From Bradyrhizobium sp. CB1717 (lineage in GTDB: Bacteria > Pseudomonadota > Alphaproteobacteria > Rhizobiales > Xanthobacteraceae), in contig NZ_CP121666.1 in assembly GCF_029714325.1 (NCBI RefSeq), forward strand, positions 992,001 to 1,056,000: 64,000 nt of DNA, in the 5' to 3' direction. How positions within the stretch are numbered: position 1 is the first letter of the stretch; every line of letters begins with the position of its first letter. A program made the translations under genes and the position numbers. This document shows positions 1-64,000 of the stretch, piece after piece. Below the pieces are notes generated by a model. The model searched no databases. It was not told where the DNA came from and saw only the letters and a program-made list of their open reading frames with translations.

Positions 1-200
1 AGCGTCAGCGGCCGAGACTTGGCGAACGGAACATGCTCTTGGCCTTCGGCCGGAGACCCATCAAACCTGGGCATACCGGAGAAGATTAGCGAGTGGCAGC
101 GCGTGCGGTGACTTACACTCCCCGAGGGTCCTCACCTCTGGTGATCACCGCCGTTTGGATCGTCCACACTTGGGCGCGATTCGGCACCGTTCGGCTGCGC

Positions 201-275
201 GCGTCAGGCGCTACCCCTGCCACGCCCGCACTACCATTTGAAGTTAGCGGCCACGTGACTCGGCGCTTATCGCCC
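201..275 (+). repeat. dispersed intergenic repeat, copy 1
   Basis: Repeat unit with recognisable blocks: CTGCC-CCGCACT, then GAAGTTAGCGGC, then CACGTGACTCGGCGC. The same order recurs at 436-505, partly at 1037-1080, and in inverted orientation at 57469-57530. It lies outside any gene and matches no IS end in this window. Confidence 0.7.
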
Positions 276-435
276 ACGCATACACAGAGGAAAAGCGCTG
301 GCCAGCCTCAAAGCAGCGGAAGAAGCCGACCGGGAGCGTATCGCTCGCAGAATGGGCATAACCGTCATAACGGGCTTAGCCCGTGAGCCGGAAGCAGTGC
401 GAACGCGGCTCTGCGCCTGACGGCCTGGGGGCATG

Positions 436-505
436 ATCAGGCATTATCCTGCCGCATCCGCACTGCCAAATTGAGTTAGCGGCGACGTGACTCGGCGCCG
501 ACCGT
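436..505 (+). repeat. dispersed intergenic repeat, copy 2
   Basis: Contains CCTGCCGCATCCGCACTGCC, then GAGTTAGCGGCGACGTGACT and CGGCGC. Same block order as copy 1 with scattered substitutions, which suggests an old dispersed family. Confidence 0.7.
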
Positions 506-707
506 TCTGGTGCCATTGCGCTGTCCCTGCCACGGCCCGTTAACCACAGCGGCTCTGTATCCGTGCTAGCTTACCAAAAGCTGACGAGACTGCGCGCCCA
601 TCGACCAAACGAAATGCGACCCGTGTGGGCCGTTCAAGCCGGGCGGCCTATAACAACAGTGCGTGCAATCTGCTCCGGGCAATCCTGCAGCCAAGCAAAG
701 ACGCCCG

Positions 708-947
708 CTAGACTGTAAGGCCGTGCGACTTCATGGCCGCCAAGCTTAATGGGAGATCTTCGATAAGATAGAATTGCCCATCGGCTGTTCTGACCATCCG
801 ATCTCTTATCTCAAACCACACGCCCGTTGTCGGCCACCTTTTGTAGGATACGCGCGTCGCGAAATGGACCGCTTCAGCAAGGTCCCGCGCTGTCGGGTTC
901 CGTTTCCGCGCGCGCAAATGCCTTAAAGGCTTAGCTTTTGGTGCCAT
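708..947 (-). CDS. small hypothetical protein (79 aa)
   Basis: The start is placed at the internal ATG at 947 because an AAGGAC ribosome-binding site lies about 6 nt upstream; the frame is open further upstream but that extension runs into the dispersed repeat. The product starts MAPKAKPLRHLRARKRN, has a basic N-terminus, and continues into a mixed segment (EIRDRMVRTADGQFYLIEDL). No family is recognised. A small soluble, possibly nucleic-acid-binding protein would fit, but nothing in the context supports a role. Confidence 0.45.
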   Translation of the reverse strand: MAPKAKPLRHLRARKRNPTARDLAEAVHFATRVSYKRWPTTGVWFEIRDRMVRTADGQFYLIEDLPLSLAAMKSHGLTV

Positions 948-1036
948 GATTTGTCCTTGAGCATACGCCTTCCTCGTCGGCTCAAAAGCCGCGCGGATGC
1001 GACTCGGCGCCCTTATCGGCTGGGGGGCCTTGGATA

Positions 1037-1080
1037 GAGGCGCTATCCCTGCCGCATCCGCACTGCCCCGTGAAGTTAGC
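1037..1080 (+). repeat. dispersed intergenic repeat, copy 3 (partial)
   Basis: Contains GGCGCTATCCCTGCCGCATC followed by CGCACTGCC and TGAAGTTAGC, matching copies 1 and 2. The GACTCGGCGC block is found separately at about 1000-1009, so the unit order is rearranged here. Confidence 0.6.
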
Positions 1081-1233
1081 CCTGGGATCAAAAGGCTAAC
1101 CCACACCCAGCTTTCCCGTGAACCCTTACCCACGGGGGCTGAAGTGCGGTTTAGCGAGAAAGCCGCCGCGAGTGGCCTACCTAAATTGATAGGCTAGACT
1201 GAGCGACTTAACGCCGCTCAACCTGTCAGTAAT

Positions 1234-2164
1234 TCAGCCTATCGGTCTTGCAAAACGATCAGGCCGACGCGAACGGCGAGCTGACCTCCCCGTATCACGT
1301 CGACGGGCCAGGATATTGAGCACGACATCGGCGGAATGGACGCTGTGACTGAGCGCTTCGGCACAGGCCGCTTCCACCGCGGGCAGACCGTCAGTCAGCA
1401 CCGCGTTGAGGATGTCGACCATCTGACGATTGCCGTCGTCGGTGCTGGCAAGCTTGCGCCGGATCCGCTCGATCGCGGCGGGCAGCACCCAGTCCTCGAA
1501 GGGAGCACCGTTGCGCAAGGCGCCGGGTTTGCGGGCGAGCACCGGCACATAATGCCACGGGTCGTAGACGGTATCGCCGCGGCCAAAGGATCGTGGGTGC
1601 TCGGCGACGATGCGTCCATCCTGTCGGATCACGATGCGATCGGCATAGGCTTGAACCTCGACCGGTCGTCCGACTGCGCTGGCTTCGACCGAGTACTTGT
1701 TGTTGTCGAAGCGCACCAGGCAGGGCTTCGAAACCGATGCCGTCACCGCATGGAAGCCGTCGAAGCGGCCGGCATAGAGAACGAGTTTGGGGCGTTCGGC
1801 TTCGAACACCTCCCAGATCGTCTGATCGACCAGCTCCGGGTGGCGATGAGCCTTGGCGTAGGCGATGCATTTGTCGAGCAGCCAGGCGTTTAACTCGTCG
1901 AGGGTTTTGAACCGCAGCCGCGGCGTGAAGAAGCGTTCCCTGACCAGCCCGACTTGGTTCTCCACCTGCCCCTTCTCCCAGCCCGACGCTGGCGTGCAGG
2001 CGACCGGATCGACCAGATAGTGGCTGCACATCTGCAGGAAGCGGCGATTGTAGAGACGCCCTTTACCGACGAAGATCGTCTCTACGGCGGTCTTCATGTT
2101 GTCGTAGATGCCGCGGATGCAGGTGCGTTTGAACAGGGCGAACGCCCGGTCGTGGGCGTCGAAC
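1234..2164 (-). pseudogene. istA: IS21-family IstA, C-terminal half (interrupted)
   Basis: This is the C-terminal two-thirds of an IstA transposase, with the typical block GWEKGQVENQVGLVRERFF that carries the last acidic catalytic residue, and an end at ILARRRD. The N-terminal half is at 4805-5337 on the same strand. The two halves join exactly in frame (MVFD + AHDR) once the intervening IS21 element and one copy of its TCGAAC duplication are removed. After ILARRRD the tail is unlike other IstA ends, and no istB follows, so this older element also lost its 3' part. Confidence 0.85.
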
Positions 2165-2307
2165 TGTCGCGCGGCGATCAGGATGGAAGAGCGCGTCAAT
2201 CAAGGTGAGAGAGTTTCGCCGGGCTCGTGACGTAGGGAGGGCGTAGCCCGACCGGAGTTACGAGCCCGGCGTCGGCGCGATCCGCGAGGGACCGCGCCGA
2301 CTGGTGA

Positions 2308-4676
<2,369 letters not shown>

Positions 4677-4804
4677 CGCTGCGCGACAATCAGAGTTCAA
4701 CAAAACTCTTGCGCGCGACATTCTGCGCGGCAATCATTGCTTCGCCGCGACACTGACTCGCCATCCAGATTGCCGCGCCTTCCCATCCAGATCGACGCGC
4801 TACA

Positions 4805-5337
4805 TCGAACACCATCTCCTGCGTCTCCCGCGGATAGGCCCGCACGAACAGCATGCGGCTGTGACAGAGCCGGACATGGGCAGCCTTCACCATGACCGCG
4901 GTGCCGCCCAGCAAGACCACCTCGTGGCTCCAGTCGAACTGGTAGGCTTCGCCTGGGGCAAAGCTCAGCTGGACATAAGCGGCCGCGGTCGATTGCCCGC
5001 GTTCCCTGCTCCACCGCTTGGCGTAGCGGCGCACCGCATCGTAACCGCCGTCATAGCCGCGGCCGCGCAGCTCTTCGAAGATCCGGATCAACGTCAGCTG
5101 TTCACGAGCCGATTTAGCCGCGTTCGCCGCCAGCAATCCGTCGAGTTTTACTGCCCATCGTCCGAGCTTGGGCCGCGGCTGCACTTGCCGCTCATACTCG
5201 AAGGAGGTCTCTCCCGACCTCAGAACCTTCCGGACCGTGTTCCGTGACACCTTCAGGTCACGTGCGATCTCCTTGATCGTCTTGCCCTTGATGAAGTGCT
5301 CGCGCCGAATCCGCGCAATCGTCTCCACGACCAGCAT
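4805..5337 (-). pseudogene. istA: IS21-family IstA, N-terminal half (interrupted)
   Basis: Begins with the helix-turn-helix KTIKEIARDLKVSRNTVRKV and contains the first catalytic Asp in YQFDWSHE. The frame breaks after YPRETQEMVFD at the insertion point of the nested IS21 and resumes at 2164. The outer end of this older element is probably close to 5412, where the flanking sequence TGTCCAGTAACATTCTGG reads inward. Confidence 0.85.
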
Positions 5338-5492
5338 CCTCCACCACCTGCTTTGTTACGAAGCAGGCAGCGCAACAGACCAACCTGTAGGGGCGCATTG
5401 CCGCATCCAGAATGTTACTGGACAACTTCTCGCCGATGATGGGTCGGTGCCATCGAATTGGTTCGGTGGCGTCTATAGCGGGAAAGATCAGC

Positions 5493-5772
5493 ATGGGCGC
5501 GCGGCGCGAGGTGGTGTCGGCGGTAACGGAGCGTTACCGGTCGGCCAAACGAGCGGAAAAGGGGCGGATTCTCGACGAGCTGTGCGCGACGACGGACTGG
5601 CATCGCAAGCATGCGGTGCGCGCGCTCCGGCGACGCGAGACGGTTGGACCGGGCGAGGTCGAGGCAACAAGAAAGCGGAGACGCAGATATGGCGCGACGA
5701 TCAAGGACGCGCTGACGGCGCTAAGGGAGGCGTCGGATCGAGTATGCGGCAAGCGGCTCAAGGTGATGATCC
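5493..5772 (+). pseudogene. DDE transposase/integrase, N-terminal fragment
   Basis: The start MGARREVVSAVTERYRSAKR and the segment GRILDELCATTDWHRKHAVR match the N-terminus of a common rhizobial ISNCY/IS481-like transposase family. Homology ends after KRLKVMIP, where the frame enters the ParA-like fragment. No catalytic residues remain. Confidence 0.65.
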
Positions 5773-6004
5773 CCTCAGCTTCAAGGCTGACGAGCGCCCC
5801 TTCTATTCCGGCGGGATCGGCGACCCGAACGACCCGCGGATAGGGATGGCCGCGCCGCTCTATCCATTTTGAGATCGTCCCTTGTGGATCCGCGTCGACA
5901 ATTGCGATGCGCTCCCCGTTCCGCATCGCTGCGACTGCAATTCCGACCGCCAGCGTGCTCTTGCCGCTACCGCCTTTTTGGGTGAGCAGAGCCAGGACAT
6001 ACAT
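5773..6004 (-). pseudogene. ParA/MinD-like ATPase, N-terminal fragment
   Basis: MYVLALLTQKGGSGKST is a deviant Walker A box at the extreme N-terminus, followed by the A' box IVDADPQGTISKWIERR, as in plasmid and ICE partition ATPases. Only about 77 residues survive; the frame then runs into the transposase fragment at 5493-5772. It was probably part of a plasmid or ICE partition module. Alone it cannot function. Confidence 0.7.
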
Positions 6005-6132
6005 CGCCTGCGCGTCCCGGACAACAACGACATGAAAACACGAGTCGTCGACAAAATTGGGCCTACCAATCGGTAACTTACCACTCCCCATCGTGAATCG
6101 CATCAACACCGAGCGTGGAACCCACAACCAAA

Positions 6133-6498
6133 TCAAGGCCCAGCCACTAAGGTATCCCAAATCATCTCTGGATGGTTCTCGGCCACGCCGGCGATGTGGA
6201 AGCCGACAAGCGCTGCCTTCGCGTTTTTCTTCCCGTCGGATATGGTAATCTTCCCGTTCTTCGTGATCAGCAATGCACGATCTCCGCTTCCCGCGTGTAG
6301 AAGGTCGAAACATCCTCCCCGGGCGGCGACGACCTTCCAAGCCGCCATCAACGTCAAACTGCGTACGGGAAACGGTTTGTTCGGATCGAATGCCCTCAGC
6401 TTCGACGGATCGAGCAGACTGTTTACCTCGATGAAGTTGCCGAACTTGGGGTCAGAGCGAATCGAGTAGCAGATCGGGCTCTGCTGGAGGTCGACCAT
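6133..6498 (-). pseudogene. fragment of a hypothetical protein, possibly cytochrome-associated
   Basis: The frame is open above the listed ATG and contains VVLNQLIRSEKARTLNLIND, then PFPVRSLTLMAAWKVV and AALVGFHIAGVAENHPEMIW. The last segment resembles the end region of periplasmic proteins that read HPEFIWATFEH, but this frame ends two or three residues later, consistent with truncation. The family assignment is tentative. It is flanked by the ParA fragment. Confidence 0.35.
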
Positions 6499-6886
6499 GA
6501 TGCCGTTTGGTCCAGTGTCATTGATGAGGTTGAGCGTCCTCGCTTTTTCGGAGCGGATCAGCTGATTCAGGACGACACCATCTCGGTGGCCTTGGCGGGC
6601 ATGCCTTGGAAGAGAGGCTGTCCCCCATCGCGCTGTGTCAACCTAGGAATGCGTTCCACGACCACTGGTGAAAAGGGCGTTCGGACGACGGTTCGCTCAA
6701 TAGATGAAAAGCGGTACCTCGCCCCGAACGGTCCTGTGGGAGTTCTGGAGCTTTGCTGTAGAATCGAACCCGTCGATCATCGGCTATGCAACCCCGATCG
6801 AGGTGCAGCTAACTCGGTCCATTGTCTCGAGGAAACATCATATGTTTAAACCGCGGGCGGAAGGTTCATCGTTTGCCTTGTTGGAC
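6499..6886. other. gene-poor stretch with remnant coding sequence
   Basis: The first 150 nt continue the open minus-strand frame of the 6133-6498 fragment. Beyond that, short plus-strand frames near 6700-6850 (WSFAVESNPSIIGYATPIEV) look protein-like but have no start or recognisable family. Confidence 0.35.
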
Positions 6887-7396
6887 TCACCCGCCGCTCG
6901 ACTCTCTATCAGCGCGCTGGTCCGCGCGCTTACAAATTAAGTCCTCGTAATTCTTGGGGCTAAACTCCTTCAGGCGGTCTAGCGCACGCTCCGCCTCGGC
7001 GGTGTTGCTGCGACGCCGTTTGACCCCTTTAATCACCTCTGCGAGCCGCCCCATTGCGGTTGCTGCTGGCTTGGATGCCGTGCGCATGGCGGGTTTAGGT
7101 TCTTCGTTGAGGTCCAGCTTGAGGTCCTCCTTGAGGTCCGTCACGAGCGTGTTGAGTTTGGCCTTGTCCTCATCTTTGAAAGCGTTTTCGAGCTCCCTCA
7201 CCAGCGTCACCAGCGTCAAGAGCTTCTCCTTGAGCTCTCTATCGGCACTGAATAAAGTTTCGGCTAAGCCGAACTCTTCGCTTAGCGCTTTATCGTATAT
7301 CGCGTGAATGCTCGATGCAATGTCCTGCGTCACCGAGCCGCTGAGTGGCGCAAAAAATGGAAAACTGAACCAGGAGAACCAATTAGGGTTTGACAT
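6887..7396 (-). CDS. hypothetical coiled-coil protein behind a sigma-54 promoter
   Basis: About 169 residues starting MSNPNWFSWFSFPFF, an aromatic N-terminus. A long charged helical region follows (LKEKLLTLVTLVRELENAFK, DEDKAKLNTLVTDLKEDLKL), likely a coiled coil, then a basic segment GVKRRRSNTAEAERALDRLK. A GGAGAGG ribosome-binding site sits directly before one ATG (7402) and at the right distance from a second (7396), so 7396 is preferred. No family is recognised; some phasin-like character is possible. A consensus -24/-12 promoter lies about 50 nt upstream, so the gene is probably activated in symbiosis or nitrogen limitation. It stands alone, with IS debris upstream. Confidence 0.6.
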   Translation of the reverse strand: MSNPNWFSWFSFPFFAPLSGSVTQDIASSIHAIYDKALSEEFGLAETLFSADRELKEKLLTLVTLVRELENAFKDEDKAKLNTLVTDLKEDLKLDLNEEPKPAMRTASKPAATAMGRLAEVIKGVKRRRSNTAEAERALDRLKEFSPKNYEDLICKRADQRADRESSGG

Positions 7397-7443
7397 TGAC
7401 ATCCTCTCCACCGAAATGTGGCGTTCTTCCTCAGGTGTACTCG

Positions 7444-7459
7444 AGCAATTGGCGTGCCA
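7444..7459 (-). promoter_or_regulatory. sigma-54 promoter (-24/-12) for the 6887-7396 gene
   Basis: Read on the minus strand: TGGCACG-CCAA-TTGCT, an exact match to the RpoN consensus TGGCACG-N4-TTGCW with GG-N10-GC spacing. Transcription would start near 7433, giving a leader of about 35 nt with a good ribosome-binding site. No TGT-N10-ACA NifA site was found within about 250 nt upstream, where an ISL3 remnant begins, so the activator is unknown. Confidence 0.8.
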
Positions 7460-7526
7460 ATCGGTCTGGTCTTGATGACTCCGTAGAAAGTACAATTAGG
7501 TAGGTTGTCGTTCCGGATGCCGCCGT

Positions 7527-7865
7527 TTAAAGTTGCTCTGTGTTTCTGATATCAAGAACTTTACGGCGGACCGCTTCACGACCTACATCTCTGTGGAGTT
7601 GGTCCCCATTGGGCTCTACGATTGCTTTTGCTTCTTCGGGCGACCTGGTTCGCCGAAGCTTCTTGAGCGCTTCGTCGACATGAGCATCCGCGATCAGACC
7701 ACACGTACATCCGATCGCTGCTAAGCGTCCGGCACTGACGGTCTCCATCAGATGCCAACGATCAGCAACCTGCACCGCGCACGGCTGCGCTTTTGCCGTG
7801 GCTTCGCCATTTCCGCCACCACGATCACGGGCGACAATCGCGATCGAGGAATTGCAGATAGTCAA
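7527..7865 (-). pseudogene. ISL3-family transposase fragment
   Basis: The segment VARDRGGGNGEATAKA followed by QVADRWHLMETVSAG is the ISL3 block around the first catalytic Asp. Sequence after about residue 48 does not follow the family, so only an internal piece remains. Confidence 0.6.
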
Positions 7866-8234
7866 GCTTGGGCAGTCTCAGGTTTACGATCCGGCATGCG
7901 GCCGAGCCGGCGTCGGCTAGGGATGGTCGTACAAATTTCAGAGCCATCGGACACGCATGCTCTCGCCCACCAATTCCGATAGCTAGAGCTGCGCCCCATA
8001 GAGGCTCATGATAGCGGCGCCCTAACATAGATGGGTGGCTACTGCTCTAGCATGGCGTTTACCGAACTGTGTGCAACGACCCGGTGCCCACACTTTCTCA
8101 TGACCGAAGCTTCCGAATGGCTGCCAGTCCTACCTCTCCGTCGTTCAAACAACACGACAATAGGCATCCACGAACGCATGCCGCCATGGAGCGTGCATCC
8201 GGCGGCACTAAACAATTGCGTTGAGAGTGCGACG

Positions 8235-9800
8235 ATGATGGACAAACTGCATGCGTTTGATGGAGGCTCGTCGTGTCGGTTCCAGACATTCACCTCTGAA
8301 ACAGAATCATCATTTGACGTTCGAGATTTCACCGCAGCCGCTCATTGGGCCGTCGAACGGCTCGCTGATATGCTGTCGCGTGACGACGTCGAAGGCTTGC
8401 GTCTGCAAAGACCAGCAGATCTGATGGCCAGCGCCCGCAACCTCATGACGGCGGCTGATTTGGGGCGCTTTGATGTACGCCGCTTCGCCGATATCGTCGA
8501 ACTTTACCTGGAAACCGGCATCAGGGTGAACTCCCGCGGATATATGGGGCGGCAGTTCAGTTCGGTGATGCCGGTCACCGCTGTCTTCGAAATGATTGCC
8601 GCTATGGCGCCACAGCCAGCCTCCTATTACGAGGCGGGGCAGCTCGCCAACGTTGCCGACCGGCTTATCGAAGAGGTGTTCGGCCGTTTCATTGGGTGGG
8701 CACCGGGTAGTTTCGAAATGGTGACGACGTCCGGGGCCTCGCTTGCGAACATGACCGCTGCACTCGTCGCTCGCAACCGTTACCTTTCGGGAAGCTGGAA
8801 CGGCGGGCTTGCGGCCGGCCGCTCGACCCGGCCTGCCATTGCCATTGGCCAGGACGCCCATTTCTCCGTCTCCCGCATTGCCGGCATCATTGGTATCGGC
8901 CAAAATCAAGTGATACGCCTGCCTCTGAACGACCGTCGGCAGATCTGCCCGGAACGAGCGGCAGCGACTTTGGACGAGGCGGCGGCCCAGGGGCTGGATA
9001 TTTTCTGCCTGATCGCCTCGGCAGGAACGACCGCGATCGGTGCCAATGATCCGTTGCCTGAACTTGCGGCGTTGGCGAAGCGGCGCGGCGCTTGGCTGCA
9101 TGTCGATGCGGCTCACAACGGCGCTTTTCTGGTTTCCGACCGGCTGCGGCCTCGCCTTGCGGGACTGGAGCTTGCGGATTCTTTTTGCCTGGACGCCCAT
9201 AAAGCTCTGTTCGTCCCGGCCCTTTGTACATTGCTGTTCTACCGCGAGAAGGGTTTGGCGGAGACCGCGTTTCCACAGAAGGACAGCTACGTATTTGACC
9301 CGTTCGAAGATGAAATGACGGCCGTGCAGAGCGGCGTGAAGAACTTCGAATGTACGAAGCGCCCCGCGATCCTGAACCTTTGGCTGGCTTGGTCTCTGTA
9401 TGGTCCCCGCGCCTTCGCGGATAAGTTGGAGCGCCTGGTAACGATGACTGAGGCGGCCCACCAATACTTGGCCGATCAGCCGGACTTCATCGTCCCGTAT
9501 CGGCCAGAATCCAATATTCTCTGCTTCGTCCATCAGCCGCTTGGCGTGTGCGGCAATCGGCTATCGAGCCTGCAACTGGAGTTGCGCAACCGCGTGCGGG
9601 CGGCTGGGCGTTACCTCTTGTCCAAGGTTGATATGGATGGACAGACAATGCTCCGCATGGTCCTCATGAATCATCGGATCGGCCTGTCCGACATCGCAGG
9701 CATGGCGGCAGAGATCCGACGCCATGCGCGCGAGATTCTTGCAAACAACGCTACACACGGCGAGCAGAACCGGCCTTTCCGGTTTGAGCCACAGGAATAA
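8235..9800 (+). CDS. PLP-dependent group II amino-acid decarboxylase
   Basis: Fold-type I pyridoxal-phosphate enzyme of the glutamate/aromatic/diaminobutyrate decarboxylase group, 521 aa from the chosen start. TTSGASLANMTA forms the phosphate-binding region, HVDAAHNGAF (around residue 289) holds the cofactor Asp, and SFCLDAHKALF places the Schiff-base Lys at about 323. The start MMDKLHAFDGG at 8235 has a GAGAG site; the frame is open to 8031 but that extension is not decarboxylase-like. The substrate cannot be read; the Asn in HVDAAHNG replaces the usual Tyr/Gly. It is first in a tight operon, 2 nt before the PaaK-like gene, so it probably supplies an amine, or consumes an amino acid, for that pathway. 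Confidence 0.85.
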   Translation: MMDKLHAFDGGSSCRFQTFTSETESSFDVRDFTAAAHWAVERLADMLSRDDVEGLRLQRPADLMASARNLMTAADLGRFDVRRFADIVELYLETGIRVNSRGYMGRQFSSVMPVTAVFEMIAAMAPQPASYYEAGQLANVADRLIEEVFGRFIGWAPGSFEMVTTSGASLANMTAALVARNRYLSGSWNGGLAAGRSTRPAIAIGQDAHFSVSRIAGIIGIGQNQVIRLPLNDRRQICPERAAATLDEAAAQGLDIFCLIASAGTTAIGANDPLPELAALAKRRGAWLHVDAAHNGAFLVSDRLRPRLAGLELADSFCLDAHKALFVPALCTLLFYREKGLAETAFPQKDSYVFDPFEDEMTAVQSGVKNFECTKRPAILNLWLAWSLYGPRAFADKLERLVTMTEAAHQYLADQPDFIVPYRPESNILCFVHQPLGVCGNRLSSLQLELRNRVRAAGRYLLSKVDMDGQTMLRMVLMNHRIGLSDIAGMAAEIRRHAREILANNATHGEQNRPFRFEPQE

Positions 9801-9802
9801 CT

Positions 9803-11335
9803 ATGCGCCACTTCGCCCTTTCACCCCGTGACTGCGCTCACCACGTACTGCCGGAAACGATCTTGCATCCGTGCACCGTGGATGACGTGCTGGCTTTACC
9901 TTCTTTTTTAGCCTCGCTCCTGCACGCGCAGACTGTCATCGGCTGCCGGATAGACGAATTGTCTCATGACATCCAGGCCGCCATCGTCGAGCGTAGGCTA
10001 TCGCAACTCGTCTCCATCGCCCGCATCAATCCGCTGTGGCGTCGGCGCATCGATAGTGCCGTCGGGACCGGTCCGGTGGACAATTACGAGCAGTTCAAGG
10101 CGCTGCCGCTTACCGACAAGGAAGCCTTTCAGCAAATGTTCACGGAAACGCGACCAGGCATGGTCGTGCCCATCGACCGCTGCGGCTTCGAAATCGTGGC
10201 CAGCGGCGGTACCAGCTCCGGCAAGCCCTCGGAAACCGTCTATTCGCTCGACGAATTGCAGGAGACCTACCGCTGGGCGGGGGATTTCATGGGCCGACAC
10301 ATTATGGCGCGTCACCTTACCGGCAGCGGCGCTAAATGGGTGGCCACAACATTAGCCGACTATCAGATGTGGAGCAGCGGCACCATGGTAGGTGGCGTGC
10401 TCCAGAAAATCCCAAGTGTCAACTACATCGGTGCCGGCCCGATGAGCCGGGAAGTCTTCCAGCGGATGATGTCCTATCCGGGGCCGAAGGCGATAATGGG
10501 GATTACACAAAGCATTGCGCTAATGGCGAGTTTTGCCGACGGGCTATCTGGCGAGGCGCGGGACAGCTTCCGGATCGCTCTTTATGGCAGTGGAGTGCTC
10601 ACTCCCAAGGTGCGGGCGGATCTCAGGCAGGTCTATCCAAGCCTGATCGTACTCAGTTACTTCGCCGCCACCCAGGCGGAAACCATCGGCGTGCAGCTAG
10701 ATCCGGAAAGCCCGATCCTGACTGCGGTACCTGGTCTCCACTTGGTGGAAGTGGTCAGGCCGGACGGGCAATGGACGGCAATAGACGAGGAAGGCGAACT
10801 GGTAGTCACGCGCCTGTTCGGTAATGCGACCCCCGTGCTGCGCTACAAAATAGGCGATCGCGTCATCCGCCGCCCTGACTTGCAGTCGCCCGGCCTGAAT
10901 GCCGCGCAATTTGAGTATGTCGGCCGCAGCGGCGATTTCATGCATATTGGCGACACGCAGTATTCGGCGCCGCAGGCCTTGGCGGCGATCACCGCCGAAT
11001 TCCGCCAGCGGCAGGTTCTGGACATCGATAGCGTCGCTACCGACACGCAGTTCCAGATCGATCGCGCGAAGCGGCAGCTGCACTTAGTAATCGGCACTCC
11101 GGAAGCCGCATCCCTTCCGACGCAGGTCGCCATGCGACTGGGACCGGAAGGCTCCTCGCCCTTGATCATCGCCGGCTTGCTCCGATCGCTGTCCGTCTTC
11201 AACGCGCTGGAGGCGAACGAGGCGAGCCTGCGGAGTTCGGGCTACAGCTTTGCCATCCGGCTTGTAGATCCAAGGAACGCGGATTTGGTCCGCACGGCAT
11301 TTGGCAAGGTGCCCCTCGTTGTAGACCGCATTTGA
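9803..11335 (+). CDS. PaaK-like adenylate-forming enzyme
   Basis: A 510-aa member of the phenylacetate-CoA ligase / coenzyme F390 synthetase branch of the ANL superfamily. Visible motifs are the P-loop ASGGTSSGKPS (about residues 133-143), YFAATQAE (A5-like, near 288), VLRYKIGDRV (A7, near 347) and YVGRSGDFMHIGDTQYS (A8). It should activate a carboxylate as an acyl-adenylate, then pass it to CoA or an amine. The start overlaps the AGGA-TAA end of the decarboxylase, which points to translational coupling. A single A domain without a carrier protein next to it argues against NRPS chemistry. Possible partners are the amine from the decarboxylase or a PixA-family product. Confidence 0.8.
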   Translation: MRHFALSPRDCAHHVLPETILHPCTVDDVLALPSFLASLLHAQTVIGCRIDELSHDIQAAIVERRLSQLVSIARINPLWRRRIDSAVGTGPVDNYEQFKALPLTDKEAFQQMFTETRPGMVVPIDRCGFEIVASGGTSSGKPSETVYSLDELQETYRWAGDFMGRHIMARHLTGSGAKWVATTLADYQMWSSGTMVGGVLQKIPSVNYIGAGPMSREVFQRMMSYPGPKAIMGITQSIALMASFADGLSGEARDSFRIALYGSGVLTPKVRADLRQVYPSLIVLSYFAATQAETIGVQLDPESPILTAVPGLHLVEVVRPDGQWTAIDEEGELVVTRLFGNATPVLRYKIGDRVIRRPDLQSPGLNAAQFEYVGRSGDFMHIGDTQYSAPQALAAITAEFRQRQVLDIDSVATDTQFQIDRAKRQLHLVIGTPEAASLPTQVAMRLGPEGSSPLIIAGLLRSLSVFNALEANEASLRSSGYSFAIRLVDPRNADLVRTAFGKVPLVVDRI

Positions 11336-11375
11336 TACTCGCAAACTAGGACCGCCGCCGCGCAGGAGAGAGATA

Positions 11376-11846
11376 ATGACGCCGCTCAATATCCGGGTTT
11401 TCGTCGACGTTATCGCCCTGCTGCTCGGCAATGCGGTCGAGGGCAACGTCTTCATGTTTGACGATGGTGTCTCTGACGGAGAAAGCCTTGGCACCGCCAA
11501 GCTGGTCAGCTCGGTCTGGCCAGGACAACTGGTCCGCTGGAGTCTAACGCCGCTTGACGTCCAGACCATGGCTTGGCTGACCGGCGTGTCGTTTGATGGC
11601 ACTGCGCCACCGGCGACAGGCTACCTGCTCCCTTGGGCACTGCAATGGCAGGGATACGTACCTCCTTGGAGCGCTCCGGGCTCGCGCCATTCTTACCGAA
11701 TGACGCTCGTCACGGGTGGCCTGAGTGGGCGCACGATCAGCATCGCCGGCCCCTCTCTTGTGCTCTTGCCTCCCCCGCTAGGAGGGGCCTTTCGGGCTCA
11801 CCCCTCGATGCCGCCTGTCGAGCGACCGCACAATCCGCGCCAATAG
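11376..11846 (+). CDS. PixA/AidA-family protein 1
   Basis: 156 aa. The N-terminal strand INxxxxVDVxxxL-like (NIRVFVDVIALLLGNAVEGN), the phrase VFMFDDG, and PGQLVRWSLTPLD match the family of PixA (methionine-rich inclusion-body protein of Xenorhabdus) and AidA. These are compact beta-sandwich cytosolic proteins; their biochemical function is unsettled. The C-terminus is Pro-rich (LLPPPLGGAFRAHPSMPP). A GGAGAGAGAT site precedes the ATG. It is first of four consecutive paralogues. Conserved blocks are weaker than in paralogues 3 and 4. Confidence 0.7.
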   Translation: MTPLNIRVFVDVIALLLGNAVEGNVFMFDDGVSDGESLGTAKLVSSVWPGQLVRWSLTPLDVQTMAWLTGVSFDGTAPPATGYLLPWALQWQGYVPPWSAPGSRHSYRMTLVTGGLSGRTISIAGPSLVLLPPPLGGAFRAHPSMPPVERPHNPRQ

Positions 11847-11858
11847 GAGGACTATAAA

Positions 11859-12659
11859 ATGCAGATCTCGATTGTCACCGTCATCGATATCGAGACGGCC
11901 CTGGCGGAGGGCAGTCTCGATGGAAACGCCTATGTCATCGACAATACGGGCCCATTCGCACAGTTGCCCCATGCTCGCGTGACAAATGTTCCCGGCGTTT
12001 ATGATGCCAATGGTTCGCAGGCCATGGAGGCTGTCCTGAACTGGATCACTGTCGGTGTCGCCCAGCTGCCACCGACGCTGCCACGCAGCTATCCCCACCG
12101 CTTTAACATTGCCAACACCGCACGACGACTGCTGAGCCCCTCCGTCCGTACTCAGGAGCACATCTCCAAGATTCAGGAGCACATCTCCAAGATGCTGACT
12201 GACCCTCCGAAGCCCCTGCAGGTTCGCGACCGCGGTGCAGTTCGCACCTATGACGCACCAGTGCTGAACGCGGCCGGCAAGGTGCTGAAGCCTGATGATG
12301 CCACTACGGCGGCCAGCGTGCCTCCAGTTGTCGTGAGGATCCGCGGGGCTGCGGTGGAGGATGGTGTTCTGTATCCGGCCCTCTACGGTTCGCCCGATCC
12401 GTTGACGGATGGCTGGTACTGGAGCGCCACCGTCGATACGGCCAAGGTCGGTCGCCACGACTATACGATGGAGGTGGCGCTCTATCGCCCCGTTCAGGAG
12501 ACCAGCAAGATGCTCTGGGAGCCGCTGCTGTTCACCCTGTCGTGCGGTATTCAGGTTAGTAACGTACCGAGCGTCAACGGCTTCACTAGCGGCTTCGTGC
12601 CCGGCCTGCTGCCCATACCGCCGTCCGGACCTACATGCGTTGAGGGAGACGCGATATGA
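11859..12659 (+). CDS. PixA/AidA-family protein 2, with insertion
   Basis: 266 aa, much longer than the usual 160-190. It starts like the family (QISIVTVIDIETALAEGSLD, NAYVIDNTG) and ends with the family WYWSATVD-type strand. The extra length lies in the middle and includes a perfect tandem repeat of six residues, QEHISK, encoded by an 18-bp duplication near 12154-12189. An AGGAGGACTATAAA ribosome-binding site lies just upstream, 12 nt after protein 1. No signal peptide is visible, so it is probably cytosolic. The role is unknown. Confidence 0.65.
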   Translation: MQISIVTVIDIETALAEGSLDGNAYVIDNTGPFAQLPHARVTNVPGVYDANGSQAMEAVLNWITVGVAQLPPTLPRSYPHRFNIANTARRLLSPSVRTQEHISKIQEHISKMLTDPPKPLQVRDRGAVRTYDAPVLNAAGKVLKPDDATTAASVPPVVVRIRGAAVEDGVLYPALYGSPDPLTDGWYWSATVDTAKVGRHDYTMEVALYRPVQETSKMLWEPLLFTLSCGIQVSNVPSVNGFTSGFVPGLLPIPPSGPTCVEGDAI

Positions 12660-13153
12660 CAAAAACGATCAACATTCTCCTGGTGGTGGATGTCGTCGCC
12701 GCATTGGAGGCAGATACGCTCGCTGGCTCTCTCTACATGATCGATGACAACCGTCTAGGCGGCTCGCGCAACCAGGCGACCGCCGGGCTCGCGACCGCCG
12801 TGACACCAGGAGACGAGATCATCTGGACGTTGTTGCCGATCGAATGCGAAAATCATGCCGCGATACGTGCGATCAAACTGCCGGCGGAAATCTGCGAGGT
12901 TCGACGCGAAACCTATCCCGAGTCTGATGTCAGCTATTGGGTTGGTACGGTGAAGCAGCCGGTCGGCGACCTACCGTATGGGCTGACGTTGGAGCTTGGC
13001 AGCCGGATGCGGACGCTCGATAGCGGTGCCGACGCGCGCCTCATCGATGCCGCCCTCAACGCTTCCCCGGGTGCCACCCGAACCAGAAGTTCATCGCGCC
13101 TCGTCGAGGCCGCCCTCAACGCTTCCCCGGGCACCCGAACCAGGAGTTCATGA
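12656..13153 (+). CDS. PixA/AidA-family protein 3, with C-terminal tandem repeat
   Basis: 165 aa. KTINILLVVDVVAALEAD and GSLYMIDDNRLGG are close to the family N-terminus; TPGDEIIWTLLPIE and YWVGTVKQPVGDLPYGLTLE match the middle and last strands. The C-terminus is two consecutive copies of a 19-residue unit (RLIDAALNASPGATRTRSS, then a variant with RLVEAALNASPGTRTRSS), encoded by a direct DNA repeat at 13035-13152. Start and stop overlap both neighbours by ATGA, so translation is coupled. Confidence 0.75.
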   Translation: MTKTINILLVVDVVAALEADTLAGSLYMIDDNRLGGSRNQATAGLATAVTPGDEIIWTLLPIECENHAAIRAIKLPAEICEVRRETYPESDVSYWVGTVKQPVGDLPYGLTLELGSRMRTLDSGADARLIDAALNASPGATRTRSSSRLVEAALNASPGTRTRSS

Positions 13154-13716
13154 TGATTATCAGTCCCGCATCGCAGCGGCCCCCCAGCAGCCCAAGCTTG
13201 GCCTCCACACAGCTGAACATCGTCACACTCATCGACGTTGCAGGAACCCTACGGGCCGGCGGCCTCAGCGGGAAAACTGGGCTAATGGACAATGGCGGCG
13301 AGAGTACCGGTAAAGGCACGAACAGCTTGCGGACAGTGTGCCGCCAGGGCCAAGTCCTGAACTGGCTGGTTTATTGTACTGACATGGAAAAGCGTCCGGA
13401 CGGGAGCTGGCCTCTATTCGCGCGTATCGTGAACATCGTTTTCGTGCTGCCCGATGGGACGCCACAGCTCGGCAAAATTTGCGCTGATCTTAAGATCTAT
13501 GGCGGTCCGGACAAGATCCGCAGTCCGTGGACACCCTCCTACTACTACTGGGCGGGCTCTGTCGACCTGGAGATCGAGCCGGGGCTCTATCCCTATCGCC
13601 TCGTACTTGAGGTCGACACAGTCGATCGAAATCGCAAATCGTATTTCAACCTGGACGGACCAGCCTTGCAGGTCATTCCTCTGAGCGTCATCCATGCAGG
13701 GGGCCAGCATGGATAA
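13150..13716 (+). CDS. PixA/AidA-family protein 4
   Basis: 188 aa and the clearest family member: QLNIVTLIDVAGTLRAGGLS, GTNSLRTVCRQGQVLNW, and YYYWAGSVDLEIEPGLYPYR reproduce the PixA/AidA signature blocks in order. A Ser/Pro-rich N-terminal extension of about 20 residues precedes the domain. The ATG overlaps the stop of protein 3. Family members accumulate as crystalline inclusions or as quorum-regulated cytosolic proteins in other bacteria; whether this one does is not known. Confidence 0.85.
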   Translation: MMIISPASQRPPSSPSLASTQLNIVTLIDVAGTLRAGGLSGKTGLMDNGGESTGKGTNSLRTVCRQGQVLNWLVYCTDMEKRPDGSWPLFARIVNIVFVLPDGTPQLGKICADLKIYGGPDKIRSPWTPSYYYWAGSVDLEIEPGLYPYRLVLEVDTVDRNRKSYFNLDGPALQVIPLSVIHAGGQHG

Positions 13717-13999
13717 GAAGCTTGCAGCGAAGTTGTACGCGGACAGACCTACCCAATCAATTGCGGGCGTTGCAATCGCGTGCAGCTCTGTCGCGCGCTT
13801 CCCGGCAGCCATCGGTAACACCGATCAGAGGAAGATGGAACGGCGCTTGGGCCTGCGATTGCAGGTCCTTCCGATTCGGCCCCGAGCGGGTCCAAGGTTA
13901 GTCCGCCGACTCAGTCGGAAAAGTGAAGGGGATAATATGGGTAGCGATATCAGGTGGCCTACACGTCGCCTATCCCGCGCCTGCGCGGGTCATTGCTGA
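13709..13999 (+). CDS. possible small ORF coupled to the PixA operon
   Basis: The frame starts MDKKLAAKLYADRPTQSIAG and overlaps the end of PixA-like protein 4 by 8 nt. The second half is Arg-rich (RPRAGPRLVRRLSRKSEGD) and not obviously protein-like. No family is recognised. It may be spurious, a remnant, or a small basic peptide. Confidence 0.25.
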   Translation: MDKKLAAKLYADRPTQSIAGVAIACSSVARFPAAIGNTDQRKMERRLGLRLQVLPIRPRAGPRLVRRLSRKSEGDNMGSDIRWPTRRLSRACAGHC

Positions 14000-14034
14000 T
14001 CGACTGCTTTGTCCAACAATCTAAGGGAACTCTT

Positions 14035-14583
14035 ATGAGCCAGCGCGCCATCATCGTTGTCGATATCCAAAACGAATACTTCCCAGATGGCAAGCTGCCC
14101 CTGGTTGGTATCGTGCATGCGGCCGCCAACGCGGCTAGGGTGATTCAGGCCGCCCGCGCGCGTGGTGATGCGGTTATCCACGTTCAGCACGAAATGCAGG
14201 AACGTCATCCCTCTATCTTCGCTCCGAACACCAGAGGAATAGAGATCAATCCCATTGTCCAGCCCCTAGAACGTGAGGCCCTGGTCGTCAAGCACTATCC
14301 CAACGCCTTTCGCGACACCGATCTGAAGCAGCGGCTCGATGCCGGGGGCGTTAGGGAGGTCGTGATCGTCGGAGCAATGAGCCACATGTGCATCGATGCG
14401 ACCAGCCGGGCCGCCGCCGATTACGGCTACAAGACCACGATCTTGCACGACGCTTGCGCCACCTGCGATCTTCCATTTGGTGGCATAACAGTGCCCGCCG
14501 TGCAGGTTCATGCGGCCTTTATGGCGGCCCTTGGCTTGGCCTACGGCACGGTCACGACGACCAGTGAATATTTAGCAGCCTAA
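14035..14583 (+). CDS. isochorismatase-like cysteine hydrolase
   Basis: 182 aa, the usual size. The catalytic triad is visible: Asp in IIVVDIQNEYF near residue 10, Lys in LVVKHYPNAF near 84, and Cys in VGAMSHMCIDATSRAA near 119. The family hydrolyses isochorismate, nicotinamide, N-carbamoyl or ureido substrates; this one cannot be assigned further. The chosen ATG has an AAGGGA site 6 nt upstream. It follows the PixA genes after about 320 nt, so membership in the same operon is likely but not certain. Confidence 0.85.
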   Translation: MSQRAIIVVDIQNEYFPDGKLPLVGIVHAAANAARVIQAARARGDAVIHVQHEMQERHPSIFAPNTRGIEINPIVQPLEREALVVKHYPNAFRDTDLKQRLDAGGVREVVIVGAMSHMCIDATSRAAADYGYKTTILHDACATCDLPFGGITVPAVQVHAAFMAALGLAYGTVTTTSEYLAA

Positions 14584-14957
14584 TGCTGTTTGCGGCCTCG
14601 GCTAACACTAGTCACGTGAATCCTAAGGCTCGCCGCATAAAGTCTGCTGACCTCCAAGCAGAAGCGTTTTACAGAAGCCAAATCTGATCTGCGGACTTAG
14701 CTCATTTGAAGGGCTTGGGATCTCGGTTGCAACGTTCGATTAACGTACGGATTCGGCATCGAGCGACCTGACGGAGGTGTGACATCTCGCTGAATTTTGC
14801 TGCCTCGCTCCAGCGACAACTTCGCCAGAGCGATACCAGAGGCTCGATGGTGCGACAATGGAAGCTGTCATGCTGATCCTGACACGGCAGACGAGCGATA
14901 TTCCCGCCGCGGCGGTCGCGTTCGCCGACTTAAGGAGATCGTGTTGCGTACCAACCA
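14584..14957. other. intergenic stretch before IS5 copy 1
   Basis: No complete gene. A short plus-strand frame near 14860-14950 (MEAVMLILTRQTSDIPAA) is cut by the IS end and may be a truncated remnant. No terminator hairpin with a T-run was recognised after the hydrolase. Confidence 0.4.
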
Positions 14958-16480
14958 GTCGACCGTGAAGAACGTTGATCATGAGGTCTGTTGACGGGAT
15001 GACCAGGCGCCGGCGAACAGGAAGGCGCAGCAGATCCGGACAAACAAAGTCGTGAGCCAGAGGATCAGAAGCCGGAAGTTGTAGCCCGCGGCGGCAAGGA
15101 CCGCGTTGGGGGCGTCGCCGCGGGTGCCGGCGAGATGATTTCGGTTCATCCGGTGCTCATTCTTGAGATGGCCTATCACCGGTTCGACCGCGGATCGGCG
15201 TCGGAAGGCGCGTTTGATTGCTGCGGTCACGCCACGCTTCTGGCCGGCGACATAGACCTTGAAGATCTTGTCTTTCGGCGCGTTGTGACCGCGATAGCCA
15301 GCATCGGCAACGATCCTGGTCAGGCAAGCGCCGACGCTGGCCTCGATCTCGGGAATGACAGTCGCGAGCGTGTGTCCGTCATACGGATTGCCCGGCAACG
15401 CTTTCACATGGGCGACAAACTGGCCGCCCTTGCAGCGATCAACGGGCGTGGCGACACTCACCTTCACGCCGAACTCGTAGGGCTTGTGAGCTTTTCCCTT
15501 ACCGATGCATTCGACCTCCGGCGCGTGCAACGAATAAATTTTCTTGCCGCGCTGCCGTTGCCGCTGTTCGCGGACCTGCCGGGCCAGCGACAGCGGCAAC
15601 GCAAAGACGTCCTCCAGCTGCGGCCGATCCGCGATCTTGCGACCAATATCGCGGATCACGCGGCCCAGCATGGTCCTAATCGTGCGCAAGGCGCGGTTCG
15701 CCCGATTGAAGTGCTTGGCGTGGGCGTAGCGCTGATGTCGGATCAGTGCGATCTTGCCGACGCGGACGTAGGATTGGCGCAGCTCCGCACCAACCTCTCG
15801 CGCGCCCGATGCATCAGTCGAGCATCGGTCGGGAATGCGATCGCCTTCTCCTGCACCGTGGTGTCGACGATGACCTGGGTGAAGTCGGTGGGTTTCGCCG
15901 CGCCCAGCCGCACCGCGGCAGAGAGGCTCTCCTGAACCAATACCGCAAGGCGATCCTCGCCCATCCGTTGCCGCCAGCGCGTCAGTGAGGAGCGGTCGAA
16001 CACCAGCCGGTGCTGGAAGAACTCTTCGCCGCAAAGCAGCTGATAGTAGGGATTTTCGACCCAGCGCTCGCACAACCCTTCGTCCGAGAGGTCGTGCATG
16101 TGCTTGAGGATGGCGAGCCCAACCATCAAGCGGGTCGGCAATGGCGGCCTGCCGGGATCATCGTCATAGACCGCGCCGAACCGGTCTTCGAGGAACCGCC
16201 AGTCGATCGAGCCCGACAGTCTGACCAGCGCATGGTCCGGATCGACGATTTGATCGAGCCTCGCCTTGAACAGATCGTTCTGTCCGCTCTCCCGCCGCGC
16301 CTTCGGCCGCATTGCAATTGCCCGTCGTTGATTAGCCCGCCGCGACAGAATCACAGCGATCGCCCAAGAGCAATTTGCAAGAAACTGCGGGCTCACCCGC
16401 CGAAATCCTGCGAACAGAACCATGTCTGTTCGCCAAAAATCGATTCTCTCTCAACGGCTTGCGTGTTCTTCACAACCGAC
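14958..16480 (-). mobile_element. IS5-family element, copy 1 (1523 bp)
   Basis: Ends GTCGACCGTGAAGAAC on the left and GTCGGTTGTGAAGAAC on the right (reverse complement). It has the same length as copy 2 at 21014-22536 and appears identical apart from one end position. No target duplication is visible (left flank CCAACCA, right flank AAATCAGCC), so recombination between copies or an adjacent deletion has probably changed one flank. Partial copies lie at 26518-27180 and 29188-29510. Confidence 0.9.
14979..16423 (-). pseudogene. IS5-family transposase in two overlapping frames
   Basis: The N-terminal part (15743-16423) has RPKARRESGQNDLFKARLDQ, LPTRLMVGLAILKHMHDLSD and FTQVIVDTTVQEKAIAFPTD, which holds the first catalytic Asp. 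The C-terminal part (14979-about 15800) has SLHAPEVECIGKGKA, NPYDGHTL, VADAGYRGHN (second Asp) and AVEPVIGHLKNEHRM (Glu). Homology crosses from one frame to the other by a -1 shift near 15790. Copy 2 has the same shift, so it is either an old mutation carried by moving copies or a programmed frameshift. Confidence 0.85.
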
Positions 16481-16483
16481 AAA

Positions 16484-16499
16484 TCAGCCATAGCTCGGC
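16484..16499. repeat. remnant inverted-repeat end shared with the 27181-27245 palindrome
   Basis: AATCAGCCATAGCTC, directly after the right end of IS5 copy 1, is identical to the outer part of each arm of the palindrome at 27181-27245. It is probably a leftover end of another IS. Confidence 0.55.
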
Positions 16500-16537
16500 G
16501 AAACCCAGGACGGCCTGCCATTTCTAACCTGGAGACG

Positions 16538-18514
16538 TCATTCACGGTGGATACCCACGGGCATTGCGCGTCGGTCGAAATAGCCTCCAGGGAACGCGGT
16601 CGTTGCGGGCATTTGCTCATATGGATGCCAGAGGGGAAGGCCAATCAGCCGTCCATCGAGTCGTATGATCAGTCTGCGAGCGGTCATGTCTTCTATTGCC
16701 GCGTCGATCTCAGCCTGTATTGCATTCGCCGTCGCCAGCCGTTTGCGCAGGAGCGTTTCTGGCACGCCTTCATCCGCGGCCAGAAGAATTTCGCGCTTGA
16801 GGCCCTTCACACGGTGTTTGCGCTCCACTGCAATGGCACGCGTGTCCTCGACGGTTAGCTCTTCGCCGCTGTCACGCATCCACAGCATGGGTAGCTTCCG
16901 CTCATACCAAGATCTTTGCCAGGCATCGACAGCCAGGGTAACAGCCTGCAGCCCCGGGCGGCGGTTCGCGTCGCCAGCTGCGTAGTGACCGCCGACATCG
17001 TTGTCTTCACTGTCTTCGAAGTAATAAACCTGATCCGCGAGCTCGATCTCCGACAACGGATAGACGTAGCTATATGCGCGGGCCGGGAGCAGTTTCAGGC
17101 CGTATTTGTCGGCTGCGTAATGATAGGGGCTATAGCGCTGGTACCGCAATCGCACTGTACGTCCTGGCTGCAGATGATGCAACAGCGGCAAACAAGCGGC
17201 CATTTCCGAATACCATGCGTCACTCTCGCCCGGGAAACCCCACAGCACACTCCAACTCACCCGCACGCCGTACTGACGGCACCATTTCAAGAGCTGAACA
17301 TTATGCGCTGCTGTCGTTCCTTTACCCATTAGCTTCAAAATACGGGTGTCCAGGCTTTCGATACCTGGCTGGATCCAGCGGATGCCAGCGCTGGCCAACT
17401 TCTCTACTTCGTGGCGCTTCAGATTCGCTTTGACTTCGAAAAAGATCGCGAGCTTCCTAGGCATTGCGGTGAGGTGGGGCAGCGCTTTTTCGAAGTAGTC
17501 AAGGGCTAGTATATTGTCGACTGCTTCGATACGCGACGAGCCGTAACGCGTCGACATTTCAATCATTTCCTCTACAGCCTGCTCGGCGGGTTTCTGACGG
17601 TAGGTGATCGATCCGCCGTTCAGCCCGCAGAACGTGCAGGGACTGCGCTCGCCCCACCAGCAGCCACGAGAGAACTCCATCGGCAGTCCGGGATGGATAC
17701 GGTCAGCGTAGAGCGATCGCTCAAGTTCAGCGAAATAGTCCGAGAAATCGGGCAACGGCAGATCTCGCATGTTTTTAATCACCGCCCGGGGCACCGAATC
17801 ACGCATCGGCGTCGCAGGATAGCCGGCCTTGCGGTGCGCCGGACCGAACACGCCAAATGGCAGGTCGGCCGAGGGAATGTCTTTGCCACGATGAAGGATG
17901 TCGTAACACAGCGCCCCCATCAGTGCGTCGGCCTCGCCGGATACGATGTAATTGACCCATGGGAAACGAGCGTGAGTGGTTCGCCCCATCACTGACTCGC
18001 AGTTTGCTCCGCCCATGAGAGTAACAACGCCAGGTGAGCGCTCGCTCAATCGACGCAGCAGCGCGAGCGAAGGGACGTGCTGGCCAAAGGTAGAGGTGCA
18101 TCCGACGATGGCCGGACGATGCATCAGCACCTTGTCCGCTGTCCAATCGATGAACTCCCCCATAAGCAACCGCAGTTTTTGCAAATTCGCGCGACTCTCG
18201 GCCATGCCTTTCCCAGCGTGCATCGGCGTGCGATTGAAGTACCTGTCGAGAAAAGCGTCGTGGTCAGGCTCAAACTCGGGAAAGGCGACGCCTGCGAACA
18301 GCCAATCGACAAGCGCTTCCTCAGGCGGGCTGCTCTCGAGGAGATGATAATCAGGAAGGCCTATGTATTCCATAAACCAAATGTTAGCGCATACTATGCT
18401 GGATCGCAGTCCGGCCCGTGTCAGCACCGACTTCAGTAAACCAAGCGCCAGCGATGGCCGTTCAACCGCCGACATCGGCATGTTGACCAAAACGATCGGC
18501 ACATCGGTGCTCAT
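16538..18514 (-). CDS. B12-binding radical SAM RiPP C-methyltransferase
   Basis: About 658 aa, matching RiPP-maturation radical SAM protein 1 (class B, cobalamin-dependent C-methyltransferase type). The N-terminal part is Rossmann-like (IVLVNMPMSAVERPSLALGL; IVGCTSTFGQHVPSLALLRR; TLMGGANCES), typical of a cobalamin-binding domain. The [4Fe-4S] motif FSRGCWWGERSPCTFCGLNG lies near residue 280, with the long Cys spacing of this family. EVKANLKRHEVEKL and GIRWIQPGIESLDTRIL follow as TIM-barrel strands. The preferred start is ATG 18514 with a GAAGGGAAG site; a GTG two codons earlier is also possible. Third gene of the Nif11 operon; it would methylate unactivated carbons of the precursor core. Confidence 0.9.
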   Translation of the reverse strand: MSTDVPIVLVNMPMSAVERPSLALGLLKSVLTRAGLRSSIVCANIWFMEYIGLPDYHLLESSPPEEALVDWLFAGVAFPEFEPDHDAFLDRYFNRTPMHAGKGMAESRANLQKLRLLMGEFIDWTADKVLMHRPAIVGCTSTFGQHVPSLALLRRLSERSPGVVTLMGGANCESVMGRTTHARFPWVNYIVSGEADALMGALCYDILHRGKDIPSADLPFGVFGPAHRKAGYPATPMRDSVPRAVIKNMRDLPLPDFSDYFAELERSLYADRIHPGLPMEFSRGCWWGERSPCTFCGLNGGSITYRQKPAEQAVEEMIEMSTRYGSSRIEAVDNILALDYFEKALPHLTAMPRKLAIFFEVKANLKRHEVEKLASAGIRWIQPGIESLDTRILKLMGKGTTAAHNVQLLKWCRQYGVRVSWSVLWGFPGESDAWYSEMAACLPLLHHLQPGRTVRLRYQRYSPYHYAADKYGLKLLPARAYSYVYPLSEIELADQVYYFEDSEDNDVGGHYAAGDANRRPGLQAVTLAVDAWQRSWYERKLPMLWMRDSGEELTVEDTRAIAVERKHRVKGLKREILLAADEGVPETLLRKRLATANAIQAEIDAAIEDMTARRLIIRLDGRLIGLPLWHPYEQMPATTAFPGGYFDRRAMPVGIHRE

Positions 18515-18624
18515 CTTCACTTCCCTTCAAGTAGCTATGCGGATGGTGTACGATGATGCTGAGATCCGCACCGCAATCGAGACCGGTGCCTGCTCCTTAC
18601 GCTTTGATGCGGGCCCTAGCTTTG

Positions 18625-18762
18625 TCACACAATTGCGGGCCACAGGCTCGCGATAGCCGCGATCACTTCAACGTCTTCCTCTTCCAAAGGCGTGTGGCAG
18701 CGCCTATCACAGCGCAGGCGACTTCTGCGATCGCTCCGCGACGCTGCCGACCGGCATGACAC
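18625..18762 (-). CDS. possible 45-aa ORF between the two radical SAM genes
   Basis: A GTG-initiated frame ending EEEDVEVIAAIASLWPAIV, an acidic then hydrophobic tail that looks protein-like, after an Arg-rich first half. It fills most of the 300-nt gap between the epimerase and methyltransferase genes. In another frame the same gap encodes SLKELRILASENVGPGVMPV, so it could equally be a frameshifted remnant of a longer small protein. No ribosome-binding site is convincing. Confidence 0.25.
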   Translation of the reverse strand: MSCRSAASRSDRRSRLRCDRRCHTPLEEEDVEVIAAIASLWPAIV

Positions 18763-18820
18763 CAGGCCCCACGTTCTCGGAGGCTAAGATCCGCAGCTCC
18801 TTCAGGCTGACCTCTCGTCC

Positions 18821-20407
18821 TTAACGCGATTCGGCATAATCCACTCGCATATTGGGAGCCGCGCGGTTGGCCGCTTCGATGCGAACCGCGGGGTCCTCGC
18901 TGGTCTGCGAAACGAGCTGATCGTCAAGGTCCTCCGCAATTACTCCGGCAGTGTACAGTTGGTCCAGGAGGTCAGCGACTGCGAGCACGCTCGTTCCGTC
19001 AGCTGCAATCCGCGCGACCAGCTCCGACGCTGTGCAGTTGCCGCACGCGATTAGATCGCCAACGGAGATCGGACCGACGTTGTCGGCCACCCGGTGTTGC
19101 ATGTTGCGCGAGCGAAGATTAAAGCCTCGAGTCCCTGCCTCGTATTGAAGGTCTCTGCGGAAGCGGATCGGCAAGTCGGGAGGGGGGCATTCGAACATAT
19201 GTTGATCGATTATTCTTTGCAGGCCGTCACGGAACTCGTTGGGCGTCTCGAAGAAACGTTCAGCCACAATACGGTAGCCGAGAGGCCAGCGGTTGCTGCC
19301 AGGCACCGGCGTCACTAGCTGCACACGTCCCCTCAGCATATTCACAAGGAATCCGGAAACGCAGGCGATCGTCGTATGATTGCGTTCCGGCACTCCAATT
19401 GCATTGTCTTTGTCGACTCCTTTAAGCCTCTCCTTTCGTTCACGCGCGCGCCCAGCGAACGCTTTTGCAGTTAGCGCGCCCCTGCCCTGGATGATAAGTT
19501 CGACGCCCATTAGCTGCTCAGGCGAAAAGGCGGCGTGGATCTGATTAAGGTGAGTTGTGCTCAGCACGGAGAAGCGATTTGTCACAGTACGATATTGCCT
19601 AAACAGCTCGAGCACGCGCTGTGTGAGCGCCGTATCTTTAAGCGGGGCGGCCGTCGTTGTTTGCGGCAGTGCCCCCGTGATCTGACAGTAATCAAACAGA
19701 AAGCGATCATAGTGCGGGTTGTCCATAGGATCCGTGGCCCAGTAGCAGAATCCGGTTCGGGCGGCCGAGCCAAACATCTCGTTCGCTACCCCGACCACGC
19801 CACGCCAGAGTTCCGCATGCTCTTCGTTGTATTCGAAATACCCTTTGAAACGACCGGCCGAGAGGCCGCAGAACCAGCAACCGACGGTGCAGCCTTCGCT
19901 CAGCTCGAAAGCTATTACGGGGTGCGTGACCGACGACGCCGATCCTCCTAATTCGCAGTTGCAGCGGCGGATTTGGCGTTCGCGCCAGGCATGAAAGCGA
20001 GGGTTGACCGTCGACATTTTGCCTTCGTCGCGCAAGAGGTCGCGATGACGCAACATCTCGCGTATATACTCGTCCCAGATCACAGCCAGCGGCCAGGACG
20101 CACACTCCGGCTTAAAGCGGTATTTCAGGTGAGTACCGCGCCAGAGCGGCAGCATTTCCATTGGATCAACTTCGATACCGTAACGCCGGCTTACCAATCG
20201 AGGGGCGTTAACATCTTCCGAAAGCTCCCTGCGGAACTTCATGTCCCCTACCAGCCGCTCCATGAAGCGCTTGATGTGTGACAAGGTGCGCAACTGCTCG
20301 GGGGTGCGCCGGTCAAAGATCTGTCGATAGTGTTCCGCAGCAACGGGGCGCACTACCTTAGTGTGCGCTGAGCTACATTCTTGCAGGCGGGATGGTGCAA
20401 CTTTCAT
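18821..20407 (-). CDS. radical SAM RiPP-maturation amino-acid epimerase
   Basis: 528 aa. The CxxxCxxC cluster motif is ELSEGCTVGCWFCGLSAGRF near residues 165-185, a phrase typical of the PoyD/OspD-type peptide epimerases. The N-terminal 100 residues (IFDRRTPEQLRTLSHIKRFM) resemble a precursor-binding extension, and RRYGIEVDPMEMLPLW follows. A C-terminal helical domain ends near ADLLDQLYTAGVIAEDLDDQ. The start has a GAAGGTGAT site. It lies 78 nt downstream of the Nif11 precursor on the same strand. The expected reaction is radical conversion of L- to D-residues in the core by abstraction of the alpha hydrogen. Confidence 0.88.
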   Translation of the reverse strand: MKVAPSRLQECSSAHTKVVRPVAAEHYRQIFDRRTPEQLRTLSHIKRFMERLVGDMKFRRELSEDVNAPRLVSRRYGIEVDPMEMLPLWRGTHLKYRFKPECASWPLAVIWDEYIREMLRHRDLLRDEGKMSTVNPRFHAWRERQIRRCNCELGGSASSVTHPVIAFELSEGCTVGCWFCGLSAGRFKGYFEYNEEHAELWRGVVGVANEMFGSAARTGFCYWATDPMDNPHYDRFLFDYCQITGALPQTTTAAPLKDTALTQRVLELFRQYRTVTNRFSVLSTTHLNQIHAAFSPEQLMGVELIIQGRGALTAKAFAGRARERKERLKGVDKDNAIGVPERNHTTIACVSGFLVNMLRGRVQLVTPVPGSNRWPLGYRIVAERFFETPNEFRDGLQRIIDQHMFECPPPDLPIRFRRDLQYEAGTRGFNLRSRNMQHRVADNVGPISVGDLIACGNCTASELVARIAADGTSVLAVADLLDQLYTAGVIAEDLDDQLVSQTSEDPAVRIEAANRAAPNMRVDYAESR

Positions 20408-20485
20408 GGATCACCTTCATGGCTCCTGCGCACCGGCACGCTATTGATTGAGCATGAGCCGATGCGCTGAGCTAGGAAAACGTGT

Positions 20486-20842
20486 TCAAATCAGGACAAC
20501 AACTGCCTCCGCTACTGCTGCGACGGTACTGGCCACTTCCGCGTCTTGTACCGTGGTCGTGGTAACCTCCGCTGCCTCCACAACAGAGGTAGCAACTTCA
20601 GCTGTCTGCTCAATTGAAGTCGCGGTGTCGCTCGCCACCGCGTCGAACTGCTTGTTCGTCGCCGCCTGTATGCTAGTTGAGCGGAGATAATTTTTAGCTT
20701 CGTCAAGCGTGAAGCTGTAGCCGTGGCTATTTCCGCTCGCTACAAGCGACCCAAGGCCTGTGGCACTCGGTCTTACCGTTTCGAGCAGATTAGCGTCATT
20801 TGACAGATCATTGACGAATCGCTCCAACTCAGCTCGTGACAT
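20486..20842 (-). CDS. Nif11-leader RiPP precursor with decapeptide-repeat core
   Basis: 118 aa. Residues 1-60 follow the Nif11-type leader: RAELERFVNDLSNDANLLET, then GYSFTLDEAKNYL. No Gly-Gly or Gly-Ala cleavage site is seen. From residue 71 to the end the sequence falls into five ten-residue units in exact register: SDTATSIEQT, AEVATSVVEA, AEVTTTTVQD, AEVASTVAAV, AEAVVVLI. The tail is almost only Ala, Val, Thr, Glu and Ser, the composition preferred by peptide epimerases and C-methyltransferases in proteusins. GGAGGATGAGAG precedes the ATG. It is first of three minus-strand genes, and a -24/-12 promoter plus NifA-type site lies upstream. The Val/Thr-rich tail is the probable modified product; the cleavage point is unknown. 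Confidence 0.85.
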   Translation of the reverse strand: MSRAELERFVNDLSNDANLLETVRPSATGLGSLVASGNSHGYSFTLDEAKNYLRSTSIQAATNKQFDAVASDTATSIEQTAEVATSVVEAAEVTTTTVQDAEVASTVAAVAEAVVVLI

Positions 20843-20917
20843 CTCTCATCCTCCGGATTGCTCAACGTCGTCAAACGCCCCGACCGAACTAGGGATCGGT
20901 AATGACATCAAGAACGA

Positions 20918-20933
20918 TGCAAGCGCCACGCCA
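20918..20933 (-). promoter_or_regulatory. sigma-54 promoter for the Nif11 RiPP operon
   Basis: Read on the minus strand: TGGCGTG-GCGC-TTGCA. The invariant GG and GC are separated by exactly 10 nt, and the only deviations from TGGCACG-N4-TTGCW are two bases in the -24 box. Transcription should start near 20907, giving a leader of about 65 nt before the precursor ATG. Confidence 0.78.
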
Positions 20934-20993
20934 ACTGCAAGTTGCTGAGATTCGCATTGTTTTCGCTACGCAGCGTCGCCTTGTTCGATACGA

Positions 20994-21009
20994 TGTTTGG
21001 AACCTGACA
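20994..21009. promoter_or_regulatory. NifA-type upstream activator site (TGT-N10-ACA)
   Basis: TGTTTGGAACCTGACA is an exact TGT-N10-ACA NifA-binding consensus. It is centred about 95 nt upstream of the predicted sigma-54 transcription start, within the 80-150 nt range usual for NifA sites. It ends 4 nt before the left end of IS5 copy 2, which inserted just beyond it and left it intact. Confidence 0.75.
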
Positions 21010-21013
21010 AATG

Positions 21014-22536
21014 GTCGACCATGAAGAACGTTGATCATGAGGTCTGTTGACGGGATGACCAGGCGCCGGCGAACAGGAAGGCGCAGCAGATCCGGACAAA
21101 CAAAGTCGTGAGCCAGAGGATCAGAAGCCGGAAGTTGTAGCCCGCGGCGGCAAGGACCGCGTTGGGGGCGTCGCCGCGGGTGCCGGCGAGATGATTTCGG
21201 TTCATCCGGTGCTCATTCTTGAGATGGCCTATCACCGGTTCGACCGCGGATCGGCGTCGGAAGGCGCGTTTGATTGCTGCGGTCACGCCACGCTTCTGGC
21301 CGGCGACATAGACCTTGAAGATCTTGTCTTTCGGCGCGTTGTGACCGCGATAGCCAGCATCGGCAACGATCCTGGTCAGGCAAGCGCCGACGCTGGCCTC
21401 GATCTCGGGAATGACAGTCGCGAGCGTGTGTCCGTCATACGGATTGCCCGGCAACGCTTTCACATGGGCGACAAACTGGCCGCCCTTGCAGCGATCAACG
21501 GGCGTGGCGACACTCACCTTCACGCCGAACTCGTAGGGCTTGTGAGCTTTTCCCTTACCGATGCATTCGACCTCCGGCGCGTGCAACGAATAAATTTTCT
21601 TGCCGCGCTGCCGTTGCCGCTGTTCGCGGACCTGCCGGGCCAGCGACAGCGGCAACGCAAAGACGTCCTCCAGCTGCGGCCGATCCGCGATCTTGCGACC
21701 AATATCGCGGATCACGCGGCCCAGCATGGTCCTAATCGTGCGCAAGGCGCGGTTCGCCCGATTGAAGTGCTTGGCGTGGGCGTAGCGCTGATGTCGGATC
21801 AGTGCGATCTTGCCGACGCGGACGTAGGATTGGCGCAGCTCCGCACCAACCTCTCGCGCGCCCGATGCATCAGTCGAGCATCGGTCGGGAATGCGATCGC
21901 CTTCTCCTGCACCGTGGTGTCGACGATGACCTGGGTGAAGTCGGTGGGTTTCGCCGCGCCCAGCCGCACCGCGGCAGAGAGGCTCTCCTGAACCAATACC
22001 GCAAGGCGATCCTCGCCCATCCGTTGCCGCCAGCGCGTCAGTGAGGAGCGGTCGAACACCAGCCGGTGCTGGAAGAACTCTTCGCCGCAAAGCAGCTGAT
22101 AGTAGGGATTTTCGACCCAGCGCTCGCACAACCCTTCGTCCGAGAGGTCGTGCATGTGCTTGAGGATGGCGAGCCCAACCATCAAGCGGGTCGGCAATGG
22201 CGGCCTGCCGGGATCATCGTCATAGACCGCGCCGAACCGGTCTTCGAGGAACCGCCAGTCGATCGAGCCCGACAGTCTGACCAGCGCATGGTCCGGATCG
22301 ACGATTTGATCGAGCCTCGCCTTGAACAGATCGTTCTGTCCGCTCTCCCGCCGCGCCTTCGGCCGCATTGCAATTGCCCGTCGTTGATTAGCCCGCCGCG
22401 ACAGAATCACAGCGATCGCCCAAGAGCAATTTGCAAGAAACTGCGGGCTCACCCGCCGAAATCCTGCGAACAGAACCATGTCTGTTCGCCAAAAATCGAT
22501 TCTCTCTCAACGGCTTGCGTGTTCTTCACAACCGAC
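21014..22536 (-). mobile_element. IS5-family element, copy 2 with target duplication
   Basis: 1523 bp, same content as copy 1, with the same split transposase frames (21035-22129 and 21799-22479). The 6-bp sequence CAAATG is present on both sides (21008-21013 and 22537-22542), so this copy moved into place as a unit. It separates the Nif11 operon from the divergent secretion genes, which were originally about 590 nt apart. Confidence 0.9.
21035..22479 (-). pseudogene. IS5-family transposase, copy 2, frameshifted
   Basis: Same two overlapping frames and same -1 shift as in copy 1. All catalytic motifs are present, divided between the frames. Confidence 0.85.
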
Positions 22537-22961
22537 CAAATGGTCACGACAAACGAGTTTGGTTGAGAGGCAGCGCGCCCGATCGGGTATCCGGAGTGCT
22601 CCTACTAGATTTGGGAGTCTTCAGCCTTCTAGATTAGAACTATTAACCGAGCGAGGTGAAGAGACAGTAGTAAGCTGGCCAATCCTCACCAGCGCAAACC
22701 ACATTCGGCTGTGACGGCATTACTGCATCGAACGTTTTCAGTTGGCCATAGCCCGCTTCTTGGTGCCCGAGCCATAATGGCAATCCTGAGAGAAAGGCTG
22801 GTCCACACTTGGCGCGAGTATACACACTGCTGGCGGCCGCCGTTGGGCGGGGGCACCTCCTTGAGGCAATCGCCGCGAGGTGCAGCCGGGCTATCGGATA
22901 TTCCGTGGAGTTGATCACAGTTCCGGTGACTTTCCCCGCGCACGTAGTGGCGTCGGTCATT
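22537..22961. other. upstream region of the secretion operon
   Basis: No gene. It is the distal part of the original divergent intergenic region shared with the Nif11 operon. A GG-N10-GC sigma-54 motif and a TGT-N10-ACA site were looked for and not found here, so the control of the transporter genes is unclear. Confidence 0.5.
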
Positions 22962-24707
22962 ATGCTGGCCAAGATATGGCGATGCGCGCCGGCGACGGCC
23001 GGCCGAGAGAATCAGCCGCCGCGCACGCACGAGCTTCTCCCTGCCTGCCGCGGCGTACTCGTTGGACTCGGCCTGATCACCGCTATGCTGAACGTTCTGT
23101 ATCTGACAGGCGCGTTCTTCATGCTTGAAGTGTACGACCGCGTCGTACCAAGCCGCAGTGTGCCGACGTTGATCGGTCTCACGGTGCTGGCAGCCGGCCT
23201 CTATCTATTGCAGGCCTTCCTGGACATTCTGCGCGGACGCATTCTCATCCGTATGGGCGAGTGGCTTGACCGCATGTTCTCGGCGCGAACCTACGACGTC
23301 GTCGCGCGCTTGCCGCTGTGCGCTCGGGCGAGCGGGGACGGACTGCAGCCGGTGCGCGACCTTGACCAAGTGCGCAGCTGCCTCTCCGGGCTTGGCCCGA
23401 CGGCTCTGTTCGACCTGCCCTGGATTCCATTCTATCTCACAATCTGCTTCCTGTTCCATCCAATGGTCGGGATCACGGCGCTGGTCGGCTCGCTGGTGCT
23501 GATTTCGTTAACCCTTTTCACCGAGCGGCTGACACGCTCGCAGACGAAGGAGACCGCTCAGCGCGTGGCGCAGCGCAACGCACTGGCCGCCGCTAGCCGC
23601 CGAAACGCCGAGGTGTTGAAGGCCATGGGCATGCGCGGGCGCTTCGCCACGCGGTGGGCCGAGGTCAACGACAGCTACATCGCCTCTCAGCGCCGCACCG
23701 CTGATATCGCTGCCGGCTTCGGCTCCACTTCCAAGGTCCTGCGCATGGTCCTGCAATCGGCTGTGCTTGGCGTCGGCGCTTATCTGGTTATTCGCCAAGA
23801 GGCAACCGCCGGAATAATCATCGCCGTGGCCATCCTCACCTCACGCGCACTCGCCCCCGTCGAGCTGATCATCGCCCACTGGAGAAGCTTGATTGGTGCT
23901 CGCCAGAGCTGGACACGTCTGCGGCAGTACTGGGCGCAGGTCCAGGCCGAGGAAGAGAAAACACCACTGCCGCCGCCGTGCACAGCCTTCACCGTCGAGG
24001 CCGTCTCCGTGCTGCCGCCGGGCGAGCAGCGCGTGGTGGTGTATGAAGCTTCCTTCGCACTGAAGCCTGGACAGGGCCTCGGCATCGTCGGCCCGAGCGC
24101 CTCGGGCAAGTCGTCCCTGGTGCGGGCGATGGTTGGCGTGTGGGCGCCTGTGGGCGGCAAGGTGCGGCTCGATGGCGCCGCCCTCGAACAGTGGAACTCG
24201 GAGTCGCTCGGCCGACATATCGGTTATCTACCGCAGAACATCGAGCTGTTCGCGGGCACGGTAGCACAAAACATCGCCCGGTTCGATCCCGACGCCGAGG
24301 CCGAGGCGACGATCGCCGCCGCAAGTGCGGCCGGTGTGCACGAGATGGTGTTGCGACTGCCGAACGGCTACGACACGCAAGTTGGCGAGGACGGCTCGAT
24401 AATCTCGGCTGGGCAGCGCCAGCGCATCGCGCTTGCGCGGGCGCTTTACCGCGATCCGTTCCTGGTCGTGCTCGACGAACCGAGCTCCAATCTCGACGTT
24501 GAGGGCGACGAGGCCCTGACACGAGCCGTGATGGCAGTGCGAGCGCGGCGCGGCATTGTCATCGTCGTCACACATTGCACTACCGCGCTCGCCGCCGTGG
24601 ACCAACTGATGGTGATGTCTGAGGGGCGCGTGCAAGCGCTTGGGCCGAAGGATCGGCTGCTGGCCAAGATGACCCAGCGGTCGGACCGGTGCCGCTTAAC
24701 GTCGTGA
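22962..24707 (+). CDS. type I secretion ABC transporter (PrtD type)
   Basis: 581 aa from the chosen ATG. The region LLPACRGVLVGLGLITAMLN and LTGAFFMLEVYDRVVPSRSV is the signature start of PrtD/RsaD-type permease-ATPases, so the frame extension to 22809 is ignored. Six-helix membrane domain, then Walker A GPSASGKSS (about 377), signature ISAGQRQR (about 482), Walker B LVVLDEP (about 500) and H-loop VVTH. No N-terminal C39 peptidase domain is present, unlike the usual exporters of leader-bearing RiPPs. It precedes the HlyD gene by 12 nt. With HlyD and an outer-membrane TolC-like protein encoded elsewhere it would export a substrate straight out of the cell. Confidence 0.9.
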   Translation: MLAKIWRCAPATAGRENQPPRTHELLPACRGVLVGLGLITAMLNVLYLTGAFFMLEVYDRVVPSRSVPTLIGLTVLAAGLYLLQAFLDILRGRILIRMGEWLDRMFSARTYDVVARLPLCARASGDGLQPVRDLDQVRSCLSGLGPTALFDLPWIPFYLTICFLFHPMVGITALVGSLVLISLTLFTERLTRSQTKETAQRVAQRNALAAASRRNAEVLKAMGMRGRFATRWAEVNDSYIASQRRTADIAAGFGSTSKVLRMVLQSAVLGVGAYLVIRQEATAGIIIAVAILTSRALAPVELIIAHWRSLIGARQSWTRLRQYWAQVQAEEEKTPLPPPCTAFTVEAVSVLPPGEQRVVVYEASFALKPGQGLGIVGPSASGKSSLVRAMVGVWAPVGGKVRLDGAALEQWNSESLGRHIGYLPQNIELFAGTVAQNIARFDPDAEAEATIAAASAAGVHEMVLRLPNGYDTQVGEDGSIISAGQRQRIALARALYRDPFLVVLDEPSSNLDVEGDEALTRAVMAVRARRGIVIVVTHCTTALAAVDQLMVMSEGRVQALGPKDRLLAKMTQRSDRCRLTS

Positions 24708-24719
24708 GGAGGCGAGCCA

Positions 24720-26024
24720 ATGAAGCGCGAGCCTGTGGACGTGGTTCCGCTCTCGATCCGCCAGCACATGCGCGCCGCCCTCGCGGGGGTCATTGTGGTC
24801 GCCGGCGGCATCGGCGCCTGGGCAGCCACAACCGAACTTTCCGGCGCCGTCATTGCGTCCGGCATGCTTGTGGTCGACAGCCATATCAAGAAGGTGCAGC
24901 ACCCGACGGGCGGCGTTGTCGCCCAACTCAACGTGCGCGAGGGCGCCGATGTGAAGGCCGGTGACGTGCTGGTGCGGCTTGATGAGACCGTAACGCGCGC
25001 CACTCTCCTGATCCTCATTAAGAGCTTGACCGAACTGGCGGCGCGCCAAGCTCGGCTCGAGGCAGAGCGCGACGACGAAAATTACCTTGACTTTCCCGCC
25101 AAGCTTGCCGCGCGCGCCTTAGATCCGAACGTGGCGCGGGTGATCGCGGGCGAGCGCAAGCTATTTGAGCTTCGCCGCGCCGCTCGCGCCGGCAAGAAAG
25201 CGCAACTCAACCAACGCATTGACCAACTTCTGCTGCATATCCGCGGGATGGATGAGCAGATTCAGGCGAAAAATCACGAGACAACGTTGATCAGCCGTGA
25301 GTTGATGCGCGTCCGCGAGTTGCAGAGCAAGCACCTCGTCCAGCGCGTCACGGCACTCGAGCGCGACGCAGCGCGCCTGCACGGTGAACGTGGCGCGCTG
25401 CTCGCCGCGATCGCCGAAGCCAAAGGCCGGATCACCGAGGCTACGCTGCAGATCATGCAGATCGATCAGGATCTCCGCATCGAGGTGGGACGGGAACTCG
25501 CCGAGACTCGTGCGAAAACCGCGGAACTGATCGAGAAACGAGTGACCGCTGAGGATCAGCTCAAGCGTGTGGACATCCGCGCGCCACAGGACGGCACGGT
25601 ACATCAGCTAGCAGTCCACACTGTCAGCGGTGTCATCAGTGCTGGCGAGCCAATCATGCTAATAGTTCCCGCCCGAGACTCCCTCGTTGTAGAGGTGCAC
25701 ATCGCTCCGCAGGAAGTCGATCGCGTATCAGTGGGCAAGCCCGTGCTGTTGCGTTTCACAGCTCTCAACCAGCGCACTACTCCGCAGCTCAACGGCGAAG
25801 TGATCCATGTGTCCGCCTATGTCACGGTAGACGAGAAGAGCGGAGCAAGCTTCTACTTGGCCCGCATTGCCGTACCAAGCGGGCAGATCGCACGCCTAAA
25901 GAGCGTAAAGCTGCTCGCCGGGATGCCAGTCGAAGCCTTCATTCAAACCGATCAGCGCACAGTCATGTCCTACCTTGGCAAGCCGCTCTCGGATCAGCTG
26001 ATGCACGCTTGGCGCGAGCGGTAA
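24720..26024 (+). CDS. HlyD-family type I secretion adaptor
   Basis: 434 aa. One N-terminal membrane helix (AALAGVIVVAGGIGAWAATT), then a lipoyl half-motif (VKKVQHPTGGVVAQLNVREG-type region), a long coiled-coil hairpin (about 110-260: ELMRVRELQSKHLVQRVTAL), and the C-terminal barrel with RAPQDGTVHQL and LAGMPVEAFIQTDQRTVMSY, the classic end of this family. A GAGGAGG site precedes the ATG. It bridges the inner-membrane ABC transporter and a TolC-like outer-membrane channel, which is not encoded in the window. No RTX-type substrate gene is nearby; the Nif11 peptide is the only obvious cargo candidate. Confidence 0.9.
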   Translation: MKREPVDVVPLSIRQHMRAALAGVIVVAGGIGAWAATTELSGAVIASGMLVVDSHIKKVQHPTGGVVAQLNVREGADVKAGDVLVRLDETVTRATLLILIKSLTELAARQARLEAERDDENYLDFPAKLAARALDPNVARVIAGERKLFELRRAARAGKKAQLNQRIDQLLLHIRGMDEQIQAKNHETTLISRELMRVRELQSKHLVQRVTALERDAARLHGERGALLAAIAEAKGRITEATLQIMQIDQDLRIEVGRELAETRAKTAELIEKRVTAEDQLKRVDIRAPQDGTVHQLAVHTVSGVISAGEPIMLIVPARDSLVVEVHIAPQEVDRVSVGKPVLLRFTALNQRTTPQLNGEVIHVSAYVTVDEKSGASFYLARIAVPSGQIARLKSVKLLAGMPVEAFIQTDQRTVMSYLGKPLSDQLMHAWRER

Positions 26025-26282
26025 AGGCGCACGGCAGTGATAGTTCGGAAGTGCGCAGCCGAGGCGTCGGGAAACAAGGCGATTTTCATCCGCGAAGCTC
26101 CTCCGACCCGGCATCAGGGCAATGTGCCGGGCTCTGTTGAATTTCTGAACAGATCGGCGTTGCCCACCTTGAGCCGGTAGGCTCGGGGTGCTGATTCCAC
26201 AAAGGAGAGCAACGCCATGACGAGAGATATCACACCGGCTGGTTCGCCGGCGACTAAAGCGTGATGGCATTAAGTTCGATAG
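26025..26282. other. IS debris after hlyD
   Basis: A start-like context AAGGAGAGCAACGCC-ATG at about 26203-26220 opens MTRDITPAGSPA and stops at once at the boundary of the IS630 fragment, so it is probably the first codons of a lost transposase. Confidence 0.4.
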
Positions 26283-26517
26283 CCTGAATTTTTAAGGTAG
26301 TTGGCGCATTCCGCGGAGGTGAAGGCATCGAGTGCGCGCCCGATTGCGGCGCAGACCGCATCGACGGTTCGTGCGGCGGCTTTGCGGAGCAGGTGCTTGA
26401 GCTTGGTAAAGACCTGTTCGATCGGGTTCAGGTCGGGCGAGTATTTTGGCAGGAAGAAGAGTTTGGCGCCGACCGAACGGATGAGCTGGCGCACTACTTT
26501 GCTCCTGTGGCTGGCGA
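26283..26517 (-). pseudogene. IS630-family transposase, C-terminal fragment
   Basis: SHRSKVVRQLIRSVGAKLFF, LPKYSPDLNPIEQVFTKLKH and CANYLKNSGY are the end of an IS630 transposase, including the last catalytic Glu. The upstream part is replaced by IS5 copy 3, whose end supplies an apparent but false start codon. Confidence 0.8.
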
Positions 26518-27180
26518 GTCGACCGTGAAGAACGTTGATCATGAGGTCTGTTGACGGGATGACCAGGCGCCGGCGAACAGGAAGGCGCAGCAGATCCGGA
26601 CAAACAAAGTCGTGAGCCAGAGGATCAGAAGCCGGAAGTTGTAGCCCGCGGCGGCAAGGACCGCGTTGGGGGCGTCGCCGCGGGTGCCGGCGAGATGATT
26701 TCGGTTCATCCGGTGCTCATTCTTGAGATGGCCTATCACCGGTTCGACCGCGGATCGGCGTCGGAAGGCGCGTTTGATTGCTGCGGTCACGCCACGCTTC
26801 TGGCCGGCGACATAGACCTTGAAGATCTTGTCTTTCGGCGCGTTGTGACCGCGATAGCCAGCATCGGCAACGATCCTGGTCAGGCAAGCGCCGACGCTGG
26901 CCTCGATCTCGGGAATGACAGTCGCGAGCGTGTGTCCGTCATACGGATTGCCCGGCAACGCTTTCACATGGGCGACAAACTGGCCGCCCTTGCAGCGATC
27001 AACGGGCGTGGCGACACTCACCTTCACGCCGAACTCGTAGGGCTTGTGAGCTTTTCCCTTACCGATGCATTCGACCTCCGGCGCGTGCAACGAATAAATT
27101 TTCTTGCCGCGCTGCCGTTGCCGCTGTTCGCGGACCTGCCGGGCCAGCGACAGCGGCAACGCAAAGACGTCCTCCAGCTG
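26518..27180 (-). mobile_element. IS5-family element, copy 3 (truncated)
   Basis: The left 663 bp of the same element as copies 1 and 2, including the transposase C-terminal half (206 codons). It is broken at 27180 after CGTCCTCCAGCTG, where the 27181-27245 palindrome begins. Confidence 0.88.
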
Positions 27181-27245
27181 GAGCTATGGCTGATTCTGGG
27201 TGACGCCGCCTGATCAGGCGCGTCACCCAGAATCAGCCATAGCTC
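27181..27245. repeat. near-perfect 65-bp palindrome (two abutting IS ends)
   Basis: Left arm GAGCTATGGCTGATTCTGGG and onward to TGACGC, right arm its inverse, with one base difference near the centre at TGATCA. The outer part recurs at 16484-16499. It interrupts IS5 copy 3, so it is best read as the two inverted ends of another IS whose interior is gone. Confidence 0.8.
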
Positions 27246-27268
27246 CTCTCAGAATGATTCAACTATGA

Positions 27269-29131
27269 ATGCACGTGGTTGACCTAACTAAGCCGAGCAC
27301 ATCAAAGTGCACTTCGCAAGCCACAGGCGCGGAGTTGCCCTTGGCCAAACTCATTGAAACGAAGCGTCGGTTAGCCGCTATCTTTGCAGCGGACGTCGAA
27401 GGTTACAGCCGCCTCATGGGAACCGACGAGGTCGCTACACTAAGCGCGCTTACAGCCCTCCTTGAAATTCTTGACGGGCTGATTGCAACCCATGGGGGCC
27501 GCGTCGCCAACACCGCTGGGGACAGCGTATTGGCAGAGTTTGGTAGCGCGGTTGATGCCGTCCGCTGTGCCATGGAGGCTCAGGAAGCATTGGCTAAGGC
27601 TAATGGGCCCGTTCCAGAACGCCGTCGGGTGAACTTCCGCATCGGGGTGCATGTAGGTGACATTATGTTCCGAGCCGGCGACTTGTTTGGCACGGGTGTG
27701 AACATTGCGGCTCGACTACAGGCGCTTGCGAAGGCTGGTGGGGTCTGCATCTCTGGTGTGACCTATGACCAGGTGCGAAATATACTGCCGCTGGAGTTCA
27801 CAGACCTCGGCGCGCAATCCGTCAAAAACCTCGAGGAGCCCATACGAGTCTATGAGGTCAAGATGCAGCTTGAGTCTGCATCGTCAACGCCGAAGGACAT
27901 GCTCAACCAACGTAGAGCCCTGGTTCTGCCGGACAGACCTTCTATCGCGGTACTACCTTTCGAGAACATGTCCGCCGATCCCGAGCAGGACTACTTCGCG
28001 GACGGCATGGTTGAGGACATCATAACGGAACTGTCCCGGTTTAAGTCGTTGTTTGTGATCGCCCGGAATTCGAGCTTCACTTACAAGGGAATGGCCGTTG
28101 ATATCAAGCGGGTAGGACGAGAACTCGGTGTTCGGTATGTGCTGGAAGGCAGCGTTCGACGGTCCGGAGGGCGAGTTCGCATTACAGGTCAGCTAATTGA
28201 TAGCGCAACGGGTGTGCACCTTTGGGCAGACCGTTTCGATGGTTCGAAGGAGGACGTATTCGACTTGCAAGACCGCGTGACGGCGAGTGTGGTAGGGCAG
28301 ATCTTCTCTCGCGTTCAGCTTGACGAAGAGGAACGCGCCAATCGTAAACCGACCACGGATCTCGAAGCCTACGACTATTATTTGCGAGGCATGTCAAGAG
28401 TTTGGAAGTGGAATAAGGATGATAGTGAGAGAGCTTTGGCGCTGTTCTCGAAGGCAGTAGAATTGGACGACAACTTCGCGCTTGCGCACGCAATGTTGAG
28501 CAATGTCTACACATTTCGCAAACAGATCCGGGTCATGGACGATCCTGACCAGGAAACAAAGAGGGCAGTTCATCACGCACAACGCTGCCTCGAACTTGGG
28601 CGAGAAGACGGTGTAACACTGGTACTAGGTGGCTTCAGTCTCGCCTATATGGCAAATGAAGTGAAGTTCGGTGCCGACTGCATCGCGCGTGGTCTCTCAC
28701 TGAATCCAAATTTGGCGTGGGGATGGCTCTGTAGTGGTTGGGTGAATTCGTTCTTGGGCGCTCCTCAAACGGCCCTGGAGCACTTGGCTCAAGCTGAGCG
28801 CCTTAGTCCTCGCGATCCCAGTCTCCCCCAGATTAAGCTGGCTTGTGCACTTGCCCACTTCGTAGCTGGCCGATATGAGGACGCTATCCGATTGACCGAA
28901 GAGTTGCCAAATTTGCTCGGCGCTTGGCGGATCAAAGCAGTTAGTTACGCGATGAGCGGGGATCTCTATAGGGCAGCGGACGCCGGAAAGAAGGTGCTCC
29001 AGCTCGATCCGACGGCGCGAGCTTCAGTACTCGCTCAGTGGCTACCTCTTCAACGACCGGAAGACCGGGAGCGGTACAGAAAGGGGCTTTTAGCAGCAGG
29101 TATTCCAGACCTAGCCCTCATGAGAGGCTGA
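27269..29131 (+). CDS. class III adenylate/guanylate cyclase with TolB-like and TPR domains
   Basis: 620 aa. The cyclase domain (about 32-190) has the metal-binding Asp in IFAADVEGYSRLMGTDE, the second Asp in NTAGDSVLAEFGSA, and FRIGVHVGDIMFRAGDLFGT. A TolB/FlgO-like domain follows (SIAVLPFENMSADPEQDYFA, about 225-370), then TPR-like repeats to the end (LALFSKAVELDDNFALAHAM). This architecture is abundant in Bradyrhizobium. It would make cAMP or cGMP in response to an unknown input. It sits alone between IS remnants; a start further in, at about residue 26, would fit family length better. Confidence 0.88.
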   Translation: MHVVDLTKPSTSKCTSQATGAELPLAKLIETKRRLAAIFAADVEGYSRLMGTDEVATLSALTALLEILDGLIATHGGRVANTAGDSVLAEFGSAVDAVRCAMEAQEALAKANGPVPERRRVNFRIGVHVGDIMFRAGDLFGTGVNIAARLQALAKAGGVCISGVTYDQVRNILPLEFTDLGAQSVKNLEEPIRVYEVKMQLESASSTPKDMLNQRRALVLPDRPSIAVLPFENMSADPEQDYFADGMVEDIITELSRFKSLFVIARNSSFTYKGMAVDIKRVGRELGVRYVLEGSVRRSGGRVRITGQLIDSATGVHLWADRFDGSKEDVFDLQDRVTASVVGQIFSRVQLDEEERANRKPTTDLEAYDYYLRGMSRVWKWNKDDSERALALFSKAVELDDNFALAHAMLSNVYTFRKQIRVMDDPDQETKRAVHHAQRCLELGREDGVTLVLGGFSLAYMANEVKFGADCIARGLSLNPNLAWGWLCSGWVNSFLGAPQTALEHLAQAERLSPRDPSLPQIKLACALAHFVAGRYEDAIRLTEELPNLLGAWRIKAVSYAMSGDLYRAADAGKKVLQLDPTARASVLAQWLPLQRPEDRERYRKGLLAAGIPDLALMRG

Positions 29132-29187
29132 GGGCGGTCCTGCCAGGTGGCGGCGATTCTAGGTTGAACATCGGGCGGCGTCGATCA

Positions 29188-29510
29188 GTCGACCGTGAAG
29201 AACGTTGATCATGAGGTCTGTTGACGGGATGACCAGGCGCCGGCGAACAGGAAGGCGCAGCAGATCCGGACAAACAAAGTCGTGAGCCAGAGGATCAGAA
29301 GCCGGAAGTTGTAGCCCGCGGCGGCAAGGACCGCGTTGGGGGCGTCGCCGCGGGTGCCGGCGAGATGATTTCGGTTCATCCGGTGCTCATTCTTGAGATG
29401 GCCTATCACCGGTTCGACCGCGGATCGCGTCGGAAGGCGCGTTTGATTGCTGCGGTCACGCCACGCTTCTGGCCGGCGACATAGACCTTGAAGATCTTGT
29501 CTTTCGGCGC
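29188..29510 (-). mobile_element. IS5-family element, copy 4 (truncated)
   Basis: The left 323 bp of the element. A one-base deletion at about 29428 (GATCGCGTCGG instead of GATCGGCGTCGG) shifts the transposase frame. It ends at TTTCGGCGC, fused to IS3 sequence. Confidence 0.88.
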
Positions 29511-29665
29511 TGTAGCGAGACCGAACTTTGGACCAGCCAGAACTAGAGTTTTGCGCTCTGAATCACGTTGGCGGGCTGGTGGCGCCGGCGTGATTTTGCA
29601 GCAAAATCGGCGGCCGATTGCTGATGGCTCCATGGGGCCGCTCCTCGTTGTACAACAAGGCTTGA
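29511..29665 (-). pseudogene. IS3-family orfB, C-terminal fragment
   Basis: YNEERPHGAISNRPPILLQN is the typical end of an IS3 integrase-type transposase. Only about 35 codons remain. Confidence 0.65.
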
Positions 29666-29719
29666 GAACGCCCAAGGGACCGTATGCCGTGAGGTTCTGT
29701 ACCGGCATCACCCTTGGGT

Positions 29720-30008
29720 AGGCCGCGAGGTTTTCGTCCATGGTGTGATCGACAAGGCGGACGGCGTTGTTTTCCGCTGCACGCTGGATGGATCGGAGAC
29801 GCAGCGTTTTCTGGAGATCCCATCCTGGATGTTCGACCGCGCGGCATGTGCTCGCGGTGGCAGCCTAACGGCAGAGCCGTTTGTCAGCCTGAAGCGCTCA
29901 ACGCGTTGTCGTCGCTTGTCGATTCAGTGGTCAAGAGCGCGGCTTCATCATTGAATGAACTGCTTTCCGGTGCATGCGGAGTGTCTCACGACCAGAATCG
30001 GGGAGAGG
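29720..30008 (+). pseudogene. recombinase-module accessory protein (frameshifted)
   Basis: One frame gives VFVHGVIDKADGVVFRCTLD and FLEIPSWMFDRAACARGGSL; another continues ALNALSSLVDSVVKSAASSL. The two parts join near 29890 if one base is restored. It resembles the small protein that precedes large serine recombinases in similar three-gene modules. Function unknown. Confidence 0.55.
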
Positions 30009-30011
30009 CTC

Positions 30012-30248
30012 ATGGCAAGCAGGACGGCGATATCAGCGAAGCCGGTTCGGCGCAACCGGCGGTTCGGCATGCATCAGATGGACCTGTTCGCGGGTGGCAT
30101 CGCGCACGGCGCCGTTGGGGTTCCAGAGTGGCGGGAGCTGCCGAAGGAGGCGCAGGATGCGCTGGTGAACCTGATGACGCAGCTGGTGCTGGACCATGCG
30201 CGGCTGAGCGCGACGCTCGCGAAGAGGGAAGACGGTCATGATCAGTGA
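30012..30248 (+). CDS. small protein of the serine recombinase module
   Basis: 78 aa starting [20 protein letters not shown], basic at the N-terminus, then [20 protein letters not shown], a helical segment. A GGGGAGAG site precedes the ATG. Its end overlaps the recombinase start by 11 nt, so the two are translated together. No enzymatic motif is seen; it may assist the recombinase. Confidence 0.7.
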
Positions 30249-32307
30249 CAAGGTCCGCCCTCACCACCTTGAGCGCAAGGCGATCCTCTATGTGCGCCAG
30301 TCCTCCGCCCATCAGGTGCTGCACAATCGTGAGAGCAGCGCGTTGCAATACGCGATGCGCGACCGATTGACGGCGCTGGGGTGGTCCAAGATCGAGGTGA
30401 TCGACGATGATCTTGGACTTTCCGCTGCCGGCGGCGTCCAACGCGCGGGCTTTGAGCGGATGCTGGCCGAAGTCTGCCTCGGCAAGGTCGGCGCGGTCTG
30501 TGCGCGGGAGGTCTCGCGCTTTGCCCGCAATAGCCGGGATTGGCAACAGCTGATCGAGATGTGTCGCGTCGTCGACACGGTGCTGGTTGACCAGGAAGCT
30601 GTCTATGTTCCGCGGCATGGCAACGACCGACTGCTTCTCGGGCTGAAGGGGAGCCTCAACGAGTATGAGCTGGACCTTTTGCGACAACGCTCGCTCTCGG
30701 CACGCTACGAGAAGGCCAGCCGTGGCGAACTGATTGCGGCCACGCCAGTCGGTTTTGTGAAGGTCGGTGATCGCTACGAGAAGGATCCGGACCGGCGTGT
30801 GCAGGACGCCATTACGCTCGTCTTCGACAAGATCGAGGAACTCGGGACCGCGCAGCAGGCGCTGCTGTGGTTCCATGAGCACGGCCTCGACCTACCGGTG
30901 AAGCAGCCGAACGGCGACACAGCCTGGCGGCGGCCCAGCTACGCGACTCTCCACAGGATGGTCGAGAACCCGGTCTACGGCGGAGCCTACGCCTATGGTA
31001 GAACAGCCGTAGCGACGGGGTACGGCGTCCTTGGCGCAGGCGCGAAGATCCGCCGGAAGGCGCGCGCCGAGTGGCTCGTCCTCAAGCCGGACGCCCACGA
31101 AGGCTATGTGAACTGGGAGAGGTTCGAAGCGATCCGTACAATGGTCTCCAGTAACGTGCCCACGAGCCGGCATCATGGCGCGCCCAAGCATGGCGAGGCG
31201 CTGCTCGCCGGGCTCATCCGCTGCCGGCGTTGTGGCCGCAAGCTGACGCTGCGCTACAGCGGTATGAAGCATCACATCCCCCGTTACAGCTGCTCGCGCG
31301 GCTGGATGGACAACGGCGAACCGCGCTGCATCGCGTTCGGTGGCTTGCGCGTCGATGATGCGATCGAAGGGGCACTGCTCGGCGTTGTCGGACCCGGCGC
31401 CGTTGCGGCGGCTACGGCCGCCGCAGCCCAAGCCAGACATCAGAGGGATCAAGTTCGCGAAGCGCTCGGCCGTGATCGCGAAGCGGCCCGTTACGCCGCC
31501 GATCGCGCCTTCCGGCAATATGACACGGCGGATCCGGCAAATCGCCTGGTTGCCGCGGAGCTTGAGACGCGCTGGAATCGCTCGCTTGCCCGCGTCGCCG
31601 AGGTAGAGAGCAAGATTGCCGCGCATGATGCGACGACCGCACCGACAGCGATCGATCCAACGATGCTCAGCGTTCTGGCCTCAGACCTCAAGTCAATCTG
31701 GTCAGGGCCGACCATCGATGCGCGGCTGAAGAAGCGCATCGTCCGTACGCTGATCCACGAGGTCGTTGCCGATATCGATGACGAAGCGTCCGAGATCGTT
31801 CTTGTCGTGCATTGGGCGGGCGGCGCTCACAGCGAGATGCGGCTGCCGAAGCGTCGACGGGGGCAGCGTAACAGCACCTCCGGTGACATCATCGCAGCCA
31901 TCCGGCAACTGGTGCTGATCGCCAGCGACGACCTGATTGCGGGCCTGCTCAACCGCAACGGCCTCAAGACGGGCAACGGCAACCGTTGGACCCGTGAGCG
32001 CGTCACAACCACGCGATCTTATCATCGGATACCCGTCTTCCGGCGGGCCGAGGATAGCGTCGAGCCATGGCTCAATCTCTCCGACGCCGCCAGGCTTCTC
32101 AAGGTCGCATCCAAGACGCTGCGCTTGGCCGCAGAAGCTGGTCAGATCGAAGCCGTCCACCCTCTGCCGGATGGGCCATGGATCTTCGCGCGCGCGGCCT
32201 TGACCACGGATGCCGCCACATCCATCACCGAACGAGCGCGGCAGAACCCAAGATACCCCGCAGGATCGCATCCCGATCAACAAAGTCTCTTCTCTTCAAC
32301 AACATAG
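30238..32307 (+). CDS. large serine recombinase
   Basis: 689 aa. The resolvase domain starts [20 protein letters not shown]; the catalytic Ser is in YVRQSS near residue 20, with the Arg-containing block [17 protein letters not shown]. The Recombinase domain ([20 protein letters not shown]) and a zinc ribbon ([13 protein letters not shown] ... YSCSRG) follow, then a coiled coil. A C-terminal part with [20 protein letters not shown] looks like an added helix-turn-helix. Such enzymes integrate and excise mobile islands or elements. Attachment sites were not identified. Confidence 0.88.
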
Positions 32308-32445
32308 ACAAATGGGTGTTCTGATGCGCGGTTGTAGTCGGCCCGCCAATGTCGGAGTTCGATCCTGGCCTGGGCCAGCGAGGTGAACAGCGTCTCGTTC
32401 AACAATTCGTCTCGGAGCCGGCCATTGATGGGGAAGACGGCCCCG
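32296..32445 (-). pseudogene. IS3-family orfB, C-terminal fragment
   Basis: NGRLRDELLNETLFTSLAQA and RIELRHWRADYNRAS, read on the minus strand, are the final part of an IS3 orfB, next to the recombinase stop. Confidence 0.7.
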
Positions 32446-32501
32446 CTCCCTCGGCGCTGGCGCTATGCTGGCGATATCTGTACCTAACAGGAGCAATCAT
32501 C

Positions 32502-33740
32502 ATGGAAGTCGTGACAATTGGGTTGGATATTTCGAAGCACGTATTTCACGTTCATGCGGTTGACACTCAAGGTCAAGTGATCAGCCGCCAACGCCTCCGG
32601 CGCGGTGAGATCGTCTCCTTCTTCTCCTCGCTGTCGCCCTGCCTGGTTGGGATAGAAGCCTGCGCCACCGCCCATTACCGGGCGCGCGCGATTCAGCGGT
32701 TTGGACATAACGTGAGATTAATACCGCCCGCATATGTGAAGCCCTATGTGCGGCGGGGAGCAAAGAACGATGCCGCTGATGCGGCCGCAATCTGTGAAGC
32801 AGTTAGCCGCCCCAATATGAGATTTGTTCCCATCAAGAGCGTGGAGAACCAAGGCTTCTTAATGCTTCATCGTGCAAGACGCCTGCTGGTCCGCCAGAGA
32901 ACCATGACGGCCTGCGCCATTCGAACTCACTTTGCGGAGTTCGGAATTATTGTCGGACAGGGCCGGCAAAGGGTGGATAGTCTTGTGGATTTGTTGGATG
33001 ACGAGGAACTCGCGCTACCTGCCACTGCCGGTATGGCGCTGGATGTTCTTGTGAACCAACTGAAGGAATTGGACCGGCAGGTCGACGCTATCGAGCGTGA
33101 GCTGGCTCAGATCCAGAGAGTAAATCCGATGGCGAAGTTGCTGCCCTCGATTCCCGGCGTTGGTCCCATAACGGCCACGGCGCTCGCCGCGACGGTGCCG
33201 GACCCGACCATGTTCCGCTCCGGGCGAGAATTCGCGGCTTGGCTGGGCCTGACGCCTAAGCAGAATTCCACCGGCGGGAAGGACCGGCTCGGCCGCATAA
33301 CGAAGCAGGGCGACTCCTATCTCAGGCACTTGCTTGTCATCGGGGCACGCAACGTCGTTCGGTATCCAAAGGCACGGTCCCGAGTTGGAGGTGGCTGGAT
33401 CGAAGCTCTGCTTGAGCGGCGTCGGCCCATGGTCGTCGCTATCGCCGTCGCCAACAAGTTGGCTCGGATCATCTGGGCGAATCTCCGCCGCCTCGAAGAA
33501 CGGATCAGATCCTCGGCATCTGTGAGGGCGCCAAGGAGGACAAATCCGGCTGGTCATCGTTTCTGCGGCATCTCGTCGATCGCGGTCTCGAGGGCGTGCA
33601 GTTGGTTGTTTCCGATGCGTGCCGAGGTCTTATCGAAAGCGTTGCGGATTATCTGCCGGAGGCCCGCTATCAACGCTGCATGGTGCATTTTTATCGCAAT
33701 GTCTTCAGCCACGTGCCGTCGACCCGGGTCCGCGAGGTGA
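32502..33740 (+). CDS. IS110-family transposase, 3' end replaced
   Basis: The true start is MEVVTIGLDISKHVFHVHAV at 32502 with an ACAGGAG site. The N-terminal RuvC-like DEDD domain (GLDISKH, VGIEACATAHY, KNDAADAAAI) and the C-terminal Tnp20 domain (SIPGVGPITATALAATV, FAAWLGLTPKQNSTGGK) are complete. After NKLARIIWA the family C-terminus (normally about ten more residues) is replaced by about 80 codons read out of frame through IS256 sequence, so the product has a foreign tail. It may still be active. Confidence 0.8.
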   Translation: MEVVTIGLDISKHVFHVHAVDTQGQVISRQRLRRGEIVSFFSSLSPCLVGIEACATAHYRARAIQRFGHNVRLIPPAYVKPYVRRGAKNDAADAAAICEAVSRPNMRFVPIKSVENQGFLMLHRARRLLVRQRTMTACAIRTHFAEFGIIVGQGRQRVDSLVDLLDDEELALPATAGMALDVLVNQLKELDRQVDAIERELAQIQRVNPMAKLLPSIPGVGPITATALAATVPDPTMFRSGREFAAWLGLTPKQNSTGGKDRLGRITKQGDSYLRHLLVIGARNVVRYPKARSRVGGGWIEALLERRRPMVVAIAVANKLARIIWANLRRLEERIRSSASVRAPRRTNPAGHRFCGISSIAVSRACSWLFPMRAEVLSKALRIICRRPAINAAWCIFIAMSSATCRRPGSAR

Positions 33741-34157
33741 GCCACATGCTCAAGGCCATTCATGCCCAGGAGAGCCGCGCCGCGGCCGACGAGAAAGCCA
33801 GGACCGTCATCGCGGATCTGCGGGCAAGCCGTATGGCCAAAGCTGCTGATCTCGTCGAGCAGGCGGTTCACGAAACGCTCGCCTACTATGCCTTCCGGAC
33901 ATCCATTGGCGGAAGATTCGAACGAACAATCCGCTCGAGCGCATCATGAAGGAGATCCGGCGACGAACCCGTGTCGTCGGCGCCTTCCCCGACGGTCAAT
34001 CCTGTCTCAACTTGGCGGCGGCCCGGCTGCGGCACATTGCCGGAACGGCGTGGTCGACCAAATGCTACATGAACATGCGACCGCTCTATCAGCCACAACT
34101 CTCTGCAAACGGGGCCGTCGCCTGATCGAAAGTGCGAAACATTCTGGACAGTACCCG
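33506..34157 (+). pseudogene. IS256-family transposase, C-terminal part, frameshifted
   Basis: ILGICEGAKEDKSGWSSFLR, VSDACRGLIESVADYLPEAR and HFYRNVFSHVP, then the frame shifts near 33897 and continues as HWRKIRTNNPLERIMKEIRR with the catalytic Glu region. The right end of the element follows at about 34120-34157 (AAGTGCGAAACATTCTGGAC). The N-terminal half is missing. Confidence 0.85.
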
Positions 34158-34187
34158 TCCAGGGCGTCAGCTAGCGTTCAGAACCGA

Positions 34188-34535
34188 CTAATGCCAATCA
34201 TAGTCGTCAGACAGCTGCCAAGCTGGTAGCCTTGCGACGCAGCGGTTCAGAGCGATGACGCCCGCAAGCGCGGTCGGTTTAGAGTGAATGAGCACGTCTG
34301 CGTACTCCTCGAGAGCCAACCTCTTTTGCTCGCTGATCGCGTCGGCGGCATCAAACTCTGGCCCCTCGACCAGTTTTGCGGATATGGAAGCCGCGGCATC
34401 GACTTGCGCGCGCAGCTTGCGGTGATGCTCAATTACCTCAAAAATCGAATCTCGTTCAGTCAGCAAGCGGCATTTACATAATGCGATCTTAGATTGCGCC
34501 CACCAATCCTCGTGGGTGCTTGCAGTTCTTCCCAA
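34188..34535 (-). CDS. small hypothetical protein (115 aa)
   Basis: TTG start with an AAGGGA site. The sequence is helical and acidic (LLTERDSIFEVIEHHRKLRA, EGPEFDAADAISEQKRLALE) and ends RLPAWQLSDDYDWH. No family is recognised, but the composition and codon use look like a real gene. It stands alone between an IS256 remnant and the next plus-strand gene. Confidence 0.55.
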   Translation of the reverse strand: MGRTASTHEDWWAQSKIALCKCRLLTERDSIFEVIEHHRKLRAQVDAAASISAKLVEGPEFDAADAISEQKRLALEEYADVLIHSKPTALAGVIALNRCVARLPAWQLSDDYDWH

Positions 34536-34766
34536 CAGATCCCTTCAGTTTCCACGCTGCCCCTCGCGGTGAGGCCCGACGTGCCGCGCACCACTGCGAT
34601 TGCTTCTCTCCTGCTCCAAGAAGCGCTTTGAGCGGACGGTTCTGATTTGCGTCACCTGCAGATTCTTGTAGTTGACTGCTCGTGTTCTCCGGGCTCGAGT
34701 CGCTCTCGAGCTGACCTTATGCCAGTCGCCGGCCCAATCACAACTGGCAGTATGGAGAGCAGAGCA

Positions 34767-35306
34767 ATGTCTCCGCTAAAAGCAATTGCCAATTGGCTGG
34801 AATCGCTAGAGTTGGACATGCAGCTTGAGGTCGCTGGCTTCGCGGCATTTTATATATTTGAGCGGTCTGATGCTCTCACGCTAGGCGGATCGGACCAGCT
34901 CGAAGCTCTTCATCGGTGGCTGAACGAGCCGGGCCTACCATCATACATCGCCGCAGACCGTGCCTTATCCTTTCGAATATGCTTCGGTAGCTTTGTCGAT
35001 GATAGAATGACGGAAGCAGGGTGGAAGCGAACTGAGGAGCTAGTTTGCAAGATTCTTAAAGAAGCGAAGCGCAGCGGGAAGTTCGCGGCTTCGCGCAAGG
35101 CGCAGAGGATGCTCGCGCTTCTCCCGGCTCGGAAAGAGAGTTGGGAACGTGTTGTGAGATCCTGGAATGAATTGGCTGTGACTTGTCTAACAAACGAGGC
35201 TGTACGAAGTTGGAGCGCCGCCAGCACGCGCATTGGGTTGAAGGTTATTCCAAGTAGTGGCGTTCCGATTGTTCCGCTCAGGTCGCCTCATCGAGGCACC
35301 GGTTAG
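34767..35306 (+). CDS. hypothetical protein (179 aa)
   Basis: The start at MSPLKAIANWLESLELDMQL is chosen because GGAGAGC lies 7 nt upstream; the frame is open to 34647. Segments such as FERSDALTLGGSDQLEALHR and WKRTEELVCKILKEAKRSGK suggest a soluble alpha-helical protein. No domain is recognised. Confidence 0.55.
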   Translation: MSPLKAIANWLESLELDMQLEVAGFAAFYIFERSDALTLGGSDQLEALHRWLNEPGLPSYIAADRALSFRICFGSFVDDRMTEAGWKRTEELVCKILKEAKRSGKFAASRKAQRMLALLPARKESWERVVRSWNELAVTCLTNEAVRSWSAASTRIGLKVIPSSGVPIVPLRSPHRGTG

Positions 35307-35854
35307 TTCTGCCTGCCGGCACTATCTCAGGTGCCGCTCTGTCAGTGACTATCGTAAGCGCGTCGCTCCAGTTCTGCGTCGATGTTCGCAATGACTCTTC
35401 CAAACCTCGCGCCAATCACCGGTCTAGCATGTGCCAAGACGTCGATTTCGCCACATCGCAGTCGCCGAGCGTTTCCGTCGGCTGGTTCGGTCGACATTTG
35501 CATTCCATGCGAGGCTGCAGGCGACTTCACGCTCGCGTCGACAGCCCGCTCGTGAGCGCCTCGGCTCGATGCATGCCTGGACAGTGTGATAGCTTAATGG
35601 CGTGTCAGACATTTTGTGCAAGCCTGGGCTGGTCGCGTTGGCCGCCTATGTACGGATCAAGTAGCCAAGTTCACCCTACACATGGCCTGATCATATCCTT
35701 CAATAATCCAAGATCGTTGAGTGAACTTCACGTTGTTCCTTGAGCGGGGCGGCTCTAACGGATGTCTGCTTCTCTCTCCCGATCGAGCGCTACCAGATAA
35801 GGCAGGTATGACATGTTGAAGGTAGTGGTACCCTCGGAAGCTTGCTGATTGAAA
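35307..35854. other. intergenic stretch with only doubtful ORFs
   Basis: Overlapping short frames on both strands (plus 35345-35743; minus 35342-35530 with GEIDVLAHARPVIGARFGRV) cannot be ranked. The last 110 nt are the promoter region of the phasin-like gene and are similar to 43940-44010. Confidence 0.4.
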
Positions 35855-35874
35855 CTGAGCGGCGAGCCACTCAG
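35855..35874 (+). promoter_or_regulatory. leader hairpin of phasin-like gene 1
   Basis: CTGAG-N10-CTCAG between a conserved GGTACCCTCGGAAGC block and the start codon. The paralogue has a hairpin of different sequence at the same place (44009-44026). Confidence 0.4.
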
Positions 35875-35903
35875 CAGTAGAAATCCTTTCGGGGAGATAT
35901 CGG

Positions 35904-36302
35904 ATGACCGCGACTATACACGAAGACGAGAAACGCGAACGGCGAACACGTGGGCCCGAACTGGCCGAGGCATCACCCCCTGGAGCGGGTGGCGCGACTG
36001 ATCATATTGAAGAAAAGGCGGCAGCTGCATCGCGCCTTTCATTTACGCTTCCGGAATGGCAAAAATCAATCGAAGCGACAAGGAACTTGTTCGCCGCGGC
36101 ACTGAATGACACGTTAAAATTGGCTGCTTCCTCTCTGAACGACCAGGCTGCTTTTCTGAGAGCTCTTGCCGACTCGAAAACCCCGTCTGAGCTACTGAAG
36201 TGCCACCTGGATTTTGCGGAGCAATCTTGGTCGAAATCGTTCAGCGAAGGCTCAAAGATATTGGATCGTTTGAAACACGTCCATCGGCCTGCGGTAAGTT
36301 AA
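35904..36302 (+). CDS. phasin-like protein 1
   Basis: 132 aa. A charged, low-complexity N-terminus (HEDEKRERRTRGPELAEASP) is followed by an amphipathic helical segment (LPEWQKSIEATRNLFAAALN, LAASSLNDQAAFLRALADSK) and the phasin-like TPSELLKCHLDFAEQSWSKS. Phasins coat polyhydroxybutyrate granules, abundant in rhizobia. GGGGAGATATCGG precedes the ATG. It is a paralogue of 44063-44419; similarity extends into both flanks. Confidence 0.7.
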   Translation: MTATIHEDEKRERRTRGPELAEASPPGAGGATDHIEEKAAAASRLSFTLPEWQKSIEATRNLFAAALNDTLKLAASSLNDQAAFLRALADSKTPSELLKCHLDFAEQSWSKSFSEGSKILDRLKHVHRPAVS

Positions 36303-36471
36303 GCAATCGGCCACGCGTGAAATAGGGCCGACGGCGCGCTATTCCCTCCGGACTCCAATCCCGAACTGAGATCCAGACCCGGTCTCGTGGGAATTGTTGT
36401 CGCCATGCTCCATAAGTATCGCCGCCGACCCCCAACACGGATATAGGAACCACCTGCTCGGGGAACCGAAA

Positions 36472-37302
36472 ATGTTCGATAGGCGCGTGCTTTGGTTTTG
36501 CCTCGGTCTTGGCCTCTGTGTCGGCCTTGGCGTATGGTTCATTTTGCCGGGTGGGCTGGCCGGTAAGAGCGAGGGTGTTCGTACGAGCGACAATACGCTT
36601 ATCGATAAGGTCAAATCAACCTGGCGAGCACAGGATGGTGAGACAGCGGAGCAAATCTTCACTAAGGTCTCAAAGGTAGCACACTTCATCCCCAGGGGAT
36701 GGGAGGTTGGTCAAAAGACCGACTCGGGCGAGCCAGTTATCTTTTCGTGGGCCAAACACCGGGCCGATAAAACAAAGGAAGAGTACACGGTCACGTGGGA
36801 GGTGGCGCCCGATGGCACAATGAAAATTGTGGCGCCGTATGCAAGGCCGATGGAACTAGGCTGGCAAGCGTTCGCACTCTCGCTCATTGCGGACGAAGTG
36901 ACAAACGACGAAAGCGGCGTGAACCGTCACTTTCTGCATAATCCCGCCAACTTCAACTTCGTAACCACCGCGCAGGGCAAGTTGGGCGATCTTCTGCGGC
37001 GTGGCCGCTGTTCTATCGACGAGCCGGTTGGAGTGCATTACTCGCCGAGGATAGATGAGCAGCAAACCGCGAAGGGCGGGCTGTGGCGCGTCGAGCTTTC
37101 GGTCGACTGCAATGTTCCCGGACCTAGTTATTTCACCCGCGACGAAGTCATCATTTTCGAGAAGCGCGAAGGGCAAGATTGGGAGCCACAATCGTTCTTT
37201 GCCAAGCTTATCGCCACGTATGCACCCGGCTCTTGGTTTAAGCTTGCCGACCCGAAAGATCAGGAAGCGTTCGAGGCGGGCAAGAAGAAGTTGTCAAAAT
37301 GA
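36472..37302 (+). CDS. membrane-anchored hypothetical protein
   Basis: 276 aa. The N-terminus MFDRRVLWFCLGLGLCVGLG plus VWFILPGGLA is one membrane helix or uncleaved signal, after which the chain is soluble and probably periplasmic (FTKVSKVAHFIPRGWEVGQK, EYTVTWEVAPDGTMKIVAPY). No known domain is recognised. It is followed, overlapping by ATGA, by a small ORF truncated by IS256 sequence. Confidence 0.65.
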   Translation: MFDRRVLWFCLGLGLCVGLGVWFILPGGLAGKSEGVRTSDNTLIDKVKSTWRAQDGETAEQIFTKVSKVAHFIPRGWEVGQKTDSGEPVIFSWAKHRADKTKEEYTVTWEVAPDGTMKIVAPYARPMELGWQAFALSLIADEVTNDESGVNRHFLHNPANFNFVTTAQGKLGDLLRRGRCSIDEPVGVHYSPRIDEQQTAKGGLWRVELSVDCNVPGPSYFTRDEVIIFEKREGQDWEPQSFFAKLIATYAPGSWFKLADPKDQEAFEAGKKKLSK

Positions 37303-37465
37303 CGTTCGCTGTCGATGCGTCGAGCGTCGACGATGATAAAGGCGCATGGCTGTTCAAAGTGTCCGCGCTTCGTGCTGCATGTCTCGATCTCGGCAACCGA
37401 GCGCAAGTCGAGTTTGTCGGACAGTTGGTCGAGGCAAGATTCCAGACCAATACGGTTGCCGCGCT
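37299..37465 (+). pseudogene. ORF coupled to the anchored protein, truncated by IS256 end
   Basis: Starts MTFAVDASSVDDDKGAWLFK inside the stop of the previous gene (ATGA). It is protein-like up to QTNTVAALDN, then enters the IS256 end (frame stops at 37502). The native C-terminus is lost. Confidence 0.55.
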
Positions 37466-37677
37466 TGATAACGTACGAAGTCTTTCGCACTTTCAGGATT
37501 GACGGCTTCTTCTAGAATGAAGGAGCTTTGAATGAACGATGGGAATGCCATGGGTCAGGTGATCCAAATTGATGACGACCAAATGCTACATGAACATGCG
37601 ACCGCTCTATCAGCCACAACTCTCTGAAACCGGAGCCGTCGCCTGATCAAAAGTGCGAAAGATTCTGGACAGTACCA
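37466..37677 (+). mobile_element. internally deleted IS256 derivative
   Basis: The first 100 nt are the left end and transposase start (AAGGAGCTTTGAATGAACGA, encoding MNDGNAMGQVIQID). This is joined directly to the last 100 nt of the same element (AAATGCTACATGAACATGCG to GAAAGATTCTGGACAGTACC). It keeps both ends and could be mobilised by an intact relative. Confidence 0.85.
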
Positions 37678-37686
37678 GACACTTGC

Positions 37687-37811
37687 GTGGCGACATGGTC
37701 TCGATCGCGCATACCATCGTCGAAGCGCATGGCGGCCGCATCGGAGCCGAAAACGTCCCGTCAGGGGGCGCCGTCTTTCACGTCAGCCTGCCGCTGGCAG
37801 CGCCGCGGTAG
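37687..37811 (+). pseudogene. sensor histidine kinase, C-terminal fragment
   Basis: In the frame MVSIAHTIVEAHGGRIGAEN followed by PSGGAVFHVSLPLAAPR and a TAG stop, this is the G-box end of a HATPase domain. It lacks all upstream parts and starts at the IS256 boundary, so the IS or a recombination removed the rest. Confidence 0.75.
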
Positions 37812-37833
37812 CGATGCCGTCCCGGCGAAAGCC

Positions 37834-39393
37834 TCACGCGAACGCCTTCTTCAGCGTCGCGAAGATCACCGCGAGCGACTTGTCGTGGCGGGTCACCGGC
37901 GGCACCGGGCGATCGATCTTCATCAGCTGATAGACCGCCATCTGCGCCGCGCGCACCGAATATTCGACGGTGAAGACGACGTCGTCGGGGATTTCGACGA
38001 ACTGGCTGACAAAGGCGAGGTTGACCGAATTTTGGGGCACCGGCAACGGCCGGTCGGCCAGATTGCGCGGCATGAACATGCTGGTGATGTAGGGCATCCG
38101 GCAGGGAATGCAGGTCGCAGTCTCGAACATTTCGCGATCGAAATTGAGGTGCCCGCAGAGCTCGTTCAGGATGTCGGCGCCGCCGCAATCGGACATCGGC
38201 TTTCCGACGAAATTGCCGACGCGATCCGGATGCAGCGCATAGCCCCAGAACACCTGCACGTCCCTCGGCTGACCGGCGAAATGCGGCTGGTGATACAGCA
38301 CCACCGACATCAGCCAGTTGGAATCCCTGAACGTGACCAGCCCGCCGGTGCCGGCCCTGTTGCCGGAAAACGCCTCCATCTTCTCGAAGAAGCGCGGATC
38401 GCGGCAGGTGACGGTGAAGGACAGCCAGTAGGATTCGGGAATCGAGGTGTTGAACGCGGCGGGATTGCCGAATTCGGGGCGCCCTTGCGCGATCGTCTCC
38501 CACAGCGCCCAGCCCTGGCTGTCTTTCTTGGTCAGGTGCGGCGCCGGCTCGGTCATGGTGCCGAGGCTGGAGGCGTCCGTCATCGATCCATTCTGGAAGA
38601 ACACGAGGTCGCCGTCCTCGAGGCGGACATTGGCGGTGCGACCGTCGCAGTCGAGCACGAGCTGGCGGACCCGCACGCGCCCGCCTTCATCCTCGAGCAC
38701 CATGTCGGTGACGGCCGTGCCGCGCACGAATTGCACGCCCTGCCGCTTCAGCCAGTCGGCGAGCGGCCGCACGATCGCGTCATACTGATTGTAGACGGAG
38801 CGCTTGACGCCGGCGAGAGTCTCGATGCGCGGAAACTCGTTCATGAAGCGGTGCAGATAGCGCTTCAGCTCGACCGCGCTGTGCCAGGGCTGGAAGGCGA
38901 AGGTGGTCTGCCACATGTACCAGAAATTCGACTCGAAGAATTTCGGCGACAGCCAGTCGGTGATGCGGCTGTTGCCGAGCGTCTCCTCCGAGGCCTCGGT
39001 GAGCCGCAGCAGCTCGAGCCGGTCGCGCGCCGAGAACCCCATATGCGTCACATCGATCTTGAAGCGGTTGCGGTCGACCAGCCGCGCCTGCGAATGCGCC
39101 GGATTTTCCAGATTGAACGCGACCGTCTCCTCGCGCACGCTGAGGCCGGGCTGTTCGAGCGAGGGGATGCTCGACAGCAGGTCCCAGGTGCATTCGTAAT
39201 GATCGGTCGTGAGCATGCGCCCGCCGCGCAGCGAATAGGCACCGCTCGCGAGCAGCGCACCGTCGAGGCTGCCGCCGACCAGCGGCTGCGCCTCGTAGAT
39301 CACGATGTCGCGTCCCGGCAGCTGCGCGTCGCGAACGAGGAATGCCGCGCCCGCGAGCGATCCGATGCCAGCTCCGATGAAATACGCCTTCAT
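37834..39393 (-). CDS. ohyA: oleate hydratase (MCRA family)
   Basis: 519 aa. The FAD-binding Rossmann motif is at the N-terminus (MKAYFIGAGIGSLAGAAFLV), with VIYEAQPLVGGSLDGALLAS and SLRGGRMLTTDHYECTWDLL typical of fatty acid double-bond hydratases. Later blocks, SWLKRQGVQF-like and CIPCRMPYITSMFMPRNLAD, fit the family. The start has a GAGGCAC site. It adds water to the cis-9 double bond of unsaturated fatty acids, giving 10-hydroxy acids. It is slightly shorter than the common 560-590 aa. GC is higher and codon use more regular than its neighbours, suggesting a chromosome-like gene stranded among IS debris. Confidence 0.9.
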   Translation of the reverse strand: MKAYFIGAGIGSLAGAAFLVRDAQLPGRDIVIYEAQPLVGGSLDGALLASGAYSLRGGRMLTTDHYECTWDLLSSIPSLEQPGLSVREETVAFNLENPAHSQARLVDRNRFKIDVTHMGFSARDRLELLRLTEASEETLGNSRITDWLSPKFFESNFWYMWQTTFAFQPWHSAVELKRYLHRFMNEFPRIETLAGVKRSVYNQYDAIVRPLADWLKRQGVQFVRGTAVTDMVLEDEGGRVRVRQLVLDCDGRTANVRLEDGDLVFFQNGSMTDASSLGTMTEPAPHLTKKDSQGWALWETIAQGRPEFGNPAAFNTSIPESYWLSFTVTCRDPRFFEKMEAFSGNRAGTGGLVTFRDSNWLMSVVLYHQPHFAGQPRDVQVFWGYALHPDRVGNFVGKPMSDCGGADILNELCGHLNFDREMFETATCIPCRMPYITSMFMPRNLADRPLPVPQNSVNLAFVSQFVEIPDDVVFTVEYSVRAAQMAVYQLMKIDRPVPPVTRHDKSLAVIFATLKKAFA

Positions 39394-39469
39394 GATGTGC
39401 CTCGATTGCAATTCGACATTTCGAAGCGACATAGCATGGCCGGACGCATCCAAGGTTGCGCTGGATCAA

Positions 39470-39716
39470 GCGCGGTGAGGACTGGCTCAGCTACGCGGAA
39501 TGGCGGCGGATTGAGCTGTTGTTGCCGCGAGGGCACAAGGGAGCGCATCAGATCGATGATCGATGCGTGATCAACGGCATTGTCCACTTGCTAAAAGCAG
39601 GTTCGCGCTGGCGTGATTGCCCGGAAGTCTACGGTCCTTACACAACGGTCTACAACCGCGTCAGTCGCTGGAGCCGAGAGGGCATTTGGACCAACATTTT
39701 TACGCTCTGACTGAAT
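39470..39716 (+). pseudogene. IS5-family transposase, N-terminal fragment
   Basis: EWRRIELLLPRGHKGAHQID, VINGIVHLLKAGSRWRDCPE and YGPYTTVYNRVSRWSREGIW are the N-terminal domain of an IS5 (IS427-type) orfA, cut at GIWTNIF. Confidence 0.75.
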
Positions 39717-39965
39717 CAAGCGGCGTGTCCGGCTCGATCTCGGTGGATTCCAGCTAGATCAAAGCCCATGGCCCCGCGGCCGGCTCAAAAGGGGGACCTT
39801 TAACAATGCGATCGGCCGCTCGCGCGGCGAACAACCACCAAAATCCAAGCGTTGATCGACAATTTGGCCGCCCGCTTCTTTCCTGATTACTCGTGGCAAC
39901 ACCCACGCAGCCCGCGTCGTCGAGCCTACGACGTTAGAGCGGTCTCGACCAGATTGAATCGGGAG
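39717..39965. other. unidentified remnant sequence
   Basis: A plus-strand frame (QALIDNLAARFFPDYSWQHP) looks like the tail of a transposase of unknown type. No complete gene. Confidence 0.3.
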
Positions 39966-41898
39966 GGATTGATCGGGATAGGGGGACGTCTCGCGACGCC
40001 ACCCCTCCCACACCACCGGGCATACGGGTCCGTACCACGGCGGTTCGACTGAGTTAAGCTGGCCCAGGAACCAGTATTCGGGGGAGACCGAGAGCGTCAA
40101 AGAAGTGGTTGCGCAGGGCGTGCTGGACCGCCGGGTGCCCGGACATTCGCCAGAGCCCCGTCGGCGAACCGGCGGCAACCGATGCGGCGAACTTCGCGAT
40201 GCCGAGGCGGCGAAGCTCCGTGAATCGCTTGTGCCCGTTCTGCCATTGTCGCCAGAGATACATTCGCAGTCTCCGGCGAATCCAGGCTTCCAGGTTTGTG
40301 AGCACGCGAGGAGTCTGGCAGAACCCAAAGTACCCTCGCCATCCGATGAGGTAAGGCGAGAGGTCCTTAATAATCCTTTCCAGATTGATGCCTCGTGTCG
40401 GCATGTGACGTCCCGAACTCGGTCTTTGAACTTAGCGAGCGCTTTCGGCGCAATGCGTCGTTCGCTCCCATCGTTCGCAATACTGAACCCCAGGAACTTG
40501 CGCCCTTCCGGTCGTGCCACCGCGCTCTTGGCCTCATTGACCTTTAGCCGGAGCTTGTCGGTCAGGAACCGGGTGATCGAGGCCATGACCCGCTCACCGG
40601 CGCGATGACTGCGAACATAGATGTTGCAGTCGTCCGCATAGCGACAGAACCGATGGCCACGTCGAGCCAGCTCCTTGTCGAGATCGTCGAGCACGATATT
40701 ACTGAGGAAGGGCGAGAGCGGACCACCCTGAGGGGTCCCCTCTTCCACCGGTCTGATCAGGCCGTCCTCCAGCAGTCCGGCGTTCATGAACGCCCGGATG
40801 AGTTTGAGCACGCGCTTGTCGGTCACCCGCGCGGCGAGCGCGACATCAAGATGTCATGGTTGACTCGGTCGAAAACTCTTTCCAGATCGAGATCCACCAC
40901 AACGTTGTAGCCCTCAGCGATGTAGCGTTGTGCCTGGGCTACGGCCTGGTGCGCCGACCGTCCCGGCCGGAATCCGTAGCTGTGCTCGGAGAACGTCGAA
41001 TCCCATTGTTCTTGAAGAACCTGCAGCACGGCTTGCTGAATCAGGCGGTCGACGACACAGGGAACGCCGAGCCTTCTGACCCCACCATCCGGTTTCGGAA
41101 TTTCCAGCCGCTTAACCGGCCGTGGCTGATAGCCAATTGGAGCCGAATTGCTGGCCAGTGCTCACGCAGGAATGCCTTGGCGACGTCGATGGTCATCCCA
41201 TCGACACCAGGGCCTCCCTTGTTTCCTTGAACGCGTTTCCACGCTCTTTGAAGGTTCTTGCGGCTACACACCTCCTCCATCAGATGTTCTGGGAAAGCCG
41301 GGCTTTCGGTCGCCGGCATCGCCACAGACGGTTCGGCTCCTCCGGTCGCGGCAGCCGGGGTTTCACCCCGGCCATCCGTGCCTGAGGCCAGTCGTTGCTG
41401 GTTTGTCTGCCGCTTTCCGTTCATGAGGTGCCGATCCTACTTGCCTCTCTCACTCGTTCGGGCCTTCAGCCATCGTTTCCGACTCTGCCTATCCGTTGCT
41501 CCGCTTTTCAGCTTTGGAGTGCCTCAATAGCTTCGCCGACAGCATGACCTATTACGCCCTCTGCTGACTTCTGCCAGGTGGTCAGCCGACCTCACGGTCG
41601 TCTCAGTCGCCGTACAGCGACGCCGGGCAGATCTCCCGGGGTAAGTTCAATCGCCTTCGATGCACGACCGCCGGATCTACGCTTTGCGTCTTTGATGGAT
41701 ATGGACTTCGCGATGTGTTGCCCGCTCGTCCGACACTGGCGCCTCATATCCGGTTCTTGTTCATCGGCCCGCATCTTTGATCCACGCTTCCTTCAGACCC
41801 CGCCTCGCGGCGGCAGCCCTTGCGTTTCTCTATCCCTTCACCTCCATCAGGTTGGGTGGAAGACTTTCACTTCCGAGCTATTGAACATGCCCGGCACA
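39966..41898 (-). mobile_element. group II intron 1, inserted in IS3 orfB
   Basis: On the minus strand the 5' end GTGTGCCGGGCATG lies next to the IS3 orfB codons for KPAPGH. A degraded reverse-transcriptase gene occupies the middle. The 3' part (about 39975-40045) contains a domain V/VI-like fold around GTACGGACCCGTATGCCCGG. The sequence beyond the 3' end is not the rest of the IS3 gene, so the locus has been rearranged. Confidence 0.75.
40054..41424 (-). pseudogene. ltrA: group II intron reverse transcriptase/maturase (broken)
   Basis: Pieces in successive frames: KNLQRAWKRVQGNKGGPGVD (41041-41424), EHSYGFRPGRSAHQAVAQAQ (40823-41029), GTPQGGPLSPFLSNIVLDDL with CRYADDCNIYV, the polymerase YxDD motif (40400-40826), and LSPYLIGWRGYFGFCQTP (40054-40404). 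At least three frameshifts separate them. The polymerase fingers, palm and maturase X domain were present originally. Confidence 0.85.
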
Positions 41899-42223
41899 CA
41901 ACGTGCCCCGGCGCAGGCTTGCTGGTGCGCGGCTTCGGCCCCAGTGCCTCGATCCCCATCTTGCGCATCAACCGCTGCACGCGCTTGCGGTTGATCGGAA
42001 CGCCATCCTCGCTCAGCAGCCACGCCATTCGTCGCGAGCCCAGAAACGGCCGCGCGGTGAACAGTTCGTCGATCTGGCGCATCAGCGTCAGATCGTCGTC
42101 ATTGGCCGGCTGCGCCGTCCGGTAAACGCCCGAGCGCGACAGCCCGAGCAGCCGGCACTGGTGGCGGATCGACAGCACGCCATGCGCGCGGTCGAGCTTC
42201 GCCCTGCGGTCCGGGACGCTCAT
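41899..42223 (-). pseudogene. IS3-family orfB, N-terminal fragment
   Basis: MSVPDRRAKLDRAHGVLSIR, SRSGVYRTAQPANDDDLTLM and RKRVQRLMRKMGIEALGPKP form the helix-turn-helix part of an IS3 (IS407-like) orfB. It is cut by group II intron 1 after PAPGH. It is closely related to the copy at 58853. Confidence 0.85.
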
Positions 42224-42475
42224 CTTCCGGAAGCGCGTCCAGCAGCGCTGCCGCCAGACCCAACAGCACGGCTATTCGCGCGTAACTGTGGTCCGTCTTG
42301 AGCAGCGGCCGCAAAGCCACGGTAACAAGGAGCACCAAGAGCAGGAATGCGAGGCCGATCGGGATGCCGATGATGTCGAAGCCGATCGCCATCAAGATTG
42401 GCCGAAAGAGGCCCAGCACCTTGACGCCAAGCGTGAGGCGGTCTTCAAGCTCGTCGGCGCCGCATCCGCTGCCGC
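42224..42475 (-). pseudogene. fragment of a membrane protein
   Basis: An internal piece with no native ends: DELEDRLTLGVKVLGLFRPI, then two hydrophobic segments (PIGLAFLLLVLLVTVALRPL and SYARIAVLLGLAAALLDAL). It is trapped between IS3 and IS5 sequences. The parent protein is not recognised. Confidence 0.45.
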
Positions 42476-42479
42476 CACT

Positions 42480-43097
42480 TCATAACGGACGACACTGCAA
42501 CATCGAAAGCACCTCGAAGCCCTGTGCGGCATCGGAGCGCTTGATGATCTCGACAGTCCACCGGCCGATCTTTTCCAGCACCGCCTTGAGCTTTTCGCCG
42601 GCATAGCCGCCATCGGCGAAGATATGGCGCAGCCAGGGGAAGCGGTAGCGAATGCTGCACAGGACATCTGGCGCGCCATCGCGATCCTGGACGTCGGCAG
42701 CGTGAACGATCGCTCCGACCAGGAGCCCTTGGGTGTCGGTGACGATGTGGCGCTTTCGACCCTTGATCTTCTTTCCCGCGTCGTAGCCGCGAGGGCCGCC
42801 ACTTTCCGTGGTCTTGACCGATTGGCTGTCGATCACGCCGGCCGTCGGCGAGGCCTCCCGGCCGATCGCCTCGCGCGCCAGCATCAGGAGTGCGTGGTTG
42901 ATCGATTGCCACAATCCGTTGTCGCGCCACTGGTAGAAATAGTACTGCACCGTGGTCATTGGTGGAAACAGAGTCGGCGGCAGCATGCGCCACTGGGTCC
43001 ACACCGATAAATCCGTCGCCCAGCTTTGCTGCCATGAAGAGGCGAGATCGAAGCGGTATGGTCGAGTGGTTATAGCGCGGAGGCTGACTCGCGCCAT
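42480..43097 (-). pseudogene. IS5-family (IS427-type) transposase, truncated
   Basis: FPPMTTVQYYFYQWRDNGLW, AGVIDSQSVKTTESGGPRGY (first Asp), IVTDTQGLLVGAIVHAADVQ and RHIFADGGYAGEKLKAVLEK (second Asp) are present; the C-terminal Glu region is missing, cut at FEVLSMLQCR. The N-terminal part also looks altered. Confidence 0.8.
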
Positions 43098-43424
43098 CTG
43101 GCTCGGCCATATTCACCTTTGGGCGCAAATGACGCGGTGTTCATACCGGGGCCCTATCTAGTCAGGATTGATTGGCAATGACCTAACATGACCGCGTTCG
43201 GTTGAAGACGGTTACGTTCGGGGCCAGACAATGAACACGCGAGGCGCCCCGCCCGGCCGACGCAAAAAGCACATGAATCCGTCCTTTGGCCAAGTTGGCA
43301 CGTCTGATGCTGAGAGCTGGTGAGGTGCAGTTCACCGAGCGTCGGTCACCGCCGGCGGGCAGTTCGGACTCCCAACAGTTTTCTGATCTAAGGGCCGCAC
43401 AAAGTGATGAATGGCGGGACGCGT
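43098..43424. other. intergenic stretch
   Basis: No gene and no recognised repeat. It probably contains the remaining end of the IS5 element and the upstream region of the truncated NRPS gene. Confidence 0.35.
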
Positions 43425-43752
43425 ATGGCTACGGAAACTCGATCCGGCAAGAATCGGTTTGTGGAATGTCAGCCGATCGACGCGATCATGGCGATCGATC
43501 GCCTTGCAAGATCGGATCCAGAGAGGGTTGCGCTGAGGGTCGGCGCGGACGAACTCACCTACAAGGCGCTGCGATCAAGATCGGATGCCCTCGCAAGGAC
43601 GTTGCGAGAGCGTGGCGCTCAGGGCGCGGTCGTCGGCTATTGGGGTGAGCGGGACCTCGACTGGGCGACTGCGGTCGTCGCAATTTTGAAGGCGGCATCG
43701 ACGTACTTGCCGCTCGATCCATCGTCACCGGCCTCGCGTGCATCATTCATGA
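43425..43752 (+). pseudogene. NRPS adenylation domain, N-terminal fragment
   Basis: PIDAIMAIDRLARSDPERVA, LTYKALRSRSDALARTLRER, and AVVAILKAASTYLPLDPSSP with PASRASFMI reproduce the A1-A2 core of a nonribosomal peptide synthetase adenylation domain. After about 110 residues the homology stops and the frame runs on without it. No P-loop, so it is inactive. Confidence 0.75.
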
Positions 43753-44008
43753 TAGCAGAGCCGCTGCGCTCTGATTATTGGCCCACACCAGCTGGATTCG
43801 CTCGGCCTGTTCCAGGCGAATGGCAAAGGCGCCACGCAATTCATGCCGATGGAGGCGGCGTTACGACAGGGCCAGACTTCGTATGTCGTGCCATCATTCC
43901 GTCATAGCTCAGGTTGATCCCGGTATCCGCTAAGCGATCCCGATCGAGCAAGTGCTACCAAATGAGATAGGTTCGACATGTTGCCGTTTGTGGTACTTTC
44001 CGAAGCCT

Positions 44009-44026
44009 CGTGGTCGGTAGACCACG
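44009..44026 (+). promoter_or_regulatory. leader hairpin of phasin-like gene 2
   Basis: CGTGGTC-GGTA-GACCACG, a perfect 7-bp stem with a 4-nt loop, placed as in paralogue 1 after a conserved GGTACTTTCCGAAGC block and about 40 nt before the start codon. Confidence 0.45.
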
Positions 44027-44062
44027 AAGCGCTGCGATCCTGTTCAGACGGGGAGACGTTGA

Positions 44063-44419
44063 ATGCCCGCGAGAAGCCCCGAATACGAAAAACGCGAACG
44101 GAAGACAGATCCAGAGCCCGAACGGGCCGCCCAGGCATCAGCCTCTCGAGCGGGTGGCACTGCGCACGATGTTGGAGAATCAGCGAGGGCCGCATCAAGC
44201 CATTCGTTTGCGCCTCCAGAATGGAAAAAATCTCTCGAAGAGACAACAGACCTGTTCGCTGCGGCATTGAAGGACGGGTCAAAGCTGGCTGCTTCCTCTC
44301 TGCACGCTCAGGCCAATCTTCTGAAAAATCTTGCCAATTCCAAAACTCCCTCGGACGTAGTGAAGTGCCATCTGGATTTCGCGGAGCGGCTCTGGTCGAA
44401 ACCGTTCAGCGAAGGCTGA
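44063..44419 (+). CDS. phasin-like protein 2
   Basis: 118 aa, starting MPARSPEYEKRERKTDPEPE, with PPEWKKSLEETTDLFAAALK and the phasin-like LLKNLANSKTPSDVVKCHLD. It aligns along its whole length with the 35904-36302 product but lacks the last 14 residues. GGGGAGACGTTGA precedes the ATG. Upstream (CCCGATCGAGC, GACATGTTG, GGTAC-N5-CGAAGC) and downstream (AAGCAATCG, GTGAAATAGGG-like) flanks are also similar, so a whole gene unit was duplicated. Confidence 0.7.
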   Translation: MPARSPEYEKRERKTDPEPERAAQASASRAGGTAHDVGESARAASSHSFAPPEWKKSLEETTDLFAAALKDGSKLAASSLHAQANLLKNLANSKTPSDVVKCHLDFAERLWSKPFSEG

Positions 44420-44719
44420 GAGATAAGATCACTTAATGCGGGTCCGTCATCTGTGGCAAGGCAAGCAATCGCCAAGTGCGAAATAGGGTCGATCGCGCAC
44501 TATTGCCCCCGAGGTGAACAAACTTTCGGCGGGGCGATTATTCCCGGACTATCGGCGCGCATACGCTTGGGCGATTAAGGAAAGAATAGATCTCTTCGGC
44601 AAGATTCCCAAGGTTCAGAAGAGACCAAGCAGTGCCATTTTCTTGCAATAGATAGGGTGGATAGTCAACGCAACTGCGTTGCCGTTGATCGCTCGATCAG
44701 CCGATGGAAACCATGCGCA

Positions 44720-45637
44720 ATGACGTTAGATAATGTTGCCCGCAGCAGATTCTGGGCGCGGCAGGAGCCCGCACTTTGGTTGGCCATCGCTGGCATTCTT
44801 GCTGCGGCAATTGGGTTTTCCTGGAATCCAACCCCGCTTGCGCAAACGCTCGCGGCGATTTTCATTGGCTGCGCGCTGGTCCATGCCACTTTTGACTATG
44901 GTCCACGGCGAGCCTTGGTCCTGTTCGTTGCTTGCAATGCAATTGCATTTGCGATGGAAAATCTCAGCACCGCCACGGGCTTTCCATTCGGGGTCTATCA
45001 TTTCGAGGTAGGACCGAACTTGTCGCACGTCGGCTTGATTCCGATTATTGTGGGACCGCTATGGTTCGGAGCCGGTTATTTTTCCTGGGTAGTCGCGTCG
45101 GTTCTGCTTGATGGCGCCGACCGTCAGCTCCATCGCCCTTTCAACTTGATCGCCCTGCCCGTTGTCGCTGCGTTCGCGATGACCCAATGGGATCTTGTGA
45201 TGGATGCCCCCAACGCGACAATCTCCAAGGTCTGGATATGGCACGACGGCGGTGGGGTATTCGGTGTTCCTCTCTCCAACTATCTTGGTTGGCTTCTTAC
45301 CTCATGGCTGATTTTTTACGCCTTCGCGCTCTATCTCCGCCGCAGCTGCCTCCAGCCGTATCCAAGGATGAGCCCTAAGCTACCAGCGATTGGCATCCTT
45401 TTTTACGTAAGCGCCGGCCTCACGCATATCGTGCCATGGATAATTGGACAAACAGGTCGAGCGGTCGACGCCAGGGGGTATAGCTGGCAAGTTCATGACA
45501 TCCGCGAGGCCACTGTGGCGATTCTGCTGTTGACGATGGTCTTCACGGCTGTGCTGGCAGCACTGCATCTCGTGCGCCAAACGAGTTGGAATAGCCGGCC
45601 AACTGCGTCAAGTCGAAAGAGCGCCGGCACCGATTGA
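44720..45637 (+). CDS. carotenoid biosynthesis protein, CruF-like
   Basis: 305 aa integral membrane protein with about eight hydrophobic segments. NAIAFAMENLSTATGFPFGV, YHFEVGPNLSHVGLIPIIVG, MTQWDLVMDAPNATISKVWI and GVFGVPLSNYLGWLLTSWLI match the CruF / DUF422 family, whose members hydrate the psi end groups of carotenoids. The start at MTLDNVARSRFW has only a weak GGAAA site; the open frame extends 21 codons upstream. No other carotenoid gene is in the window, so its substrate would have to come from elsewhere or the gene has a related role. Confidence 0.8.
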   Translation: MTLDNVARSRFWARQEPALWLAIAGILAAAIGFSWNPTPLAQTLAAIFIGCALVHATFDYGPRRALVLFVACNAIAFAMENLSTATGFPFGVYHFEVGPNLSHVGLIPIIVGPLWFGAGYFSWVVASVLLDGADRQLHRPFNLIALPVVAAFAMTQWDLVMDAPNATISKVWIWHDGGGVFGVPLSNYLGWLLTSWLIFYAFALYLRRSCLQPYPRMSPKLPAIGILFYVSAGLTHIVPWIIGQTGRAVDARGYSWQVHDIREATVAILLLTMVFTAVLAALHLVRQTSWNSRPTASSRKSAGTD

Positions 45638-45874
45638 TGTAGCCAGCTGGATTGCGCGACCTATAATTCCGCTCAAGGCGTGATGGCAAGGTCATCATTA
45701 CTGTTCCGCCGGAGCTCGGTTGATGGTCATCGCAACCTTTGCTCCGATTCACAAAGACGGTCTGTGTTGCGACGAACCGAACATCGACGAAGATTTATGA
45801 TGGGGTGGACGCTCCGCGCGACGGCATCGATGCGCCAAAATGGAGATGTTGAGCACCACTTAAGGGAGGCGTCC

Positions 45875-46846
45875 GTGTCAGAAGTTATCACAATCGGTCT
45901 GGATATCGTCAAGCACGTTTTTCACGTTCACGGAGCGGATGGGCGGGGTCGAGCGATGTTCAGCAAGCGGATCAGCCGAGGAAAGCTGCTGGATTTCTTC
46001 GCGGCGCAGCCGAGTTGCACGGTAGCGCTGGAAGCATGTGGTGGAGCACATCACTGGGCTCGTCAGCTGACCCAGCTTGGCCATGAAGTTCGGCTGATCC
46101 CGCCCGCCTATGTAAGACCACTCGTGAAGCGGCAAAAGAACGATGCGATCGATGCCGAAGCGATATGCGAAGCGGTGCAGCGGCCGAGCATGCGGTTCGT
46201 GGCCGTGAAGAGCGAACAGCAACAGGCGGCGGGCCTGGTGTTTCGGACCCGTGATCTGTTGGTGCGGGAGCGAACCCAGCTCATCAACGCGATCCGGGGG
46301 CACCTCACTGAATATGGTTGGATTGCACCCAAGGGGCCGTCGCATGTGGCGACGCTTGCTGATCTGATCGAGGAAGAAGCGATGACCAACTCGCTTCCCG
46401 AAGCGGCCCACACGTTCCGATTGATGTTGCACTTGTTCGCGGGCCTCACGGCAAGATCGTAGATCTCGACAAGGAGATCGCGCGACGCGCTCGCGAGGAC
46501 GAAGTATCGCGCAGGCTGATGACCGTTCCTGGCATCGGCCCGATCTCCGCCACCGCGATCGCCGCTCTAGCACCGCCGGCCGAGACTTTTGCTAAAGGTC
46601 GTGACTTCGCAGCCTGGCTCGGTCTCGCGCCCCTTCAAAGATCTACGGGCGGCAAGCAGAAGCTCGGCGCGACATCAAAAATGGGCGAACGCACGCTCAG
46701 GCGCCTCCTCATCATCGGCAGCAGCGCCGTAGTGCAGCAGGCAAGCAAACGGGGCGCGCCAAAGGGGTCGTGGCTCGAACAGATGCTGGCTCGCAAACCG
46801 CGCATGCTGGTAACGGTGGCGCTCGCCAACAAGATGGCGCGGATCG
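45875..46846 (+). pseudogene. IS110-family transposase, frameshifted and truncated
   Basis: GTG start with AAGGGAGGC upstream. The N-terminal RuvC-like domain is intact (SEVITIGLDIVKHVFHVHGA, KNDAIDAEAICEAVQRPSMR). The frame breaks near 46440 and resumes as KIVDLDKEIARRAREDEVSR and MTVPGIGPISATAIAALAPP. The 3' end is cut after LANKMARI by the IS256 element, so it lacks the last residues. Confidence 0.85.
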
Positions 46847-48115
46847 GTACTGTCCAGAATCTTTCGCACTTTTGATCAGGCGACGGCTCCGGTTTCAGAG
46901 AGTTGTGGCTGATAGAGCGGTCGCATGTTCATGTAGCATTTGGTCGACCACGCCGTTCCGGCAATGTGCCGCAGCCGGGCCGCCGCCAAGTTGAGACAGG
47001 ATTGACCGTCGGGGAAGGCGCCGACGACACGGGTTCGTCGCCGGATCTCCTTCATGATGCGCTCGAGCGGATTGTTCGTTCGAATCTTCCGCCAATGGAT
47101 GTCCGGAAAGGCATAGTAGGCGAGCGTTTCGTGAACCGCCTGCTCGACGAGATCAGCAGCTTTGGCCATACGGCCTGCCCGCAGATCCGCGATGACGGTC
47201 CTGGCTTTCTCGTCGGCCGCAGCGCGGCTCTCCTGGGCATGAATCGCGGACCCGGGTCGACGGCACGTGGCTGAAGACATTGCGATAAAAATGCACCATG
47301 CAGCGTTGATAGCGGGCCTCCGGCAGATAATCCGCAACGTCGACAAGACCTCGGCACGCATCGGAAACCACCAACGGCACGCCCCTGAGACCGCGATCGA
47401 CGAGATGCTGCAGAAACGATGACCAGCCGGATTTGTCCTCCTTGGCGCCCTCACAGATGCCGAGGATCTCCCGGAACCCCTCGGCATTGACCGCCGAGGC
47501 CACCAGCAGCGAGACGTTGCGAACCTCACCAGCCCAGCTGCGCTTCATCACGATGCCGTCAAGGTAGAGATACGGATGCTCGCCTTCGATCCTGCGATCC
47601 CACCACGCCTCGATCTTGGTATAGATCTTCTTGTTCAGGTTCGACACTGTGCTCGGGCTGACCCGGGTGCCCCACAGCGCCTCCGTGATGTCTTCGACCC
47701 GCCGAACCGAAATTCCGGCCAGATACATCTCGATCAGCGCCTCCTCGACCGAGCTCTCCCGCCTCCGGTAGCGCTCGATAATCGCCGTCTCGAAGGTTTG
47801 CCGCCGTAGCTTCGGGACCTTCAGATTGACGTCGCCCGCCTTGGTGTGCAGCGTTCGCTCGTAGCTGCCTGCCCGCGTGTCCTGCCGGGCCGGGCTGCGC
47901 TCATACCGCCCAGCCCCGCACAGCTGGTCCGCTTCGGCCTCCAGCATGGCGTTCAGGGTCTCTTCCACCGTCCCGCGGACCATCTCGCCCAGGTGATCTC
48001 GAATCCGGGCCTCATCAATTTGGATCACCTGACCCATGGCATTCCCATCGTTCATCCAAAGCTCCTTCATTCTAGAAGAAGCCGTCAATCCTGAAAGTGC
48101 GAAAGACTCTGTACG
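46847..48115 (-). mobile_element. IS256-family element
   Basis: Ends TACTGTCCAGAATCTTTCGC on the left and GTACAGAGTCTTTCGCACTT on the right (reverse complement). The left end interrupts IS110. No clean target duplication is seen; the outer right flank (CGATAAC) also occurs beside the deletion derivative at 37460, so the end may extend slightly. Confidence 0.8.
46876..48055 (-). pseudogene. IS256-family (Mutator type) transposase, frameshifted
   Basis: Starts MNDGNAMGQVIQIDEARIRD with an AAGGAGC site. LCGAGRYERSPARQDTRAGS, YLDGIVMKRSWAGEVRNVSL (first Asp) and FYRNVFSHVPSTRVR follow. A 23-nt deletion relative to the copy at 33506 then moves the rest (HAQESRAAADEKARTVIADL, IRTNNPLERIMKEIRRRTRV) into another frame. 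Also one codon is missing in CRGLVDVADYL compared with CRGLIESVADYL in the other copy. Confidence 0.88.
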
Positions 48116-48296
48116 TTATCGAAGACATTGCGATAAAAATGCACCATGCAGCGTTGATAGCGGGCCTCCGGCAGATAATCCGCAACGCTTTCGACAAGAC
48201 CTCGGCACGCATCAGAAATCACCAGCTGCACGCCCCTGAGACCGCGATCGACGAGATGCCGCAGAAACGATGACCAGCCGGATTTGTCCTCATTGG
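48116..48296 (-). repeat. IS256 internal fragment duplicated beside the element
   Basis: GAAGACATTGCGATAAAAAT onward repeats the internal sequence found at 47273-47450 with a few substitutions, including the bases missing from the full copy. It is a separate, older fragment next to the end of the IS256 element. Confidence 0.8.
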
Positions 48297-48491
48297 ACGG
48301 GGCTTTCGCGCTGCGCTCGCTTGGTCAAGATCATCCCGCAGGTTTGAAGCGTGCGCATGAGCGTCTTGTGCAGCTGTAGACTTCATGCACGAGCTCGCAG
48401 ACAAGTCGGGTTGATTTTCGTCAAAGGCATTCGACGCACTCTCAGGTATTGACAGACAACTATCGCTGAGTCGTTCAAAGGAAATGTTCTC

Positions 48492-48857
48492 ATGAAAAGT
48501 TCAAGTACGACGAGTTCCATCGCGCTCACTATCGCAGTCGTCGGCGCGCTGCTGAACAGTGGTGCATCCGCCCAATCGGTCGATCTGACCGGAAGTTATC
48601 AGTGCATTCAGAGATGCTACGGCGCTGTTTTGGCCTACGTCACGCAAAACGGATCCGAACTCAATCTTTTGAGCGAGGCAGGCGTACCTTCTCGTGCATG
48701 GCCAGACTGGTTCTATCCGTCGAACCGCATTTGGGTTGATGCATTCAATATGGGCGCAGTGTACACGCCCGACGGCATGACTATCCAGTTCGATAATGGG
48801 ACGATTTGGCAGCGCTATGTGCAGCCTCCTTCGCGGCCCTTGCCCAGGCGTGGATAA
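48492..48857 (+). CDS. small exported hypothetical protein
   Basis: 121 aa with a clear signal peptide (MKSSSTTSSIALTIAVVGAL, then LNSGASAQS with cleavage after ASA). The mature part starts VDLTGSYQCIQRCYGAVLAY; two Cys three residues apart could form a disulphide or bind metal. WPDWFYPSNRIWVDAFNMGA and TIQFDNGTIWQRYVQPP suggest a small beta-rich periplasmic protein. No family name is certain. It has a single-gene context between IS fragments. Confidence 0.7.
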   Translation: MKSSSTTSSIALTIAVVGALLNSGASAQSVDLTGSYQCIQRCYGAVLAYVTQNGSELNLLSEAGVPSRAWPDWFYPSNRIWVDAFNMGAVYTPDGMTIQFDNGTIWQRYVQPPSRPLPRRG

Positions 48858-49216
48858 AAACGTCAGGTGTTCGCCGTCAGGGCTTGTGAGACACATTGAA
48901 TGGCTTTGCGGAGGGGGGATTTCTGGTTCATCGTAGCCACCAGGAGCGAAGATGAAGCAGAAATTTTGGGCAAAGCGTCGGCAGAACAACCGCGTCGGCC
49001 CTCGATAAAACCGCAAATTGCCAAACGCTGGTGTCTTTAACGTTTGCGCGCGGCGAAGTGCCAGTGATGGTCGCGTTACGAGGGGTCATGGGGAGAACGC
49101 AGCCAGACCATGGCATCGGCATCGACTTGCGGAAAGCAAGGGAAAAGACTGCGATTGCGCTGCCGACGGCAACTAGTGGCTCTTCACAGTGATTTTGACT
49201 GGTTGGGTTCGGGCGG
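48858..49216. other. IS remnant region
   Basis: A sequence near 48890-48960 (CATTGAATGGCTTTGCGGAG, then an ATG opening MKQKFWAKRRQNNRVGPR) looks like the left end and first codons of a lost transposase. Nothing complete. Confidence 0.4.
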
Positions 49217-49516
49217 TCAGATTAACTCCGGCAGAGTTTTGGGATCGACGAGGAGTTCGATACTGCGAGCCGTCCTTGGCAACCTTTTGATAAGGCCTGC
49301 TGTCTCGAGCGATTGTACCATTTGGTGAACCGAAGGCGGGCTGACGCGGAAATATTCCTGCATGTCGGCTTCTGCCGGAGGCCTTCGATGCAGTCTCGTA
49401 TAGAGGTGGATGAAGGCGAGGTATTGACCCTGTTTGGGCGTGAAGGTTTTTGCCGAAAGACTCACGCCGGCCATCCGATTCAGTTGTTCGTGCGTGCCTC
49501 TCAGGGAGGCAGGCAT
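49217..49516 (-). CDS. LexA-like winged-helix DNA-binding protein
   Basis: Up to 99 aa, with LSAKTFTPKQGQYLAFIHLY, RPPAEADMQEYFRVSPPSVH and LETAGLIKRLPRTARSIELL forming a LexA/MarR-type winged helix. No protease domain, so not LexA itself. The start is uncertain: MAGVSLSAKTF (about 49471) is as likely as the longer frame, which overlaps the divergent IS630 fragment. Small proteins of this type often accompany IS630-like elements. Confidence 0.65.
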   Translation of the reverse strand: MPASLRGTHEQLNRMAGVSLSAKTFTPKQGQYLAFIHLYTRLHRRPPAEADMQEYFRVSPPSVHQMVQSLETAGLIKRLPRTARSIELLVDPKTLPELI

Positions 49517-49754
49517 GAATGTACGCTATCGGATCGAACTCAGCCAAGTCGAGCGCGGCGAACTCAAGGCGCTGCTCACCGGCGGCAAGCATGCGGCCCG
49601 CAAGCTCAAGCGCGCCCAGATTTTGCTGGCTGCCGATGCCGGGGTCGGTGACGAGGAGATCGCCAGGAGCGTCGGCGTGGGCGGCTCGACCGTGTACCGG
49701 ACCAAGCGCCGCTTCGTTGAAGGCAATCTGGAACGGGCGCTGAGCGAGGAGTAG
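49515..49754 (+). pseudogene. IS630-family transposase, N-terminal fragment
   Basis: MNVRYRIELSQVERGELKAL, KLKRAQILLAADAGVGDEEI and ARSVGVGGSTVYRTKRRFVE are the helix-turn-helix of an IS630 transposase. The frame ends at LERALSEE where IS3 sequence starts. Confidence 0.85.
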
Positions 49755-50194
49755 ACATCGGCTGGCGTGAGGTTGTCGATGCTCTCATGATAGCGGACGT
49801 GATTATAGTGTTCGACGAAGGTTCCTACTTGACGCTCGAGATCACTGGGTAGGTAATAGTTGTCGAGCAGGATGCGGTTCTTCAGCGTCTGATGCCAGCG
49901 CTCGATCTTTCCTGGGTCTGAGGATGGTATGGAGCGCCGCGCACGTGCTGCATGCCCTTCTGGTCGAGCCACTCGGCCAGATCATCCGCCACGTAACTCG
50001 AACCATTGTCGCTGAGCAGCCTTGGCCGGTGCGCGAGGGCGATTTGGTCAAGGCCGGATGCGGCGAGTGCCTGGTGGAAGGATGGCTGTGACATCGGAAG
50101 CGCACATGGTGGGACCAAGCCTCCAGGCCACGATGTAGCGCGAGAAGTCGTCAAGCACGGCCGAGAGATAGTACCACCCCCATCCGGTGATCTT
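49755..50194 (-). pseudogene. IS3-family orfB, C-terminal part, frameshifted
   Basis: YYLSAVLDDFSRYIVAWRLG, HRPRLLSDNGSSYVADDLAE and GKIERWHQTLKNRILLDNYY represent the DDE core and end of an IS3 orfB, spread over at least three frames. The upstream part is cut by a group II intron remnant at about 50194. Confidence 0.82.
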
Positions 50195-50378
50195 GAGTGA
50201 AGTAAGAAGCGCGAGCGCGCTTCTCCTCCCCGAACCGTACGTGCACCTTTGAGCGCATACGGCTCTCTGTTCAAGCTTGGCCCATGACCATAGCAAGCGA
50301 GCTTGGGCTGCATTTCACTGATTATCAAAGGTCTTCACCTCATTCGGTCAGGTAGTTTGCACTCCAAGCAGTTTGAAC
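50195..50378 (-). mobile_element. group II intron 3, 3' remnant
   Basis: Read on the minus strand, AGAGCCGTATGCGCTCAAAG followed by GTGCACGTACGGTTC is a domain V hairpin (50232-50265), then a domain VI stem around GAAGCGCGCTCGCGCTTC. The exon junction lies in IS3 orfB, near codons for KITGWGWYYLS. The rest continues at 52981, because IS66 inserted into it. Confidence 0.75.
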
Positions 50379-50429
50379 GTAAGCGCGAATTTCGTCGCAC
50401 CTTCTGCTTTTGAGTGCGCTGATGCATGA

Positions 50430-50455
50430 GGTGTCCACTTAAATAGGTGGACACC
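50430..50455 (+). promoter_or_regulatory. 26-bp inverted repeat before IS66 tnpA
   Basis: GGTGTCCAC-N8-GTGGACACC, a perfect 9-bp stem ending 5 nt before the tnpA start codon. It covers the expected ribosome-binding region, so it could be an operator or a translation-blocking hairpin. Confidence 0.55.
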
Positions 50456-50460
50456 TTGTG

Positions 50461-50934
50461 ATGGCAGACGACGATCAGAAACTGCGGGTCAGGCTTGTTG
50501 GCCGAAACGGTCGCCGGCGTTACGATACGACATCGAAGGAGCGTCTTGTGGCGGCCTGCCTTGAGCCTGGCGTTTCGGTCTCGAGACTTGCGCGCGAACA
50601 CGGGGTCAACGCGAACCTCCTTCGGAAGTGGATCAAGAAGCACACCGCGGCCAGGTCGCTGCCGCCGCCGTCACGCCCCGCGTTCATCCCGGTTCAGCTT
50701 GAGGGGACCTCCGAGCGGGCTCTGTCGCGGCAAGGCGGCGTTGCGGCGGTGGATTTTCCGGCGACTTGCGATGAAGTGCGTGGGTCGGAACCCAGGAGAT
50801 CTCCAGCTTTTTGTTCTCCGGCTAAAGTGAGCGTGTCCTTGCCGAACGGCGTGAAGGTCGCGCTGGAATGCGGCGATGTGGATGCATTGACGGCGATCAT
50901 CGGAGCCCTGGGCCATGTTCAGACTGGGTGGTGA
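50461..50934 (+). CDS. tnpA: IS66 accessory protein TnpA
   Basis: 157 aa. The helix-turn-helix SKERLVAACLEPGVSVSRLA and REHGVNANLLRKWIKKH is typical of the IS66 first ORF; the C-terminal part SVSLPNGVKVALECGDVDAL completes it. Its stop overlaps tnpB by 20 nt. It is needed together with TnpB and TnpC for transposition, by an unknown mechanism. Confidence 0.9.
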   Translation: MADDDQKLRVRLVGRNGRRRYDTTSKERLVAACLEPGVSVSRLAREHGVNANLLRKWIKKHTAARSLPPPSRPAFIPVQLEGTSERALSRQGGVAAVDFPATCDEVRGSEPRRSPAFCSPAKVSVSLPNGVKVALECGDVDALTAIIGALGHVQTGW

Positions 50935-51268
50935 CCTGCAGGTCTATTTGCACCGTGAGCCGATCGACTTCCGGGCCGGCATCAACAGCCTTGCGGTCCT
51001 GGTCCAGGAGACGATGGCGCTCGATCCGTTCGCTGCGGCGGTTTTTGCGTTCTGCAATCGCCGTTGCGACCGGATGAAGCTGCTGTTCTTCGATCGGTCC
51101 GGCTTTGTGCTGGTCCTGAAGCGGCTGACCGAGGACAAGTTCCGATGGCCGCGGCGCGAGGCAGCGGTTGTCCGACTTACGACCGAGCAATTGCACTGGA
51201 TTCTTGACGGCATCGATATCGATGCGATGGTCCGCCATCCGGTGCGGCAATACAAGGTTGCCGGCTGA
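50915..51268 (+). CDS. tnpB: IS66 accessory protein TnpB
   Basis: 117 aa, starting MFRLGGDLQVYLHREPIDFR, with GINSLAVLVQETM and FCNRRCDRMKLLFFDRSGFV, the Orf2 signature. The DNA overlap with tnpA implies coupled translation. Standard length. Confidence 0.92.
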   Translation: MFRLGGDLQVYLHREPIDFRAGINSLAVLVQETMALDPFAAAVFAFCNRRCDRMKLLFFDRSGFVLVLKRLTEDKFRWPRREAAVVRLTTEQLHWILDGIDIDAMVRHPVRQYKVAG

Positions 51269-51320
51269 GCTCTTGAGTTGAGCGGTTGACGCGTCGATAC
51301 GGTTCAGATTCAAGAATCCG

Positions 51321-52892
51321 ATGAATCGAACCGGCGATCCGAGTGTTGAGATGCTGTTGGCGCGCATTGCCGCGCTGGATGCGGAGAATCGTCAGCTCAC
51401 GGAGCGCGTCGTCAAGCTCGAGGAAGAACTGGCGCTGGCACGCCTGCATCGTTTTGCGCCGCGCAGCGAAAAGCACGTCGATCGTCTCTTCAATGAAGCC
51501 GAGCAGGCCGACGATGAGGATGACGCCGGCAGTGAAACGAACGATATCGCCGAACTTCCGGACACGGGCTTGCCACCCGTCGAAAGCGCGCCGGGAAAGA
51601 AGCGCGGCCGCAGGCCGCTGCCGGCCAATCTGCCGCGCGAGCGCGTCGAGTATGACCTGCCCGACGATCAGAAGGCGTGCCCTTGTTGCCGTGGCCAGAT
51701 GCATCGCATGGGCGAGGCTGTCACCGAGCAACTTCATATCGAGGTGAAGGCGAAGGTTTTACAGAATGTGCGCTTCAAATATGCGTGCCGCCATTGCGAT
51801 CGCACCGGGATCAACGCCCCTGTCGTGACCGCGCCGATGCCGACGCAGCCGTTGCCGGGCAGCGTTGCCACGGCCTCGACGCTGGCGTTCGCGCTGGTTC
51901 ACAAATATGTCGATGGCACGCCGCTCTACCGCCTGGCGCAGGCCTTTGAACGCGCAGGTGTTCCTGTCAGCCGCGGCGCTTTGGGCCACTGGGTGATCGG
52001 CTCGAGCGAGAAGCATCTGCATCGCATTTATGACGCCCTGAAGCTGCGGCTCAGATCACAACCTCTCATCCATGGCGACGAGACGACGGTTCAGGTCCTC
52101 AAGGAGAAGGGCCGGGAGGCCACCAGCACCTCGTACATGTGGGCCTATCGCAGTGGCAAGGGCAGTCACGAGCCGATCGTTCTTCTGGATTATCAGCCAG
52201 GCCGCGGCCAACTCCACCCGCAAGCCTTCCTCGGCGATTACCGCGGCATTGTGATGAGCGACGGCTATACCGCATGGCGCACGCTGGAAGGGGCTACCCA
52301 CATTGGATGCATGGCCCACTCCCGGCGGCGCTTTGTCGATGCACTCAAAGCAAGAAAGAAGGGTGGCGGGCCGCCAGAACAGGCGCTGCGGTTCTTCGAA
52401 CAGCTCTACCGGGTTGAAAGGCAGGCGCAGGACGAGAAACCGGAGAAGGGTGAAACACAGGCCGACTGCATTCGCCGCTTCCGCCAGCAACACAGCATTC
52501 CCGTCCTGAACGCCCTCAAGGGATGGCTCGATGACATGGCCCCGAAGGTCTTGCCTGACAGCAAGCTCGGCGACGCCGTGTCCTACACCCGGAACCAATG
52601 GGACTATCTGACGCGTTACACCGAAGATGGCAGGATGCCGATCGACAATAATCTTCTGGAGCGCGACATCAGGGTTTTTGCAACTGGCCGAAAGTGCTGG
52701 CTGTTCAGCGACACCGTCGACGGAGCCAGGGCCAGTGCCGTTGCCTACAGTCTGATGCTGACCTGCCGCGCTTCACGCGTCGAGCCGTTAGCATGGCTGC
52801 GCCACGTGCTCATCGAGTTGCCTCAGCGCGCGGTCGATGCAGATATCGACGACCTGATGCCCTTCAACTTCGCAAAAGCCGCCACGGCCTGA
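51321..52892 (+). CDS. tnpC: IS66 transposase TnpC
   Basis: 523 aa. An N-terminal coiled coil (LLARIAALDAENRQLTERVV), a zinc-finger-like CPCCRGQMHRMGE, then the DDE domain with LIHGDETTVQVLKEKGREAT (first Asp), YRGIVMSDGYTAW (second Asp) and DGRMPIDNNLLERDIRVFAT (Glu). It performs strand cleavage and transfer. Complete, so this IS66 could be active. Confidence 0.93.
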   Translation: MNRTGDPSVEMLLARIAALDAENRQLTERVVKLEEELALARLHRFAPRSEKHVDRLFNEAEQADDEDDAGSETNDIAELPDTGLPPVESAPGKKRGRRPLPANLPRERVEYDLPDDQKACPCCRGQMHRMGEAVTEQLHIEVKAKVLQNVRFKYACRHCDRTGINAPVVTAPMPTQPLPGSVATASTLAFALVHKYVDGTPLYRLAQAFERAGVPVSRGALGHWVIGSSEKHLHRIYDALKLRLRSQPLIHGDETTVQVLKEKGREATSTSYMWAYRSGKGSHEPIVLLDYQPGRGQLHPQAFLGDYRGIVMSDGYTAWRTLEGATHIGCMAHSRRRFVDALKARKKGGGPPEQALRFFEQLYRVERQAQDEKPEKGETQADCIRRFRQQHSIPVLNALKGWLDDMAPKVLPDSKLGDAVSYTRNQWDYLTRYTEDGRMPIDNNLLERDIRVFATGRKCWLFSDTVDGARASAVAYSLMLTCRASRVEPLAWLRHVLIELPQRAVDADIDDLMPFNFAKAATA

Positions 52893-52980
52893 AATTGCCA
52901 GGCACCGTCTTCAATACCGAAGGCGAGCCGTCAACACCGCCGGCCTCAGCGTGCCGCGAAACTCGCGCTTACGTTTGAAC

Positions 52981-53112
52981 TGTTCCCCTTCGCGATGTGG
53001 CAGACTTTCCCTGCCGCGGACAACTGCGGAAACTCCGCCAGCATGGTGGACATCAGGGTCAACTCCCTTGCGACGCATTCCGTCATGCCTTCCCTCATTC
53101 ATATGCTGGACG
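52981..53112 (-). mobile_element. group II intron 3 remnant, part beyond IS66
   Basis: When the IS66 and one GTTTGAAC are removed, this stretch is continuous with 50195-50370 on the minus strand. Upstream intron sequence ends near the IS701 boundary at about 53112. Confidence 0.5.
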
Positions 53113-54452
53113 TCATCGTGTTGGTGAGTCTGCCGAGAGGACGTGAGCGTGCGGGATACGTCGCCGGGCTAGCTTAAGGGCGATGCGCCGGATTTCCTGG
53201 ATCGACCAGCGGATCAAGAACGATGCTTCGGTCGAGGCCGCGGTCGCTTTTTTTGAGACAATGGCCCGGTGACGGATGACGGCCATCATGGCAAAGGCAA
53301 GCATGACGAGTGAGACATGGCGATGCCAGCCATGCCAGGAGCGAGTTTCGTTGTGGTCAAGACCGAGCTCGTTCTTGGCGGTTTCGAAGCTGTCCTCGAT
53401 GGCCCAGCGATGGCCTTCCACCGACACCAACTTCTGGATGGACGTGCCTTGGGGGCACCATGTGGAGAAAAAGGCCAAGCTGTCGTCGGCGATATTGCGG
53501 CGGACCAGAAGGCCCCGCGTCCATTCCCCGGCAAGCTCGTCGTTGTATTCACTGGCTTCGAGATCGGCCAATTCGAGATAGGCCCAGTCGTGCCAGCGCG
53601 GACCTTTGGTCCCTCCGCCGGACGACAGGCGGCGCCAGGCCTTCTTGGGAAGGTTTTGCGCGATCGTGGCGGCGGTGCCGGCGACAGGCTGCTGCTTGCC
53701 CCAGGACCGGAACACATGATTGGAAGCAACACCCAGAACATAACCTTTGCCCCCCTTGCGCAGCAGAGTTTCGATCTCTCCGGTGCCATACACGCTGTCC
53801 GCCGCCACGAACGAGAACGGCACCTTTGCGACAATCGCGCGAGTGATCATTTGCCGCGCGATCTTGGGCTTCGTCGCAAAGCTCACATCGCTCGGTACAT
53901 GCGCTGCCTTCAGGCGAGCGGGATCGTCCGTCCATTCCTTTGGCAGGTAGAGCGCCCGGTCGATGAAGGCATGGCCATGCCGCGACACATAGCAGCCGAA
54001 CACTCCGATCTGGCAATTGGTGATCTTGCCAGCCGAGCCAGTGACTGGCGTGCGACCCCGCACGAGGCCTTGCCCTGTTTCAAAAAGCCCGTCTCATCGA
54101 TGACCAGGACCGCGTCCTCATCACCAAGCGTCTCCAGTGCGTACTCACGCACAATGTCGCGTAGCGCGTCGGCATCCCACTGCCCCCGGCCCAGGATCGC
54201 CTGCTGGCGCCACGGGCCTCGATCGCCGGCCGCTTCCGCCCGCATCCACCCTGTCTTGCGCGGCTCGTTGCGCAACAGTCCATCGAGAAACTGCGCCGCC
54301 GAGGCCGCGACCCGCTTCTGCGTAAACAGCGGACGGATGCGTTGCTTGGCATCTCGCAACGACGACGCCCATAGCGTCAGCGTATCCTCAACCGACGCAC
54401 CACCAATCATCAGATCCCGAATCATGGTCACCCATGGATTCAGAACTCTCAA
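53113..54452 (-). pseudogene. IS701-family transposase, frameshifted
   Basis: N-terminal part (53910-54452): RKTGWMRAEAAGDRGPWRQQ, DEDAVLVIDETGFLKQGKAS (first Asp). C-terminal part (53113-about 54040): SAGKITNCQIGVFGCYVSRH, FSFVAADSVYGTGEIETLLR (second Asp), GHRWAIEDSFETAKNELGLD (Glu). The frames meet near 54040, just after GVARQ, where a small insertion or deletion broke the gene. Confidence 0.88.
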
Positions 54453-54850
54453 GAAAATACAACTGTAATGCTAGAACGTGGTCGTTGTTCGAACGCCACA
54501 AAGGAGGGACCGTTCCGTGAAACAGGCAGCCGGCAGAGGGCAAAGTGCAACAACAGGCGATGAACCCTTGGGACGAAATCCCGAAACGCGTGAAGCTACT
54601 GCCCCCAATGCGCTCAAGCGCGTAAACTTGATTTGGCTCCTCGTTCCGCGGATCTCATCGAGGCCAGCGGCCATATTGTGCCGCGCGCAAAGGCCGGACA
54701 TATGACCGCACCGTCCCAATGTGTGAAATCGACTGAAAAAGCTCTTGCCTCGCGGGCCGTTCCACATATGGGGGCAAAGTCAACCGTAATTGGTTCATCG
54801 TTATCGTGGGCAAGACGTTCTTCGCTCCCTCAACTCAAGGAGGAGAGCAG
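54453..54850. other. remnant region without a clear gene
   Basis: A plus-strand frame contains RSADLIEASGHIVPRAKAGH, which looks protein-coding, but it has no start and runs out of frame. Probably eroded mobile DNA. Confidence 0.35.
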
Positions 54851-55900
54851 ATGGACGAAGTCAAAGGCATTCGAGCTGCCCGGCAGCACCTTCATGAGGC
54901 TATTGGGAGCTTCCGACCACCTCCGCCACAGCCGCTTGATATCTCCCCATACCTCGCAATGTCTGCAATGCAGAAGGCGATCCGCCGCGGGCGAACAGAG
55001 CCGGCGCTCCAAGCGGCGGCGACGCTTCTTGAGCAATCACCGGAGCGTCTCTGGCGGCGGCTTGCTGTATAGCCTTTGAGGACATCGGGCTGGGTGATCT
55101 CGATCTGGTGGCACTGACGACCGCCGCGATGGCAGGCAAGAGAGTGCGAGCGCGGCTCGGGGGCGAATGGACTGTCGCGAGCTATCTGACTTCCAGGATG
55201 GCCGCCGCGATAAAATGTCGAGGCGCCGGGAGAACCATGCCGATTTTGGAAGCCCCCGGCTAGAGCTGGGGTTCAGCACTACGCAAGACCTGCTGCGGAT
55301 CGTCACCAGCACCGAACCCCTGCCAATCAGAGCCCTGGCAGCTTGGTTTCTGCTGGGGACGGATCGTCGTCCGTCCCCTCAGCTCGCGCGACGTCGGGGT
55401 GATCTCTCTACCCTTTTCAGCGCCTTGGCCGCGATCCTGCCATCCGGCCTGGTTTTTGCGGTCACGGGCATGTCGACGGTGCCGCATCTGCTGTCGGGGC
55501 TTCTGATGGAAAATCAGTTTGCCGACTATTGTTCGCTCGTCGAGGCAATGCCGGACCCGGTCAGGACATGCTCCACCCGAGGGAGGGCAGTCGGCCTTAG
55601 TCTGACCGGCCGGTGCGACGTAGTCCTGGCGGGCTGGTCCGACAATGCCGGCCCATCGATCTTCGTTACCGAATGTCATTTCGAAAACGGCTTTTTTCAA
55701 AGGACGCGCGGTCGAGAGGTACGCCCGGCCCGCCGTGGAAGGGCTGTCGGACATGAGTTTTCCCGATGACGGATTGCGGCTGTTAGAGAAGCAGCATTCC
55801 GCAAAATTCATCCGAGGCATCGAAGGCAAATTCGGCCTCAGTCACGGTCGGCGGACTTGTTGGCGGCTTCGCGCAACACACGCAAGTCGATGCGACGGGA
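54851..55900 (+). pseudogene. eroded gene of about 330 codons, unidentified, at least three frameshifts
   Basis: A good start (AAGGAGGAGAGCAG-ATG) opens MDEVKGIRAARQHLHEAIGS and ESPERLWRRL. It then continues in other frames as AFEDIGLGDLDLVALTTAAM, GGEWTVASYLTSRMAAAIKC, LLRIVTSTEPLPIRALAAWF, ILPSGLVFAVTGMSTVPHLL, and finally VERYARPAVEGLSDMSFPDD with GLRLLEKQHSAKFIRGIEGK. The pieces are in order and together look like one cytosolic protein, perhaps related to the C-terminal part of RarA-like AAA proteins; that is a guess. Confidence 0.6.
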
Positions 55901-56067
55901 ATCCGGGTTGAGGTTTTGAAGCGTTGGACCTAAGAGATAAAATGACCCAACTCCACAACCTTCCGCCAGAACTCACCGAGCCTCCGACTGGCGCGCGCGT
56001 CGCGACCAGCCTTTCTTTTGTCGGAATTCGGGCACTAGTTTTCATCTTTGAAAAATGGAGAAGTTAA

Positions 56068-56271
56068 GTGGCAATGGGTACAGTTAAGTGGTTCAACCCG
56101 ACAAAGGGTTATGGGTTCATTCAGCCGGATTCCGGGGGCAAGGACGTCTTTGTTCACATCTCGGCAGTCGAGAGGGCTGGTTTCACCTCTCTCGCCGAGG
56201 GAGCCAAGGTTAGCTTCGACGTCGTGAACAATCGCGGAAAAGACTCGGCGGAAAATCTGCGGATCGGGTGA
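56068..56271 (+). CDS. cspA: cold-shock protein, CspA family
   Basis: 67 aa. [18 protein letters not shown] (RNP1) and [14 protein letters not shown] (RNP2) are complete, followed by [19 protein letters not shown]. It is an OB-fold single-stranded nucleic-acid-binding protein, usually an RNA chaperone. The GTG start has GGAGAAG 7 nt upstream; an ATG two codons later is also possible. The 150-nt region upstream has no ORF and may be a regulatory leader, as is common for csp genes. Confidence 0.93.
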
Positions 56272-56303
56272 CGCACCACCCATTGTGTGTTGCTCAACAG
56301 AAA

Positions 56304-56329
56304 GGCCGCAGTGGTACGCCGCTGCGGCC
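56304..56329 (+). terminator. GC-rich hairpin after cspA
   Basis: GGCCGCAG-N10-CTGCGGCC, perfect 8-bp stem 33 nt after the cspA stop. It has no T-run, so it may be a weak terminator or an mRNA-stabilising element. Confidence 0.5.
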
Positions 56330-56353
56330 GAGGAGATCGATCGGAATTGGCCG

Positions 56354-56434
56354 ATGGATAAGGCGCTATTGTTCGCGTGGGCGTGCGCTCTAATCCTCTT
56401 GGTACTGTTCGTCGCGCTGTACCTGCCCTGGTAG
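56354..56434 (+). CDS. 26-aa hydrophobic small membrane protein
   Basis: MDKALLFAWACALILLVLFV followed by ALYLPW, one membrane helix with a charged start and aromatic end. It follows cspA by 82 nt. Too short for most gene finders. The sequence looks selected, but the ribosome-binding site is weak. Confidence 0.4.
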   Translation: MDKALLFAWACALILLVLFVALYLPW

Positions 56435-56487
56435 TGAGTTTCAGATGGCGACTCGCGATGGCGCTGCTTGCGGGTGTGAGACTGGGA

Positions 56488-56808
56488 TCATACGGGGCAC
56501 TCAGCGAGTGAAAGAAGACTGTCCGGCTGAATGCCGTCCACTGTTGTCTTGATGTACTTGTGCCCTTCGTGTTTGGCCACGATCAAACCAGCAGTGAGCC
56601 CGTCTTCCTGGACATAGAATTCCCACGCGCCGCTTTCGATGTCTCTGATCGTCTGAACGACAGATTGCTTCCAGTGACTTCCGTTCGAATATACCCCGCC
56701 GATGCTGCTAATTCTCTCGTGTGGATTCGTCCTGTCGGTCTTACTGATGCAACGAACGCGTGCGAGTCTAGCCACGGGGGTCTCTCCTTCCGCATGCAAA
56801 AGGAGCAA
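56488..56808 (-). CDS. DUF3892 domain protein
   Basis: Up to 106 aa. ARVRCISKTDRTNPHERISS and IGGVYSNGSHWKQSV, then WEFYVQEDGLTAGLIVA and YIKTTVDGIQPDSLLSLAEC match the small DUF3892 family, length about 85-95. A start closer to VARLARVRC is likely. Function unknown. Convergent with the cspA region. Confidence 0.8.
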   Translation of the reverse strand: MLLLHAEGETPVARLARVRCISKTDRTNPHERISSIGGVYSNGSHWKQSVVQTIRDIESGAWEFYVQEDGLTAGLIVAKHEGHKYIKTTVDGIQPDSLLSLAECPV

Positions 56809-57007
56809 CCAGCTTAGCGTTCAGTGGCGGACATGCCGCCCACCAATTCTGGTAGGTGCCCCCGGTTACTTGTCCGCGCCATTATCCGGTCGCACTTGGA
56901 GAATGTGACCCTCTCAGGAGCAAGGGTGGCCAGCCTCGGTCTTCGTGGGCGGGGCTGGCCACCGAAGTCTGCGGCTCAAATCCATGGGCGCAGTACAGGC
57001 CAACGGA

Positions 57008-57280
57008 ATGCACACATTCGAGCGGCATATCACCTCACTGCGGTCGCAAGCGCTTGCGGTGCTTGCAGCCAATCAGGCGCGTGCGGTCGATCCGTTGCTG
57101 AGCCAAGCAGATCGCCAAATCGCGACGTTTGATGCCGAGGAGGCTCAGGCAATGGTAGACATCCTCGATAGCGTGAAGCCCAATCTCGGGCCGAAGGAGG
57201 CACGGAAGATCGCTGCGCGCATACGCGCGCTTCTAGGAGAGGCGCGAGAGTGCCAACCGGTTCGGGTGGGGTGCCTGTGA
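57008..57280 (+). CDS. small hypothetical helical protein
   Basis: About 90 aa: MHTFERHITSLRSQALAVLA, DPLLSQADRQIATFDAEEAQ and VKPNLGPKEARKIAARIRAL. Mostly alpha-helical with no recognised domain. An upstream ATG at 56984 in frame is possible. It ends before the dispersed-repeat region. Confidence 0.45.
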   Translation: MHTFERHITSLRSQALAVLAANQARAVDPLLSQADRQIATFDAEEAQAMVDILDSVKPNLGPKEARKIAARIRALLGEARECQPVRVGCL

Positions 57281-57599
57281 GACTTTCGCCAGCGCGGCGC
57301 GCCCGCACTGCTTGCTACCGGGAATTGATAGCCAAGTCACCGCCCTGTCTTGGTAGTTGCTCAAGGGCATTCGTCCGGAGAATACACCACTGTCAGCTTC
57401 TTGCCCCCGCTTGAAGCTGATAAGTTAGCGGTGCGTTGCAGGGACAGCGCTTCGTTGTCCGTCACGAAGCGCCGAGTCACGTGCCGCCAACTTCACCGGC
57501 AGCGCGGGTGTGGCAGGGACAGCGTCTGATCCATTCCCAGCGCCGAGTCGCGCCCGCGCTGCCGCGATCTGGAACCGATAAGCATCGCGGACACTCAGG
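57281..57599. other. intergenic region built of dispersed repeats
   Basis: No gene. It contains the inverted copy of the repeat seen at 201-505 and further partial units (CAGGGACAGCGCTTC at about 57439, CAGGGACAGCGTCTG at about 57515, CGCCGAGTCGCGCC at about 57541). The integrase gene fragment is cut at its right edge. Confidence 0.6.
57469..57530 (-). repeat. dispersed intergenic repeat, copy 4 (inverted)
   Basis: GCGCCGAGTCACGTGCCGCC, then AACTTCACCGGCAGCGCGGG and TGTGGCAGGGACAGCGTCTG, is the reverse complement of copy 1 with about one change in five bases. Confidence 0.75.
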
Positions 57600-58119
57600 A
57601 AGGGAAAGAAACTTGAAGCGCGGTCAGCTCGCCGGGCGGTGCCGTCGGGATATCCCCCAGCGCATCGACGAAGGGAGTAATCGTCCCGAGATACGTGGCC
57701 AGCGTCGTTTCAGCCAGGCCGCGCTGCTCGCGGGCCCAAGCCGCAAACTCCGCTACCAGTGGCGCCGCCGATTTCGTCGGCAATCGCGTCATCACGCCCT
57801 GATCCTCAAGGTAGGCGATGAACAGCTTGGCGCACTCGATCGCGTCCTTGTTGAGGTCGCCGCGGAAGCGCGGCCGATGTCCCGCTTCGATCAAGGCGAA
57901 TGAGGCCGCATGCGCCTCGCGGATCGAAGGGAGCGTGTAGCCTTCCTCGCGCGCCCAGTGCGTCCATCTCGCAAGCAGCCGTGTCCTCTCGACGATGGTA
58001 AGTGGCGTGTATCGGCGCCCGCGGAGCCATTGAGCAAAGTCGGCCGCGTGGTCTGCGGCCATTCCCGCCTTCAATCGGTCACAGACCGCGTTCTGACGGA
58101 CATAGACACCTGTTGGCAT
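57600..58119 (-). pseudogene. tyrosine recombinase/integrase, N-terminal fragment
   Basis: VERTRLLARWTHWAREEGYT, KDAIECAKLFIAYLEDQGVM and WAREQRGLAETTLATYLGTI form the SAM-like core-binding domain of a phage-type integrase (173 aa). The catalytic domain with Arg-His-Tyr is missing; the gene breaks in the dispersed-repeat region after GDIPTAPPGELTALQ. Confidence 0.75.
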
Positions 58120-58486
58120 GTCGCCCCCTTCTGCATGTGGAGGCAGGACTATGGTCTAGGTGGTTGTTGTTCGGAATGTCAGTCAGCGGTTGTGCCGGAC
58201 ATACTCGGCCACACGCTACCCGACTAGAGCGTGATGGTTCTCCGGTCGTGCTATGATGCCCTGCGACCGACGGGCCTTGCTGGGCGGATCTGCCCCGAGA
58301 TGCGGTCTGCGACCCGGCCTGTTCCCCCAACAGCGTGTCGGCGATCTTCTTCCCCGCGGCTGCGCCGCTCCTCGCGCAGCAACAAGATCGCCGCACGCCG
58401 GCCTCCGCATGCGCTGCGGCCTGACGGTGCGGGTCGGCCGTCCCGGGGCTCTCGATCGCCACAAGGCCGCGATGGTCGCGGGCTTG
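58120..58486. other. unidentified remnant region
   Basis: Open frames on both strands over GC-rich sequence, none with a credible start or family. CTAGAGCGTGATGG at about 58225 resembles an IS630 end. Confidence 0.35.
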
Positions 58487-58565
58487 AACACTGAAATGGA
58501 CCCCGATTTTGGGACCAGAGGCTTAGTTGGAAAAAGGCCGCTCCGTCTGATAGACGGAGTGAGCA

Positions 58566-58856
58566 ATGACGAAGAAGACGAGACGCAAGATCGACGCGGC
58601 ACTGAAGGCAAAGATCGCGCTGGAGGCGGTGCGGGAGCAGGCGACGGTGGCCGATTTGGCCCAGCGCTACGAGGTTCACCCGAACCAGATCTATGCCTGG
58701 AAGAAGCAACTGCTGGAACAGGCGGCCCGGGCCTTTGACGCGGGTGTCGGGCGGGAGAGCGAGGACGCTCGCGAACGCGAGATCGAGAAGCTGCACGCCA
58801 AGATAGGACAACTGACAGTCGAGCGCGATTTTTTAGTGCGGAGGTCCGGAAGATGA
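58566..58856 (+). CDS. IS3-family OrfA
   Basis: 96 aa: [40 protein letters not shown] (helix-turn-helix) and [20 protein letters not shown] (leucine zipper). Its end overlaps the orfB start by ATGA-like spacing; a -1 frameshift would make the OrfAB fusion transposase. Confidence 0.92.
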
Positions 58857-59554
58857 GCACGCCGGACCGTCGAGGAATGCTCGATCGCGCCGATAAGGCG
58901 CTGTCGATCCGCCGGCAATGCATGTTGCTTGGCATCGCGCGCTCTGGCGTCTACCGGCCGCCCCGGCCGGCCAACGACAACGACCTTGCTCTGATGCGGC
59001 GGATCGACGAGCTGTTCACCGCCTGGCCGTTCCTGGGTTCGCGGCGAATGACCGCGATGCTGAAGGCTGAGGGGCTTCAGGTCAATCGCAAGCGCGTGCA
59101 GCGCCTGATGCGCAAGATGGGCATCGCGGCGCTGGGACCGAAGCCGAACACGACGAAGCCGGCGCCGGGCCACAAGATCTATCCCTATCTGCTGCGCAAC
59201 ATGACGATCGACCGGCCGAACCAGGTGTGGGCGGCCGACATCACGTATTTGCCCATCGGCCGTGGCTTTCTTTATCTCGTTGCCATCATCGACTGGGCGA
59301 GCCGTGCAGTTCTGGCGTGGCGTATCTCCAATACAATGGATACCTCGTTCTGCCTCGTTGCGCTCGACGACGCTCTGGCACGGTATGGCAGGCCGGAGAT
59401 CTTCAACACCGACCAAGGCAGCCAATTTACGAGTGCGGCCTTCACCGGCGCGTTGGCGGGCGCAGGGATCAAGATCTCAATGGATGGCCGCGGTCGTTGG
59501 ATGGACAATGTCTTCATCGAGCGGCTGTGGCGGTCTCTCAAGCATGAGGACATC
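58853..59554 (+). pseudogene. IS3-family OrfB, 5' exon (split by intron)
   Basis: [20 protein letters not shown], then RPNQVWAADITYLPIGRGFL (first Asp), FNTDQGSQFTS (second Asp) and DGRGRWMDNVFIERLWRSLK (Glu). The reading is interrupted after HEDI at 59554. The 3' exon resumes YLKGYADGREAKAGIANWIA at 61419. If the intron is spliced the coding sequence is restored up to the truncated tail. Confidence 0.88.
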
Positions 59555-60098
59555 GTGTGCTGTGGAAGTCAGGCTTCGGCATGAAGCCTGACGAAGCTTT
59601 GTCAGAGATGGAGGATGGCCCTCCGAAGTCGACCTGCAGGGCTAGACGTCAAACCACTCCGAGCTGCGAGGGTAAAGAGCCCTGGTAGTGAGCGTTGGAG
59701 GAAAAGGCGGAGGAAACTCCGTCAGGTGAGATCCGAGGAGACGAACGTAAGTAAACCGCTGATGACGTGTCGTAACGTGTTCTATCGACGTCGAAACCGG
59801 GATCAGGATGTCTATCCCGCGAGCAAGGGTTGGGGGGAGCCTGCCGACTGCCCAACCGGCGTCCGGCATGAAGGCGGCGTGACCTCGGATCAGGCTTTGA
59901 CAAGGAACACAGGAACCTGTCGCTCCGATGTGAAGGGAGGACTCCAAGCGGCTCGTCGCCGCAAGGAGCAGAGTACCGATGCGGAGCACAGGGGCGGAAA
60001 CGCCCGTATTAGGGACGAAGGCGCTGTAATGGCACTGGACCGAAGGGGCGTTGTCATCCGGCTTTACGCGGTCGACAACCCGAAAGGGGATGATCGGC

Positions 60099-61342
60099 AT
60101 GAGTAAGGCCAAGCCGTTTTGTATTGCCAAACGCGATGTGTGGGAGGCGTATAAGCAAGTGAAGGCTAACCAAGGGGCAGCTGGTGTTGACGGGCAGTCG
60201 ATCGAAGACTTCGACCGAGATCTGAATAAGAATCTCTATCGGATCTGGAATCGGATGAGTTCGGGCAGCTACTTTCCGCCTCCGGTGCGGCGCGTTGACA
60301 TACCGAAAGGCGGAGCTGGCAGCACGCGACCGTTGGGAATACCAACGGTCTCGGACAGGATCGCCCAGATGGTGGTCAAGCGTTATCTTGAACCGATCCT
60401 GGAGCCCGTGTTCCACATGGATTCCTATGGGTATCGGCCAGGGAAATCAGCACATGATGCACTGGCTGTGGCTCGGCGTCGATGCTGGAGCCACGATTGG
60501 GTGCTCGACCTCGACATCAAGAGCTTCTTCGACGAATCGACTGGAGCCTTCTGATGAAGGCCGTGCGCCGCCACACCGACTGCAAATGGGTCTTGCTCTA
60601 CCTGCAAAGGTGGCTGGAAGCGCCCGCGAGCATGCCGGATGGAAGCTTGGTCAAGCGCACAAGAGGAACTCCGCAGGGGGCTGTCATCAGCCCGCTGTTG
60701 GCGAATCTCTTTCTTCATTATGCGTTCGATGTGTGGATGAGCCGAGAATATCCGGGTGTCCCATTTGAACGATATGCTGATGATGCCATCGGCCATTGCC
60801 GAAGCGAAGCGGAGGCGCGTGACTTGTGTCGGGCGCTCGAAACGAGGTTTGCGGAATGCGGGCTACGGCTGCATCCGGAAAAGACCAAGATCGTGTATTG
60901 CAAAGATGCCAATCGCTCCGGCGCTTATCCGGAGCAGTCGTTTGACTTCCTCGGCTATAGCTTTCGGCCGAGGATGGCGAACAATCGACACGGTGAGCGG
61001 TTCGTCTCATTCAGCCCGGCCGTCAGCAAGAAGGCCGGGAAACGGATGCGGCATACCGTGCGCAGGTGGCGGCTGCATCGGCGCAGCGATCTTGAGCTGG
61101 TGGAAATCGCCAAATGGGTCCGTCCAGTCCTGACGGGCTGGGTGCGCTACTACGGGCGGTTTTATCCCTCGAAGCTTCAAGAGGAGTTGCGCACGATCGA
61201 TGCCTACATCGTTCGATGGGCAACACGAAAATACAAACGGTTCCGAGGACACACGTTGGCGGTATGGGAATGGTTGCGATCGCTGAAGCGACGCAATCCA
61301 GGCCTGTTCGCTCACTGGGTTGCCGGATCAACGGTTGGATGA
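60099..61342 (+). pseudogene. ltrA: group II intron reverse transcriptase/maturase, one frameshift
   Basis: First frame: MSKAKPFCIAKRDVWEAYKQ, GGAGSTRPLGIPTVSDRIAQ, SYGYRPGKSAHDALAVARRR, and DLDIKSFFDE. A single missing base at about 60535 shifts the rest into the next frame: IDWSLLMKAVRRHTDCKWVL, GTPQGAVISPLLANLFLHYA, PFERYADDAIGHCRS (YADD active site), SFDFLGYSFRPRMANNRHGE and the maturase segment VLTGWVRYYGRFYPSKLQEE. The intron cannot make its own protein unless frameshifting occurs. Confidence 0.9.
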
Positions 61343-61345
61343 CGG

Positions 61346-61380
61346 GAGCCGGATGAATCGCGAGGTTCACGTCCGGTTCT
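61346..61380 (+). ncRNA. group II intron domain V
   Basis: A 34-nt hairpin whose arms are GAGCCGGAT and the paired GTCCGGTTC, with the internal GAGGTTCAC loop region. This is the catalytic centre of the ribozyme and the most conserved part of group II introns. Confidence 0.85.
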
Positions 61381-61729
61381 GAGAGAGCGCGGGGCTGCAA
61401 TGCCCCGCGCCACTCACCTATCTCAAGGGCTATGCCGACGGTCGCGAGGCCAAGGCAGGAATCGCAAACTGGATCGCCTTCTATAACGGTCGTCGCCTTC
61501 ATCAGGCACTCGGCTATCGCGCGCCGATGGCGATCTGGCGCGAACGGATGCAGGCTGCGAAGGCTGTGGACATGATGGACAACGCTGACGAGACTGGGCA
61601 AGAACGTCTCGCAAAGCCTGACAGGATCGAAGTCTGGGCAGCCATAGCAGTCCGTGCCGGGCAGCTTCTGCTTCTACGAGTCTATGGCAGCCGCGTTCTC
61701 TTGATATGGAATCACGCCGGCCCTCGCGA

Positions 61730-63211
61730 CTACTTGGCCAGGCTTGCGATGAACCCCTGAATGCCGAATATGCTTAGTACCCGGGTGAAGTTATAGCTCA
61801 GCACCATCAGGCTGCACTCTCCGCGCACCTTGTCAAAGCCACGCAGCAAGAATTGTCGGTATCCAGCGCGGCACTTAAGTGTGCCGAAGGGGTGCTCGAC
61901 CACGGCGGAACGGCGTCGCATCATTGCGCCGGCATCGCGCATCCGGGCCAGATGTCGCTCGACAACGTCCTCATGCTCCCAGCGGTAAACGATCCGCAGC
62001 TTCGCCTTTTCCGTCAGGCAGGCCGCGCGCAAAGAGCAGGAGCCACAAGCAGCAACGCGGGCCGCATAACGGATCTGTAATTTGCCGGCAGCATCCTGTT
62101 TGCGACCATTCATCGGCTTGAGCCGTTCTCCTGCCGGACAGTGGTAGACATCGGTATCGGCGTCATAGTGGAAATCACCACGACCAAAACGTCCCTGTGC
62201 AGCGAGGCGCTGATTCCGTTCCGCTGGCGGGACATAGGCAGTGACCGCATCCGCTTCGCAGGCCTTCAACGTCTCACCGTTGTAGTATCCGGCATCAGCC
62301 ACTGCCGTTAGTGTTGCTACCCCAAGTGCCGCCTTGGCCGCCGCTGCCATCGCATATAATTGGCCACTGTCATTGCCGTCATTGACCACCTCGCTGGCGA
62401 CGATCAGCTTGTGTTTTTCGTCGACAGCGAGCTGCACATTATATCCGGCAACCGTGTGGCCTCCCTTCGTCAGGAGGCGAGCGTCGGCGTCTGTGCGCGA
62501 CAATTGTAGCTCACCGTTCTCCTCCAGACGATCGAGATCCGCCTTAGTGCGGGTTCGTCTCGCCATCAGTGCCGCCAGCTTTTCGGGTGTCGGTAGGTCT
62601 CGTATGTCTTTGCAATCGATCGACGAGGGCATCTGCGCGGCTTCAGCCGCATCGTTCGCCTCTAGTGCGTTTGCATAGGCTTCTATGTCGCATTCGAGCG
62701 CCTTGAGGCGCTCCGCCAGCTTCCTCTGCGTGGTGATGCTCGCTTTGCTCGCATCGCCACGAAAGAAGGCGCTATCGATGGCCACGAGTTCACCACCCAG
62801 CAGATCGAGCGAGCGCGCCAGAAAGACGAAGTCTCTGTTCGCGGCCTTCAACGCCGCCCCGTTCTCCTTACGGAAATTGGCTATGGTTCGATAGCCCGGA
62901 ACGAGCCCGCGCAATAGCCAGATTAGTTCCAGATTGCGCCCTGCCTCTCGCTCGAGGCGACGCGAGGAGCGGATCTGATTGATATAGCCGTAGAGATAGA
63001 GCTTCAGCAGATCTGCCGGATCATATGGCGGCTGTCCCGCTCCGCTCTGGCCCCCAGCGTGTCGAAAACCAAGTGCAACCAGATCAAGGTTCGCAACGTA
63101 GGCGTCGATTGCCCGCACCGGGTTGGCCGCGTCGACGTAGTCCTCGACACGCGGTGGCAGGAGGCTGGTCTGCTCGCGGCATGAACCGCGTTTGAATGCA
63201 CGAATCATCAT
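61730..63211 (-). CDS. IS1182-family transposase, intact
   Basis: About 493 aa from ATG 63211. MIRAFKRGSCREQTSLLPPR, QPPYDPADLLKLYLYGYINQ, GELVAIDSAFFRGDASKASI (first Asp), TLTAVADAGYYNGETLKACE (second Asp), and RRSAVVEHPFGTLKCRAGYR (Glu) give a complete DDE set, with a Cys cluster RVAACGSCSLRAACLTEK typical of the family. Upstream in-frame extension to 63364 is not family-like. Confidence 0.9.
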   Translation of the reverse strand: MMIRAFKRGSCREQTSLLPPRVEDYVDAANPVRAIDAYVANLDLVALGFRHAGGQSGAGQPPYDPADLLKLYLYGYINQIRSSRRLEREAGRNLELIWLLRGLVPGYRTIANFRKENGAALKAANRDFVFLARSLDLLGGELVAIDSAFFRGDASKASITTQRKLAERLKALECDIEAYANALEANDAAEAAQMPSSIDCKDIRDLPTPEKLAALMARRTRTKADLDRLEENGELQLSRTDADARLLTKGGHTVAGYNVQLAVDEKHKLIVASEVVNDGNDSGQLYAMAAAAKAALGVATLTAVADAGYYNGETLKACEADAVTAYVPPAERNQRLAAQGRFGRGDFHYDADTDVYHCPAGERLKPMNGRKQDAAGKLQIRYAARVAACGSCSLRAACLTEKAKLRIVYRWEHEDVVERHLARMRDAGAMMRRRSAVVEHPFGTLKCRAGYRQFLLRGFDKVRGECSLMVLSYNFTRVLSIFGIQGFIASLAK

Positions 63212-63397
63212 GCGAAGAATCGTACACCATCGCGCGCCGAGGATTCTTGCCCAGTCTCTGACACGTTGACCACATGCCCACAGCAACAGCAGCAGACAGG
63301 GTTTCTCGCAGCGTGATAGAAACGGATCAGGAGCGGTCAGTTTCCAACTAACAAACCTGTTCAAGCTGTCCCGCTCCGCGGGTCCATTTCATTCGCT

Positions 63398-63772
63398 TCA
63401 AAGAAACCTGTAACGAACGGGGCGGTGTAAGGATACGTGGATAGCATTGTGATGGATGTCCCTGAACTCCTCTCGCTCTTCCGTTTGTCCTCTTCCTGAC
63501 CACTGTTTCCACTTCCAGCTAATCGTTCTGATGTAACGCGACTCTTTCGGTTTTGTTTTGTCAGGCCGCCACCTTCCTTCTGCGTTGAATCGAGAGGCCG
63601 GCCCCCGGATCGGTGGAAGCAGAGTCGTGCCGTCAGAGGCAGCCTCCGGGAATCCTGCGCGGACTAGGGCGGCGGTATCGTTTGAAACGTCGGCTACGAT
63701 TGTGACGGACGTCCCGGCAGCTATCGGTCTTGTGTAACGATCGAGATTATGAATTCGTTTCTTAATGCGCAT
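63398..63772 (-). CDS. small conserved hypothetical protein
   Basis: 124 aa from MRIKKRIHNLDRYTRPIAAG. SVTIVADVSNDTAALVRAGF and TTLLPPIRGPASRFNAEGRW, then DKTKPKESRYIRTISWKWKQ and a C-terminal charged part. The pattern, a short beta-rich region and a Lys/Arg/Trp-rich tail, suggests a phage- or plasmid-type protein. No family name is known to me. It is next to the IS1182 element. Confidence 0.6.
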   Translation of the reverse strand: MRIKKRIHNLDRYTRPIAAGTSVTIVADVSNDTAALVRAGFPEAASDGTTLLPPIRGPASRFNAEGRWRPDKTKPKESRYIRTISWKWKQWSGRGQTEEREEFRDIHHNAIHVSLHRPVRYRFL

Positions 63773-64000
63773 TTGGTGCCTCGGGTTTCGATGACTACCA
63801 TAACGCGTGTGAGCAAGGAGAGACAATCTACCTGTTTCGGTCTTTGCGAACCTGGCTGGCGCGCCGCTAGCACTGGTGCACTGTCTCTTGCAAGCACGCT
63901 GTCATTTCAGACAGGTGCGTCCCACTCTAATATGAGCGCATGATCGCCGCGGTGGAGGGCTCTCCTATGCAGCGCTATTATTTCCCGATTATCCACAACG
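63773..64000. other. window end without a supported gene
   Basis: The only frame (63749-63943) overlaps the start of the previous gene on the other strand and is not convincing. Confidence 0.4.

Follow-up and report, generated by a model that had tools for sequence, protein, structure and literature searches.

A predicted Nif11-leader RiPP operon of Bradyrhizobium sp. CB1717 is probably under NifA/sigma-54 control

Results

The locus joins a putative Nif11-leader precursor to two radical SAM enzymes

The window analysed here is a 64,000-nucleotide stretch of the Bradyrhizobium sp. CB1717 genome (positions 992001-1056000 of a 9,232,581-base chromosome). Its minus strand carries a putative Nif11-leader precursor gene and two radical SAM enzyme genes, headed by a predicted sigma-54 promoter and a putative NifA site, and its plus strand carries a probable exporter. 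The features are as follows (window coordinates; in the text, handles in G denote genomes and handles in L denote loci):

14958..16484, no strand assigned: second copy of the insertion sequence at 21014, downstream of the operon (repeat comparison)
16538..18520, minus: B12-dependent radical SAM C-methyltransferase, 660 aa (TIGR03975, 726.4 bits; cut-off 281.85)
18821..20407, minus: PoyD-type radical SAM amino-acid epimerase, 528 aa (TIGR04517, 567.7 bits; cut-off 325)
20486..20842, minus: putative Nif11-leader precursor, 118 aa, with a Val/Ala/Thr-rich tail ending AEAVVVLI (PF07862 and homologues)
20489..20635, minus: putative core, residues 70-118 (boundary set by eye, from comparison with GG-bearing relatives)
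20918..20933, minus: predicted sigma-54 -24/-12 promoter TGGCGTGGCGCTTGCA (GG-N10-GC exact; kept in orthologues)
20994..21009, minus: putative NifA upstream activator site TGTCAGGTTCCAAACA (TGT-N10-ACA exact; pattern scan)
21014..22541, no strand assigned: insertion sequence (bounds from the repeat copy, 99.9% identical to 14958-16484)
22809..24707, plus: PrtD-type type I secretion ABC transporter, probable exporter (TIGR01842, 703.7 bits; same neighbour in G197)
24720..26024, plus: HlyD-type membrane fusion protein, probable exporter (TIGR01843, 372.8 bits; likewise in G197)

The precursor matched PF07862 at 27.9 bits (cut-off 23.8) and scored 19.7 bits against TIGR03798, under the cut-off of 32.3. 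A profile search up to E 0.01 gave TIGR03798 only, and thus no nitrile-hydratase-like leader. The frames of the precursor, epimerase and C-methyltransferase are all open in the window. An earlier note on this DNA had called the genes a modified RiPP operon, and for the enzymes this is borne out by the TIGR04517 and TIGR03975 family scores of the frames adjoining the precursor. We aligned the epimerase with 19 orthologues (hand-picked loci, frames of more than 400 aa only) and found that the CX3CX2C motif (C173/C177/C180) was invariant in 20/20 sequences and in 3/3 paralogues, as were C221 and C349, either of which may correspond to the hydrogen-donor cysteine of PoyD.

Precursor homologues have in common the leader and a Val/Ala/Thr-rich tail, many with repeats such as AEVATTAV and ending AEAVVV..VLI, and the end of the core is kept among them. 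A double-Gly stands before the core in 27/33 precursor homologues. It is absent from the CB1717 precursor, where VASD stands in its place, from CCGUVB1N3 (G197), DOA9 and three more of the 33 homologues, and also from NGR234, S. americanum, S. meliloti pHRB800 and R. johnstonii 3841. The ABC exporter of the window gave no Pfam match to a C39 peptidase, and the exporter of G197, like that of CB1717, is PrtD-type without a peptidase; in M. helmanticense (L051), a GG precursor has a peptidase-type NHLM exporter with C39 downstream. This comparison, based on two strains, suggests that loss of the cleavage motif may accompany a change of exporter. A second sigma-54 promoter serving the exporter was considered and discarded, as the window scan (score >=13.4) found none upstream of 22809.

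In G197 the same five genes lie side by side at 82-89% identity, with no match to the window transposase, and the C-methyltransferase match is split over two overlapping frames. In CB1717, the insertion sequence at 21014 separates the operon (minus strand) from the exporter genes (plus strand); it begins 4 nt past the activator site, which is intact. Two direct copies of the element flank the operon, an arrangement that we considered as a composite transposon and rejected: because operon and exporter adjoin without a transposase in G197, we read the CB1717 copies as later insertions. Many insertion sequences crowd the window (14958-29510 and 32349-63364), as in a symbiosis island. Copies or fragments lie at 14958, 21014, 26517 and 29186, with IS110, IS66, IS3 and IS1182 further on, and a group II intron maturase is also among the mobile elements. 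Despite this island-like load, the operon is located at 1.01 Mb, far from the nif region (7.9 Mb).

The operon has a -24/-12 element paired with a NifA-type site

NifA sites have the form TGT-N10-ACA and usually lie about 80-150 nt upstream. On re-reading 20933..20918 of the minus strand, we found the GG-N10-GC spacing previously claimed for TGGCGTGGCGCTTGCA to be exact. The exact TGT-N10-ACA site that the earlier note had placed about 95 nt above the predicted transcription start was likewise found there: TGTCAGGTTCCAAACA begins 76 nt before the -24 site, and its centre falls 94.5 nt ahead of ~20907, the start predicted from the -12 element at 20919. The precursor ATG is at 20842. The M. loti R7A paper, in the part available, prints the NifA site as TGT-N10-AGA. 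Elsewhere in the window, a second -24/-12 site with full score (TGGCACGCCAATTGCT, 7444-7459, minus strand) adjoins a 202-aa frame (6887-7495) that has no Pfam match, and no exact TGT-N10-ACA occurs within 200 nt of it.

We scanned the 9.23-Mb chromosome with a strict -24/-12 pattern (TGGCRYG-N4-TTGCW), using the reversed pattern as a control. The strict pattern alone gave 37 matches (control, 12), while TGT-N10-ACA alone gave 459 against 619 for its reversed control and is therefore uninformative taken alone. Such a common -24/-12 pattern and such an unenriched activator motif would be in keeping with a chance motif beside an ordinary promoter. However, both motifs at a gap of 45-75 nt occurred at seven sites versus none in the reversed control, with ~0.06-0.1 expected from the motif densities if independence is assumed; this paired architecture and the five-genus conservation described below make a chance origin extremely improbable. 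The seven paired sites are those of the RiPP operon, nifH, nifD and four others, including one before a NifU-like frame and one before a DnaJ-like frame. The six besides the RiPP operon all fall within 7.65-7.94 Mb, the region that holds nifH (7.915 Mb) and nodA (7.668 Mb). The earlier note had proposed to check whether the site scores like those of nifH and nifD: on an ad-hoc scale the operon site reached 14.4, slightly below nifH (16.4) and nifD (15.4), and the paired architecture is common to all three.

The predicted promoter is conserved in orthologous loci

Conservation of the predicted sites in orthologues is stronger evidence than motif counts within CB1717 itself. A survey of 265 Bradyrhizobium genomes for the epimerase found it in 28, which yielded 30 loci with upstream DNA (G088 and G052 have two locus copies each). 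In 30/30 of these loci, the best-scoring site in the 1.5 kb upstream was a -24/-12 element with a score of at least 13.9, and in 30/30 the Nif11 precursor starts 82-98 nt past it; the loci are not independent, since one 122-nt promoter sequence recurs unchanged in seven of them and another four form two identical pairs. To gauge the background, we sampled 700-nt stretches at random from six 20-kb segments around the window and the nif region; 5.3% of them reached 13.9, so that about double this fraction is expected per 1.5 kb. Paralogous PoyD-type epimerase loci (34-37% identity) had a sigma-54 site in 0/3 cases.

Outside the genus, the -24/-12 site was present in 17/21 loci of Mesorhizobium, Aminobacter, Sinorhizobium and Rhizobium, which are a sample of the existing loci; of 60 matching plasmid records, nine taken by match were included, plus pRL10. 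It was missing from L060, L062, L064 and L066, where the L062 contig begins just 190 nt before the gene, and no such site lies upstream in R. johnstonii 3841 or R. laguerreae FB206.

The activator site is more variable. Within 200 nt, it was exact in 11/30 Bradyrhizobium loci, matched with one mismatch in 18/30 and was absent from one (L035); the nearest relative of CB1717 (L018) has one-mismatch matches only. By our own arithmetic, a one-mismatch match is expected by chance about once per 200 nt, and we therefore do not count such sites by number as evidence, although the positions that they have in common (-76/-77, -69 and -58) are suggestive. Exact activator sites occurred in 7/17 non-Bradyrhizobium loci with a -24/-12 site, while L058, L104 and L105 had none even at one mismatch. 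Many loci also have a second conserved dyad, TGTCGGCAAGTTGACR, at -58 (58 nt before the -24 site). This dyad matches TGT-N10-ACA exactly in certain loci of Mesorhizobium and Sinorhizobium and ends in ACG in Bradyrhizobium. On S. meliloti pHRB800 (L109 674-2951), four tandem annotated Nif11 precursors are followed by one epimerase and one C-methyltransferase; three of these precursors were scanned, and the sigma-54 element with an exact activator site lies before the first only.

Loci also differ in their enzymes. No C-methyltransferase match was found near the epimerase in part of them (for example L071, L072, L073, L077 and NGR234), which leaves epimerization as the modification common to the loci. 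In two Mesorhizobium loci (L068 11523-12401; L051 9508-10386), the genes for epimerase and C-methyltransferase are separated by one for a GNAT acyltransferase, which has no match in the window and is found as fragments in several frames in Bradyrhizobium loci.

Epimerase matches fell in more than one frame in 11/30 Bradyrhizobium loci (L036-L046). The same two frame breaks recur in L042-L046 (including the USDA110-like G027), the epimerase is also broken in L039 and L041, whose promoter sequence is that of L042-L046, and the breaks in L036-L038 and L040 are different ones. NifA-dependent transcription of these loci thus need not give a finished peptide. Such broken frames, seven of them (L039 and L041-L046) behind a single promoter sequence, together with the abundance of insertion sequences around the CB1717 operon, would be in keeping with a relic whose regulation is real and whose product is no longer made or important. 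For CB1717 we consider this fairly unlikely: all three of its genes are open, no radical SAM cysteine varies among the 20 aligned intact sequences and the end of the core is kept.

Published data connect orthologues to RpoN, NifA and bacteroids

In free-living microaerobic cells of strain DOA9, RpoN mutants are reported to express less nif11 (BDOA9_RS35350), a gene listed with the site TGGCACGCTCCTTGC (PMC13207237, in the part available). In our DOA9 locus (L019/L070), TGGCACGCTCCTTGC precedes the orthologous precursor. The nif11 promoter is outside the set tested by EMSA, and a 'hemolysin' gene is listed with a sigma-54 site of its own (same part of PMC13207237). We considered this 'hemolysin' as the exporter and rejected it, as what follows its site is a divergent frame of 181 aa that has no Pfam match. 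That frame corresponds to L070 7846-8391 on the minus strand.

We took G027 to be USDA110 and placed its sites on a ruler of linear locus numbering that runs from the S9 peptidase (blr1971, 'putative peptidase') to NifA (between blr2036, fixR, and blr2038, fixA). This put nodA, which we assume to be blr2025, at 2025.3, and the operon's sigma-54 site at 1981.2 on the minus strand. Our locus mapping thus identifies bll1979-bll1981 as the probable USDA110 counterpart of the operon, and this mapped operon has an exact activator site and a -24/-12 element just upstream. In soybean nodules formed by a USDA110 nifA mutant, bll1979, bll1980 and bll1981 have log2 values of -5.6, -4.8 and -4.9 (a 28- to 49-fold drop), compared with -5.3 for nifH, and the available part of that source calls them hypothetical and lists no value for them in the nifH mutant (PMC4926349). 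Three further sites, at 1970.5 (+), 1991.2 (+) and 2040.7 (+), adjoin the nifA-dependent genes blr1971, blr1992 and blr2041. The remaining six of the ten G027 sites match no placeable gene of the nifA table as available, and the nifA-dependent blr1954, blr1964, bll2003-bll2004, bll2009, fixR and fixA, among others, have no site at the scan threshold.

A sigma-54 promoter of this kind could also answer to a different activator, NtrC or DctD-like, and so serve a nitrogen starvation response rather than fixation. The degenerate activator site in many orthologues would accord with such an activator, as would the DOA9 data, which come from free-living microaerobic cells and concern RpoN rather than NifA dependence (PMC13207237, part available). 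In CB1717, however, the TGT-N10-ACA is exact, and the mapped USDA110 transcripts are lost in nifA nodules and have no listed value in the nifH mutant, though nifH nodules are nitrogen starved (PMC4926349, part available). We thus regard control by another activator as unlikely.

Another possibility is that NifA acts on the operon only indirectly, through the bacteroid state. In M. loti R7A, some genes need NifA2 in nodules and lack NifA promoters, according to the part of that work available, and the visible portion of its table of potential NifA operons has no operon of this type. By this precedent, the USDA110 nodule data may be partly indirect. Purely indirect control is nevertheless very unlikely, given that a -24/-12 element and an exact activator site lie directly upstream of both the CB1717 operon and the mapped USDA110 operon.

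Orthologous precursor proteins have been detected in the bacteroid proteomes of two species. In M. huakuii 7653R, MCHK_12735 is a nodule-bacteroid protein of 12.54 kDa found at 0.50-fold in a hypE mutant (PMC10454058, in part); it is the L068 precursor, whose computed mass is the same. In R. johnstonii 3841, pRL100099 (14.45 kDa, pI 8.86) is raised 1.23 in gmcA-mutant bacteroids (PMC7105596, in part), and the L110 precursor computes to the same mass and pI. Strain 3841 lacks the -24/-12 site and has the precursor in its bacteroids, which points to another control there. Furthermore, in nodules of an M. huakuii abiEi mutant, a Nif11-like leader peptide (-6.00), a Nif11 protein (-4.35) and an epimerase (-4.46), all possible counterparts of the operon's genes, go down with nif genes (PMC8436566, in part). 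A table of Nif11 genes per strain gives none for B. diazoefficiens 113-2 (PMC7709874, in part), and one radical SAM gene, not mapped to the operon, is down at -4.07 in another study (PMC8305402, in part). These two sources, like the parts available of PMC11387232, PMC10434180, PMC4842269 and PMC10454721, held no decisive data on the operon.

Carriage of the operon tracks symbiosis genes

Within Bradyrhizobium, nodA was found in 28/28 carriers of the epimerase versus 111/237 non-carriers (Fisher p 3.5e-9), and full nifH in 27/28 versus 131/237 (p 6.6e-6), relatedness being ignored in both comparisons. Because sub-cut-off TIGR01287 matches occur in nearly all genomes, nifH was called among the 28 carriers from a TIGR01287 match at E 1e-135 or better; the carrier without full nifH (G108) had weaker matches only, the best at E 7.6e-53.

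A scan that finds close relatives only returned 17 loci, all from Mesorhizobium, Bradyrhizobium, Sinorhizobium or Rhizobium. Of the plasmid records with a match, 58/60 belong to Sinorhizobium, Rhizobium, Mesorhizobium or Aminobacter, and the other two to Nostoc and Kovacikia. An order-wide search, in which rhizobia were thinly sampled, gave 2/397 genomes, both of one genus, and we base no conclusion on it. The operon adjoins nifHDK in two strains, Rhizobium sp. NXC14 and R. etli NXC12, where the first gene annotated beyond the epimerase is nifH, with nifD behind it; in two others, NGR234 and S. fredii CCBAU 83666, the first one annotated beyond nifS is the precursor gene. Precursors are also present in Bosea and an Enhydrobacter MAG, so that the family extends beyond rhizobia.

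Discussion

Our preferred reading, to which we assign a probability of roughly 80%, is that the CB1717 operon is a RiPP operon under NifA/sigma-54 control. This is what the earlier note had proposed, and it is now supported by a motif pair common to nifH and nifD, by -24/-12 conservation in five genera, by RpoN dependence of the DOA9 orthologue and NifA dependence of the genes mapped in USDA110, and by precursor protein in bacteroids of two species; for CB1717 itself the argument is drawn from its DNA. Direct binding by NifA, the chemistry of the peptide, its export and its role toward the plant or other bacteria are what we infer from these findings.

If this reading is right, low oxygen, in bacteroids or in microaerobic nitrogen-fixing growth, would lead NifA to bind the TGT-N10-ACA site and contact RNA polymerase-sigma-54 at the -24/-12 element, so that precursor, epimerase and C-methyltransferase would be transcribed together with one another. 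The Nif11 leader would guide the modifying enzymes: the epimerase would convert L to D residues in the hydrophobic core, carbon-bound methyl groups would come from the B12 enzyme, and release of the peptide would fall to the type I exporter encoded nearby. A wider and much more tentative proposal, which we think possible and would not favour, is that rhizobia of at least five genera make such a D-amino-acid, partly C-methylated hydrophobic peptide in parallel with nitrogenase and secrete it into the symbiosome. Its target there might be the host plant cell, competing bacteria or the symbiosome membrane, and some Bradyrhizobium lineages, that of USDA110 for example, would have lost or changed it.

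Nif11 leaders were named for a link with nitrogen fixation that experiments have so far done little to fill in. In CB1717, a RiPP operon of this type has a nifH-like promoter, its -24/-12 site recurs in five genera and the precursors of two relatives appear in bacteroid proteomes. If NifA control holds, nitrogen-fixing bacteroids would make a modified peptide whose symbiotic role could be tested with existing strains, and which may be a bacteroid-specific peptide effector of the nitrogen-fixing symbiosis. In the open-licence literature, which does not include the 2007 USDA110 NifA regulon paper, we found no prior description of this operon. Its parts are of known kinds; what we did not see reported there is their combination, a predicted RiPP operon that belongs to the NifA regulon and is kept by five genera.

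The operon resembles several known systems in part. Proteusins such as polytheonamide have a PoyD-type epimerase, a B12 radical SAM C-methyltransferase, a Val/Ala-rich core and a nitrile-hydratase-like leader; the CB1717 operon likewise has both enzyme types and a Val/Ala-rich core, but its leader is not nitrile-hydratase-like and is probably Nif11. Closer in leader type are OspA/OspD and AvpA/AvpD of cyanobacteria, in which Nif11-leader precursors occur with PoyD-type epimerases. CB1717 resembles them in its TIGR04517 epimerase, which carries CX3CX2C, and in its probable Nif11 leader, and differs in being rhizobial, in its predicted sigma-54 promoter, in the C-methyltransferase present in some loci and in the double-Gly lost in CB1717. 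The Bradyrhizobium NifA and sigma-54 regulon includes nifH, nifD, fixA, fdxN, nrgA, nrgBC and groESL, in the portion of the literature available. The operon is like these members in having a -24/-12 element and TGT-N10-ACA at the usual distance, whereas its genes would make a modified peptide rather than nitrogenase parts. Finally, phazolicin and trifolitoxin are antirhizobial RiPPs of rhizobia (PMC9670871, in part); the predicted CB1717 product would, like them, be a RiPP from nodule bacteria, but unlike the CB1717 operon, they have azol(in)e chemistry.
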